Assembly (NCBI GenBank): GCA_001599975.1
Contig: BCIO01000002.1
Span: 2,739,883 to 2,803,882 of the forward strand
Source of the DNA: Cystobasidiopsis lactophilus
Lineage: Eukaryota > Basidiomycota > Agaricostilbomycetes > Agaricostilbales > Chionosphaeraceae
Direction of reading: 5' to 3'
Length of the DNA stretch: 64,000 nucleotides
Shown: positions 1 to 64,000 of the stretch, in pieces
Position numbering within the stretch: the stretch's first letter is position 1
Layout: each line of letters begins with the position of its first letter
Made by a program: the position numbers and the translations under genes
Notes under the pieces: generated by a model
Seen by the model: the letters and a program-made list of their open reading frames with translations, nothing else
What the model was told of the DNA's origin: nothing
Database searches by the model: none

Positions 1-1761
1 CATTGGAGCCGTGAGCGAATGAAGCAGTGCAGGCGGTCATAACTCTGGTGCCCGCGAAATCAAATCAGCTTTGCTTTGCTTGCTAAGTAAGGAAAAGAAC
101 GTGCTGTAGGAAGCTGTACATGTGCTCGGTTTCGTTGTCGTATTGCTTGGCGGCGACGTGCATCTGGTGGAGGCGCTCGGCCTCCTTGCCGGTGCTTTGC
201 AAGGCCACAACATCGACTGTAAATGATGATGAGTAGCAGTTGGAGCGTGGACAGACACAAAAGAGCAGCACGAACCCGAAGATCCGTAGGTGATAGTCTT
301 CCAGACCGTGGGAACAGCCTTGTAGCGCATGATGATCCACAAGTTCTTGGGGAGGATCCACGAGCCCTGGATGGGATGCTCGTCCTTGACTTCGTGCACG
401 GGCACTGGGGCCGGGACGTTCAGGATCTCAGGCTCCTCCGAGGTCGGAGTGCTCTTCTCCATATCGTTGCGGGAGTTGATCGAGGATGCCTTGTCGTCCT
501 TGATGACACGGTAGTCGGGAACGTGCGATGCTGCGCCAACAGTACCAGCATCGGCAGGAGCCTGTCGCTTCCACAAAAGGGGCCCGAGGAAGAAGTGGTA
601 GAAGCGAATGGCTGAAAGCCCACAATCGATGAGTCAAGCAAATCTGGGTCAAGAGAGCGGCAGGGAACAAACTGTAGTCTTTGCGAACGGTCTTGCAGTA
701 GACGTACGGAAGCCAAAAGATGACGGAGAGCAGAGCGACGACGGCGGCCGTGCCAACGATGGCGGCGGCAATGGTTGACGTTGCAAGCTTGTTCAAGCCG
801 AGCGACGGGGCACCCTTGTAGACAATGCTCATCGTCAAGACAGCGGCGACAGTGAAGAAGTACAGTGGCGAGGCGATCTGCAAGCCCAGTGGGCAAAACG
901 ATGAGATGTGGCCAAGAGGCACGTGCGCGAAGAACGCTCACCAAAGCAGCACGGATGGGGTTCTTGCGCGTCAGGACGGCGTACTTTGTGAAGAGAAACT
1001 ACAAAAAGCCATGTCAATAACAATATCCTCAAGATCGTAAAGCACACTCACGACGACGGCGGCGAATCCAGCCTGAGGCTCACGTCAGCTCTCTTCCTAT
1101 CCCCTGTCAATGTGTACATACCGAAATGCCGGGAGCGATCACCAGACCGGCGAAGATGGTGGCCAAACCTTTGCCGCCGTTCCATCCCCATTGGACCGAC
1201 CCAGTGCCGCCAATCGCAACACCCACTCCTGCGACTGCCGAGACAATCGAGTAGGTGGTGCTGACGGGCCAGGACTTATAGGTGGCAAACATCTAGACGG
1301 CAACACTTAGAGTGGCCAAAGAGCCGGACGAGCGAGGAGACTTACCAGCCAGCACGAGGACGCGGTGATGGCGCAAAAGAAAGCAAGGAGTTCGACGCCG
1401 GCATTGTTCTGGAACGCAGACAAAGAGATGATGCCGTTCTTGATGGTGCCAGCTGTCCGATGGGTCAGTGGCGTGGTCTCACGGAGGAAGGCGGAATACG
1501 TACAGACTCGAGCGCCGACCAGAACGGCACCCAAGAATTCACACAAGGCAGCTGCAAGGCAAGCTTGCTTGAGGGTGAGGGACTTGGAGGACACGCTGGT
1601 GGCGAATGAGTTTGCGACCTGGAGCGGATGCGGATCAGCCATCACTCGTTATCGTTTCAAATTAGAAGTGCACCCACATCATTGGCGCCGATGTTGTAGG
1701 CGTCGAGCAAACTGAAGAAGACTCCCAAGCCGAAAATGTACGAGTACTCAGACATCACCAT
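1..1761 (-). CDS. PHO89: Sodium/phosphate symporter, Pho-4 family (PHO89-like), partial
   Basis: Plasma-membrane inorganic phosphate transporter of the Pho-4/PiT family. The gene starts at 1761 and runs leftward off the window, so the C-terminal half is missing. Exons: 1678-1761, 1504-1618, 1346-1452, 1122-1292, 1052-1072, 942-998, 673-877, 276-611, 105-216 and 1-44; phases agree at every junction. The diagnostic N-terminal signature reads GAND|VANSFATSVSSKSLTLKQA across the first intron. It is followed by SSCWLMFATYKSWPVSTTYS, transmembrane helices, a loop ending HFFLGPLLWKR, a hydrophilic middle, and the start of the second repeat, CTASFAHGSN. The start is the first ATG just before the conserved YIFGLGVFF helix. 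The intron at 45-104 appears to use a GC donor. Family assignment is firm; specificity for phosphate is inferred from the family. Confidence 0.93.
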
Positions 1762-2216
1762 CTTGAAGGACGAGTTGGGGTGTTGAAAGTAGTTTGAGAG
1801 CAAGAGCCATGAAGCAGATTTTACAAAGACAGAGGTGGAACGTGCAGGCCATAATTGCCAAGGTCCCAAGGCAGTGCCAAGATTATTTCCCACACGCAAG
1901 CAGTTTTTTGCCGACTCCAAGTGCAGTCCAGCCACATAGCGAACCATTACGCCACTTGCTAGTGCATGAGGTAGCTAAGCAGGAGGTCATCGGCCAGCGC
2001 ATAGATTGGGCGCAAGTAGCTGTGGCAAGAATGGCAGAAGGAGGCCGCGGCGGATTCACACATGGAATAACGGAAGCAATTGTGGAAGCCCTGAAGGCAT
2101 TTTCTACCGACACACACTCATATCACATTTGTATGTTGTCAAAGGGAGAGGTGGCAAGGCAACCACTGGGGAAATGGACGCCATCCAAGTTGAATGAAAG
2201 TTGCGCCTGAGCAGCG
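1762..2216. other. Divergent promoter region, phosphate permease / KMO
   Basis: A 455-bp gap between the divergent starts of the phosphate permease (minus) and kynurenine monooxygenase (plus). It should hold both promoters. I see no conserved coding motif or clear TATA box; open frames here look random. Confidence 0.5.
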
Positions 2217-3962
2217 ATGGCAGCAGAAAAGACAGCAGCGTGGGCCTCGTCTTGCCTCGGTTCAGACAACCAAGCTCATTATGAGACACCAGGGTCATCG
2301 GTGGCGGCCTAGTGGGTTGTTTGGCGGCATTGGCGCTTGCCAAAGAAGGGTGGAGGGTCGATCTTTATGAGAGCCGCGCTGGTTAGTGGTAGCCCCTTCA
2401 ACCCTGTCGCTTTCATGTGCTCAAGTGTTGGATTTGAAGATCCAAGGGCCTCGAAGCGAGCCGAGAGGGCGAGATCCATCAACCTGGCCATTTCAGCTCG
2501 CGGCATCGAAGCATTCAAAGCGGTGGATGCAGCCATGGCGGATCGAGCCTTGCAGGGTCTGATACCGATGAAAGGTCGAATGATCCACACTGCGGACGAG
2601 CAAGAGCACAGCCAGCTGTACGGGCTACACGGCGAAGTGAGCGTCTGACTTCCTTTGGCCCCGTGTCCTGTGGGCTCACTCTGGTGTCCAGTGCATCAAC
2701 TCTGTGGATCGAGCACTTCTCAACATTGCATTGCTGGACGAGGTCGCTAAGATGGGGAGTGTCCAATTACATTTTGGCTACAAGCTTCTCCAGGCGGACT
2801 TCGACGCTGGCAAATTGACCTTCCTTCTTGACAACGAGCGGATACTAGCACACGCACATCTAGTGTTGGGTTGTGATGGGGCCTATTCCAAAGTCAGGGA
2901 GCAGCTTATGCGCGTTGTCCGGTGAGGAGTTTGATGTTCGACTTCAGAGCGCCTGCTGACGTTTGAGAGCAGAATGGATTTTAAGCAGTCTTACATCCCT
3001 CACAACTATCTTGAACTCTCGATGCCAGCCTTGATAGACAGCACGGGGACTCGACAGTTTGCCCTTGCGCCGGACCACCTCCACATCTGGCCTCGCCACG
3101 ACTTTATGCTCATTGCCCTTCCTAATCAAGTGCGATCTCCCTTCTTCATGATATTTGCCTCAAAAGTGAAACGCTTTTGCATAGGACCAAACATTCACCA
3201 GCACTTTCTTCGCGCCACCGGAAACCTTTGCTCAGCTGACGTCCGAATCGGCGATCAAGGCTTTCTTCCAATTACACTTCCCCAATGCTCTGGCTCTAAT
3301 AGGAGAGAAAGAACTTTACCGATGTTTTGCGGAGAACCCCCAAAGTCCGCTGATGACTATCAAGGTCGGTCTCTTTTAGCGGCACAGCTCAGCAAAGCTT
3401 AAAGCTCCTCAGTGCTGGCCCTACCATTACAAGGACAAAGCGCTACTTTTGGGGGACTCTAGCCACTGCATGGTCCCTTTCTATGGTGCGTGACCTCAAG
3501 GCGACTCCTGCAGGCCAGTGGCTAACGAAGTGCACAGGGCAAGGAGCAAATTGTGGCTTTGAAGACGTCCGCGTGTTTCAAGAGCTACTAAGAAGCAAAT
3601 CAACGTTGGCCGAGGCGCTGGCAGCCTACTCCGACAAACGCCAGCCCTCCCTCGCCGCCATCCAACAGCTGGCCATTGAAAACTACCACGACATGGCCTC
3701 GCACACGATCAACCGCGCGCGGCTGTTCCGCAAGAAGATCGATGCCATACTGACAAGATTGCTGGGGGAAGAGACGTGGTGTCCGCCGTACACCTTGGTC
3801 ACTTTCAAGCACCAGGTGCCGTACGAGCAGGCTTTGGCGCGGCAGCAACGGCAATACGACATCGTTTCCATGTCTTTGAAGGCTATCAACGCGGCTTGTA
3901 TCACAGTAGCGGCGCTCGGGATCAAGAGGGTGTTGGTCAATTGGAAGTGGATTCGAGGTTGA
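2217..3962 (+). CDS. BNA4: Kynurenine 3-monooxygenase (FAD-dependent)
   Basis: Hydroxylates kynurenine to 3-hydroxykynurenine in de novo NAD synthesis, at the mitochondrial outer membrane. Exons: 2217-2239, 2293-2381, 2440-2636, 2692-2921, 2973-3129, 3185-3364, 3413-3485 and 3538-3962, giving 457 aa, close to the usual length. Visible motifs: N-terminal FAD-binding [20 protein letters not shown]; the family signature [37 protein letters not shown]; and the second FAD motif [20 protein letters not shown], where the usual GDAAHAMVPF is [11 protein letters not shown] hydrophobic C-terminal segment, probably the membrane anchor, lies near residues 430-450. The start was chosen because exon 1 encodes a short MAAEKTA leader that joins the FAD motif in frame. 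Its stop lies 15 bp from the convergent downstream gene's stop. Confidence 0.93.
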
Positions 3963-3977
3963 AAGGCTGCCTGTGCT

Positions 3978-5244
3978 TTATTGAAGCAAGCTGTCTTGGT
4001 CCATGTAGTGGTGAGGGGGGAGACTAGCCGCAACAACGGACTGGGTGGCGGAGTCGTCCAGCGCCTGGGTTTGCGTAGCTTCGGGGTCTGGCTCAGGCTC
4101 CTGCGGGCCATCCGACGACTGCAAGATTCGACGTCTCTTCCGGGCGCTACCTCCGCCGAGTGCTTTGCCCGTCGAGGAAACAGGTCCCACATCGATATCC
4201 AGAGGTCCAAACTGAGCCTTCTGAGGTGGCGTGACCGGGCGGTGAGCGGGAATGGGCGAGATGGAGCCAACTATGCGACTGAAAGGCTTCGAGAAGGCCT
4301 CCACCGATCTTCTCTGGAGCTCTCCGATCACTGTACTTGTCAAAGAGGGAGGTGGAGGAGGCACGGTCACTTGCAGCGCCCGCCTGTCCAGCGCTTGCGG
4401 GGCGATGTTGGGAAGAGAACTATCCACAGTCGATGGAGTGCTTCGCGACATGCTGCTGTTGATTGAAGTGGTCGACTGGGCTACAGAGGGCGGCGCCGGA
4501 GTGGAGGTTTGCACAGAGACTAGGTGCTGCATGAGGGGTAAAAGCTGAACGACAGGCACTGTCCCCTTGGAGTTAAGCTTTGCTGCAAGTCCTGGACAGC
4601 CAGTGTGGCTTACCGAGCATGTTAGTCACGGTAGACAGTTGCTTGGTTGCAAATTCAGCTGAACGGCGACGCAGCTTGTCGGAACAGAAGGCCTCACTTC
4701 GGTCAATGTTAGCAACGAGTGCTCCATCTTGTCTAAGCGATTGTGCAGGGCGTTGTTTGAAGCCACAAGAGACTTGATATCCTCAGATGTCTGGTGCTCT
4801 GTGTCCGTCAACAGTGTCAGCCTGGCTTTTAGAGAGGCCCAAGCGAAGGGCTCACGTTGGCGTGATTCTGCAGCTCTGGCTTCGAGAGCCAACCTCCTGA
4901 TAGAAGCAAACTCATCTTTGGCGGAACCAGCCTGTTCTTGCAAAGAGTGAACAGCCTGCTTGACGTTGGCGTCTGCTTTTGAGAATCTCTCAGCGCCGCC
5001 AGAATGCCGCAAATCAAAGGCTCGCCGGACCTAAGCTCTCCAGATGGGCCTTGGAGGCGGACATGCCTTCGTTGAAGAGCGTTTTGGTCGAGTTCAGGGC
5101 GAGAAGAAGGCGGGTGTCTTGATGCTGGCCAGGCGCATGAACGTTCGAAGCTGCATTGGGAGCAGGTGCAGGCTCGGAGCTGGGCTGGAGCGCTGGCCTG
5201 CTCAGGAAACTCAACAACGGATCTAAGGAGGAGGAGGAGGACAT
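3978..5244 (-). CDS. Coiled-coil protein of unknown function
   Basis: Not recognised. The preferred model is 5031-5244, 4698-4972, 4614-4674 and 3978-4582, giving 384 aa. The N-terminus is Ser/Pro/Ala-rich. Residues of about 60-190 form a heptad-rich coiled coil, with stretches such as LVASNNALHNRLDKMEHSLL followed by LRRRSAEFATKQLS. The C-terminal third is Ser/Pro-rich with a basic SARKRRR patch that could be a nuclear signal. The two inner introns would be only 23 nt (4675-4697) and 31 nt (4583-4613). An alternative 41-nt intron at 4733-4773 also keeps frame but gives up the best heptads. It converges on KMO and diverges from UDP-glucose dehydrogenase. Coding status is fairly sure; the exon structure is not. 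Confidence 0.6.
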
Positions 5245-5447
5245 GGCAGATGTGAACTAACCAAGCTCAAAGGGCTGCACGGTTTCGCCCGGTCTCCGTG
5301 CGCTTGTTGCATCGCGCTGAGCCCACGAAATTCTTTTGGAGCCGGTCAAGCACTCCCCCTGCCTTCTTTCGCCTCTATACCTCGTAGGCCCCTCTGTTAG
5401 GACTAACATCGCGTCGTGCTCAGCTGGGAGCAGCAGTTTTTGCAGCG

Positions 5448-7392
5448 ATGGCACCGAACGGCACTCAAATCACGCCCATCAAAGGTCAGCTTGTGCCACG
5501 GTCCGCTTGCGAGCGCACGCTGATTCCCTTGCCGTCACAGTCAAGGCAATTGCTTGCAGTAGGTCGCGCTTGGTTGTGCGCCCAGCAGGAGCGAGGCTCA
5601 TTGATTTGGCTCCTTCCAATTAAGTCGGCGCTGGTGAGTGTTCTGACAGCAGCTCCTGTTTCGCCCTTGTTGCGCATCTCTGACTTTGGACTTGCGAATC
5701 CAGGCTACGTCGGTGGACCAACCTGCACCGTTATCGCGCACAAGTGCCCTCACATCAAGGTCACCATCGTCGACGTGAACCCGGCCAGAATCGCGCAATG
5801 GAACTCGGACAACCTGCCCATCTACGAGCCCGGCTTGGAGGAGATCGTCAAGGCCTGCCGGGGCAAGAACTTGTTCTTCGACACGGACATTGACAAGGCC
5901 ATCAAGGAGGCCGATCTCATCTTCGTTTCCGTCAACACGCCCACCAAGCTGTCTGGCGTCGGCTCCGGAGCTGCTGCTGATCTGAGGTGCGCCTGGCCCA
6001 TCAGGACCTATCTTTGGTGCATTGCTGATCCAGGATGGTCATTCGCACAGCTACGTCGAGCTCTCAACGCGCCGAATCGCCTCTGTGGCGACCTCATCCA
6101 AAATCGTCGTCGAAAAGTCCACCGTGCCCTGCAGGACAGCCGAGTCGATGCGCACCATCCTCGAGGCTAACTCCCAGCCCGGCCTCCGCTTTGACATCCT
6201 TTCCAACCCCGAGTTCTTGGCTGAGGGCACAGCTATCGAAGACTTGCTCGCACCTGACCGCGTCCTCATCGGCTCTCTGCAAAGCCCGGAAGGCAAAGCG
6301 GCTCAGGCTGCCCTTACAGAGGTCTACTGCAACTGGGTGCCGAAAGACAAGGTCATCACCACCGGTCTCTGGAGTTCGGAACTCTCCAAGCTGGTCAGTC
6401 GTCCTTCTCTGCCTCCCCTGAATAAAGCGTTCAAGCTGACTGGCTTGAACGTATTTTTTGTAGGCCGCCAACGCTTTGCTTGCTCAGCGCATTTCTTCCG
6501 TCAACGCCCTTTCAGCCATCTGCGAGGCCACCGGCGCCGACATCGACGAAGTCAGCTACGCCTGCGGCCGGGACTCTCGCTTGGGATCCAAGTTCCTCAA
6601 GGCTTCGGTTGGCTTTGGTGGCTCCTGCTTCCAAAAGGACATTCTCAACCTGGTCTACCTCTCCGAGTCGCTGCACCTGCCCGAAGTCGCCAACTATTGG
6701 CGCTCCGTCACCGATCTCAACGACTACCAAAAGCGCCGCTTCGGCCAGACTGTCGTCAAGAGCCTGTTCAACACCATCCGCGGCAAGCGCATCGCCCTGC
6801 TCGGCTTCGCCTTCAAGAAGAACACAGGCGACACCCGCGCGTCCGCCGCTATCGACATTGCCAAGGGCTTCCGCGATGAGAACGCCCAGATCGCCATCTA
6901 CGACCCCAAGGTCCCCGAGCACCAAATCTGGACCGACCTGACCAACCCCAAGATTGCTGGCGATGTGGAGCAGGGTCAGTCCGATGTATCAGCAGTCGCA
7001 AAGCCCTTTTGGCTAACTGCTCCACTTCCTTCGGATTACAGCGAAGAGCCAAATAACCATCTGCAAGTCGGCGCTGGAGGCCTGCAAGGGTGCTGAGGGT
7101 GTCGTCATTGCCACCGAGTGGTTCGGATCTCTCACTCCTGCTTTCAATGTTATGAGCTTACCAAAGCGCCTTCCGATGCTGACAGGGACGAGTTCAAGAC
7201 TCTGGACTGGCAAGCTGTCTACGACGGCATGCACAAGCCCGCGTTTGTCTTCGATGGCCGCCTCATCCTCGACCAGCCCAAGCTCGAGGCAATTGGCTTC
7301 CGCGTTCACACCATCGGCCGAGGTACGTAGCTGCATTTTGCTTTCACTCCAGTCTCTGATATCGTGTTCCTACTATAGGCAAGGAGGTCTAA
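5448..7392 (+). CDS. UGD1: UDP-glucose 6-dehydrogenase
   Basis: Oxidises UDP-glucose to UDP-glucuronate with NAD+, the entry to UDP-xylose and glucuronate polymers of capsule and wall. Exons: 5448-5484, 5541-5558, 5625-5633, 5704-5986, 6051-6393, 6464-6974, 7042-7120, 7186-7322 and 7379-7392, giving 476 aa, normal for the family. The NAD-binding motif IACIGAGYVGGPT is assembled from exons 2-4, including exons of 18 and 9 nt. Further motifs: [36 protein letters not shown]; the catalytic-cysteine motif [11 protein letters not shown]; and [12 protein letters not shown]. The last codons, GKEV, lie in a 14-nt coding exon. The start is the only ATG that feeds the micro-exon chain in frame. Fungi with this enzyme are mostly basidiomycetes, which supports the lineage guess. 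Confidence 0.95.
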
Positions 7393-8441
7393 ATAACTTC
7401 TCTTTATCGCAACTCGCACGATCTTCTGTCCTTTTCGCCCTTCCCGACAAATTCGACAGCTTGTCGTCTCAACGGAGAAGGCATAATTTCAACAAATTTT
7501 AGGATTCCTTTCTAGCATGGAGTTGGGCAAGTAGTGGGCTGGTTTTCTCATTTCGCGTATTTTCCTTCGAGAAGCGGATTGGGAGGTTGCTGGACGCTCT
7601 CAAGAGTTGTGTGGCGGCACCAAGAGGCAGGCATGAGAGAGTGCCTCCTCGGACCGCTTCCTTCGACCTACCGACCTCTGCCTCTCTTTTCCTGCAGTCT
7701 TTCTTTTGGGCTCTCTTCCTCTCTTAGAACGTACGACAAGCTTACCCCTTACTACTGCAAAACTCATCATCATCTTGCATATTTTTGCTTTCTAGGCTCT
7801 AGATCATGGACACATGATGCTTTGGCTTCATGTGCTCCCACGGAGCCAAAAATTGCCACCCGCCCGCATGTCGGACTTTTTGGACTCCAATTATGCTCTT
7901 GTTCGCCTTTTGCCACTCTGTCCTTTCGTTTGCTGTCGATTCTGTCCCTGCTGTCGCCAAAAGCCAGCCTGCCTGACGCGTCCACACGCCCGCTGCCTGT
8001 GTCTCAGTCCGCTTCCCTCAAAGTTTCCCGGAAGCGATCCCTTTCTCCATGGACTCTGTTTTGTCTGTGCCAAGGGCCTGAGCTTTACGGATGGCTACCT
8101 GCTAAACAGTCCTTTTTGGTTCATTTGCCTGCAGCCTGTGCCAGCGTCCTTTTGCTTTTTGAGTGGTTCGGGCGCTCTGGCGCTGTGGCAGGCCGGCGAT
8201 CCGCTCTCGGCTCCAACGGCTCCAAACTCCCCACTGCGGATAGCGACGCGACGAGGTCTCGTGTCTTACCCTCTTGTCTGTGGATCTGCCATAAAGGCCG
8301 CCACGGTTGCCGCGTCCCTCGGTCTTTTGCGCTGCTTCCATTGCCTCCCTCCCATTTCCTTTGTGCCAGACGCTCTATTCTGCGCTTCTCGAATAGCGCC
8401 CTTTATCCCCCGCCAAGCTACCGCGCGCGCTGCCAGCAAAG
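7393..8441. other. Long non-coding stretch, CT-rich leader
   Basis: About 1.05 kb between UDP-glucose dehydrogenase and the next gene. The right half is markedly pyrimidine-rich, as in many fungal promoters and 5' leaders. Long open frames exist but have leader-like composition and no motif I know. No gene is called. Confidence 0.5.
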
Positions 8442-9063
8442 ATGAAGAACTTGGCAACGATTCTGATTGCCTGCGCACTGAGCTTTCTCGGCTTCACCCT
8501 TGGGCTGATCATGTTCATTGGGTGCGTCCCGGCACATCTCGGACATCATTGGGCGTTGCTAAGACGGTCGAGCAGCGTCCGGGCACACCGGATTGAAAAG
8601 CAAAAGCTCAAGCAGCAAAACGATGTGGAGCGAGCGGTGTTGGAGGCGCGGGGAGAGAAGCCTGGCTTGCCAACGTTCTCCGAGTCTCGTGGGTCCCAAT
8701 CCGTGCTCCTTATGTCTTCCAAGGGCCAGTCATTGAAGACGGGGAAGTACAGGCGGCTATGTTCAAGTGAAGAAGGAGCTCCAATCTCGGGCCTTGGTTC
8801 CCGTCTTGGCATACAACGGAGTCGACCACGTCTCTCTGGAGAACCGGTCCAGATCTGGAACCGCTTCCACCATCGCCTCCACCTCCACCTCTGCCGCCGT
8901 TGACCCAGTGCCAGAACTCCCACCGGCCTATGCCGGCCCAACCGTCCCAGAAGCCGCCGCTGTTCGACCTGTCCCTTTGCGCAATAGCTCGTCAAGGTCT
9001 TCGATCACCAGGGTGCCAGTGCCGACGGAAGAGGAGCTGGAACGGACAGAATCGCAGCAGTGA
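8442..9063 (+). CDS. Small single-pass membrane protein with PPxY tail
   Basis: Function not recognised. Two exons, 8442-8688 and 8753-9063 (185 aa). The first about 27 residues form one hydrophobic helix (LATILIACALSFLGFTLGLI), either an uncleaved signal anchor or a signal peptide. The rest is charged, then Ser/Thr-rich, with ELPPAYAGP near residue 140. PPxY motifs recruit WW-domain proteins such as Rsp5/Nedd4 ubiquitin ligases in other proteins; that role here is inference. The intron uses a GTGGGT donor and the frame resumes exactly. A further in-frame 42-nt segment at 8522-8563 has splice-like ends and might also be removed. Confidence 0.6.
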
Positions 9064-9358
9064 GAGGGACCGGGGATGCAGGAACGGGCGGGATCCAGTG
9101 AGAGGGTGCGTGTGTGGAGCTTGCCTTGGACAATTGACTTGTCGAGTAGGGGGTGGGCAGAGGGGGCTTATTGTACAGTGGCTGTCGGAGGTTTGCATTG
9201 TCTCGAGGTCGTGAGACCGGTGAGGACCGCATCACTGACGCCCATGGCAGCCAAATCACCGCTTCTTGCACCAACGAATGGCGGTCTGCGCGGAAAAAAA
9301 AGGGTCAGACACGCTGGTTCGACAGGATGCTGCAGGCGAAACCTCACCTTCAGGCCTA

Positions 9359-10135
9359 TCACAGCATCTCGACAAAGCACTCCAGGCAGCCAGTCACCGC
9401 GTTCGGCTTCTCCAGTGGCGTCAAGTGGCCGCTGTTTTCCAGGACGACCTCCACCTGGACGTTGGCAAGCTTGGACAAGACCAACGCTTCCACCCTTTCC
9501 GGCGGCTCCACCACATCGTTGCGGCCCATGCAAACTCCGACAGGCAGGTCCAGCTTACCGGCCAGCGAGCTGAAGTCCTCCGCCATTCCCAAAGTTGGCC
9601 AGGCTGCCTTCGCCCCCGGGCTTCCGCTGACCATACCCTCCACCACGCCCGCCAACAAATCAAGGTCCCCTCCAGAAGGCAAGGTGGGAGCCAAAACGTT
9701 CTGGACCGTCCACTTGGCCGACTCTGGTGTGTCATATGCGTGAAGGGAGTTCGCTTTCAAGTCTTCAGGTAGTTCCAAGGGCGACAAGGGAGCGGGAGCG
9801 ATGAGAAACAAGCCTTTCGGGGCGAGAGCTGAGCGGGCAGCGACGACTTGAGCGATCTTGCCGCCCATCGAGTGTCCAAGGAGGACGTAAGGTTTGGAGA
9901 GGGAGAGGATGAGCTCCTCGACGGCCTTGCTTTGCTCGTCAATGCTGTAGCTGGCGACGTCCTCCGGTCTTGGCGAATCGCCCCAGCCGAGCAGGTCCAC
10001 CAGCACCCAAGAGTATTGCGGGCTTAAAGGAGGCAAGAGCTTGAACGATTGGCCGGTGCCGCCCCAGAAATGAAGGCAGATGATGGTCAGAGCATCTGGC
10101 CCTTGAGGCGAGGGGATCAATTCGTAATGGAGCAT
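9359..10135 (-). CDS. Alpha/beta hydrolase-fold protein
   Basis: Single-exon, 258 aa. A serine hydrolase fold is evident: an oxyanion-hole region LHFWGGTGQSF near residue 25; the nucleophile elbow LLGHSMGGKIAQ near residue 95 (Ser); an acidic residue in GRNDVV near 205; and a terminal histidine in ENSGHLTPLEKP near 235. It resembles small bacterial and fungal hydrolases of the RsbQ or peroxidase-like type; the substrate cannot be told. The frame stays open upstream to 10318, but that would overlap the divergent MAM33 start at 10281. The ATG at 10135 places the first beta-strand normally, so I chose it. Confidence 0.82.
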   Translation of the reverse strand: MLHYELIPSPQGPDALTIICLHFWGGTGQSFKLLPPLSPQYSWVLVDLLGWGDSPRPEDVASYSIDEQSKAVEELILSLSKPYVLLGHSMGGKIAQVVAARSALAPKGLFLIAPAPLSPLELPEDLKANSLHAYDTPESAKWTVQNVLAPTLPSGGDLDLLAGVVEGMVSGSPGAKAAWPTLGMAEDFSSLAGKLDLPVGVCMGRNDVVEPPERVEALVLSKLANVQVEVVLENSGHLTPLEKPNAVTGCLECFVEML

Positions 10136-10280
10136 TGCTCGAAGCCTCGGTGTCGCAGTAGCCAAGCTCTTCTTAAGAGCAGCGTGCAGCCTAGAATCAA
10201 GTCCCAGAAGTGAAGACGTCTGTCGCTGAAGCGGACGAAGAGACAGAAGCTCCGCTTTTCGCTTTGTTGCCGCACCGACG

Positions 10281-11311
10281 ATGTCATTCGCAAAGTTGTC
10301 CCTTCGAGCGTGCGCCACTGCCCTCAGGCGGCCTGTCGTGAGCCATCAATGGCGCTTGCCCGCCCGCACGCTGGCCTCCAGCCCCATTTGCCGGGGCCAA
10401 GGCACGAGTAAACTTTTTGGCTGCTTCTTTGCAGTGACCCAGCGAGCTCAATGTGACTACAGCGGACTCGGCACTGATCGCCAAACTGCACGACGAGCTC
10501 AAGTACGAGCAGGAGAACCAGGGCAGCTCGGGCCAGGACCCAGACTTCATCGCTTCCTTCAAGCAGGAGGGCACCTGGCAAATCGAGGACAAGGACGGCT
10601 ACGACGAGATGGCCCTGGTGCGCAGCTTTGGCAACGAGGAGTGAGTTTGGGGGCGCTTGGCTCGCATTAATCCTGGCGCCGTGCTGGTTCTCATCATGCG
10701 TGGGACTTGGCAGGATTCGGATACTGTTCTCCATCGCCGACCTGGACGCTTCAGCCGCCTCGGAGGAAGAGCTAGGGTCTGAGGAGGCGCAGGAAGATGC
10801 TGGTGCGAGTGAGCAGGAGCCGAACGGGCCGTCAGAAGAGTCCTTCCCCGTCCGAACCGCCATCACCATCACCAAGCCCTCGGCCGGCGCCATCACCGTC
10901 GACGCCGTCGCTCAAGACGGCATGTTCATGATTGATTCGGTGTCTTTCTACCCCGATGAGAAGGTCGGGCTCGACATGACCGCGGAGGGCGACTGGAAGA
11001 GGAGAGCGCTCTACATGGGCCCAGAGGTGTGTGGGCTTCACCTTATTTGATGGCGTCGTGTACCAACAACAGTTCTTCTTGTGTACAGTTTGATGCGCTG
11101 GACGAAGCCCTACAGAACGAGTTCGAGTCCTACCTGGAGGAGCGCGGCATCAACTCCAACTTGGCCCTCTTCATTCCGGGTCAGTCTTTGTGGCTAAGTC
11201 CTAGCGTGGTCGCATGCTAATTGAAGTGGCGAAACAGACTTGGCAGAGTGGAAGGAACAGAAGGAGTACGTCGGCTGGCTCAAGGGCATCTCTGGTTTCC
11301 TGTCCAAATAG
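10281..11311 (+). CDS. MAM33: Mitochondrial acidic matrix protein, MAM33/p32 (C1QBP) family
   Basis: Doughnut-shaped trimeric acidic protein of the mitochondrial matrix, linked in yeast and animals to mitochondrial translation and ribosome assembly. Exons: 10281-10407, 10463-10640, 10714-11026, 11089-11179 and 11238-11311 (260 aa). An N-terminal arginine- and serine-rich, acid-free region, with RACATALRRPVV, fits a mitochondrial targeting signal. Then come the acidic SIADLD region, VRTAITITKP, the conserved core AQDGMFMIDSVSFYPDEK, DWKRRALYMGPE, FESYLEERGINSNLALFIP, and the C-terminal WKEQKEYVGWL helix. Length and order of motifs match the family. The start is the first ATG and gives the expected presequence. 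Confidence 0.94.
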
Positions 11312-11470
11312 TTCAGTGCTCTGCGTAATGATCCTCCTGATGTGCAACAAAACCAAAAGCCACAACGCTCTACTCTATATTGCATTCACGAGCTGCTCAC
11401 GACGCGGCGTGCGAAAAGTAAAACACATCAAAAACAGAAACTCTGCGAGCTAGATATAACAAGTGGTATG

Positions 11471-12534
11471 TTAGCCGTAGTAGGATCGGTTGGGCACCTG
11501 CGGCTGCATCCGAGTTGCGCTGTAGCCTGAAGCCGCAAATGCAGAGGCCGGCTGGCTGCCGTACCCGCTTCCGCTGCTGAACGCACTGCCCAGCGGCGGC
11601 CTCCCTCTTGAGCCCTTCGACCGAGAAGACGAGGAGGAGTGCAGCGAGAAGTCCGAGCCGGGGAGCGAGAAGGACGATCCAGGCTGGAGGTAAGGCGAAG
11701 ACTTGGAGTAAGGCGACTGGTGGCGTCGGTGGTGGTGATGGGAGCGGCTCCCGTGGCGAGGAGCGTAGGGTGGGGGTGGTTCGGCGTATTCAGAGGGAGG
11801 GTAGGACATCTGCAGGTCGTAGGCCGACATGCCAGCTCCGGAATAAGGGAGGAGTTGGTGAGACCCTGGGTCGACTTGGTGGCTGAATCCGCTCATGAAC
11901 GCGTTGCCCCCGCGAGCCGCCGGGTTTTGAAGCGATCGCTTGTACATCCAGATCATGACGACTCCGAGCAGAGCTGTTCCCCCAACTGTCACCCCGAGGA
12001 TCAGGCCGAGACTGGCAAGAAAGGTTCAGAAGGCGTTCATTCTCCTTGGGCCGCTCGGACTAGGCCAGCACTGGGAGAGGAAGTGACCAACTTGAGCGAG
12101 GTCCCTTTGGTAGCCGCTGATGATGAAGCGCTTGGGTCCGCCAGGGTGGCGACTGCCTCAACGGGCCTTGGCCGCGTAAACGAGAGCTCAGAAAAGGCGC
12201 CAGGTTGGGCTCGTCCAGAAGAGCTCTTGGGGCTTTAGATGCTCTGTGCGCGGAGTAGGAGGCCGGACAGGGTTGGTTGTGCGAGTCCAAGAGCCAGGCG
12301 AGGCGTACACCCCCGAGGGACGACGACGCTGACGCATTCCTCTTGAGGACAAGTTGGCAGACCCTTCCACTCTTTGAGCTGACACGAGACACGAGCCTGG
12401 AAACAGTCCATCGAACGACATCCCAGAAATTCTGTCTGCTCGCTGCTGAGCATCAGGCGTGTCCGGACTGCAACTTGAAGTGGCGAGCCAGACAGACACG
12501 GCGCTCGCACTCCTTGGCGACACCAGAGTAGCAT
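11471..12534 (-). CDS. Single-pass membrane protein with His/Ser-rich cytosolic tail and PPPPY motif
   Basis: Not recognised. The C-terminal exon 11471-12011 is clear. It starts with a transmembrane helix (LGLILGVTVGGTALLGVVMI) and a basic stop-transfer YKRS, then a 150-residue tail with YAEPPPPYAP, a SHHHHRRH run and long Ser/Gly stretches. The preceding exon (about 12092-12226) encodes a Ser/Ala/Thr-rich stalk and joins in phase 2. Further upstream a Cys-rich frame (about 12305-12500) joins through a plausible intron and may be the outer domain. The signal peptide and true start are not resolved; the 12534 limit is a guess. It resembles the architecture of fungal wall sensors or receptors, but without an identifiable WSC or CFEM domain. 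Confidence 0.5.
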
Positions 12535-12656
12535 TTAAAGCATATGAAAGGAAAGCAACAAGCGACAAACGAGAGCCACAGGTCTGAACAAGTTGGTGGT
12601 GGTCGCCCGGGCGAGATGCTTGCGCGTCCAAGGCGGTCTGCAGCGTACGGCCAATC

Positions 12657-14317
12657 ATGTCGAAGATGGAGGTCGACGAGCCTGCAAAGGCAGTTGAGGC
12701 CCAGCCAGAGGCCAAGAGCGATGCGCCCAAGCCGCTGGACGTCGTAGAGAGTGCGTTGTCCAATGCTCATCGCCCAGACCTGGCTCTTGCTGAAATCGAG
12801 GCCGCCAGCTGTCGAGCAATGCCTCGCCGTCCTCGACTCTGCAGTCAGCTTGTTCGAGCCTCGCTTAACCACTCGAGTCCTGCGCACCTTGCCCACCCTG
12901 CGTAAGAGCCTGGACGCAGCAAAGCTCAAGACTGTGGTCAGCCGGAAATACCCAAAAGGTGCGCTCGTTTGCTGCTCCTCGAAGGCGCCCTGGAGCCCAT
13001 GCTTTGCGCACCAGACGACCCGCAGCGCGCCCTGCTGCTGTCATTATTGCCAGATTCGCCCGAGAACGGCCAGGAGGAGGTCAAGGAGAAGGAGGCAAAG
13101 GTTGCTCCCTTGCCAGAGGCCGACATGTTCATCACCTTGCTGGAGATCGTCTTCTTGGTCGACCAAAATCACTTGGAGCAAGCGCTGGCCTTGACGGACA
13201 CGACGGTGCAGAGGCTCCAGGCTCTCAACAGGCGTACCCTCGACCAGCTCGCCGCCCGCATCTACTTCTACTACTCTCGCATTCAAGAGCTGCACGGCGG
13301 ACTCGACAGCTTGCCCCGTATCCGGCCAACGCTGCTGGCTGCACAGCAAACGGCGTCGTTGAGGCGCGATCTCGAGTCCTCGGCCACCCTGCTGAACCTC
13401 CTCCTCCGCAACTATTACGCCCAGAACGCCTTTGACCAAGCCGACAAGCTCATCAGCCGAGTCACTTACCCCGAAGGCGTCAACAACAACCAGCTGGCCC
13501 GGTGGTTGTTTTACGTTGGCCGACTCCGCGCCATCCAGCTTCGCTACACCGAGGCCCACACCCTTCTGCAGCAAGCCATCCGGCGCTGCCCGCAAGCCCA
13601 CACCGCCCCTGGCTTCTACCAAACCACCCATAAGCTGTTCATCGTCGTCGAGCTCCTCATGGGCGACATCCCAGACCGCTCCCTCTTTCGCCACCCCGTC
13701 CTGAAAAAGGCCCTGGCAACGTACCTGCCGATCGTACAATCTGTGCGTATTGGCGACCTGCAAGCTTTCACCTCGCACTTGGCAGCTTCTGCCGCCCAGT
13801 TCAAGGCGGACGGCACCTTCACCCTGATCACCCGCCTGCGCCACAACGTCATCAAGACCGCTCTGCGCACCATCTCCCTGGCCTACTCCCGCATTCCTTT
13901 GCGCATTATTTGCACTAAGCTGGGCTTGGACTCGGAAGAGGAGGCCGAGTACATTGTCGCCAAGGCCATCCGCGACGGCGTTGTCGAAGCCAACCTCGAC
14001 CACGAGAAGGGCTACATGATGAGCTCAGAGGCTACGGATGTCTACGCCACAGCTGAACCCATGCGCGCTTTTGACGAGCGCATTCGGTTCTGCTTGAACC
14101 TGCGAAACGAGTCGGTCAAGGTGCGTGGCGTCTGCTTCCCAGTCTTTCGCTGCCCTTTAACCGAAGCTATGACTTCCAGGCAATGCGCTTCCCCATGCAG
14201 GCTCATAAAAAGGAGCTGGCGAGTGCGGAAGAGGCTCGGGAAAGGGAGAAGGAAATGGCGGCCGACATTTTGGATGGGAACCACGACGACGCAGAGCCTG
14301 ATCTAGACGGCTTTTGA
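12657..14317 (+). CDS. RPN3: 26S proteasome regulatory subunit RPN3 (PSMD3)
   Basis: PCI-domain subunit of the 19S lid. Exons: 12657-12750, 12809-12958, 12985-14120 and 14180-14317 (505 aa). Conserved stretches: RLTTRVLRTLPTLRKSL; TLLNLLLRNYYAQNAFDQAD; the TPR-like VNNNQLARWLFYVGRL; the PCI core TLITRLRHNVIKTALRTISL; EYIVAKAIRDGVVEA; ESVKAMRFP; and an acidic C-terminal tail. The start is the first ATG of an acidic leader; a second ATG three codons on is possible. The junction near 12.96 kb is odd: the frames of exons 2 and 3 join only through a 26-nt GT-AG segment (12959-12984) or a one-base error. Otherwise the gene looks intact. Confidence 0.94.
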
Positions 14318-14661
14318 CCTGCCTTTACAGGGCCATCGAACTTGCTCTTCGGACACCACATCTTGCATTTGATACAATGAACAACAACTACAATATTCCG
14401 GTTACACGTTTTGGGAGCGAGCAGCTCTGGGTCTGCCACGACCCTCATACCCGCATCTCTGATAGCCGAGACGATGAATGCAGCTCCCGGCTCCCCCGAT
14501 CCCTGCTGTTTGCCATCACCTCGGTGGTCTGGCGAATCTGTTCCCGGTCGGATCTTTTTCTTTTGACATATGCTGTCGACGAGGCGAAGACCATAAGACG
14601 ATAATCATAAGGGAGAAAGATAGTGCGCGACAATGTGCAAGACCGAACGTTGGACTGGGAC

Positions 14662-15944
14662 TCAAAAGGGCAGCTCTTGAAGTGGCGACACGTCGTCATT
14701 GAGCTCGGCTTTGACGTGTGCGAAGGGCGTCAATGCGCAAGGATCTTGATATTCATTGGTAGATTTAGGTCCTCCACTTGTGCGAGACTCCGGGATTGGG
14801 AAGAAGTGAAGGCTGGCTGTTGGTTGCGTAGGATTCGACAGTGACGATATTGTGGAGGAGGCTGACGAGGAGCTCCTGGGTGTGTGGGAGGGGTACCCAG
14901 ATATAATAGGGGCGGTCGAGGCTTGAAGGGGTGGCGCAATGTGCCATACCTTGGGCGACGGAGGTGAGACCGGCAGGTCAACGGTTGAAGGAAGAATCAT
15001 GGGCGAAGGAGGGTTTGAAGTGTAAGACGGGGAGGACGACGACAGATAAGACATCGGAGACGCGCAGGCCAACGGTTTATAGTTCTCGAACGGCGGTGAG
15101 GAGAAGGCCGGCACGAAGCCTGTGTACATGGGCTGCGGGGGGACCAAAGGAGGGCGCAGCGGCAGGAGTGCTGGGTCATTGGTAGTTTGGAACGGCCAGT
15201 TTGGCGGCAAAGACCAAAGAGTTGGGTAGGTCAAGCGAGGATCGGCGGGGTGGAACTCGCTGTTACGAAAATGGGGCGGAAGCTTAAATCATGGCTTATC
15301 AGTGCTGTGGAAATGGTCACCCACTTGACGGAATATGACAACGGCGCTTTCGTGTACGCCCACTGTGAGGCAATAGGCGGCGCGATAGATGGAGAATTGG
15401 CAAAGCTGGGCTGCTTTGGGGAGGAATGGGTGGGTACGTAGCGAGCGGTCTGGTGAGCGTCTGGGACGTCGTAGAGAACGGAGGAAGTAGAAGAGCCGTC
15501 GACGGTGAGGTAGGACCAGTCGGAGTAGGAATTGTCGGCAAGCCACACGCTTGAAGACGACGTCGACTGAGGCTCCGTTGCGCGGCGTTTTGAAGGGGGT
15601 GGCCCAGCTGGCGCCGCCGAATTCGAGTAAGGCACACTGGCTTCCAACCAGCCCAGGTCCCGCTTCTGTCCTGGCAAATACTGTAGAGGATCCGAGAGTT
15701 GCCGCTCTTGAGCCCGATTCATGTTGCTCAACTTGAGCTGGAGCAATTCCGCCTCTTCTGTCCGCCGCCGGCTGTACTCCTTGGCCAACATCTCTTGCCG
15801 CTCCTGTCGTCGTTGGCGAAAGTCAGGCAGAGGCTTCCTCCCTCGCTTTCCACCTGATGGCTTCGGACGAGGACAGCCGGTCCCTCCAAGTGGATCGCTC
15901 GACATGCCGGGCAGCGCGTCGGAGTTCTTTGGCGATATGCCCAT
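14662..15944 (-). CDS. Basic coiled-coil protein, possible atypical bZIP regulator
   Basis: Two exons, 15325-15944 and 14662-15259 (405 aa), with a clean 65-nt intron. Residues of about 30-80 are very basic and then helical: KRGRKPLPDFRQRRQ, then RQEMLAKEYSRRRTEEAELL. This is laid out like a bZIP basic region plus leucine zipper, but the invariant Asn of the basic region is replaced and the zipper is short. The rest is low-complexity Ser/Pro/Tyr-rich sequence typical of fungal transcriptional regulators. The start is the first ATG of the frame. A DNA-binding role is inference; it could instead be a structural low-complexity protein. Confidence 0.55.
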
Positions 15945-17232
15945 ATGAGAGTGGCATGTGCCTTGAGGATGGAGCGCAGAGGGAAGAACTGACGTTGCCG
16001 CCTGAGGTGGCCCTCCTAGTTAACACTGCCGGTCGCCGGCGCTTTCACGAGAGAGCGGGTCGGAGATCTGAGTATAACGACATGTGGCTGGCGCGGCAAG
16101 CCAATAAAGTTCCGCCAGCAATCCCCGCCGGGTTGGGTCAAGGGTCGATTAGACAGGATTGAGTTAAAAATGACAGCGCTTCTCCGCTCTCCTATGTACT
16201 TGACCCTCAACTCAAAACCTGGCTTAGCAAGCTTCGACTACGTAGCCCTATGTAGCTGTAGCAATCATCCCATCTGGCAGGAACGTGGAGCAAATGAAAC
16301 GAGTGCGCAGTGACGGTTGCATAAACTGACTCGATCACAGCGGCGATAAAGGCTCCAGCGTCTCACGCCAAGCAGATCAACGAGTGATTGAGCCACAGGA
16401 TCGTTTGCGTTGGGCAGGGTAAGACACGAGAGGGGCACGGCAGCACGAGGCGTGCAGCCAAAAAAAGGAGCCGCGACCGCAGACCCGCACCAAAATATGT
16501 CACTGTCCTATCGGGTACCTACTCTTCCTTTTGTGGCAGAATTGCGGTGGCAAAAGTTCGTGACAATTGTGTGTCTGGCAGCACAAGCAACGGGGGGCCG
16601 CCGAGAGGCTCGACCACAATGGCGCAGGCCAAGGCAAGCTTGACTAATGAGCTTGTGTTGCGACGTGGCGTGAGCTCGCTTAAGCTGCACAGGTGGCGGT
16701 CAAGGACATGCATGTGCTGTGCAGCAGTCCTAGCACGGCGCAAATCCCCTTAAAGTTGGCACATAAGGCAAGCTAAGCGATAGACAAGCGCGGGCTTGTC
16801 AAAATCGACCCTTTTGCCGCCGTGACCCTACGAACGAATCGCAAGTTGTTGGAGTAAGCTGGCTGTGAGAAGATCGCTTCTGAAAAGCTGACGCATGTGC
16901 ACAGGTGGATGAGAAGGGGCAAGCAAATGGGTGTCTGCGCTCGTCCAAGCAAATCTTGCTTCCGTTCGTAGGTCCGAAAGCTTTGTCGCTGGCCCGAACG
17001 CGACTTTGATCATGTACATCAAGTCCAGAGCACCCTTTGGTCCCTTGTAAATCAGCGATCGACCAGCAGCCCGACAAATCTTCGCCGCACATCCGACGTG
17101 ATCCCTGTAGACAGCATGCCAGAGCAGCATGTCTGAACCCAAGGAGCGGCCCCATGTCAACCCAGGGAGACTCTGGAGTTACCTGGATGGAACATCCAAG
17201 GTCCATCGCTGGAATTTTGAGGCCGTAAAAGC

Positions 17233-17261
17233 CCCGGGAAAAGTGTTCGACCGAACCTTCG
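17233..17261 (+). repeat. Inverted repeat arm A (TTCGA-rich)
   Basis: The reverse complement of this segment matches the segment at 18128-18155 at about nine of ten positions, sharing the core TCGAACACTTTTCC. The arms lie about 870 bp apart. Neighbouring copies of GAACCTTCG add further short inverted and direct matches. Confidence 0.6.
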
Positions 17262-17764
17262 CGCTGTCGAACCTTCGCCAGTGCCCTCCAACGACCAGTT
17301 TTGGTGTTCCCGTAGTGTCTGATCTGCTGTTCTGACATACACACCTGCGCCGCCTTGCTTCAAATGGCAAAAAATGCTCAACACGCTCCGACTCGCGTCC
17401 TCTGTTCGTCTTTTTGGCTGGTTGCGGGAGTTTGCATCGCACTCCTTGCTCAGACTTCCGGCTCTTTCGTTGCTTCGAAGAATTTCACTGCCAGTTCTGA
17501 GGCCAGTTGCATGAGGGCGTTGCTGTCGACGTGTACAGGATGGCATGGCTCGGCCTTTCCATCCACCAAGATTCCCTTCTGCATCTTGTCTCAATTCCTG
17601 TCCAAGACGTCTTGTCTATACGAATCATGAGAGTATCAGTACAGCTGACTCCTTCGTGGTCCAATAGAGTACATCCTATATCACGATCTCAACTGGGCTC
17701 CGTTATTGCAAGCTTTGGCAAGCCTAGCAACGAAGCTTCAATGTGGAGCTGTCGTTCCAATGCT

Positions 17765-17850
17765 TGATACAGGGTCTTCTATTGGCATACATCTTGAACC
17801 TGGCGCGCTTCGAAAGCAGTTCGAGCTGTTTGGATTGGGGCAATGAGAGG
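17765..17850 (+). mobile_element. Possible LTR-retroelement fossil (protease-like motif)
   Basis: A short frame contains VPMLDTGSS, resembling the active-site motif of retroelement or retropepsin-like aspartic proteases. No long terminal repeats, reverse transcriptase or integrase were recognised. If it is an element at all, it is a broken and old remnant. A chance match is quite possible. Confidence 0.2.
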
Positions 17851-18127
17851 CGTGCATCAGTCGTCCTCGACACTTTGCGCTTGCCATTGCGATTCACTTG
17901 ATTGACTTCGCTAGTTACCAGTTTAACGAATAACTCATGTGCTCATTTCAGTGCATGAAAGCAGGGAGCCAATGTCCAGCCCGAAAAGTATGGAAGGCTC
18001 AGTCTAGTTTTCAACCTTAGGTCTTTCGCGCTGCTCTTGTATATCCTAGTCCGCAAGTTCGCTGTAGTTTGCTGTTATCACTGGTAGACTTGGCCCACAA
18101 CTTGGTTGTAATTCGAACCTTCGAGCT

Positions 18128-18155
18128 CGAACTTTCGATCGAACACTTTTCCGGG
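18128..18155 (-). repeat. Inverted repeat arm B (TTCGA-rich)
   Basis: Partner of the arm at 17233-17261, in opposite orientation. It is embedded in a further TTCGA-rich stretch up to about 18245 that contains several overlapping short palindromes. Confidence 0.6.
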
Positions 18156-18423
18156 GGTCCAGTCTTGAGGCCTCATTTCGGAAATTTCCCGTAAAAGCGT
18201 AAAAGACATCATCCTCGAGCCATCCTCGAACCTTCGAGCGTTCGAGCGCACTCATTTGCCTTCCCCCAACCATCATGGGCTGCGAGGAGGCGCCAGCGAA
18301 GCGCGCCTCCGAGCCTTTTACATCATGCAAGAAACCGGAGGAGCATATAAGGGNCGGATTGGGATAGNCTGNGGCAGCAGCTGATCAGCAGTGAGGTCGT
18401 GCATTCTCGTCTTCTCCTGTTCT

Positions 18424-18801
18424 CTAGTTCCATAAGGCTTTGCCCATTATAATAGATACACAGCGAGAGCTGGTCCATCCAGGTCCCAGCGCCCACAACT
18501 TGGCGCCTTTAGCTTCTAGTGAAAGACGGCCGCGATTTCTGGACGTTGTGAACGACGAATCATGGCTGCCAGCTGGAATAAACAAGACCCCTGGCTCAGC
18601 ACCCGCCTGGCCACTGCGTCGCTCCACCTTATCCCGTGCATTGTAAGAGACCCAAAGGCTGTACTCATGGTCGAGGAGCAGTGCTTCCAGAGTGGGCAAG
18701 AGGTCTGTGCGACCGGAGACATGGAGGTAGCTGTCACGATGAACCTGCGGCGGGCCAAGCTGCCCAGCGAGCAGGACACTCTCTTGTAGCTTCGAGATCA
18801 T
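18424..18801 (-). CDS. Hypothetical protein, possibly spliced
   Basis: Not recognised. From ATG 18801 the frame encodes about 125 residues. The first 50 look like real coding sequence (ISKLQESVLLAGQLGPP, LPTLEALLLDHEYSLW). The later half is weaker and could be interrupted by an intron starting at a GTCTCT after EYSLW. It diverges from DHH1, whose start lies about 300 bp away, so the position fits a bidirectional promoter. The 3' end and even the gene itself remain uncertain. Confidence 0.35.
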   Translation of the reverse strand: MISKLQESVLLAGQLGPPQVHRDSYLHVSGRTDLLPTLEALLLDHEYSLWVSYNARDKVERRSGQAGAEPGVLFIPAGSHDSSFTTSRNRGRLSLEAKGAKLWALGPGWTSSRCVSIIMGKALWN

Positions 18802-19099
18802 GTCCAAGCAAGTTGAGCGGGAAGTAGCACACAGCACACAGCCAGATGCAACCAGATCGACCGCACGTCGATTGAGTTGAGCAGGAAAAAAGCGAGAGCG
18901 CGGAACTGACTTGGTGGGCGCAAGGAGCAGAGAGATGCTGGTCGCTGTTGGAAGGAGAACTTTTTGTCATAATGTGGTGGGTGCCGGGCAACCGGCTTTC
19001 GCTGCCACAAGTCAGAAGCGTGAGCTGGGAGCTCGACGAAGGGCCTGTGGGCCTTGTCTTGACTCTACCGCTCTTGATTGGCTTCATCACTTCAAAGCT

Positions 19100-21364
<2,265 letters not shown>

Positions 21365-22227
21365 GCCCTCCTCCACACAACGCCCTCTTGATTCTGCACA
21401 ACATCACGCTCTTTACAACACTCTCTTTGCGGCGAATTTTGGACCAAAACTCCTTCAAACTCTAATCGCCAAACCCGGACTTTTTCGTTGGCCCATGTGC
21501 CGCCGACGTGCCACCGCAACTAGCACCCACCCTCCGCTCCTCCCTTTACTTTCTCGCTATCAAGGCTGCGCCGCCCCTGAGCTTCTCTCAGTGACCCGGT
21601 CTGTCTGCCGTCGATGGTCCTCTCTGTACTTCTTTGCAGCAAAGCAAACTTCGTTTTCCGTTTGGGACCGCCGATGTTATTCAGCTTCCCCCTCCAATGC
21701 TCTCAACAGCGCGCGCACAGCCTCCTCCCACCTCCAATACAACCTCGCCAGGGCGGGCAAGGGTCAGCACAGTCAGTTCGGCCACCGGTTTTCTGGCCTT
21801 AGACGTTTGGCAAGAGTTTTGGTCAGGGACGATGGACGACAAACATATGGTGAAAATACGGGCAAAGAACCTCTTCTCCTTTCTCTCTCCTTTCGACAAA
21901 CAACCTCCTCCTCCACGACCTTTCCTCCAAGGCCGCAAGCGGTTTTATCTCCCGGCCCTCCTTCCACGCTGGACTTGTTTTCACGATCGAGTGGCTCTTA
22001 TCAGCTGGTAGATTCATGCAACGGCTGGGGAATTTTTACGCTCGCGGCAGGAATTCTACGCAACTGTCCCCACTCCACCACAACTCGAGAAAAGCTTATG
22101 CAACGGACAGACTGAACGCCACTTGTCCAGTTTACACCACCTCTGTTTCGCAGAACGGCTTCTCAAGGTATGACCGAGCTCCAGGGATGCAGCCAGGCTC
22201 AGGCAGTGACCGTCGCGAGCAGAAATA
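21365..22227. other. DHH1 3' region and CT-rich leader of the EDC1-like gene
   Basis: 863 bp without a supported gene. CT-rich, with CCTCC and TTTC runs typical of fungal promoters. Long open frames across it share that composition and show no motif. Confidence 0.5.
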
Positions 22228-23238
22228 ATGTCTTCAGTGAGCGGCAAGCTCCCAAACGTCAAGTCTCGACCCCAGGCACCCCAACAACGCAAGCCCGCCT
22301 CGCCCATGCCCTCCAAGCTAAAGCTGCCAGCGAGCGCCTCTCGCTCCTCCTCCCGCTCTGGCAACTCGGACGCCGGCCAACGGCGCGCCAACCGCCGAAA
22401 ACATGCCAGTGATTCGACTGACTCGGATAGCGCCAATACCGCGGCGCCAGCGACGTCGCCCGCCAAATCCAAGGTCCACGTTTCAAAGTCAGCTCCGGCG
22501 CTGGCCGCCGCGGTGGACGCCGACCTCTGGGACATGCCGGCCACGCCGTCGAACCGACAGAAGGAGGCGCTGACCTGGCAGCAATCGCTGCTCGCTGCGC
22601 AGCGGCCCGTCTCCACCAAATCGCCCTCCAAGGACGCCACCACTCCTAAGCGCCGCGCCCGCGTCGATTCCGCTGTGGACCTCTCCCCTGATACCGGCGT
22701 GCCTCCGCCCGCATTGATCCTCTCCCGCCCCACGGCCGCCCCGCCCGTCGTCAAGGCCAACAACACGAACCTGACCTGGCAGCAAGAGCTGATGGGCGTC
22801 ACCGCTAGCCAGCCCATCTCGGCCAGCGGCAAGCTGTCGCCGGGAAAGAAGCGAGGGGCAAAGCGCATCGCCACCGCCCTCGATTCCGGCTCGGACTCTG
22901 GCCTCCCGCCTTTGATCAACCAGCTCTCTCTCACCTCGCCCGACGACCCGTTCACGTCCGCCGTACCGCCTCGCAAAGGCTCGCCCATCTTTCCGTCCTC
23001 GTCGCCCGCAGCTGCCGGCTCCAAGAAGAAGCCCAACGTTCGGCCCAAGTCGGTCCAGATCCCGCTGAAGCGGACCCAGTCGGCCAACAACTACGCGGGC
23101 CAAGTGTCGCAGGACGACTCGGGCCTCCCCTCGTCGCGCGGCGTGGCCATGAGCAAGGCGTACGCCGGCCCGGACTTTCACAACTCGCCCTCGGCCTCGT
23201 CCCTGCCCACGCCCTCGTTCCTCAAGTCTAGGGCTTGA
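22228..23238 (+). CDS. EDC1/PNRC-like activator of mRNA decapping
   Basis: Single exon, 336 aa, mostly disordered and rich in Ser, Pro, Ala and Lys. The C-terminus carries YAGPDFHNSPSASSLPTPSF (residues about 312-331). This combines the YAG activation motif with the Leu-Pro-x-Pro segment that in yeast Edc1 and human PNRC2 docks on the Dcp1 EVH1 domain and activates Dcp2. Two copies of LTWQQ(S/E)L, near residues 115 and 182, form an internal repeat of unknown role; the first follows DLWDMPATP. The start is the first ATG. A splice-like GTGAGC lies ten bases into the frame, but no intron is needed. Its position just after DHH1, on the same strand, strengthens the decapping assignment. The motif is seen; binding is inferred from the family. 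Confidence 0.75.
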   Translation: MSSVSGKLPNVKSRPQAPQQRKPASPMPSKLKLPASASRSSSRSGNSDAGQRRANRRKHASDSTDSDSANTAAPATSPAKSKVHVSKSAPALAAAVDADLWDMPATPSNRQKEALTWQQSLLAAQRPVSTKSPSKDATTPKRRARVDSAVDLSPDTGVPPPALILSRPTAAPPVVKANNTNLTWQQELMGVTASQPISASGKLSPGKKRGAKRIATALDSGSDSGLPPLINQLSLTSPDDPFTSAVPPRKGSPIFPSSSPAAAGSKKKPNVRPKSVQIPLKRTQSANNYAGQVSQDDSGLPSSRGVAMSKAYAGPDFHNSPSASSLPTPSFLKSRA

Positions 23239-24409
23239 CCCTGTATCAACAACTTGGTGAGTGCTCCCCAGTGGTTTACTAGTGGTTTTGGGCGGTTGTG
23301 TTTATGCGCATGAGCGAAGTATCAACACGTGTTCTCCTACGTCTCGTCGCTTTTGGCTGTTGCTTGTTTGCTGTCGTTTTCGTCCCCTTCGTGAACCTGT
23401 ATGGCATCTTTCGAATACCTCTTTCGTCTCATCTCCCAGTCCTCGACTTTTTTTTTTTCCACCACCATACCCGGGAAAAACCAACCTGCCCGACTTTGTG
23501 GCAAAACAATCTCTTTCGGCCTTGGCGGCCAATATTCCCCCCTGTCTCTATGTCGCCATTCCACGCTCTTGGGTCTTTTACGATACTGGGGGTTCAAAGC
23601 ATTTTGGTTGTTGGCATGGTGTAGGGAATCATCAACAGTGGTTTTTCTTGGATCGGTGGGGAATAGGGCACTTCAACAGTTTGGATACCTACACCCCAGC
23701 ACAAAATCGCCTCTCTCTGGCCGAATCAATACCCTCCCTCGCCTCTTCGGTGTGGGCTGGTCGCTCCGCCACCCAACCGCCCCCTCGTAACCATCAACTT
23801 TTTTTCCAGCCTATGCACTCGCATCCCAACCTCGAAATCTGGCAACACAAGCCTCAGTTCTTCGGCTGCGCGCCGCCCTGGTCCTGCAAAAGTCTCTCAG
23901 TCATTTCATCAAGCGAGGGAGGCAGAAGAGGTTTTTGGACGCCGCACTGGGTTTCTTACTTGGGAGGTCACTACTCGCATCCACACAAAACATTATTCCT
24001 CTTCGCTCTCTCTTCACAAAAAGCCTGCAAAGCACAGCGTCCTGTCCCTTTTAAATCTTCCACGACCGAGCTTTGGGTGGCGAACTTATTACGTAAACTG
24101 TTCGATCAATAATTTTGTTCGAGAACATTGCGAGACGGTGAGGATTCGATTTCCTGCTTCTTGCTCCTCCACGCTTGAAATTGGTTTTCATCGTTTAATA
24201 CCCCGTCAGTCGCACTCTTTTGGCTGGTGGTTCGAGGCAGTCCCAGGGACGAGGACATGCGAACGAGCGAACCTTGGTGACAGCTTCTCGCTCGTTCCGC
24301 CCCTCTTTGCGTTTCGCCCCTCCTTGGACTGCCTCGACCACTGCGTCTATTGAACATTCGAACTGACCTTGCTTTAATTGAACAGCATCCCCAAAGCCGT
24401 CTTTAAACC
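23239..24409. other. Long intergenic stretch before HSP90
   Basis: 1.17 kb with no supported gene. It is strongly pyrimidine-rich, with a poly-T run near 23450 and repeated CTC/TTC tracts. It should contain the HSP90 promoter; I could not identify clear heat-shock elements by eye. Confidence 0.5.
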
Positions 24410-27255
24410 ATGTCTGCCGAATGTAGGTTTTTGACAGATTCATGCAAAGGGCCTTTTTGCTCAATCCACTCGCCCCCTACAGCCTTCACCTTGTACGTTT
24501 GCCCTGCGCTGCCTTTAGATCTTACGAGGGTCTGACTGCGATATCCGCAACGTACAGCCAGGCTGAGATCACCCAGGTGAGCAGCCCCAGATTCCGGCCT
24601 TTGAACAAGTTTCCAGAAAAATGCTCAACCCGCCTCGCAGCTTCTGGACTTGATCATCAACACTTTCTACTCCAACAAGGAGGTCGCCATCCGTGAAGTG
24701 CGTCCCTTGATCCCTCTATCTAGCCATTGGATAAACTTGGTTAATTGGACGAACACAGTTGATCTCGAACTGCTCGGATGCGCTCGACAAGCTGCGCTAT
24801 GCGTCGCTCACCGACCCCAGCCAGCTCGACACCGGCAAGGACCTCTACATCCGCCTCACCCCCAACAAGGACGGCAAGATCCTCTCCATCCGCGACACCG
24901 GCATTGGCATGACCAAGGCCGACCTCGTCAACAACGTGAGTGGTGCTCCCCCCTACTATCCTTTTGCAAGTAGGATTCGAGCTGAGTTGGTACCCTATTC
25001 ACAGCTCGGTACGATTGCGAAATCCGGCACCAAGGCTTTCATGGAGGCCCTCTCCTCCGGCGCCGACATTTCCATGAGTGCGTGGCGAACCTCACCTTTG
25101 TGCTTTGATTTTCAGAAGTCTAACGATGGGTGCGCGCACAGTCGGCCAGTTCGGTGTCGGCTTCTACTCTGCCTTCTTGATCGCCGACAAGGTGCAGGTC
25201 CGCACCAAGCACAACGACGACGAGCAGTACATCTGGGAGTCGGCCGCCGGCGGCACCTTCACCATCCGCGCCGACGAGGGCGAGCCCCTGGAGCGCGGCA
25301 CCGAGATGCTCCTCCACCTCAAGGACGACCAGCTCGAGTACCTCGAGGAGCGCCGCATCAAGGACATTGTCAAGAAGCACTCCGAGTTCATCTCCTACCC
25401 CATCCAGCTCGTCGTCACCAAGGAGACCGAGAAGGAGGTGCCCGACGAGGACGCCGAGGAGGAGAAGTCCGACTCCAAGATCGAGGAGGTCGACGAGGAG
25501 GCCGAGAAGAAGGTGCGTGGTTGTCAACACCTTTCAGGATGTTGCATACTGACTCATTCCCACAGAAGAAGACCAAGAAGGTCAAGGAGACGACGACCGA
25601 GACCGAGGAGCTCAACAAGACCAAGCCGCTCTGGACGCGCAACCCGCAAGACATCAAGCCGGACGAGTACGCGTCCTTCTACAAGTCGCTCACCAACGAC
25701 TGGGAGGACCACCTGGCCGTCAAGCACTTCTCCGTCGAGGGCCAGCTCGAGTTCAAGGCCATCATCTTCATCCCCAAGCGCGCGCCCTTTGACCTGTTCG
25801 AGACCAAGAAGAAGCGCAACAACATCAAGCTCTACGTCCGCCGCGTCTTCATCATGGACGACTGCGAGGACCTCATCCCCGAGTACCTCAACTTTGTCAA
25901 GGTTTGTCGTCGCTTTTGCCTTGCAGTGCCACCTTCCAAGTCACTCACAAATACTTGAACGCAAACAGGGCATTGTCGACTCGGAGGACCTGCCGCTCAA
26001 CATTTCCCGCGAGACGCTCCAGCAGAACAAGATCTTGAAGGTCATCAAGAAGAACCTGGTCAAGAAGTCGCTCGAGATGATCAGCGAGATCGCCGAGGAC
26101 AAGGACAACTACGCTGTGCGTGTTTCTCCTCACCTCCCCATCATCAGGATGCTGATTGCGCCTTGGGTTGCCGCGCAGAAATTCTACGAGGCCTTCGGCA
26201 AGAACATCAAGCTCGGCATCCACGAGGACTCGACCAACCGGACCAAGCTGGCCGAGTTCCTCCGCTTCAACTCGACCAAGTCGGGCGAGGAGCTCATCTC
26301 CCTCAAGGACTACGTCACCCGCATGCCCGAGATCCAAAAGAACATCTGTGAGTGGCGCATCTCACCCTACTCAACAAGGCCTTTGCTGAGTTAGGCTTGG
26401 TTTCCTCTTGCAGACTACCTCACCGGCGAGAGCCTCAACCAGGTCCGCGACTCGCCCTTCCTCGAGATCTTCAAGAAGAAGGGCTTCGAGGTCCTCCTCA
26501 TGACCGACGCCATCGACGAGTACGCGACCAGCCAGCTCAAGGAGTTCGAGGGCAAGAAGCTCGTGTGCATCTCCAAGGAGGGGCTTGAGCTCGAGGAGAC
26601 GGACGAGGAGAAGGCCAAGAACGAGGCCGACAAGGCCGCCTTCGAGTCGCTCACCAAGGTCATGAAGGACCACCTCGGCGACAAGGTCGAGAAGGTCGTC
26701 ATCTCCCACCTCTTGGCCGAGTCGCCCGCCGTGCTCACCACCGGCCAGTTCGGCTGGTCCTCCAACATGGAGCGCATCATGAAGGCCCAGGCCCTGCGCG
26801 ACTCGAGCATGTCGTCCTACATGCAGTCCAAAAAGACCCTCGAGCTCAACGCCCACCACCCCATCGTCGTCGAGCTCAAGGACAAGGTCACCGAGGACGC
26901 CCAGGACCGCACCGTCCGCGACCTCAGCGTCTTGCTCTACGAGACCGCCCTCCTCACCTCTGGTTTCACCTTGGACCAGCCCCAAAACTTCGCCGACCGC
27001 ATCTACAAGTGAGCCTTCCTTGGCCCCCTTATCTCCTGCGTCGCGTTTTGCTCACCTTCGCGTTCTAGGATGATCTCCCTTGGTCTCGGTCTGTCTGACG
27101 ACTCGCCAGCCGCCGAGGAGGAGGCCGCAGAAGATACCGATATGCCCGCTTTGGAAGAGGCCGGCGCCGCCTCGTCGATGGAGGAGGGTTCGTCGTCTCC
27201 TTCTTGCCCTCGATCTCAACCCAGAACTGACCATGTCCTCACTGCAGTTGACTAA
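24410..27255 (+). CDS. HSP90: Cytosolic HSP90 chaperone
   Basis: ATP-dependent chaperone dimer. Exons: 24410-24422, 24483-24496, 24558-24572, 24641-24697, 24759-24935, 25005-25077, 25142-25512, 25566-25901, 25969-26115, 26179-26347, 26414-27008, 27069-27187 and 27248-27255 (697 aa, normal length). Motifs: [77 protein letters not shown]; the acidic linker; TKPLWTRNP; the NISRETLQQ region; [14 protein letters not shown]; and the C-terminal MEEVD that binds TPR cochaperones. Exons 2 and 3 are only 14 and 15 nt, and the last coding exon 8 nt. MSAESFTLYAEITQ differs from the usual F-x-F-x-AEI by Leu for the second Phe, so the first exons deserve transcript proof. Confidence 0.96.
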
Positions 27256-28103
27256 TTTGATAGCTAGGGGGGCAAGGCCAGGACAGCAACGGCCGCGATA
27301 GAGAGGGGAGGAGGTGGCATTTCTTCACACGCACAGCAGGATTCTTTTAGCACGCTCTCCTCCTCGCTCTTGAAATAGATTCTTCAATACGAGCAACGAG
27401 CTTTGGCATGCCTTTGGAGGTCGGACTGCACCAGTTTTTCGTCGGGTCGCCTTGAAGTCGCCGCCACTTTGGTGCTCGAGGCGTTGCTTCTTTCCTTTCC
27501 TCGATTGAACCGACTTTTTGACCTCCGTGCTGCTTGCTGACTCCTAGCCTTCCTTTTCCCCGGCCGAACACGCGGTCTCCGTCGCTCCTACGCCTCTGAA
27601 AGAGCGGCTGTCGGTGCGCTGTCCTGAATCCAGTCTTAGCGCGACCCGTTTTTCGACCAGTTGGCATTGTTCTTATAGGGAGTTCGCGATTGCCTGTGCT
27701 CTCCTAGAGTCCTACCCTCGCAATTGATTTCGGTGTCTCGTCCGCGTCTGGAGTCTGACTCTGGCGAGCGAGAACCCGTCTGGTGTCGTCTGACATTTCG
27801 AATGGCTCGAGAAAAGGCGACTTCGCTCCTGCCAGCCCGCACTTTCTTGCAGTCCCAACAGAAACCTTGCAGGCTACGTGGTTCAGGCTTTTTACCCTGT
27901 CGTGAACGGTGGACTTGGCTTTCTCTGTTCTCTTTCCGTCTGTCCTTGTCTGGCCGCCTGACCATTCAATTCGACTTCCCGTCTTCTGCACCCCTCGTAT
28001 TCCTTCCAGGTTGACCTGTTGCCATTTTTGTCTTTTAACCCCCTTCCGCCATCTGAAAAGGAGGTGCCCTTGTCGAATTCTGAGCAAATCCCCGTTCAAG
28101 ATA
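27256..28103. other. Intergenic stretch downstream of HSP90
   Basis: 848 bp with no supported gene. Mixed CT-rich sequence with short open frames on both strands and no recognisable motif. It should carry the HSP90 terminator and the promoter of the next gene. Confidence 0.45.
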
Positions 28104-29544
28104 ATGGGACCGAATGTTATCGACCTTACCGATAGCCCGCCTGGGTTTCGCCCTGCAAAGGGCAAGTTGGTCGCAAGCGACTTACATCTCGACGACGGAG
28201 GACTGGCCCCAAAGCTGTTCAGACCAGACAGCAAGGCAAATTTGGCCAGGCCGAAAGAGCCTCTTTTTGTCGCTGGTACCTCAAGAGGCAAGCAGACTTC
28301 TACATGTAGTGCTCACCTCTGACCGCTTGCCAGTAGAGCCCGGTCTGCGCTACGATTGGTAGGTTGCGCAGATGCCAGGCTGCCCGCAAGCTGACGCGCC
28401 TCAAGTTTCATCGTTGCCCTCTCCTACCTCGCATACAGCAGCGTGCCTGACTTGAGTGCCAGACTTCAGCAACCAGAGGGCCTGAACTTCGCAGATTGGC
28501 AAACTGGTCTTACTGTCGACCAGGTCATCCAGATTCTCGACCTCAACTTCCGCGCTCGCTTGGAACCTGCTCTTGGCGACTATCGCTTGGTCGATCTTAA
28601 GCAACCCCCTCTCAAGAATGGATCCCAATTAACAGTCGTCTGGAAGTTGGCGGCCGAGGCGTTCGATAGACATGCGATTTCCCGGATTGCTGTTATCGCT
28701 AGTAAGGAGGCGTGTTATTAGACAGCCTCTACGAGCTCAATGTCTAGTTAGGCTGGATCAGAGAGGACAGTGGCAAGCCAAGAGAGCACACTTTCAACGT
28801 TGAAAAGTGTCTGCACAAGGTTCAAGACCAGTGTCCCTTACACGCCAGCAAGCATGGTTGTCCTGGATTCCACTTTTGGAGCTTCTATAGTATGTATCGG
28901 TCTGTCTTTACAATGGGCGGAAGTGTTGACCTCACCTTTGAACATGCAGGGCGGGAGCCGCAAAAAGAACCGCTCCCCAGGACAAATTTATTCCACGACG
29001 AGACTGCCAAGGTGTTCGAGTACGACTTGGATCGAGCTGCTACCAAGTTTTCCGTCTGGTGGGCGTTTTGGCTGACCAACCCCCTTCTCGTGCACCATGC
29101 CATCTACTCCGAGCATCATGGACCTTTCCCCCACGTCGCGGAGCCACGAAAGCCGAGCAAAGTCTACCTATATCCGCCAGAGCCCTCACACGAATCTCAC
29201 ATCTGGTAGGTTGCTGGGTGCTTGGCTTCTTTCGCTGGAGCTTGGATATTTGTGGCAGCCACCATTGCTCTCTCCATGCATTGCCTTCTTCTTGAATCAT
29301 GCCACGGACCTGTGTTACTAAGAGCAAGCATTCGCCGAAGCGCTTGGTTCATCGACAACGTTCTGCTGCCCAGAGCTTACTGTCATCACAATCGGCGTCA
29401 TATTACAAAAACCTGTTGTTTAAACCTCCACCAAAGTATGCCTGTCACTACAGAGCGATTCTCGAGCCGTCCTCCGAAGGGTATCTCGGCAGCTTGAGGT
29501 TTTTGCGATTCAGAGCCGTCTCGCCTGTTGGCACGCAGAATTAA
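28104..29544 (+). CDS. Unrecognised multi-exon protein with N-terminal SIM-like motif
   Basis: Not recognised. From ATG 28104 the protein opens with NVIDLTDSPP, which looks like a SUMO-interacting motif (hydrophobic core followed by acidic and Ser/Thr residues). Later coding-like blocks on the same strand are about 28410-28700 (VPDLSARLQQPEGLNFADWQ, then DQVIQILDLNF), 28752-28883 (Cys/His-containing CLHKVQDQCPLHASKHGC), about 28947-29207 (FHDETAKVFEYDLDRAATKF) and about 29310-29544 (basic, YYKNLLFKPPPKYACHY). A strong GTATGT donor at 28884 with an acceptor at 28946 fits. The junctions between the other blocks are not settled, one needing a 28-nt intron. The 3' end overlaps the antisense gene at 29448-30018. 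Confidence 0.4.
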
Positions 29545-30018
29545 GAGTCGGTCGATACACACGAGACCGATCAACGCACCATGCCATGACTCGTCACCAC
29601 GCTCAGGGGCGACGTATTTTGGAGTGTTCTCCAGATGAGGGGCCGCCGTTGGCACATTCAGCCATGGCTGTGGATTGGTCTTGTGGCGCCAAGCGACCTT
29701 TGCTCGCCATCAAATCAGGGCTAGACTCCCTCTCTCAGAATCTGGCAACGACCTACATCGGATGCCTTGGCGCCGTTGACCGAGAAGTAGACGCCAATGG
29801 AAAGCACGGTGGCGACACTGGATGATTCGTAAGTCTTTTAGTCATGCTGAGGCTCGTCACGAAGCTTACATGACCACAAGAGGAGCAGCTTCCGGAGCCC
29901 AGAACTTGGTCTTCCAGTAAGTAAAGCCAGAGAGCTGGGGGCGATGGACGGCTGAAGACATGGCCATCTGCTGGTTGATGGGTCGGGTGTAGGTCTTAGG
30001 GAACTTGTAGGCGACCAT
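29448..30018 (-). CDS. Small single-pass protein, probably mitochondrial inner membrane
   Basis: Four exons, 29870-30018, 29757-29817, 29580-29667 and 29448-29524 (124 aa). A basic N-terminus (VAYKFPKTYTRP) precedes one transmembrane helix, AAPLVVIVATVLSIGVYFSV, and a hydrophilic C-terminus ending NRKNLKLPRYPSEDG. Size and layout recall accessory subunits of respiratory complexes such as the NDUFA4/MLRQ type, but I cannot name it. Introns of 52, 89 and 55 nt keep frame. The last exon is antisense to the end of the unrecognised plus-strand gene, so one of the two 3' ends may be wrong. Confidence 0.55.
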
Positions 30019-30420
30019 ATTAATTGGCAGTCAATGGTTGGGACAGGGACAAGAAGAGGCTTATATACGTATAGGTCAAGTCCGGTTATCGCATTTCGGA
30101 CCGCACTGCCTCCAACTCCGTCTCGGACTTCGATGCGGTCTGAACGACTTAGGCGCGGCTTGTAGCGATTCGCTCCTTCTCCGTCCTGGCTTTAGGGCGC
30201 CGCACGAAGATGCGGACGTCGCAGCGGAATTCGCCACCTCGCTTCGACGGAACTTCACTCGCCACTCAACTTCAAGTCTACTGCAATGCATTTTTTAAGC
30301 GTTCGACATCGAATCCCTTTTAACCATAATCTTGACCATGATCCAGGACCTGCAATAAACAAGGAAAATGGTCGGGGCTTCAAGCTTGCTCTTCTCCGAA
30401 CGACCGCCTCAGCGCACAAA
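30019..30420. other. Upstream region of the first TMEM97-like gene
   Basis: 402 bp between the divergent mitochondrial-like gene and the first EXPERA gene. It includes TATATACGTATA at about 30062-30073, an AT-rich palindromic core that could serve either promoter. No coding motif seen. Confidence 0.4.
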
Positions 30421-31364
30421 ATGGCCCGCACCCTGGCTTCTCGCCCTGCTGACCTGCTCTATGTTACCTTCTTAGGGTTTCATGTTGTAGCGTCCTTCCT
30501 AATGTGCGCTCGCTCCTTGCTTCCGCGCATGTTCTCGACTCCCAATTGAAGTTCATTTTGGGCAAATAGCGATTTTCAAGCCTTCTATCCGTCACATCTT
30601 GTGCCCAAAGTTCTAAAGGACTTGCTCGAGTGGTATCTCCTATCCAGTGCAGACCCGTTGGCCCCGCTGGCAGAGAAAGTAGGCTTGTCCCGTGTCCGAA
30701 AGCGCGAAGACGGGAAAGCCTGACCACTGCGTTCCACAGCCAGGTTAGCCGCCTTGGCTAAGCTCAAGATACTAGATACTGATACCGAGTTTGACGTGTA
30801 TCAATCTGACAGAGGGAGCCTGGATGTTCTCCTTCGTCGTATTGGAGCTGGTCTTTCAATTGCCCTGCTCAATCCGTTCGTTCAGTTTCGTTTTTCATCG
30901 CTGAAACACATCTGATTGCCTCTCAGTGGGAATTCGCGGCCTGGTGCAAGACGACGTGAAAATCTATCCGCTGCTGTTGGTTTACGGAGGTGGGTCATTC
31001 GGGGTCGGTCTCTCCGCGGTCTTGAGTGTTCCCCTGGCAGCTGTCGTCACTACTACTCTCTGGGGTGGGTTCTGCCATTTCATCCGGGGCGCACAGACTC
31101 AGGGGATCTGCGCAACAGCTTGCTTCGCTCAGGTTTTCTTCAGCCCGGCCTACTTCACGATGAACTCCGAACAGTTCTTGATGTACATGTCAGGCAGTGC
31201 GTCCATACCCTCAGATTTTCATCAGTTATGTGTACCTGAAGTCTTCGGTGCCGATGGAAGTGGTGCCGTTCGCTGTCTTGCCACTGATCATGACTTTGGA
31301 CTTCTACGGGCGGGTTGCGGCTCGACTGACCGCTGCTCCTGCTTTGTCGAAGAAGTCGCAGTAG
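30421..31364 (+). CDS. TMEM97/EXPERA-domain membrane protein, copy A
   Basis: Four-helix membrane protein of the EXPERA fold (TMEM97/sigma-2 receptor, EBP family), usually in the ER and linked to sterol handling. Exons: 30421-30503, 30570-30678, 30740-30743, 30813-30875, 30927-30989, 31041-31064, 31119-31132 and 31215-31364 (169 aa, the family size). Helix 1 begins RPADLLYVTFLGFHVV. Then come LKDLLEWYLLSSADPL, the signature FVVLELVFQLPC, DDVKIYPLLLVYGAVVTTTL, and a last helix EVVPFAVLPLIMTLDF with a basic tail. The model includes a 4-nt exon (CCAG). An alternative acceptor at 30814 removes that exon and changes only two residues. The neighbour 260 bp downstream is a paralogue with matching exon lengths. 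Confidence 0.8.
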
Positions 31365-31624
31365 AGACCTGGGGGAGCACACCATGAATTTCATACAAAC
31401 CTTTAGTCACGAAATCTCACTTCTGATCGAGCCGGCTTGATCCCGGTCTGCATGCCTTGCCATTTCTTGCTGCCCTCCTTGAGCTGAGTGTAGCGGCTTG
31501 ACCCCTTGTCACTTTGAGAGCATGTGAAATGCTCCCGCGACGGCCTCGCACAGGCCACCCGGGGCCGCCACCTCCGTCTCGAGCTTCGAGCTTCCTCTTC
31601 GCTAGCCACCGCCTTGCTGGCACC

Positions 31625-32465
31625 ATGCCTCGAAGACTCATTGTCCGACCTCTGGATCTGTTCTACGTCCTGTTTCTGGGAGCTCACTGTGCCTGCATGC
31701 TTCTGCTGTACGCCTCTTTGTAACGCCGAGCCCCGGATTTAGTTCGAGTCGGGCGAGTGGGATGCGCAGGGACTTCCAGCAGTTCTATGGCAATCGGGCA
31801 CCGAAGATTCTTAAGGAATGGCTTCATCAGTGGGAGTCCTACAGCGGGGACTTCACGTTCGAACTGGCGAAAACTGTTGGGTCGGGTTCCGCCTCTGCAA
31901 CAAGGTTGCATCGAACTCGTCTTCCTCTTTCCGTGCGCAGTCGGTTCGTTGGCTCTTTCGTAATGCTATAATATGGGCTGATTCAATACAACGCAACAGC
32001 GTGCATCTACAGGTTGATTCGAGATGACCCCAAAGCCTATTTTGTGGTTTTGGCTTACGGCGGTGAGCAGGAGGTCGCCAATCTAGTGACGATTCCTCTC
32101 ATCACCTCCTGCTGTCTTCACTGAAAGTCTGCTTCTCGACCATGATGGTCGGTGAGCTCTTCTGATCAATCCAACTTGCGGCAAACGCTAGGGCTCATTG
32201 ATGAACCCTACTGCCAGCCGTCCTGGCCCACGTCGTCTCCTCATCGGCCGGTCGCTGCCTACCTCAAGAGCACCGCAAGGTGATGATTACGTTCCGTGAG
32301 TAGTTGATCCGCGCTGACCGAGACGTGGCGATTTCTGATGGGTCTCGTGCAGTCCTTCCCTGTGCCCTAATACCCTACGGGATGGCGGTGGACATGTTCA
32401 AGCGCCTCTCGAAACTTGTCGTTACTCCGCCTAGCCTGCTGTTCAAGGGCGAAAAGCTGGAATAG
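31625..32465 (+). CDS. TMEM97/EXPERA-domain membrane protein, copy B (possible frame problem)
   Basis: Tandem paralogue of copy A. Blocks: 31625-31707 (RPLDLFYVLFLGAHCACM), 31770 to about 31875 (LDFQQFYGNRAPKILKEW), about 31890-31950 (GCIELVFLFPC), 32000-32062 (LIRDDPKAYFVVLAYG), 32128-32151, 32218-32295 (AVLAHVVSSSAG) and 32353-32465 (LLPCALIPYGMAVDM, basic tail). Exons of 83, 63 and 24 nt match copy A exactly, while copy A's last two introns differ in place. Between about 31875 and 31890 the frame does not connect: no GT-AG intron of normal size fits. So this copy is either frameshifted (a young pseudogene) or carries a sequencing error. All other parts look intact. Confidence 0.65.
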
Positions 32466-32795
32466 CTCTTAAGCGGGTCGGTGGCGTTCCCTACTACCTC
32501 GAGCTTTACTTTCCTCAGCAAGGCGAAGCTCAAAATGGATTGAAAGGTCTCCAACAGGTCTTAGCGTCAGCTTACAGCTTACCAACCCACGGGCAACGCA
32601 ATGGAACAGGTACCTGCCGAAGCAGACACGTTTGGACAGGCCCTCAACGCGCGAATGTCATGCATAACTCTCTACATGCATTACAGAGTAGAGCCTTTTG
32701 TAATGAGCAGAAAACCACAAGGATAGGAGCAGGGGGATCCCGGCATTGGCGCGTGAAACAGCTTCTTGTTTTCTGCGCCCGGCCAAGCGACAAAG
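32466..32795. other. Spacer between TMEM97-like copy B and RUD3
   Basis: 330 bp with no gene seen; should contain the RUD3 promoter. No repeat or motif stands out. Confidence 0.4.
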
Positions 32796-34502
32796 ATGGA
32801 CGAGCCGGCGTCTGCGTCTGTTCTGTTCTCTGACCCGCCGGCGCCAGCGCCGATCAATGGCACTGCTGGCAATGGGACGAGCCCGCGGATACCGCCGCAG
32901 CTGGAAGCGGGAGGGGAGCCGGGGACTTCAGCAGAGGCAGAGGTGCTTCGGTTGCGGGAGGAGAACTCGAGTTTGCAGGACAAGTACCGGACGCTGGTGG
33001 GCAAGCTGACGACGATGCGCAACACTCTGGGCGACAAGCTCAAGCAGGATGCGGTGCGTCGCCGGCCTGGCATATAGAACCCAGAGCGTGCTCAAGTGGG
33101 CGAACCTCAACGCAGGACGAGCTGGACCGGCGAGCGCAAGAGATCTCCGAGTTGCGCACCGCCAACGCTTCCCTGTCCTTCACTTCAGACACGCTGCGCT
33201 CCGAGCTCGAATCCCTCAACGACGACAACGCGGCGCTGACCTCGGAGCTCAGCCAGCTTCGCAGCCGCGTCTCGTCCGAGTCGATCGAGTCCGAGGTCAC
33301 CTTGCGCGAGGCCCTGCAGGACGTAGAGCAGCTGCGGACGAGGATGGAGGTGCTCGACTTGAGCCTGGCCAAGGAGCGGATGGCCAAAGAGGGCGCCGAG
33401 GCCGACGTGCTCACTCTGACCCGCGACCTCAACCTCGCCCACGCCGAGCTCGTCAAAGTGCAGTCCGAGCTCAAGCAGGAGATGACCTCCACCCGCAACC
33501 TGTCCGCCGTGCTCGAAGAGTTCCAGGCGGCCAAGGACCAGGAGCTGCAAGGCGCATTGGGCGACCTGAGGGAGGAGCTGCAGACCGCCCTAAGGAGCTT
33601 GTCAGACTACAAGAAGCGCTGCGTGGAAGCAGAGGTAAATTATCGTTGCCCCCTTATGGCTCGGAAAGTTTGCTCAAGAAAGCGAACAAAAGGCGCGGGC
33701 CAAGGACTTGGCTTTCGACACTTCCCGCTCGTCCCAGCTCGAAAAGGACAACAAAGACAAGTCGCTGCTCATCGGAAAGCTAAGACACGAGGCCGTCCTC
33801 CTCAACGAGCACCTCACCGAGGCCCTCAAGCGCCTCCGCAACTCATCCAACGACACCTCGGTTGACCGCCGGCTGGTCACCAATGTGCTCTTGACCTTCC
33901 TTACTACTCCGCGCGCCGATTCAAAGCGGTTCGAGATGCTTTCGTTGCTAGCCACGGTTCTGGCCTGGAACGACGAAGAGCGGGAGAAGGCTGGGCTTCA
34001 ACGGACGGGCAACAACAACCCGAACAACAGCGCCTCCTCTTCTGCCGCCGGTGGATCTCTAAGTCCACCCCCAGCTTCATCGAGAGCGCGGCCGAGAGGA
34101 CATTCAAGGACCAAAGCCTCGACCGCCAACTTCGGCGAAAACGAGTCCTTCTCCAACCTCTTTGTCGAGTTCCTCCTCCGCGAATCCACCTCTTCTACTT
34201 CCCCTCCACCTTCTTCACTCTCTACATCTTCCACTACCAGCAGTCAACTCCCGCCTTTGACACTGGGCAACCTACCTCGCATACCGTCGTCTGGCTCAGC
34301 ATCGACTGCGAATGGGGGCGGCGGCTTATTCTCGCCCGATAGATCCACAGCGCCAAGCACTAGGCGACCCTCATTCTCCTCAGTGTCAGCAGTCAGCTCC
34401 ACTGGACCGAGCTCGGTAGCTGGCTCCAGCTCAATAGGGAAACCGTCCTCTGGACCGCCACCGGCAGCTATATCACCGGCAGCATCAGGGTCGGCGGGTT
34501 GA
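32796..34502 (+). CDS. RUD3: Golgi coiled-coil protein RUD3 (GRAB domain; GMAP-210 family)
   Basis: cis-Golgi tether recruited by Arf1. Exons: 32796-33053, 33116-33634 and 33693-34502 (528 aa). After a Pro/Ala-rich start, residues of about 50-300 form long coiled coil (EVLRLREENSSLQDKYRTLV, then LRTANASLSFTSDTLRSEL). The GRIP-related Arf-binding (GRAB) domain follows: VDRRLVTNVLLTFLTTPRAD, then KRFEMLSLLATVLAWNDEER. The tail is Ser/Pro/Gly-rich and low-complexity. Motif order and length fit fungal Rud3. The start is the first ATG after an in-frame stop region. All three exons are whole-codon in length. Confidence 0.88.
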
Positions 34503-34814
34503 GAACAAGGTGGTGGTGCCATGGCAGATCGCGTGTATCTGTTCCCTCCCGCTCCTCGAACACCAAAGAAGAATAGCTTTCCTGTTTCAAGAACACGTCA
34601 CGATTTCCCTCTGTTTGTTTGCATGACAGCATCTCTATATTCCATGCTTCCCCTTTTCGCCTTTGAGTGCTCTTGAGCCAGCGGCAAGCGCCCGAAAATC
34701 TTTGGGGTGGCAAATCAACGGTGGCGGAAAGGGCTAAAGGCGGAGCAAAGGGACAAGCTCAGATCAGATCCTGCGTTGCATAAAAACAGGAAACAAAGCG
34801 CTTACTAGCATGGA
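34503..34814. other. Tail-to-tail spacer after RUD3
   Basis: 312 bp between the convergent stops of RUD3 and the next minus-strand gene. It should hold both terminators; no gene seen. Confidence 0.4.
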
Positions 34815-35348
34815 TTAGAGCAAGGAATAGAGCCTCTCCTGGCGCATCCGTCTGTTGTTCTCGAAAGACTCCTGGATGCCCTTCTTGAGTGCCTCACGTT
34901 CCGCCTGGCGCCGCTCCTCTTCGAACCTCGCCTTCTCAGTTTGCAACCACTCTTGCTGTTCGATGCCCAATCGAACTCTTTTTTTGGGCCGAGGGGATTC
35001 ATGCCTCAACCGTTGCGCCTTGTCAGATTCGTCTGCATCGGCAAGCTGAGGAGCCTGGAGTGGGTGGCTTTCCTGCCGCTTCTCTCCGAACAACAGGGCC
35101 ATTGGGATCCGTTCGAACAGTGGGTTTCGCGTGGTAGGCGTAAAGTCGCGCAGCGCAGCGAGGGCAGCTCTAGCGCTTGCCTCCCGTTGATCCTGAGGCA
35201 GCTGTGCTCGCTCGGCTCTCTGTCGGGACAGCTCTGCCTCCATAAAGTTCCACAGCGAACCTTCGCCCGGGAAGGATGAGATGGTGATCCGGGTGGCAGC
35301 ATCTTCTGCGACTAGGGAGGTGAGGTTGTCGACTGTGGAATGGTCCAT
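34815..35348 (-). CDS. Charged protein with C-terminal coiled coil, unknown function
   Basis: Not recognised. From ATG 35348 it encodes 177 aa. The frame is open further upstream, but without an ATG before 35414, and an upstream exon is possible. The N-terminus (DNLTSLVAEDAATRITISSF) is followed by an Arg/Gln/Ala-rich helix (AELSRQRAERAQ), RNPLFERIPMALLFGE, a basic PRPKKRVR patch that may be a nuclear signal, and a strongly charged terminal coiled coil. Composition suggests a nuclear scaffold or chromatin/RNA complex subunit, but nothing specific is supported. Confidence 0.55.
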   Translation of the reverse strand: MDHSTVDNLTSLVAEDAATRITISSFPGEGSLWNFMEAELSRQRAERAQLPQDQREASARAALAALRDFTPTTRNPLFERIPMALLFGEKRQESHPLQAPQLADADESDKAQRLRHESPRPKKRVRLGIEQQEWLQTEKARFEEERRQAEREALKKGIQESFENNRRMRQERLYSLL

Positions 35349-35730
35349 TGGTTTGGCCTCTCGTGATGGCAAGGTCGGAAAAAACTTGAAGGAGAAGTTG
35401 GTAGGACTGGACAAAGAGAAATCTGAGGGGCGGAAAAGGCGAAGGAGCTCGTGAAATGCGCGCCGGTTCCAACGGTCGCCTAAAGCTCGTTCGAGTCAAA
35501 GCGAAAACGCCGTCTGTTCATGTGTCATCGAGACTTCAATATAAAGCGAAAATTCGCAAGCACAAGAAGAGCTCACAAGGCTGGAGCTTTGGCAAACTCG
35601 GTTCATATCACACACGCCGACCTCATCTTCGCTGGAGAAATGAAGATTCTGGGGCCCTAGAGGCAATCTTTGGCCTCTGATCAGAAGCCAAATCGCTCAG
35701 CGACAGCAGGCATGGGTCTCTTCAAAACGC
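35349..35730. other. Spacer between two minus-strand genes
   Basis: 382 bp between the charged coiled-coil gene and the end of the RMP1-like gene. No gene or repeat seen; it likely holds the promoter of the former and the terminator of the latter. Confidence 0.4.
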
Positions 35731-36622
35731 TCAAAACGCCCCAAAAATGTCGTCGATCGCGTTGGCCTTCTTCCGCTTCTTCTTCTGAGGCTGTGAGGGC
35801 AAAGATGGCTCTTCGTCCCCTGCTTTACGGGTGGCCTTTGAGGTGGAAGTGTAGGCCTCGACCGGAGGGACAGCGGGCTTTGGGTCGACTTTTTGAACCG
35901 ACGCAGCTTCTCGGGAAGTCAACGCAGGGTCTGGCGAAGGAGCAATAGAAGAATTCAGACTGGGATGGACCTTCGTTGTGGAAGGTGTTGCGGGCCTCAG
36001 AGAGGTATTTGCCAGTCGAAACGCAACCTCATAGGTTTGGCCGATCGACTCTGACAACTTGTTCAAACCGGCGACAATCGACAGAGCTACCATCATGAAC
36101 GGCATAAACTGCTCGAGCTTGATGATCTGGCGGACAGCGCTGTAGGCAGGCAAGCTTGGGTCAAGAGTGAGCCACAAAGCCAACCAGAGCAGGCACCGAC
36201 GTGTAGGCTTTCAGCAACGCTTCTTGCGCCTACTCTCTCGCTCAGTCCACCACATGGGGCTTATAAGTAGAATGTCTTACATCTTTGACCAATCGAAAGA
36301 CGAGAGTCAGCGCTGGCCAATCTTCGGGCGAAGTGCCATCCCTGCCCGAATGAAACCGAGCTTGCCAGTCAGCGCTTAGCTGCTCGTAATCTCGCAGCAT
36401 CGCATACCCTGCTTGCTCTTCAGGCGACGCCAACCACTCCAGAGCCCCTCCACCGAACTCGACGAGCTTTTCAAACTTCCTTCTGCATTCGGCCAGGCGC
36501 CGCCACCAAGAAAACCCTCGATATTGATTTTTGCCTTGGTACAGCAGGCTGTGGAGCAGCGCTTGCTCGTCTTGAATTGATTTGAGCAGCTTGGCAGCAC
36601 TGCGCCGGACAGCGTGGCTCAT
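35731..36622 (-). CDS. RMP1: RNase MRP subunit RMP1-like (Nepro family)
   Basis: Two exons, 36281-36622 and 35731-36207 (272 aa). The RMP1/Nepro signature is visible near residue 30: LLYQGKNQYRGFSWWRRL, corresponding to the KNQHR-x-WW motif, followed by CRRKFEKLV. After the intron, a hydrophobic stretch IIKLEQFMPFMMVALSIVAGL matches the family's GQF-type helix. The Lys-rich C-terminal KKKRKKANAIDDIFGAF matches the typical KKK..IDDIF end. In yeast Rmp1 is specific to RNase MRP, which processes pre-rRNA and cyclin mRNA. The start is the first ATG of the frame. Its start lies 69 bp from the divergent DUF924 gene start. Confidence 0.78.
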
Positions 36623-36691
36623 CGACGTCAATCGAGTCTTGGCCGCCCGCTAAAGACCTTTCTGGTTTCGGCAATCGTGCTCCTGGGCTGC

Positions 36692-37680
36692 ATGCTTTTC
36701 AGAGCACCGTTGGTTGGAATCACATCACGGCTCTTCAGCACCTCGCCCACCAGAATGGGGGCCTTGAATCGTGACTTGCTTCACGAGCTTCGAGGCGTGT
36801 GGCATGACGGCGTCCCTGACAAGGACGGCAAGGGTGGCGACAAAAACTATCTTACAAAGATGTTCATGGGTCAGCCCGGCTTCGATGACCTCTGCAAGAC
36901 AAAATTCGGCGAGGCTTTGGAGGAAGCCCAGACGATGTCAACATCCGAGTTGGTCCCGTCACTGGAGTTTGGACGCTGGACTCACTCATTCAGCAGCTTG
37001 GTTTCTATGGTCAAAAATGATCCTGAAGACGCCCTGGCTCTTATTATTTTGCTCGATCAAATCCCTCGAAACGTCTACCGAGGAATGGAAGCACGACGTG
37101 TTGGTGTTCCTTTCGTGCATTTGGAGCCCATCTGATTTCGTGGGCAGGCATGGGTTGACTGCGATCCTAAAGCTCTTGCGCTAGCCAAGACCTTCACCCG
37201 CGAGCCGTTCAACTACGATGAGGCTCCACCGCGTGCGTTGTTGCTTGCAGTTTGATGCTCTTTCTCAACTGGATGGCACTGGTAGACTGTGATTCGCATT
37301 TTGGACTTTATATGTGGATGTACATGCCATGTGAGCGGCAGCCGTCTAGATGCGAGGCCACGAGCTGAGACGCCAGATTCAAAGTCGTCCATTCCGAGAA
37401 CCTGGCCGATCACGACTGGTTCCAAGCCAAAATCAAATCGATCATGAAGCGGACGACATCTGAAAGCGAAATGACATTTTTAAACGGCAGCTTGCAGTCA
37501 GAAATGATGCACGGTATGTTCTGCTCGGTACCGGTACTCCGCGCTTCGCCACTTATCCAGCCCCCTTTCGCAGACTCTGCCCTCAGAAAGTTCGGTCGTT
37601 ATCCCACCCGCAACAGAGCTCTGGGTCGACAGAACACTGCTGAGGAGCAGGCCTATCTCGACGAGGGTGGCAAGTTTTAG
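36692..37680 (+). CDS. DUF924 family protein
   Basis: Exons: 36692-37099, 37148-37232, 37286-37330, 37370-37513 and 37574-37680 (262 aa). Family landmarks: KFGEALEEAQ; LALIILLDQIPRNVYRG; DCDPKALALAKTF; LYMWMYMP; HSENLADH; and the C-terminal FGRYPTRNRALGR with EEQAYLDEGGKF. The biochemical function of DUF924 is not established; structures show an all-helical TPR-like fold. The N-terminus (LFRAPLVGITSRLFSTSP) could be a mitochondrial presequence. The exon-4 acceptor is uncertain by a few bases (37370 or 37377). The stop codon overlaps the stop of the convergent gene. Confidence 0.85.
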
Positions 37681-39122
37681 AAGTGATGGCGGTAGAGATG
37701 GAACAATGCCGGGGACGGGGTGCGGCTCTCCACTGAAGGAGCACCCGACACCGACGAAGAAGGGTCAGAGCTGCACGTGCTTGAAAAGTCCGGGTTCTGA
37801 CGAGCAAAGTTGCTGTTATCCCATGCAGCGTCACGAGCGTTATTCAGACTCTGAGAGCTGCTCAGTGAACTGCGAGACGGAAAAGGCGAGCTCCAAGGCG
37901 CGGGATATGAGCGAGAGCCTGAAGTGGCCCTAAAGCCTCCTTCGTCTCGGGGTGAAGGCGCGCTTTCCGGCTGGAAGGACAAGTCGCTGATTGAGGGGCG
38001 AGGCTGAAATCGGGACCCTGCGCTTAAGACACTGCTGGAGACCACCGTGGGGGGAGGCATGAAGGTATTGGCGGCAATCAGTGGCGCCACCGATCCGGCT
38101 GCATTGTTCGCTTGTTCGTCAGTAACAGCTCTGCTCAAGCAGGCTCAGGTCAACGGCTGTTCTGTTATGGGGGAGTCTGGCTTACCTGCTGACGGCAAAA
38201 AGAAGGGCATCCAGTGGAGTTGATTGGGCGGTTCTCGATGATGCGGCCGGTAACATGTCGCTGCCGGTCGATAGCGGGTCGCCAGGACGCGTTTTGCTAG
38301 GTCCAGGAGATGCTCCTTTTCATGTTATTAATGAGTACCAGGACCAGAAAGCGTCTGGGACTGCTCACCCGCTGTAAGCGGCACTTTCTTGGGCCGCCTA
38401 CTCTTCTTTGCTTTGGTATTAAGGCTGCGTTTTTTGGGTGCGTCTGATGCGCCTAAAGACAGCGGGTCGCCTTCGGCCCAGGGCAGTGGAGGCAGTCTCG
38501 GCTTGCATTTGGCCCTCCACGCTTCGAGTTGTTCAGTGACGGCGTCTAAAGGAACGAGCGGCGCTGGAAGTTGCCCTTCTTCGGGAGATGAGCTGAAAAG
38601 GTGTAGCGGTGGCGGTAAAACATGGCCTGTCATTGGTCAATGAGAAAGGACACTGCAGTCTGCCATAAGGAGCATCTTACGGTAGAAGGCTTTTGGCTCG
38701 TCTTGAGCTGAAACTTCCGAGTCCAAAAGTTCACACGGCTCTGTTGCTCTGCTCTTTAGCGCAAACTCGTTTCGATGGGACTGGCTGCTTACTGTTATAA
38801 TGAATGCCTACACCCCGAGGATCAGCTGTAGCCTCTTGAAAGGAAATGGTGCAAATAGCCGCTTACAATTTGGGCAAGGGATGCCAAGGTCGGTGACTGC
38901 GACGCCCCAGGTCACACACTCCTGCGAACATATGGTGCACCGTATACTCACCTTTGCAACCAAGATGTCTGCCCAGTCCATTTGTCATGAGAGGGTGACT
39001 GTCTTGATCTGAGATAAAACGACCAACTTGTCTCGGCATCTGTGCTCGCCATTGAAGCTGAGTAAACATAAACCATCAAAACGGATCTGATCTTGCGCAC
39101 CCTTCGCAAGCTCTGCATACAT
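37677..39122 (-). CDS. Low-complexity regulator with possible zinc-binding N-terminus
   Basis: Not recognised. Supported blocks, reading right to left: 39122 to about 39000 (YAELAKGAQDQIRFDGLCLL); about 38981-38880 with CTIC...ECVTWGVAVTDLGIPCPNC, a potential zinc-binding cluster; about 38790-38690; 38634-38345 (VTEQLEAWRAKCKPRLPPLP, then a Lys-rich patch); about 38270-38185 (STPLDALLFAVSR); and about 38135-37677, Ser/Pro-rich. The last junction, joining ...FAVSR to AVTDEQANN, is good. The exon borders in the zinc region are ambiguous; one reading uses a 30-nt intron and would delete half of the cysteines. The layout resembles a fungal transcription or ubiquitin regulator, without proof. Confidence 0.4.
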
Positions 39123-39845
39123 CCAAATTTGAGCACCCGATCAAGCAACTATGATCACACACACCGAGGCGTATTCATTCTACACCAACCTTCAGCCGAG
39201 GGGGCAAACACTGGTCCTAGTACGAGGGTCAGTGCACCGCAGCGTCAACAAAGACGGACGAAGGCGCGTACCATCCCGGAGCCAGGCGTCCAGCGGTTCG
39301 TCAGACCACAGCGCCATGGCAGGCCGCACGGCGCCCACAGCGTCTGTACCACCGGTGTTGGAGATTCCATGCGCACTGACACTGCCGTTCGATGTCATGT
39401 GTGGCCGCTGGTCGAGGGTGGTGGTGGCGAGATCGCCCCGGCGAGCTAGCGAGTCCACTTCCGGCCCTCCTCCAAGGCAGCGAGAGCAACACTCAGGTCG
39501 CAGATGCAGAAGGAGAGCAGCATCTGGCCTCAAAACACCAGCTAATCACAAGCGCATGGTCACAAAGAGCTTCGGAGAGGGCGAAAACCTTCTTGAACAG
39601 GGCCGCTCAGAAACAGCATTTGTGACGAGACATCGCTTTGTGACGGCAGCTTGCAGGAAACCTGAGCAGACGTGAAAGATGCATTGAATGATCCCGGGCA
39701 ACAAGCTGGTATGATAGTGGGCTGAGAGTGGCAATTTGAGCGGTGGTTTGAGGCTGAGCTGTCAGAAAGCAAAGCCGCGACTCTTGGAATGTACAAGCAG
39801 TGCAATAATGGTATACAAGGCAAAAGCTGAGGTAGAAGGAGGCAA
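39123..39845. other. Intergenic stretch, no supported gene
   Basis: 723 bp. Weak open frames occur on both strands, the best on the minus strand at 39192-39533 (AVGAVRPAMALWSDEPLDAW), but none joins a recognisable protein. It may include upstream exons of the neighbouring minus-strand gene. Confidence 0.35.
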
Positions 39846-41081
39846 CTACAGAGTGGGTTGCGCTTCCACTACTGCCTTCGCTCCGCTTGTCACCTCAGGA
39901 TAGAGTTGGCGATTGATGATCCATCCCCGCCCAGGCATCTTCTCCACCAGAAAGTACTGTCGTGACTTAAAGTGAGGTTGCAGCCGGCAAGAGATTGAGA
40001 AGAGCTCCGCTTTACCTCCACGACTTTTCTCGGAGCAGAGCCGCCTATCGGGTTGCCCTTTTTGTCCATTATTTCCACTTGCTGTAGTTCTTTCTTCAGT
40101 TTACGTGATACTTTGCAGCAGCGAAAACGACGAACCTGATTGGTCGTGACCCTCAACACCACGCCCGGAACCTGGCCGTGCCCATCCACTGAAGGCCTCA
40201 TGACGATGGACCGCAGCACAATGCCTTCCAAAGGAGCGGTCTGGGCCGGGAGCGCAAAAGGTAGGGAAGTGAAGCGGCCATATGGTGAAGCGAGCCGCCA
40301 CGCCGGCGTAAGCAGCTTCCAATTGGAGACCAGCGAGGACCGACTTAGACGCTCCCGTTTCCCCTTCAATGTCTTCAAATGGGCATAGCTGAAGTATGGC
40401 GACGGGTCGTGGAAGTGCTGTCTGCAAGAACAGTGGTCATAATTGTGAGAACGGCAAATTGAAAGAGAGAACGGGCCGCGGCATACCCTGTTAGATACTG
40501 GTTCTGCACGGTGTATGCTTTCACGAAAGCTTGGCAGAGCTCTCGACGCCATTTCCAGTTCTCTCGCGCCATCCCAAAGCGCCTTTAGAACACCCAGTCA
40601 GAGGTCGCCCGCGCCCTCGATCAAAGTTCGATACGCACTGCCCAACAAACAAGATCTTCCTACTGACCCATTCAGTGAACGGTAGCCGCTCTGACGAGTT
40701 GAAGGCCCTTGGCCGGAAGTCTGCAAGTGCCCAATTCGATCAGCGCCCAAACAAAATTTTGAGGCGGGCAATCCACGCACAAACTCCTAGTGAATCCGCT
40801 GCGTGCTGCAAATGGGGCGTTCAATCAAGCGCACACGGCGAAGGAGAGTGGTCTAGACACACCATCTCGGGCGGCAGCAATCCTGGGACCATCGCCTGCA
40901 TGCGCTGGATGCCTTGCTCGCCCTTCTCCCTCAGCTTTGCCAATTTCCGGCCTCCGTCTCCTCCTTCTGGCGCCTTGGCAGCTTCTGGCACCTTTGCGAC
41001 TTCTGTTGACGCCCATCTCCTTGATCCTGCTGCTGCCGACCGGCCAATTGGCGTCCGAGCGCGCAACAAAGTCGTGGCCAT
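39846..41081 (-). CDS. Mitochondrial protein related to mL45/MBA1 (Tim44-like fold)
   Basis: Exons: 40863-41081, 40668-40786, 40487-40582, 40016-40388 and 39846-39956 (305 aa). The N-terminus TTLLRARTPIGRSAAAGSRR is a good mitochondrial presequence. It is followed by KLREKGEQGIQRMQAMVPGL, FGMARENWKWRRELCQAFVK, a Tim44-like body (LTPAWRLASPYGRF) and YFLVEKMPGRGWIINRQLYP at the end. This order resembles mL45/MBA1-type proteins, which tether mitoribosomes to the inner membrane for Oxa1-mediated insertion. The presequence and gene structure are well supported; the family name is a moderate inference from general pattern. The start diverges from the secreted protein gene. Confidence 0.62.
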
Positions 41082-41315
41082 GCTGGTGCGCGAAGAGCAA
41101 CCCAAGTCGATTCCATGTGGCTTTCGGTTATCGCTTCGCTCCCACAGCCACCCACCTGAGCTATATCGAGAGCTCTAGTGTGCACAAGACACAGAGGAGG
41201 CGCTGTCTCCGCGGCCAGCACTTCGCCTCCGCCAATTCTGCGCGGCGGGCTCGACAAGTGACGACTTCACTTCGATTTGCTCGGCCATCTCCTTGACAGC
41301 GCATTGCCCAAAAGG

Positions 41316-42046
41316 ATGATTTCCCCACTCCATCTGTCGCTGCTCGCAGTGCTGGCTGTCGCTGCCCCTCTCGAAGGCCTGCTGGACCCCCGCAGCGAAC
41401 AAAAGGAGCTTGTCAAGCTGTCGAAACGCTTTCCGCACGGCTCCTTCTACACGGATGATGCTGCACTGTCCTTTGCCGCCTCTACCAACACAGCTTGGAA
41501 GCACTCTCGTGGAGTTTGTGGAGCATATAATCAAACTATTTCCTAGTGAGCGAGCAATGCAGCATATTGGCCCCTCGAAATTCTGACGTGCGCCCCGGGT
41601 TTCCTACAGCACCAACGACACGTCGGCGTCTTACTCTTTTGCCTATGCTGGCGGAGATACTTCCTTCACGATCTATGGCGGCGAAAAGGTGGGCGAATTG
41701 CATTAAAGACGTTGTCTCAGACGAGCGGGAGCGTTCTAATGCTGACTGCCCTAGTACGATCGCGGTAACTTTGATGTCTTGCTCAACGGCGAGTTCATCG
41801 GCTCTGGTGACGCCTACAATGCTTTCAGCGACAGTGCTGGCCCTAGCATCGCTCTTTTCACCGTGAGCCTGTCATTCGCTCTCGATGCGCTGTGCATTCC
41901 TTGACGATCGCTTTCTTCCTCTCCTACAGTTCAACAATTTCAGCATCACCGGCCAGCAGAACACTGTGACTGTTCAAAACAAAGCCGACTCTCGCATCTC
42001 CTACTCGCCTTACCTTCAAGTCGACTTCATTCGCTTCACCTCGTGA
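41316..42046 (+). CDS. Small secreted beta-sandwich protein
   Basis: Exons: 41316-41545, 41610-41688, 41755-41862 and 41930-42046 (177 aa). A hydrophobic signal peptide (MISPLHLSLLAVLAVAAP) starts the protein. The mature part is rich in beta-strand-like stretches: SYSFAYAGGDTSFTIYGG; GNFDVLLNGEFIGSGDAYN; IALFTFNNFSITG; NTVTVQNKAD; and a final QVDFIRFTS. The pattern (Gly-Gly strand, a DVLLNG-type turn, a phi-x-V-D-F-I end) is the carbohydrate-binding-like jelly roll seen in many basidiomycete secreted and membrane-anchored proteins. No transmembrane anchor is seen, so it is probably fully secreted. Function unknown. Confidence 0.75.
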
Positions 42047-42369
42047 AATCCCCTTCCTTTTGTGAGTCCACCTTCCCTGTGTTTTTGTGCATCTTGTGTA
42101 TTCATGCGCAGAACAGAAAACGGACACTTCGCATGCATAATTTCGTGCCTTCGACTTTCGCGCTCCCCTTCGCATTTGTTTTACCCCTTCACTTTCTTCA
42201 AAGCCCAACCACGGACTCTGTCTTTATATACGATTAGATCGTCACCTGTGCATGACCTTGTATGAACCTAATGCTCGCTCTGCAAACAATCCACCACAAG
42301 CTCCGACCCTCCTGCTGCTCCACCTGAAGGCTGGCAGCGAGCCTCAGTCCGCGTCGGCCGCGTTGCAAG
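42047..42369. other. Spacer upstream of VPS5
   Basis: 323 bp, no gene seen. Should contain the VPS5 promoter and the terminator of the secreted protein gene. Confidence 0.4.
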
Positions 42370-44420
42370 ATGGATAGCAACTTTGATGATCTGCTGCCCA
42401 CCTCGTCAGGCACCAGCCAAGCGGGCGTCGAAGGCAGCATGTTCGGCTCCGCGCTCATGCACGACGATTCGGATGCGCTGGGCTCCAACCCCTTCGCGGA
42501 CATGCAGTCGTCCAACTACTATGGCTTCTCGGCGGCGAGAGCTGCTCAGCCATCGTCGCCAGAGATGACTTTCTCCCGGAGTCTGCCAGGCAGCTCGGCG
42601 GGCTCCGAAGGAAAGCGATCCCGCGCCAGCTCTCAGGCCGCCGAAAACCCAGGCTCGCCCACCACTCTTCAGCGGCGCCACTCTGTCTCTTCCAACGCAT
42701 CATCCACCTCGCCCGCCGTCTCCCCGGCCCAACAGCAGCAAAGCCCCTTCCAGGTGCAGCACAGCCCGCCTGCGCTCAAGCAGCAAACCTCCTTCACCAG
42801 CCAGGCCTCGTTTGCAACCTCAACCGGCTCGGAAGACAACGCGGCTATCGCCTACGAGTCTATTGTCTCGCCGATGGACCAGGAAGCCAAATCACCGCCT
42901 TCCTTCCCGCAACCGGACGTCGCGCCTGTGCTGCCGGCGCCGCTTCCCCCAGCTCCGTTGTCCCAACAGCCTTTAGCCAAGCGCCCGCCTAGTCTGGCCG
43001 ATGATACTGCTTCAATGCGGACCACTTCAGCGTCCATCAAGACCGTGGGGTTATCAAGCAAGGCGTCTTCCTCCACCGCCTCGATCCGCTCTCAGCTCAC
43101 CGAGCACGCTGGCCCGGAGCCGTCTTCGCTCGTCGGATCTGGAACCGTCACTCCGGCAGAGGAGCCAGACACGCCATTACAGCAACCTGAGCTGACATCC
43201 GAAGTGCCACTCCAGGCCGGGCGGCCGTCGTACTTGATCACCGTCTCGGACCCCCAAAAAGTGGGCTCCGACTTGACCGCTTCCGCCCACGTCATCTACA
43301 CAGTTCGATCCATCTCCGTCTCCAGTGGCAGCAACCAACCTACCCAGCCAAGAAGCGTGATCCGCCGCTATCGCGACTTCCTTTGGCTCTTCGACTCCTT
43401 GATCGCCAACAACCCTGGCGTTGTCGTTCCCCCACCACCAGAAAAGAGCGCAATGGGCCGGTTTGGGCACGATTTCATCGAGAACAGGCGGAAACGGCTG
43501 CAGGTGTTCTTGGGCAAGGTCGCCGCACACCAAATTCTCTGGAACGACCCTGATTTTAAGATGTTCCTCGAGTCCGATTCGTTTGCGTTGGATGTAGGCT
43601 GCCCATTGATCCGGGAAAATCGGTCCGCTCAACCCGGACACTGCAGATTCGCAACCGCGCACCGCCAGTTCTGCCCACCACTCCAGCCTTTCACCTGCCC
43701 GGCATGTTCTCCTCTGCTCCGCGATTCAACGAAACGGACGAGTTCTTTGTGAATAAGCAAGCTGCTCTGCTCACGCTAGAAAACGCCCTCAAGACCCTGT
43801 CGGCCGCGCTCTTGACTGCCACCAAAGCACGAAGCTCGCTCCTCATCAGCATCCAAGAGTTGTCGTCGATGATTGCAAACTTGGAGGCGTGCGAGTTCAC
43901 CCCAGCAGCCAAGAGGTCGCTGGCCGCATTGGAACAGCTCTCCACGAAGTTGGCGACCCTGGAAGAGTCGGTCATCCTCTCTGGCGAGTCCACCTTCTCC
44001 TCTGTAATCGACTCCTGGATCCGCCTCTCTTCGAGCTCTGTCAAGTTCGCTTTCAACGCCCGACTCAAGAGCTGGAACATGTGGCAAAAGAACATCGTTT
44101 TGCGTGCCACGCTCGAGAAGCGGCGCAATTTGGGCCAAGCGGCTCTGCAAGACGTGGCGGAGCAGGATGCGAAGGTGGAAGAGAGCAAGCGGGAGTTTGA
44201 CGACATCACCAGGCTAATCAAGTTCGAGTTGATGCGGTTCGACGAGGAGCGAATGGAAGACTTCCGGCTGGCTCTGGTCGAGTACGTGGACGGCCTTCAC
44301 AAGCGGCAGATCGATCTGGTCAGCGGGTGGCAGGAGTACGAAGGCATCGTGAGCACATTGGTCGGAGCCAACGCTGGACCGCTCCCGGCGGCGCCGGCGG
44401 GAGAGAATGGGACTGGGTAA
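42370..44420 (+). CDS. VPS5: Sorting nexin VPS5 (SNX1/2-like), PX-BAR
   Basis: Retromer-associated sorting nexin that forms coated tubules on endosomes. Exons: 42370-43593 and 43647-44420 (665 aa). Residues 1-300 are Ser/Pro/Gln-rich and disordered. The PX domain follows: LITVSDPQKVG; HVIYTVRS; the phosphoinositide-binding VIRRYRDFLWLFDSL; VVVPPPPEKS; and RRKRLQVFLGKVAAHQIL. The BAR domain occupies the C-terminal 250 residues (FFVNKQAALLTLENALKTLS, then VEESKREFDDITRLIKFELM). Domain order and length fit fungal Vps5, and the single 53-nt intron lies between PX and BAR. It converges on IRE1. Confidence 0.92.
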
Positions 44421-44579
44421 ATGTCATGACATGCTGAGTTGCAAAGCTGCGTGCGAATGAGAAGCCAGGAATCCTTTTTACAAGCGAGCGCTATCTAAGC
44501 GGTGCCACCTCTGAAAACCAACTCTACTACAAGGACCCGGGGAATAACTAATGAACACCGAAAAAAGGAGCCGTCATAA

Positions 44580-47500
44580 TCATGGTTGGAAGTAATGGCT
44601 TTGAAACAATGGCTCCTCCTGGAGGTTGTCGCGAATCACCGTCCAGACGTGCAGGAACAAAAGGGGGAAGCGGTGGGTGAAGTACGAAAGGAAGTCGTCC
44701 GGTGGCGAGCCCAAGCTCTTCCGCACGTTTTCTGGGAGGTCAAGGAAGTGATGCCGCTGTGCCGTTCAAAGGAGATGGTAAGCACTCAAGCTCCGCATTT
44801 AAGCAGCCTGCAACTCGCCTTGTTTCGAATGACCCGAAGCAGATCGCGCACTGATTCGCCCTGGTACTTGCGATATTTGCCAAGGTTGTCGATGAGGCTG
44901 CGGTCGATGCGCTTCATCCAGTCGGCCCCAACAACTTCGGTCGCCCTCGCTTCTAGTTCCTGTAACACAAACTCCGGCGGGTCGCGATCCATAATTTCGA
45001 ATCTGTCGCTGGCCTCGCAGAGGAAATTGAGGCGAGTTGCTGATGTCCAGAAGAAAGGATGCAGCAGTACAGCCTCCGCAGTTGGTCTGTTGAGCATCAA
45101 TGCAGCGTGAGCAAACTGATGTAAGGGGCAATAGAGGAATGGCCAACCTCGCTGCAGCGTCGTCGGACACCATAGACGCAATCATGCTCTGCGCTTCATG
45201 TGCCTCTTCCCCTAACCCATCCAGCCGGCTCAAGCACATTTCCCCTCTGAGAATATTGACCTCGCGCTCGTACCGACTCCCGAACGGATGTTCGCCACTC
45301 GTGAGGACGTAATAAAAGATGCAGCCAAGGGAGAAGATGTCTAGCGACCGCGTTAAACGCTTGGTCTTGGAAGACGTGGAGGCTTCTGGCGAAGAGGTGT
45401 CAAGCAAATTCTTGGTGCTTGAAGAAGTCGGCGGCGTCTCGTTGGGGTTGACCTCCCCACGCAGGACTTCGGGCGCCCGGTAGCCAAACGAACCAGCCGC
45501 ATGGTTGACAGTCTGCATGAAGCTGCTCTCGTCGATTTCCAGTTTTTTGCACAGGCCAAAGTCGGAGATGAGCATGCGCACAGGTGGCGCGGCAGAGGTG
45601 GAGGCGTCCTTGGTGAGCTGCCGAGGTGCACTGATGAGAATGTTCTGCGGCTTGATGTCGCGATGAACGATTTTGAGATGGTGGAGGTGAGCCAAGCCAG
45701 ACGCAATTTGCCGTAACGCCCGCTTGGGCTCGAAGCCAGCCACCAACTCTGGCCACTTGTCTGGCGCATCGAATATATCGGCCAGTGACGCTGGGCAGAG
45801 CTCTAGGGCAATGTAAAGGAAGTTGTCCCGTTGCTCTTTGCAAAAATAGCGAATGACGTTGATGTGTTCGTCGGACTCTTGTAGAAGCGCCACCTCTTGC
45901 TCGGCAATGGTGACAAAGTGCTTCAACAGCCGTTTGACGGCCACTGCCCGACCTTGGAAGGTGCCTTTAAGGACGACTGTGCCATGCGACCCATAGCCTG
46001 GAAGAACCCCAGTCAGCAACGCGACGCAGCTAGCGCGGTACCCATCTCCTTACCAACAACACTGTCAGACACAACGAGGGAGCCAACTTTGACGCTGCCC
46101 TCCTCGACCTTCGGCACAGCTCCTTCCTCAAAAGCGGCGGCAACCAGCTTTTGACCCGGCCGCTTGCCTCGTTTCCGCCGCCCTTTGGACCGCTTCTTGT
46201 TGGGCTGATTCTCTTCTGCGTCCTCGCCTTCACTCAAGCTGTCGGCCCCATCTTCTAGAGCAAAAATGGGGACAGGTGGCAGATCCTTGTCCGTCCGCAA
46301 GGCTGACGTGGACGACGATGGCGGTGCCGGCATCTCCTTCTCCATGAGCGCCTGCTTCTCGCTGTCGACCACCAGCCCGCCAGACTCGGAAGAGCCAGAC
46401 GCCACGAGGGGTGCCAATACTTGCGCATCGGCAGAATTCCGCCGCTTGCCAATCGCGGGTGGCGTCCACGACTCAAACAGGTCGGACAGGTAGGCGATAA
46501 AAGTGGAGGATGAGCGGCGGTGCCTCCGCGTTCGGAAGTACTTCACGAGAAGGCCGATCGCCGCTAGAGAGAAGATGATGGACGTATAAATGGTAAAAAT
46601 TGGGAGCGGCTGATTGGCCGCGTCATCGTTAGAGCCGTTAGAGGAGAGGCGAAGCTGAGGGCTGGTCGCAGGAAGTTCGGGTCGGGCGGAGATGGCGGCA
46701 GCAGGGAGGAAGACTTGGGCAGGCTGCTTGGGGTCGATGCCCAGCCTGGGCGTTGCTGGGTCTATAGGGGGCATGCCATGGTCGGGAGATTTTCCCGTAG
46801 CGTCGTCGACATCGGAAGATGGTGACGGAGAGGAGGCAGAAGGTGGTGAGTCATCGTCAAGCCTGTGGATGCCCACGAGACAGCCAAGGCCTTGGCAGTC
46901 TAATGGCGGCTGTGCTTCGAACTCCGACGCCACTGAAATGAGCGGATAGGACGACCGAGCCATCGCAAACAAGCTGCCACCTTGGGCCGGGGTGAGGAGA
47001 CCGAAGAAGGCCGCATTGGGCAGGCGTTGAAGAGCCTTCAAGGACTCGGGCAGCCCGTTGACGCCGACTGGTGAGGGCTGTTGGAATAAGATGGGTTGCA
47101 GGGAGGAGGTGGCATCGCTTCCGGCGCCTTCAGCGGTTAAAGGGTAGGCGATGTCGAAGACGCCGACGATCGGCGAGGCAAATGGCGTCGTCGCCCACTC
47201 CAAGCCCTTGGACCCGGACTTGAAGCATAGCAGGCTCCCATCGTGTAAGGGTTGGATGTAGCGCTCGTCTGGCGTCTGGCGCCAGGGCGAGTGCGGGCTC
47301 GTCGAGACAAGGGAGGAAGGGTGGTAGGCGGTGTAGGACAAAGACTGGACCAAGGTGCCTTCGCGTTTCGATAAAATGGAGATTTGATAGTCTGTTGTCA
47401 ATAAGCATACTGAGCAATGTGCATGTGTCGTAAAGGCCGAAAGAACGACGTACCTGTGCGGCCGACGTAGAGCATGTCCTTAGGTCGCGATTGAATGCCG

Positions 47501-48297
47501 TCCTCGCACTCGTCGTCCTTGGTCATTCCCTTCAGCCCGTTCCATTCACACCAGCCGGCTTCTGGTCCGAAGACGCCTAGGAGCTTGCCGGAAGCGAGGT
47601 CGACGCCGATTAAAGAGGTCGAGCGCTTGCCGACAAACATCCTCGCCTTGTCGCTCGGAAACGTGACCGGCGAGGCTGCGACCAGCTCAGCGATGGTCAT
47701 AGGCAGCCTTTGGGTGCTGCCGGTGCGCCTGTTGTGGACGAAGATGGCGCCCCCGCCATTAGGCTCGCAGACAAAGACCTCCTCCGGCACTTCCTCTTCA
47801 GCTTCGCCCGGAGGCAGCGTGCTGTTGCCCCGCCTTTTCTGCTCGATGCCGTTGGCGTAAGCGGCCGAGGACACATTGGAGGCGGACGAGACAAGCGGGG
47901 TGCCAATCGAGGTCGAGCCTGCTGGGTTATTCTCGTCCGAGTGAGCGGTCCACACCCAAAGGCCGGTCGCCCGCTCGATGGCGTGTAGATGGCCGTCCAC
48001 AGAGGCCACCAGGGCCAGCGGCGACAGGTCGTATTCGGTTAGGAAATTCGAGTTGGCGCCTTGACCGAAGAGCGAGAAATCATGGCGCTCTTCGAGGGCG
48101 CGCTGCTTCTTGGGATCCAGCGCGACTTGTTGACCAGAATGTGCCGGGACAAGATCAACGTCGGTGTGGGCGTTGGCGACGCTGGGCACGGGCGCTTGCA
48201 TTGCGCGAGTTGGGGCAGCCCGGCAGATTAGAAGGAGGGCAAAAAGCAGCAGCTGGAGTTGGGCTTGCAGAGCTCTCCGCTGAGTAGCGGAAGGCAT
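44580..48297 (-). CDS. IRE1: IRE1, ER stress sensor kinase/endoribonuclease
   Basis: ER transmembrane sensor of the unfolded protein response; its RNase splices HAC1-type mRNA. Exons: 47454-48297, 46054-47391, 45148-45997, 44819-45086 and 44580-44756 (1158 aa). A signal peptide (LQLLLFALLLICRA) is followed by a luminal beta-propeller with PLALVASVDGHLHAIERATG and DMLYVGRTDYQISILSKREG. Then come the membrane helix FTIYTSIIFSLAAIGLLVKY, a basic linker, the kinase domain (GYGSHGTVV loop, VAVKRLL lysine, HRDIKPQN, SDFGLC, APEVLRGE) and the KEN RNase domain (VVGADWMKRIDRSLIDNLGK, RHHFLDLPENVRKSLG, LSYFTHRFPLLFL). The start at 48297 gives a clean signal peptide; an upstream in-frame ATG at 48504 is less likely. 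The last intron appears to be GC-AG. Confidence 0.95.
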
Positions 48298-48500
48298 CGT
48301 CTGCTTGCTGCAGGGATTGATTCTACAAGTACATTGGCCGACGACGGAAGAAGACCGACGACGAAGTTCAGAAGGGGCACCCCGTGACCGCTTCTCCTTT
48401 CTAGCTTCGTAACGGAGGCTGAGTTGGTGCAGCCAAACAGACTGGCCGTGTAGCACTAGGCCCGCCTGCAAATAGCGCGCCGTTCTCTTGGGGGTGGCTG

Positions 48501-49908
48501 TCATGCAATGTCAGAAAGTTTATGCGCTTCATTAGCGAACAGCAGCTCACCCGACTGCTTTGACACTGTCGAATTCGGGCGCGAGAAATGAGACTGGGGC
48601 AGAAAGAGATGCAGTTGCGAGCAGGAACGTACAGCACAGGCACAACGCCACCAGTGCTGATGGAAATACGTTGGTGGCGAATGACTTCCAAGCACGCCGT
48701 GATCCACCCTGAGTGCGTTGTGATAGAAACGACCGCAGCCTGTTCGTTGGCGAAAAGCCAGTTGAGGAACTGCTGAGCTCGCAGCTGCAGCTGCACATCC
48801 GATTCTCTCCACTCCGCACCTTTGGCCAAGGATCAGCACCAGCATAATGACAGCTGGCTGACTGTAGGCCAAACTCACTCCATAGCTCGTCATTGTAAGT
48901 GAACTCTGGATCTAAGGTCCAACCTGGTGATTCCCTCTCGGCTATGTCGCGAGTTGACCGCTTGTCGCAAGTGTGGACTCCGATACTGTTTCATCGCAGT
49001 TTGCCATGAGGATGCGCTCTCAAGCAATCACCGCAGCGCCGGCGTACCATTCTCTGAGGCTCTCCTTGATGTGCGGCACGAAGCCAGTCCGGTCGAGCAG
49101 GATGTGCCGCCAAGTGTTCTGCAATGTTTGCCGACACCGCCGCATCGGAGAGACGTATAGTACGGAAGGTAGCAGGAAGTTGGTCTCCGCTTTCACTGCG
49201 TGGCCCACGCGCTGGGCTTGCTGGATGCCTTGGTCCGTGAGGGCAGCACTGCCAAAGGGCTGAGCTAGCATATGGGCAGGTGGGAAGACGCGCTCACTCT
49301 GGGCCCCAAACCAGCGTGGAATCGTTGTTCACCAGGGACCAATTGCAGTCCCAATCCGTGGTGCCATATTTGGTTTCGGCGACATTGTGGACGCCTTCTC
49401 CATGCCGGGCCAGGAAGAGCAGTTTGTAGGCCGTCTTTAAGTCCGCAGCTGAATTCAATCTTTTGATCTCATCCTTCAAGTTGGCTGCGCCCGAACGTGA
49501 TAAGCAACAGGCCCGCGAACAAGCATGAGCCAGTTACCCACTCCACCTCTCAGCCGACTTGTCCAACAGCCCGAAATTGTCGAGCAGAGGATCATAGTCA
49601 CTCCCAGTGAAGCCAGGTCTGTCTTGTAAGAAGAAGCCGGGCACGGTCGAGAACTGCGTCGGCGCAAACGTGTTGCTTGATAGAATTGGACGTTGCAGGA
49701 GATAGACACCCGCACTCTTCAAGTGAGGAAACAGCAGGATCAAGAAGCACAAGACCAGCAACCTCAGCGCAACAAATCGTAGCCACCACGAGAGGCGCTT
49801 TGTCGAAGTCGAGCTGCCACTTGCGCCGACACGGCCGGGCGGCAAGAGAGGGTCTGTGTCCTGTTCATCCGCAACGACCGCGCTGCTGTATTGTTGTGTT
49901 GAAGACAT
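48501..49908 (-). CDS. Membrane-anchored histidine phosphatase (phosphoglycerate-mutase-like)
   Basis: Exons: 49542-49908, 49298-49484, 49048-49248, 48879-48985 and 48819 to about 48501. The N-terminus has one transmembrane helix, LRFVALRLLVLCFLILLF, after a Ser-rich cytosolic start, so it is a type II or anchored protein. The catalytic core shows the RHG motif LLFLARHGEGVHN (nucleophilic His), an ALTDQGIQQAQRVG block, VSPMRRCRQTL, IGVHTCDKRSTRD and the second catalytic His in VSITTHSGWI. Related fungal enzymes are broad phosphatases of unclear substrate. The C-terminal end is unsure: a 35-nt intron leads to a stop at 48501, while reading through ends at 48401. Confidence 0.82.
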
Positions 49909-51939
49909 GCCCGCCCCAGTGGATCCCGGCGAACCAGAACAACGTCGACAGCACTGGCAGCGTCAAGCCCTTCGGTTGTTCGCAGCAAACCCGTCATCGC
50001 GCTCTCTTGCCCGAAGTGCTGTGCCAATGGGTGGCCAATGTTGGTTTTGGCGACTGACCTCTGCTTGCTGCTCCCATAGACAAGCAGCCACCAAGGCTTG
50101 CGCTGCCATTGAAGGCCCCTTGTCCTGGGGACGGTCGACGCGCCTTAAATGAAGTCGCGCTCTGGCTCAACTTCCAATGGCTCTAAGGGGAGTCTTCCAG
50201 CCACCCTTGACGTCTGCAGGCATTCAGAAATCAGTGCAAACGGATCCGTTTAGCCGTCCGTCAGAATGTGGCCTTCTACGATTTGGGCTAAACACCAGAG
50301 GCCCTCGATTCTGCCCCTTATCATAGCCGCCTCTGGGTTTGAGGCATTGTGCGAAGTCCTCGCTGTCCATGTGGCTGCGAAAATGTCAGCTCGAAGAGAC
50401 GCAGCCCCGGGTCCGTGGGCAATCCGCATTGACGAAGGCCGCGGACGGCACTACTACAAGAAGGGCGTGTCCTGTCATTTCCCACCTGGTTCTATCGGAG
50501 CTTGTCCCTCTGCCACCTGTTCTATTGATGGATCAGACGGGCGCTGCATCTCCATGATCAGCGTCTCTGCGCCATCGCCTGACCGAGTTGCTTTGCGGAC
50601 TGGGCTCGGAGACGCTGCCGACACAAAACCCAAGGTCCAACAAGCTTTATCCCTCAGGCCTAAATGAGTGAATAATGTGGGGAGTGGAGATGTCACACGC
50701 GGCTGTCGGTGGAATGCCTGCCATTAGGCTTCCACACACAAAATGTCTTGCGTGCTGCGTCGCTGGTCTTGCAGAGCCAAAGGAAAGGGCCAATAGGTAG
50801 AGTCCTGAGCCAGAACGCAAGAGCCGGCTCTACTACTGCGCCTCAAGTTTGTCGGAAGAGTGGATGTGTGGTCTGGACACCGTCTGGACCGCATGGGTCG
50901 CTCTCCTCGTTAATTCGGTGGCGGCAGCGGGACGAATGGTTCATCATGGAGTGATCGTGCCTACAGCTTATCGGCCTCAATCTCAATAGAATTAAAGAAA
51001 TTTTCCCGCCTCCAACGGCTTTGGGCCCAGCTGATCTGTTTGGTTTGCTCGCAAAAAGTGTGCGAAGCACACTAAAAAGGTCAACACAATGCTAATAGGA
51101 CCGTTGGTCTTTCGGGGAGGGGAGCGACGCACCCTCATTTTTTTGTCTGCGGCCGCCGCGTCGAACGCGCCCCTGCCTGCCAGACCCCAATCGTCCTGAT
51201 TGACGCTTCGCTTGGGCCTGTTTCGCTGGCCTGCCCATGCTTTTGGCCCTCGTCATGTTTGCAATTAAGGTTATTAGATGAAGAGATGATGCGGATTGCG
51301 GAAGAGATGTGCGCCGCAGGCATGGCGGTGGCGAAGAGCAGCCTCGCTGGCTCACCTTCGTCGCCTCTTTGCTCTCCAGTGGCTGTCGCTTTCGCCAATT
51401 CGGGGGCGGCCAGGCTCTTCCTCCAGACGTCAGACACGTCAATCACCCAACAATTTCGCACTCGGGACTGTACACCGTAGAGAGTCATTAACGACCGTTG
51501 GAGATTTCATTTTTTACGATCTCGCCTCGTCCGAGCCCCCCTTCCTCTCATCATTTTAGCTGAGCTTTTCGCCGAGCGTAACGGCTGAAAAGCAAAGAGC
51601 CTTTGCAGCCCAAAAGCTTGCCGTCCGAGCAACCAGGGAGTGTGGAAATTAAGTTCACCTGGTCATCGCCAGAAAGCCATTAATCCCACGCAGCGCTGGC
51701 TCTATCAACCCTGTGCATCATCTTCTAACGTCCCGCAACTCTCTTTCGGCCATTGTCCAGCAACGGCCACTCCACAGGCCAATCCGCTGGCACCTATCGA
51801 TTTCAGCTGCTGATTGGGCCCTCGGGACTTCGATTCTTTTGGGAGCACGCTCGAGCCTCCTGTTTCGCCCTTCCCTTCTTTCCAAGGGCTTTTGTTTGGC
51901 AACTCCTGTGTTGGGGCCAGACGACCACCTATCTCGGCC
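49909..51939. other. 2-kb gene-poor intergenic region
   Basis: No gene supported. Open frames of up to about 130 codons occur on both strands (for example 50266-50667 plus and 51092-51488 minus), but they overlap each other and show no family motif. It separates the divergent histidine phosphatase and PHD-finger genes, so long promoters or a non-coding RNA are possible. No repeats noticed. Confidence 0.45.
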
Positions 51940-54550
51940 ATGCAGCAGCAGTCGTCCTCCCTGGCCAATGCCATCTTCTCGCCGCTGTCCGATGGCTCGC
52001 CCGGCTTTGTGATGCACCCGGCCTTCCCTTATCCGCCCATGTGCGAGGCCACTCCGCCTCTGGGCGGGCCTTACCCGGGCTACATCCAGCAGCACGGCCT
52101 TATCACACCAGTGTCGTCGCCGGTCAAGAGTGCGCCGCCCAAGCACCTCCCGCCGCTGCACACCCCGCCCCAGGAGCCGCGCCTGCTGCCCGCCGCCTCG
52201 TCCCCGTCGGCGGCTGCTACCAAAAAGGCCAAGAAGGAGCGCCAGACCACCATGCCAGAGCATCTCAAGGCGGCCAAGAAGACGGGCACAGGCAACCCAA
52301 GGGGTCGGCCTCGCAAGTACCCTAAAAAAGAGGACCTACAAAAGGTCTGTCTTTGTTCTGGCGCTGTGCAGATCGAGCCTTGGCTCACCCTGCAGCTCAG
52401 GAGGACTCTGCGGCGGCCAAAAAGGAAAAGGCGGCGTTGTCGGCGAGGTTGGAGTCCTACGGGTGCGCATGAATCCTCTTGTCACTCGCACGAGCAGCTC
52501 GCTCAGCCCCAGATGCAGCTTCACACCAGGCCCTCAGCTGCTCGATGCTTTCTATAACCGACCCGGCGTGCTCGAGCTGCCCGCACACGAGCTGTGCGAC
52601 GTTTTTGAAGAGTTCCAACTCCGCTTCGCTTCCGCTGCCCCCGTCCCGCCCCCTTCTGGCACTTTGACGCCGCCACCCGAAAAGAAGCGAGGCACTAAGC
52701 GCAAGGACGAGACGGACTCGCCCGTAAAGAACGCTAAGCCTCGCACTACACCTCACAAGCCGGCGCCGCTCTCCGTCGCTCAGGCCGCTCCTATCCGCGG
52801 GATGCCGCCCAGTCCGCCTCTCACCATGTCACCCGGGCCCGAATACATCCCCTCGTCGCCCAGCTCCGCCTCGCTCACCCTCTGCATTGACCCGGTTTCC
52901 GGGCAAGCGACGCTCCAGTCCTGCGGCTCGGAATCGTCCATCTCCTCCCTCCCCTCCATGTCGTCCGCCTCCACCGGCTCTACCAGCGCCACCTCCCTCC
53001 GATCCTTTGCCAGCATCAAAGACGAAAACGGCCCCAAGCGGCACATGACAAAAGCTAATGTGCCGGGCATGGGCCGGGTCATCTTTGAGCTGTCGGTGCT
53101 CGTCAACCGCTTTGGCGAGGACGGCGCCCAGAAGGCCATCGAGGCCGCCGAGGCCAACACCTTTCGAAGGTCCAACCTGTTTGACGCTCCCGCACCCGAC
53201 TTTTGGGGTCCCCAGCACCGCCAACTGGCGCAAAGCCGAGCTACCCCCTTGCCACCTTCCACCGCCGTCGAACTCGAGGACCGCAGCGACCTCGTGCAGC
53301 GCTGGCTCAACGCAGACTGGGACCTAGAGGACCAAGAGGACGATCGGACGGCGGCTTTCTTCCAGCCCATTCCCAATACGTTCGACCCTCGGGACGAGTT
53401 TGGCATGGACCAGGAGGACGAGGAGCTTGTCCTTTCCCAAGGCGGCAAGTCGCTGCGCATGCTCCGCAAGCGCCATCAGCCACTGGAGGAAGCCGAGTTC
53501 GAGCCCGCCCTCATGATGGCGCCCACGCCTTCTGCCCGCGCCGCCTCCCGCGGGCGCAAGCACGCCAAGTCCAGCAAGGGCGCTGCCACCCCCAAGCAGG
53601 ATGACCACGTCTCGTGCATCTGCGACAAGGGCGAGGATAACCGACCGATGGTGCAGTGCGACACCTGTCGCTCTTGGTATCACTTTGCGTGCATGCACAT
53701 CGACGAAGACACATTCCCCGAGGACGAGGACTGGTTCTGCCACCGCTGCGCCCGCGCCACCGCCTTTCCAGCGCCGCCCTCCACGCCCATCCATATGCTG
53801 CATCACGCTGGCGGCGAGCCCACCTTTGTCCACGGCTCACCCCAGGTCGCTCGCTCTTTCCACCCCGGCCAGCTCGACTTCCACCTCTTTGGCGAGGAGC
53901 CATACCCCTACCCATTGGCCCGTTCGCCCTCTATGTCGCTCTCGAGCAGCCGCGGCAGCAAAAAGGCACCTTGGGCGATGCACACCCCTTCGCTCTCCAT
54001 GTCCCGAAACTCGTCGTCGGACTTCTCTTTCTCTCCAAAAACCCCAGCTGTTGGTACCATGCGCGGCCCGCGGCCCCAGATCGCCAATCCTGGCCACTTC
54101 CAAGACGACCAATTCTTCTTCGAGTCGGCCGACTTTAAAATGAACCCGTGGGAGCAGCAGGCCCTGCTCCAGACTCCCAGTCGCAGCGCCGGCCTGTCCC
54201 AAGACTGGGCCCTCCCATATGGCACTCCGAACGTGCGCCGCAAGTTCTCCTCCGGGTCGCTCCCCCAGCCTCACGCCCACCAAGAGTTCTTCCACGGCTT
54301 GCACCAAACCCCTAAACAAAACCGCGTGGTCTCCTTCGACGCTCAGTTGCAGCATCCGTCGACCTACGAGCGCCCCCGCGGCCACCGGCGAGCTCCGAGC
54401 TGGAACCACCCCGCTTCCTCGCCTCTGCCCTCTGCCCTTAAGCAACAGCTGCAGCCACCTCCTTTGGTGCGCTCGAGCAGTGGCCTCGGCATCGGATTTA
54501 TGGATGGCCAAGTCGGTCTCGATGGTGAGTTGAACGCTTTTTCACGTTAA
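51940..54550 (+). CDS. PHD-finger and AT-hook chromatin protein
   Basis: Exons: 51940-52344, 52401-52462 and 52519-54550 (832 aa). Residues of about 110-130 contain an AT-hook (GNPRGRPRKYPKK) after a basic segment. Residues 170-550 are Ser/Pro-rich, with a conserved-looking helical block VPGMGRVIFELSVLVNRFGE. A PHD finger follows at about residue 560: CICDKGEDNRPMVQCDTC, WYHFACMHI and WFCHRC, all eight zinc ligands present; such fingers often read histone H3K4. The C-terminal 250 residues are disordered. A donor-like GTGAGT at 54524 would instead give a last exon ending near 54597 with a LLRL terminus. Chromatin function is inferred from domains; the fungal orthologue is not known to me. Confidence 0.82.
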
Positions 54551-54841
54551 GAGTGAACGGCCACTGATTGTCACGCAAGCAGACCTTCTGCGCCTTTGAT
54601 GGGCTCGACCCAACGCCCCTAATGTGTGAATAGCTGGCGCTAATACCTTTTACCGACCATTTACCGACCATTACGAAGAATGTAGTCATTTAGATTAGTT
54701 GTGTACAACCGCAAGAGGGTTTTCTGGTCTTCTCTGCTGGACGGAGAGCATTGTGAGGGATGGGAATGGGCTGGGAAGGAGAGAAGTTAAGGAAGGTCTA
54801 TCGTCGTTCTGTTCTGCTTGCAAATCAACACATCGTCTACA

Positions 54842-56127
54842 TCAAGCCTCTATGCCTTCCCTCTTGAGTGCCCAGAGAACCCCTTCCAGCACATTGTCGG
54901 CGACTGTCGTCGGCGTGTGCGCAGGTGGACCTTCCGACTCGTTAAAGACGCCCGTCCTGACCAAGATGGAGGACCAATTGAAGGCAGACCACTTGTCTGC
55001 CGCCACCGCTCCGGCGATGTCTGGCGAAGAGCGGGCTCTCTAAGCTCTTGAATAAACAGAAAGTCTAGGTGTCCACGTACCGGAAGCAGGGTTGTCTCCG
55101 ACCATGTAGATCGACGAAAAGCGCCGGCCCAGGGCAGAAAGCATGCGCTCCGCAAAGCGATATGTTGATTCTGTCGGTTTGCCGTGTGTTTGAGAGATGA
55201 GTCGGTGACCTGTGATAGTCTGGTACACTGCGTTGGTAGCCTCTTGAAAGGCGCCTTGGCCAAAGCGGGGGTTCTCGAAAGAACTGCGTATAGCCTATCA
55301 GAATTTGATCTTCAACGCGAGAGTTTGGGCGCACCCTTTGAATATGAGGTCTGGATTTGAGAAATGGACAGGTATTTGATGAGAGTCGGACCAAACTTCC
55401 GGTGAGCGTGCAGGTCGAGGCTTCGAGATTGTCCCGTTGTAACCTCTTGCGATGTCAGTCATTACTTGACAGTCCAGACCCCAATCTCTGGAATCGTGCA
55501 TGACTAGGATGGCACTGAAAGGCAGGTTCAGGAAGTCAGGTGGCGGCGGACCAGTGACGGGTTCTTTCGTATGGAGGGAAGCTGCAAAGGGGAAGATGTC
55601 CGGGCGCCAGCGAACCATGTCAAGCGGCGTGTAAGGACGCTTGAATCCGTACCTGGAGGAGTGTTAGGGCTCAGACTTGGGTGCCTGATTTGATCGCCAC
55701 CTTACCACCGCGCCACTTCCTTGCAAGCGTCCCCTCTCCCTCCAACCACCAAGACAGGCTTATCAGCGAACTGAGAAGTGAACTGTCGGAACGGGGTGTG
55801 CGCTTGAATCAAGTTGTCGACCGTGATCGAGACGCCAAGCTGTTCTGTGAGGCGTTTGGCGCGCACATCTTCTCGTACTCCGCCTCCATTCGTGAGCAAA
55901 ACAAACGGCAGCTGTTCAGACTATTTGTGAGAGTGGCACGTGAGGCACCATTTGGAGTCACGAACAGTCGTTTGAAGAGAGTTTGAGCCGGTCAGTATTT
56001 GGAGCGCTTGCTTCGCTTCGGACAGGACTTTGCTGCCTTGAAGCAAAACGCCGTCTATGTCGAAGACAAATGCAGGCACAGCATTTTTTGCCTTGGCCGT
56101 CGACAGCTGGCGGCGCAGCACGTTCAT
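54842..56127 (-). CDS. HAD-superfamily hydrolase, CECR5/HDHD5 family (mitochondrial)
   Basis: Exons: 55966-56127, 55706-55911, 55335-55652, 55081-55283 and 54842-55020 (355 aa). HAD motif I is FVFDIDGVLLQGSK near residue 20, with the nucleophile and general-acid Asp in DxD. Family blocks follow: LPFVLLTNGGGVREDVRAKR; RPYTPLDMVRWRPDI; ILVMHDSRDWGLDCQ; PVHFSNPDLIF; FGQGAFQEATNAVYQTITG; motif IV MVGDNPASDIAGAVAAD; and WSSILVRTGVF. The first residues (NVLRRQLSTAKAKN) fit a mitochondrial signal, as for yeast YKR070W. The substrate is unknown in the family. It diverges from the metallo-beta-lactamase gene over 220 bp. Confidence 0.9.
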
Positions 56128-56227
56128 AGCTTTGTATTGTAGCGCAAGCAAGCGGACCTCAGGAAGCCTCTTCTCCTCAGACCAGGCGGCAGTCAGCGGG
56201 TTTGCCGAATGATCAATGGTCTCTGAT

Positions 56228-56250
56228 GATGTATCTGATGATCATACATC
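56228..56250. promoter_or_regulatory. Short inverted repeat in a divergent promoter
   Basis: The arms GATGTAT and ATACATC flank a 9-nt centre, inside the 220-bp promoter shared by the CECR5-like and metallo-beta-lactamase genes. It could be a dimeric regulator site; no function is known. Confidence 0.3.
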
Positions 56251-56347
56251 CACATCAGCGTCTGACGAGCATGCGCGACGACCAAATGTGGTTGCCGCAG
56301 TCCACACTGTGAGAGTCGCCTGTTGAGCTGAGCCAGCCACCCGCATC

Positions 56348-57615
56348 ATGAATGCCACCGACCCGAGCCTCTACCAGCTTTGGGAAGCCAACAGCTTGGA
56401 CGAGAAAGAGGCCAGAGACCTCCATCATTACGACTATACAGGCCCTTTCGAAAAGTTGTCTCCAGCGACCCGTGTCGTCTCGAATTGCTCTCTCGTACAT
56501 GTGTCCAACCTGACCGCCATCGCCAATGAGTATTTGCTTGATTCAACAAGACCGAACTATAAGATGCCCGTCTTCATGTTCTACTTCGAACACGATTCCA
56601 AGGCTTATCTGTTCGACTTGGGTATCCGAAAGGTGCGCTGTCGGCCCTTGAAGTGGAGCGTCCTTGATGCTGATACTGGGTTTTTGCAGCACGGAGAGAA
56701 CCTTGGGCCCGCGAGTAAAGGTGGGCGCCAGACAGACTGGCTGGAACCCGATCTTGATGGGCAAGACTGGCAGGCGATTATGACAAAGAATTGGCCGAAG
56801 CGGATTTCGACTGCTTCGACGCTCTGAAAAGCATGGGAAAAGACAAGAGCGATGTAGACGCAATCATTCTTTCTCACACGCATTGGGAGTCCGTCTCCAA
56901 TTTTGCTGCTCATCTATTGTCGAGCTAACAAGCCTCCGGGCAGTCACACTGGCGATTTGTCCAAGTGGCCAAAGTCGACCAAGCTCGTCCTAGGCCGAGC
57001 CACCCCTCTCGGCTCTGAGTTGGCCGATGAGCTGGACGTAAGACCGGACGCTCTCGAGGGCCGACCCATCACGATCCTTCAGCCCAGTCAGCTCGTGGCT
57101 CAGTACGGATCGTTAAAGGGTTTCGACTACTTTGGCGACGGAAGCTTGATACTTCTTGACACGCCCGGGGCAAGCTGTTTCTAAGCGCCAGCCAGCCCTA
57201 ACTAAGTTAAGCTGTCCAGCACCGGCGAGGCCATATGTCTGCTCTCGCTCGGGTATCCTCTGAGGGTGATGGCCTTTACTACCTCCTGGGCGGCGATTTC
57301 TGCCATCACTGCGACATTTTGCGAGGCCGAGAAAGATACGGGCTGCTGCCTGTCGGAGAAGGAAGAGTCATCTCTTTCATGGAGGACCTCAAGACGGCAT
57401 ATGAAACGTAAGAGTCATTCACTGGCTCTCTTTTGTGGCTCTACCAAAGCGCGCTTAGGACATCGCGGGCCCGCAAGATGGACTCGCAGCCCAACGTCTC
57501 AGTCATCCTGGCACACGACGCTGAATTTCAACCTTTCTTGGGGGGCAAACGCTTCAAGAAGCTCCCAATAACCACTGCGGAATTTCAAGCCTTTAAGAGC
57601 AAGACCTTTGCGTAG
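56348..57615 (+). CDS. Metallo-beta-lactamase-fold hydrolase (lactonase-like)
   Basis: Exons: 56348-56632, 56690-56720, 56789-56888, 56944-57169, 57220-57407 and 57450-57615 (331 aa). The zinc-binding HxHxDH motif reads HTHWDHTGD and is created across the intron at 56889-56943. Other MBL landmarks are FYFEHDSKAYLFDLG near the N-terminus, LLDTPGHRRGHMSALARV (third metal His), YYLLGGDFCHH (bridging Asp) and VILAHDAEF near the end. The architecture matches N-acyl-homoserine-lactonase-like and related fungal MBL proteins; the substrate cannot be inferred. The intron at 57170-57219 has a GC donor. The final codons and stop lie within a tandem duplication. Confidence 0.85.
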
Positions 57616-57665
57616 CGGTCGGAAAGCCAAGCCTTTAAGAGCAAGACCTTTGCGTAGCGGTCGGA
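57586..57665 (+). repeat. Tandem duplication across a stop codon (42-bp period)
   Basis: A 38-bp segment at 57586-57623 recurs identically at 57628-57665, giving a period of 42 bp. The first copy holds the last codons and TAG of the metallo-beta-lactamase gene; the second repeats them in the 3' UTR. Perfect identity implies a recent event. Confidence 0.9.
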
Positions 57666-58120
57666 CGCCACCTCTCTTCCAGATCAGCCAGGGCGTACAC
57701 GCTCCTTGTACCTCCTCGATTAAGATGCATAAACAAAACAGTAGACATGGCCACGCTCTGGTACGCCGACCATATGTCAAAGCTACCGCGACGGCGGGAG
57801 CGACTGCCAAGATTGACCTCTCTGTGCCTCATCATGAACTTGCTTTGCCCACTCTGCTCTCCTTTAAGCCTTCCAATCGATATCTAAGAAAGGCACATGG
57901 CGTCTGCACAGCGCGACAGGCAGCTTCGAAGAGCACACTCGGCGGCGGCACCGGCTGGCACTGCGAACTGGCTGCGAAGCCCTTGTCACTCGCTAAGGCC
58001 GGGCTTCATGTCGGAGGCTTGGCCTTGTAAATGAGCATTTGCAGGGCTACGCCCAAAGTGTCCTGCAATCGATTCGTGCGGAAGTCTCTTTCTCCAAACT
58101 TTAATCGGCGCACTCCGTGT
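57616..58120. other. Spacer before the secreted beta-helix pair
   Basis: 505 bp. It starts with the second copy of the 42-bp duplication and then shows nothing recognisable. Open frames here lack motifs. Confidence 0.4.
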
Positions 58121-60233
58121 ATGGCAGTCGTGCGTCTTTTGATGCTCGGATCGTCTCTTGTTCTTTCTCTATTCCATTTATCGATGCTCTCTGGCTCTAC
58201 TGTGATCACATTCCTGGCGCTGGCCGCTTCCAGCAACGCACTTTCTTTACTCGTTCGTTCGCCTTTGCGGCCAATTCGGCGGACCTGACCGCTGAGTCGG
58301 TTCTCTCTTGTTGCACTCGTTCTAAGATCTTTGACCCTCTCAGAATCCCCTCGTTAGCGGAATCGTTAACACCGTCAACGGGACAGCGAATGCGGCAATC
58401 CTGTCGGCCGTGGACAACGGTCAATGCATCACGCCCCTCAGCGAGGTGCAGATCAATTATGTCTTCAACAAGCGTGGAGATGGTGCAAAAGTCTACCTCT
58501 GCCCTGGGTAAGCTTGACGAAATGCTATCTCTTCCCTCGGATTGCCGGCTCACATTGCTCTGCAGCATCAAGGTCTCCATCGGCAGCGCCATTTCGTTCA
58601 CCGCAGCCAATCAAGAGCTTGCCACTTTGGGATACCCCACTGATAGCTCGCGAGCTCTCATCATAGTCACCGGCCTCACCCAATCCAATGCCATCTCCGC
58701 CACCTGCGCCGGTTGTGATAACGTCGCCATCCGGAACGTCCAGGTGAACGGCAACCGGCCGGCCTTGGGACAGATCCCTCTTTTATCTTCGGGCCTGATC
58801 GAAATGGGCGGCAGCACCACCGGTCAGACTGTCGACAGCACCAAGCTGTACGACTGCCGAGGTTGGACGTGAGTCGCTGAAGGCGCGAGATCTCAGCTTC
58901 CAACCTGATATTGACCTTTGCGTGTACTCCAGATGCTTGCACATCGCTGAAGGCAACAATGACTGCACGCAAGCCATTGTGACCAACAACCAAGTCGGCC
59001 CTTGCGGCACCGCGCCTGGCAGTGGCACTCCGACCTTGTTCGCTGCTCTTATCGAACTGAAGAACTGGTTCGCCGCTGGTCTTTCCCTCAACGTCCGTCC
59101 TGGTACTTGGGTAGGCCGTCCCAAATGCACCTCGCCGCGCCTGTCTAGTGTCTGACATCCTATCTGCCAGGCTGACGGCATTTCTGTGGCCTGCCAAAAT
59201 TCCCTGATCAAGGGAAACACCATCACCGATGCGACTGAGTCAGTTTCTTTTGCTTTTGGTGAAGTCCCTAGCCTTAGACTAACGAATGCGACCAGCGGTG
59301 CCATCGTCCTCTTCGGCAGCCCTGGAACCGAAGTCACCGGCAACACTATCATCACTCAAAACTCGGACATGCTCGGTGGAATCAACCTTGTTGACCTATC
59401 GCCATTCGACGGCAACTACACTGGTGTCAAAGTGCACGACAATTCACTCTCGACTGTCGGGCCTGCTATCATGAAAACGGGCATCGCTGTCGGGTACGCC
59501 CCTTTGGAGGCTTTTTCTGTGCTTCAACTGACTAATTGATGCGCAGACCTCTCGTTTGGGGTGGTATGTCAAGTTCAAACGAGATCGGGTCCCCTGCTGA
59601 TGCATTTGCCGCGCAGACTATGTCATGAACAGCTCATCCTTTTTCACCTTCGGAGTGAGTATACCTCGAATTCTCTGCCGCACTAGCTGATGCGAGACAC
59701 ACCTCCAGGGTGCTATCAAGAACAACAAGTTCTCGAGCTCCGGAGCCGGCACTTTCGGTTTTGGCATGTCAGTTGCCCGCTTGAATTAGTTGCTGTATGG
59801 CACATCTCACACAGAGGTCATCAGTCCTATTGCCAGCGGCTACAAGTTCGCCGTGTCTGGAAATTCTTTCACCAACGCGGTCTTCGCCTCGTCCCAGACC
59901 TCCACCTGCTACGATGACACCCCTCCTTCCCAGGCGCTCGTGCGAAACCCTTGGGTCTCTGCTGCTACTGGGCTGCAAAGCGGTTACAACAGCACGTATG
60001 TAGTTTTTCACGGTGTGCTTGTAGGCCTGGTCTAAAGGTCCTATCTGCGCAGTTACAACTTTCAGTTCCTTCTTTGCGTTGACAGAGTGAGCCCGGCCAC
60101 CACAAAGAAGAAGACGTCGTCCCTTCTCGGAATGCGCCACCTCAAGCCCAAGAGGCAGATGCGCGGGCTGGGCGAGGTCGAGGCCGTCCTCGAAGCGCGC
60201 GAAGTTGACAAAGTCGACGAATCCGTCGCCTGA
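58121..60233 (+). CDS. Secreted right-handed beta-helix protein, copy A
   Basis: Eleven exons: 58121-58252, 58344-58507, 58566-58868, 58933-59110, 59171-59238, 59296-59493, 59547-59563, 59617-59654, 59709-59767, 59825-59995 and 60053-60233 (502 aa). A hydrophobic N-terminal signal leads into repeated short strands typical of parallel beta-helix (pectate-lyase-like) proteins: AIRNVQVNGNRPALGQIP; CLHIAEGNNDC; ADGISVACQNSLIKGNTITD; GAIVLFGSPGTEVTGNTII; and GAIKNNKFSSSGAGTFGFGI. Paired cysteines suggest an extracellular protein. Carbohydrate lyase activity is possible but no catalytic residues were identified. The C-terminus is basic (SPATTKKKTSS). A close paralogue follows 340 bp downstream. Confidence 0.8.
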
Positions 60234-60575
60234 ACGACTTGTATTCTTTGCCGAGCGTATCCCCCCTCCAAAACACGTTCTCTGTAGTGCTATGCGTTTG
60301 TATCACTGTGTGCTAGATGCAAGGCCGGACCGCGCCGCCCCGGTGGCGATTCGCACACTCGCGCTGTTTTCTCTTTTGCGGTCCCGACCGTCCTTTCGAT
60401 GCCTTTGCCTTGCCTACGAAAAGTCAGCTGCTTTTGTATACACGAGTCGTATGATGAGAAGCCCAGAGGACTGAAGCGGGCTTTTGTCGTTGGCCTTCCG
60501 CATACGGCAATTGCCTGCTAGCCATGTCCTCGCCTTTTCCCAATAAACTTTCTGTGCTCCTGCCATTCAGAGAAT
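60234..60575. other. Spacer between the two beta-helix genes
   Basis: 342 bp with no gene seen; presumed terminator of copy A and promoter of copy B. Confidence 0.4.
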
Positions 60576-62396
60576 ATGCTTTCCAGTATCTTCATCTTAT
60601 CAGCGCTCGCGTTGACTGCAGCAGACGCGGCGTTGGTCGGCGCCTTGCTGCCAACAAGCAAACTCGGTGCGGTCTTGGCCGCACCGTCTTCAGCGGCCAG
60701 TAAAATCAGCTCGGCGCTAGCTTCGCCCACTGCGGCCGCCAGCTCCATTCTATCGAGCCCTTCATCTTCCTGCCTCACGCCGTTGTCTGAAGCCCAGATC
60801 AACTTGGCCTTCCAGCAGGGCGGCGAGGGCACTGTCGTCTCGCTTTGTCCTGGCATCACCGTTCCTTTGCTTAACGCCATCACTTTCACCGCTCCTAATC
60901 AAGAGCTCTCTACCCAAGGTTACCCATCTGGCTCCAAGCGGGCCGTGCTGGCCGTTCTGGGTAAGACTACTGACCTGAAGCCAATCGCAGAATTTATATT
61001 GACTAACTGAACGTTCTACTGAACCCCGCAGGACCAAGCCAAAGCACTGCAATCGTTGCGTCCTGTGACACATGCTCCGGGGCCATCATCAAGAACCTTC
61101 AAGTCAACGGCAATCGCCCGCTTCTCGGACAAATCCCTCTGTACAGCGGCGCGCTTCTGGAGGTCGGTGGCGACAACGGCAGTGGAACCATTGTTGATTC
61201 AGTGAAGATCTACGAGGTGAGCTATTCTCGCACCTCGCTGTTTGTGGTGCTAAACCCGGGGGCAAGCCGAGAGGCTGGTCGTGCCTTCACCTGGCCGAAG
61301 GTGCTAACTGGGGCTGCTCAAATGTCACCATCAGCAACAACGACATTGGCCCCTGCGGTCAAGCGCCAAACAAGGCCAATCTCGTAAGTGGGCTTTCTTT
61401 CGTGCTGTAGTGGCAAGACGCGATATTGACTACTGTCGCTTAAGATCCCCGATTTGCTCGGCCTTCGCAGCTGGTTCTTCTTGAGCTCGGGCTCTTTGCC
61501 ACTGCGGCCGGGAACCTGGGCCGGCAAGTCTCTTCCTCCATGTCTTATAAACTATCTAAGCCTTCTTCGGATAGACGGTATTTCCGTGGCGTGCCAAAAG
61601 TCGGTGGTGGCGGACAACACCGTCACGGATGCGACCGACGGCGCCATTGTGCTCTTTGGCGCCCCTGGAACCGTCGTTTCGGGCAACCAGATTGTCACCG
61701 AAAACCGCGATCTGCTTGGCGGCATCAACATGGTCGATCTAGCACCTTTTGATGGAAACTACAAAGGAACCGTAGCAAAAGGCAATCAGTGAGTTGTGCA
61801 CCTATCTTAAATCAAGAATAGACCTCTGATTGGGCGAGATCATTGATCCACAGCTTGATCTCGAAAGGTCCCGCCATCCTCAAGACCGGTATCGCCGCCG
61901 GTGCTTTGGTTTGGGGCGACTTCAACATGAACTCAACGCAGTACTTCACTTCAGGCGGGACAATCATCAACAACCGCTTCTCGACCTCTGGCCAGGGCAC
62001 TATTGGCTTTGGCATTCCAGTCGCCAACGCCTTCGGTTTCACTATTAGGGGCAACAACTTTGACGGCGCTGTCTTCGCTGCCTCTCAAACCTCTTCCTGC
62101 TACCCAGAGGTCCCCCCAGCTCAAGCTCTCGTCCGGAACCCATACGTTTCCGAGGGCAGTTTCCAGTCGGGCTTCAACGCTGATTTCAATTTCCAGTTCC
62201 TCCTCGTGCGTTCGGTCCATGTCTCGTTTGAAAATAACCACAAAGCTAGTTTTAACCTCGAGCGTTGCAGTGTATTGACCGAGCGATCCCCAATACCAAC
62301 ATCCTCAACCGCAGAGGGCACAGTCCATCTGGCAAGGCGAAGAGGTCCCGCGGGGGTTTCGAGTTGCTGGAGCACGCTGGTCGTGTCGCCAAATAG
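60576..62396 (+). CDS. Secreted right-handed beta-helix protein, copy B
   Basis: Seven exons: 60576-60960, 61032-61216, 61267-61383, 61445-61523, 61575-61788, 61854-62205 and 62271-62396 (485 aa). The signal peptide (SSIFILSALALTAADA) is followed by a Ser/Ala-rich linker. The same repeat core as copy A then follows: IIKNLQVNGNRPLLGQIP; CLHLAEGANWGC; ADGISVACQKSVVADNTVTD; GAIVLFGAPGTVVSGNQIV; and IINNRFSTSGQGTIGFGIPV. The exon pattern differs from copy A, which has four more introns. The intron at 61524-61574 has a GC donor, is a multiple of three and lacks stops, so retention would still give a protein. Enzymatic role unknown. Confidence 0.8.
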
Positions 62397-62459
62397 AGTC
62401 TTGTGGCTAGATCAATTGTAATTCTTCGAAGAACTGTCGCGCTGAGCCTCGTGTGACGC

Positions 62460-63027
62460 CTAGCTTCCAACCGCAATGCCCAGGAGCAACACCTCCCCTG
62501 TTCTCCCCTTGCTCCTTGCCAGCCGTAGCACTTTACCCTGCGCCAAGTGCACCTCCGCCATTGCCCACTCCTCCAGATCTAACGCCTTCAAGCTGGCTTC
62601 CACTTTGGCTTTTCCAGCCGAAGCTGGAAGCTTGCTCAGTGAAGGGATGCCGACAGCCTTTGAAAAATCTGAGATGGAAGTTCAACATCTGGGCCATGAC
62701 AGAGAACCACGGACCTTGGGGGCAAAGCCGACCTGTAAGATGGAATCCGAGGGGTTCAAGAGAAGACAGTCCGCGCCTTCGTCGCCATCCGAATCTGGGG
62801 CTAAGATGGAGGCAATGCAGCTGTCTGTGGCGAGTGCTCTGATCTGACCCAACAGCTCTGAAAGCTCCTCGGGCAAAGGTGACTGGTTTCGCAGGGCGGC
62901 GGCGAAAGCAGCACCTCCTTTCGGCGACGCTTCCCTGGTGTGACAGCGCTTTAGTATTGGCCCCACAAACAACACTGAGGCCCATTACTGACAGAATGGA
63001 GGCAGTGAGCCCGGTGGCGTCAGACAT
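62460..63027 (-). CDS. Small helical protein, unknown function
   Basis: Three exons, 62989-63027, 62733-62948 and 62460-62630 (141 aa); introns of 40 and 102 nt keep frame. The sequence reads as a soluble helical protein: QSPLPEELSELLGQIRALAT; an acidic SDGDEGAD linker; then AKVEASLKALDLEEWAMAEV and HLAQGKVLRLARSKGR at the end. No domain recognised; the size suggests a small complex subunit. It diverges from the arrestin gene over about 200 bp. The continuous amphipathic C-terminal helices make real coding likely. Confidence 0.6.
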
Positions 63028-63225
63028 TCAGGCTTCGTCAATTTCGTCGCCGTCGCCCTGTCGACGTGCAGGACGAAGGGCGCAATCTCAGGCTTGAACC
63101 TGTTCCGCCACCCATCCACAACAATCCAAATCCACATACATTAAACAATCAACCTTTTGTTCCACAATCTCACCCTCAATTCAATCCCATCAACCGCCAC
63201 CACCTCATCCAATTTCCATCCATTG

Positions 63226-64000
63226 ATGTCCTCAGACGCCTTCAAGTTGCTGTTAGACTTGCCACCTTCCAGAGCATACTTTGCGGGCGATGTGGTTTCG
63301 GGTTCTGTGTCCATCAATCTGAAGGTGGCCCAGCAAGATGACGTCGAGCGTGTTTACATCAAGTTTCGAGGCGAGATCAGAACGTGAGCACAGTGGCCTT
63401 TGCTGGCTGTTCTGGGTTTGTTGACCCAGTGCGCACGTCCTTCAGCCTTTGCCGGCGTTCCAACGGCCAGAGCACCATGACATACTACGACAGCGAATCC
63501 ATTGCACGAGAGGATCTGGAGTTATGGCAGCAGGGCACAGCGTTCCCAGCTCCAGGACAGACGGACGACTTGGTCGTGCCCTTCAGCTTTCAGTTGCCGG
63601 CCAGTGCGCCTCCAACCTTTAGGACAAGCGGCTACCAATGCAAAGGCTTGACTTTGTACTACGTGGAAGTCATCGGGCAGCGCCCAGGCCTGCTCCAGTT
63701 CAAGAGAAGGACCAAGTCCATCCTCAACGTCTTGACGGAAGACCCTTCGGGCGCCATCTTGTCGCAACAACTGGCAGCTGGGCCGTACACGGGCAATTAT
63801 CTCCACCACCATGTTCAAGACTCGATGCGGAAAGGCTTTTGGGGAGACCACTCGCAAACAAGCATGACGCTCTTTCTTCCGGACCACCACGTTCTTCCTT
63901 TGCACCAGCCGATCCCGTTCAAGATCCTGTTCGAATCCACGACGAAGCTGCGCAAGGCGGGGGGCGACGATGGCGACGACAAAGTTTTTCCTTACCCGCC
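63226..64000 (+). CDS. Alpha-arrestin (arrestin N domain), partial
   Basis: Exon 1 is 63226-63383; exon 2 starts at 63446 and runs off the right edge. The N-terminal arrestin fold is visible: FKLLLDLPPSRAYFAGDVVS; SVSINLKVAQQDDVERVYIK with KFRGEIRT; an inserted loop (STMTYYDSE); FPAPGQTDDLVVPFSFQLPA; LTLYYVEVIGQRPG; and FLPDHHVLPLHQPIPFKILF. Fungal alpha-arrestins adapt Rsp5 ubiquitin ligase to plasma-membrane transporters through PPxY motifs in the C-terminal part, which lies outside the window. The start is the first ATG; residues then begin strand 1 directly. Confidence 0.88.

Follow-up and report, generated by a model that had tools for sequence, protein, structure and literature searches.

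The window analysed here is a stretch of 64,000 nucleotides from the basidiomycete Cystobasidiopsis lactophilus, part of a 22.1-Mb assembly of 8 contigs, and three isolated positions in it (18354, 18368 and 18372) are undetermined (N). Positions 5448 to 7392 of its forward strand hold a gene with nine coding exons of 37, 18, 9, 283, 343, 511, 79, 137 and 14 nt, separated by eight introns of 56-70 nt, all of the GT-AG type, and with a predicted product of 476 amino acids. Residues 12-472 of this product align with human UDP-glucose 6-dehydrogenase (UGDH; PDB 2q3e) at 660.8 bits, and three Pfam domains are recognised, namely the N-terminal NAD-binding domain (PF03721, 203.8 bits), the central domain (PF00984, 99.9 bits) and the C-terminal UDP-binding domain (PF03720, 108 bits), which bears out the identity proposed in the first-pass annotation. 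PF03721 has two matches in the whole genome (three candidates scored), both inside this gene. The alignment with the human protein also places both the GxGxxG NAD motif and the active-site cysteine motif in the product, and the cysteine of the motif in exon 6 is the one that we take to be the active-site residue. Judged by its sequence, the locus is an ordinary nuclear gene for a eukaryotic-type UDP-glucose 6-dehydrogenase, with a predicted role as an enzyme. Its parts are given below, together with an open frame that crosses them.

5448-5484, + strand: coding exon 1, 37 nt; its ATG is in frame with the homologous protein, and it ends in phase 1
5485-5540, + strand: intron 1, 56 nt, GTCAGC...CTGAT...ACAG
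5541-5558, + strand: predicted micro-exon 2, 18 nt, VKAIAC; from the profile path, with its 3' part and frame also given by spliced alignment
5559-5624, + strand: intron 2, 66 nt, GTAGGT...TTGAT...TTAAG, with a weak AAG acceptor
5625-5633, + strand: predicted micro-exon 3, 9 nt, coding for IGA within the NAD-binding motif IGAGYVGG; from the profile path and spliced alignment
5634-5703, + strand: intron 3, 70 nt, GTGAGT...CTGAC...CCAG
5704-5986, + strand: exon 4, 283 nt, starting (G)YVGGPTCTV
5987-6050, + strand: intron 4, 64 nt
6051-6393, + strand: exon 5, 343 nt
6394-6463, + strand: intron 5, 70 nt
6464-6974, + strand: exon 6, 511 nt, bearing the active-site cysteine motif
6975-7041, + strand: intron 6, 67 nt; set at 6979-7048 by the spliced aligner
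7042-7120, + strand: exon 7, 79 nt
7121-7185, + strand: intron 7, 65 nt, donor GTTCGG, required to join TEW to DEFKTLDW
7186-7322, + strand: exon 8, 137 nt
7323-7378, + strand: intron 8, 56 nt, placed by eye beyond the human alignment, which ends at residue 472
7379-7392, + strand: exon 9, 14 nt of coding sequence that completes GKEV and supplies the stop, placed by eye
5388-6167, + strand: unspliced open frame running across introns 1-3

The 12 residues of exon 1 lie outside the human alignment, which starts at residue 12.

Candidate micro-exons and the NAD-binding motif

The sequence IACIGAGYVGGPT is readable solely by way of the exons at 5541-5558 and 5625-5633, which are both coding, shorter than 30 nt and flanked by GT-AG introns; introns 1-3 (56, 66 and 70 nt) are all in phase 1. 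The coordinates, lengths and reading first given for these two exons are exact, and so is the range of 56-70 nt given for the introns around them. By analogy with the Rossmann fold, micro-exon 2 (VKAIAC) would correspond to beta-strand 1.

The need for both exons in the NAD motif, which had been claimed from the letters, was examined with a 9-column profile of the residues preceding YVGGPT, built from 80 bacterial orthologues (the 80 listed of 530 confirmed), in all 80 of which YVGGPT is present. Paths were enumerated with GT-AG introns of 45-120 nt and up to three introns. The observed path reaches 22.0 bits out of a possible 37.4, and the five paths at the locus that lie at most 12 bits from this score all contain 5625-5633. 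Among 8886 AG sites of the window, counted on both strands with the first 430 bases of each excluded, the two at 5703 and 5744 attain the observed score, each by way of these same micro-exons, and three further sites come within 8 bits of it. None of 5000 dinucleotide shuffles attains the score, and one comes within 10 bits. This profile test is the decisive one for the two exons, and it upholds the claim: both are required by the protein sequence as predicted from the DNA. An intron 1 acceptor at 5545 scores equally in the profile but does not keep the frame set by the ATG at 5448 (hand-derived), and an extension of the 9-nt exon to an upstream acceptor runs into an in-frame TAA; both variants were rejected.

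The other comparisons are of varied power. Against the Pfam N-domain, the N-terminal piece of the protein earns 113.7 bits when both micro-exons are present; this drops to 107.1 if the 18-mer is left out, to 99.0 if the 9-mer is, to 101.1 if both are, and to 99.6 if nothing is spliced. A spliced alignment to human UGDH, with introns at a flat cost of 9, takes in the 9-nt and the 18-nt exons, the latter as an open-ended first exon. The splice-site-weighted aligner, with costs taken from 56 training introns, drops both and begins the protein at GYVGG, in a setting where the reference gains just about 10 residues upstream of that point. When the flat cost is raised to 14, the locus itself reaches 392 and the best of 10 shuffles 386, a small margin that makes this a weak test for UGDH.

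Two special origins of this arrangement were also considered. A stwintron, in which introns are nested, was ruled out, since the 18 and 9 nt would have to stay in the mRNA for the NAD motif to be made. Introns 2 and 3 match themselves alone in the genome, in a search that may miss very common words, and an introner origin was discarded for these two because near-identical copies elsewhere in the genome did not appear.

Splice sites, skipping and retention

The first-pass annotation had credited both micro-exons with good donors and acceptors, which is true in part. Introns 1-3 have donors that range from fair to strong (4.9, 5.0 and 9.1 bits, with a training mean of 7.5), and that of the 9-nt exon, CTG|GTGAGT, is strong and ranks in the top 0.6% of GTs. 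The acceptor of the same exon, TTAAG, is weak: its last positions give 0.7 bits, where the training introns average 5.7. Under a longer acceptor model, a rough one in which intron 5 of the gene scores poorly too, this TTAAG is equalled or surpassed by 68.4% of all AGs in the window. The AG is preceded by C in 97, by T in 5 and by A in 3 of the 105 introns of a gene panel described below, a set that excludes UGDH introns 1-3. A CTRAY branch-like motif is present in 42 of these 105 introns, whose median length of 64 nt is close to the 56-70 nt of the UGDH introns. The donor consensus of the 56 training introns is AAG/GTGCGT, with G at +3 in 33 and C at +4 in 33.

Since the lengths of the two micro-exons are multiples of three and the flanking phases are equal, either can be skipped in frame. 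The gene stays in frame when the 18-mer, the 9-mer or both are omitted, but the strand or the glycine loop is lost, and skipping the 9-mer yields ...KAIAC-S-YVGG, without that loop. Retention of intron 1, 2 or 3 singly leads to a stop; when all three are retained, or 1 and 3 together, the frame stays open up to exon 4. The frame of the UGDH start codon stays open when nothing is spliced, so that an automatic gene model might run on across 5388-6167, and the warning that gene finders may go wrong at this N-terminus was justified. The open frame is not remarkable in itself, as 254 of 2000 intron shuffles are equally open.

Very short predicted exons in other genes

Another gene of the window, encoding HSP90, opens with coding exons of 13, 10 and 19 nt (24410-24422, 24483-24492 and 24558-24576). 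They read MSAESFTFQAEITQ (MSAE/SFT/FQAEITQ), where the closest match of this protein, PDB 7k9u, presumably a Cryptococcus protein, has MSTETFGFQAEISQ. This match and the short introns would both agree with a basidiomycete source. The 10- and 19-nt exons are two consecutive micro-exons, like those of UGDH. None of 100 shuffles attains the real HSP90 score (338.3 against a shuffle maximum of 333.7); at a flat cost of 14 the small exons are missed (607, with 610 for the best shuffle).

The wider genome was sampled through a panel of 22 genes, restricted to their N-terminal parts: UGDH, HSP90, three tubulins, actin and 16 small GTPases. The 20 loci besides UGDH and HSP90 were picked from 35 aligned, with duplicates, unaligned and lower-scoring ones omitted, and presumed sequences served as references for the tubulins, actin and small GTPases. 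The weighted aligner places 83 internal exons in the 22 genes, 20 of them of at most 20 nt, UGDH's two not being among these 20. Two 3-nt exons of a Rab1-like gene (L093) were dropped, as shuffles reach the same score. This leaves 18 supported micro-exons of at most 20 nt, plus UGDH's two, spread over 10 of the 22 genes, a rate that is not a genome average, since the 20 loci belong to three families with conserved N-termini. Examples are a Rac/Cdc42-like gene (L097; exons of 18, 9, 27, 12 and 31 nt), a Rab11-like gene (L102; 9, 13, 22 and 5 nt), a Rab5-like gene (L101; 17, 5 and 6 nt among others) and a beta-tubulin gene (L117; 16 and 17 nt).

In nine of the 11 genes tested with the flat cost of 14, the real score lies above that of every one of 10 shuffles, HSP90 and L093 being the exceptions. 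The flat-cost aligner places at least one internal exon of at most 20 nt in 28 of the 110 shuffles: in nine of 10 for L093, seven for L094, six for L117, three each for L101 and L102, and none for the other six genes. The single small exons in L094, L117, L101 and L102 are therefore uncertain, as shuffled sequence yields such exons too. By a hand tally, lengths divisible by three are found in nine of the 20 micro-exons (seven of 18 without UGDH), near the one-third expected by chance, and 11 of the 18 outside UGDH are not multiples of three. On these alignments, micro-exons look like a habit of this genome, in several genes besides UGDH.

Predicted exons of 5-20 nt lie in small-GTPase and beta-tubulin genes at L097, L101, L102, L117, L086, L092, L094 and L114, and in several such genes micro-exons cut the nucleotide-binding loop.

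Interpretation and comparison with known systems

The reading that we favour, with a probability of roughly 0.88, is that two constitutive micro-exons, one of 18 and one of 9 nt, code for the N-terminus of this UDP-glucose dehydrogenase, with its beta-strand 1 and the glycine-rich loop that binds NAD. The spliceosome would pair its sites across each short intron, one intron at a time (intron definition), and exon length would hardly matter because of this pairing. Intron 3, with its strong GTGAGT donor, and intron 2, with its weak AAG acceptor, would probably not be spliced out at the same moment, since two sets of splicing factors could hardly flank a 9-nt exon simultaneously. The short exons would fit a genome with closely spaced introns in several conserved genes. 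From the sequence, the two micro-exons would be expected in the mRNA, probably constitutively, and they may recur in related fungi.

Constitutive splicing has to be weighed against a regulated switch, in which the phase-1 symmetric micro-exons, above all the 9-nt one, would be included or skipped according to conditions, the enzyme thus being on or replaced by an NAD-dead subunit. The skippable lengths and the weak AAG acceptor of the 9-nt exon both agree with such a switch, and a precedent is provided by Trichoderma Xlr2, whose 20-nt micro-exon is reported to be included in a glucose-dependent manner (PMC11121469). However, 11 of the 18 other supported micro-exons would break the frame if skipped, which argues for constitutive use in general, and we consider the switch improbable; condition-dependent inclusion of the UGDH micro-exons is possible but unsupported. 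An extended version of this idea seems just as doubtful: the 9-nt exon would be adjustable, the weak AAG making its inclusion inefficient and a skipped, NAD-dead subunit potentially poisoning the hexamer, and many housekeeping genes of this genome may have chains of 5-20-nt exons in their nucleotide-binding loops.

It is harder still to believe that the real mRNA joins 5484 to 5704, or stays unspliced, and gives a protein without the canonical motif. Both products would remain in frame, and the weighted aligner also started at GYVGG, but the family sequence IACIGAG is found between GT-AG sites whose order and phase are correct, with no equal in the 5000 shuffles or at any other tested place of the window, and loss of the loop should abolish NAD binding, as a UDP-glucose dehydrogenase without the glycine loop of its Rossmann fold should not bind NAD. 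Least credible is an alternative upstream exon providing the motif, an outcome that the first-pass annotation had named as telling against the micro-exons. Within 8 bits of the observed score there is no single-intron path with introns of 45-3000 nt at the locus, and among two-intron paths with introns of 45-1500 nt the micro-exon path stands alone.

Constitutive micro-exons at this locus would make a clear example of how the working N-terminus of a housekeeping enzyme could be lost or replaced in a gene prediction. In 10 of 22 sampled genes an internal exon of at most 20 nt, or more than one, is supported, and the genome would be, if transcripts agree, a good test case for the spliceosome and also for annotation software faced with series of very short exons. 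Such exons are recognised less well in long reads, according to PMC11590231.

No paper on micro-exons in UDP-glucose dehydrogenase was found among the openly licensed papers searched; in PMC3744415, UGD1 occurs in the reference list only. Among genome contigs, all 80 orthologues listed of the 530 confirmed are bacterial, with no fungal one among the matches listed, and a search of viral contigs gave one distant locus. Compared with human UGDH (PDB 2q3e), the predicted protein has the same NAD and cysteine motifs, and only the exon structure of the fungal gene seems unusual.

The nearest parallels come from other fungal gene families. Four bglA genes of basidiomycetous yeasts have 3, 2, 10 and 0 exons below 30 bp, with shortest exons of 18, 5, 6 and 64 bp and introns averaging 59-81 nt (PMC9142197); like UGDH they carry tiny exons amid short introns, but they are beta-glycosidase genes, and the UGDH exons are derived from homology alone. 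The P450 genes of Phanerochaete chrysosporium, with exons encoding 2-10 amino acids and short introns (PMC1184071), share the same architecture in a different gene family, and an 8-nt exon within a conserved P450 motif is cited in PMC12940212. The latter paper describes Fusarium CYP621A, in which a 1-nt exon, reportedly backed by an alignment of 24 sequences and by SRA reads, rebuilds a conserved glycine motif, as the tiny exon of UGDH would do; it carries a similar warning for annotation and differs in the length of 1 nt. In Xlr2 (PMC11121469), as in UGDH, a short exon codes for part of an essential motif, but that exon is 20 nt long and its inclusion is reportedly regulated by glucose. Fungal micro-exons are thus already in print, and UGDH adds a new case of a known kind; across the genome, the micro-exon pattern is a more useful lead than UGDH alone.
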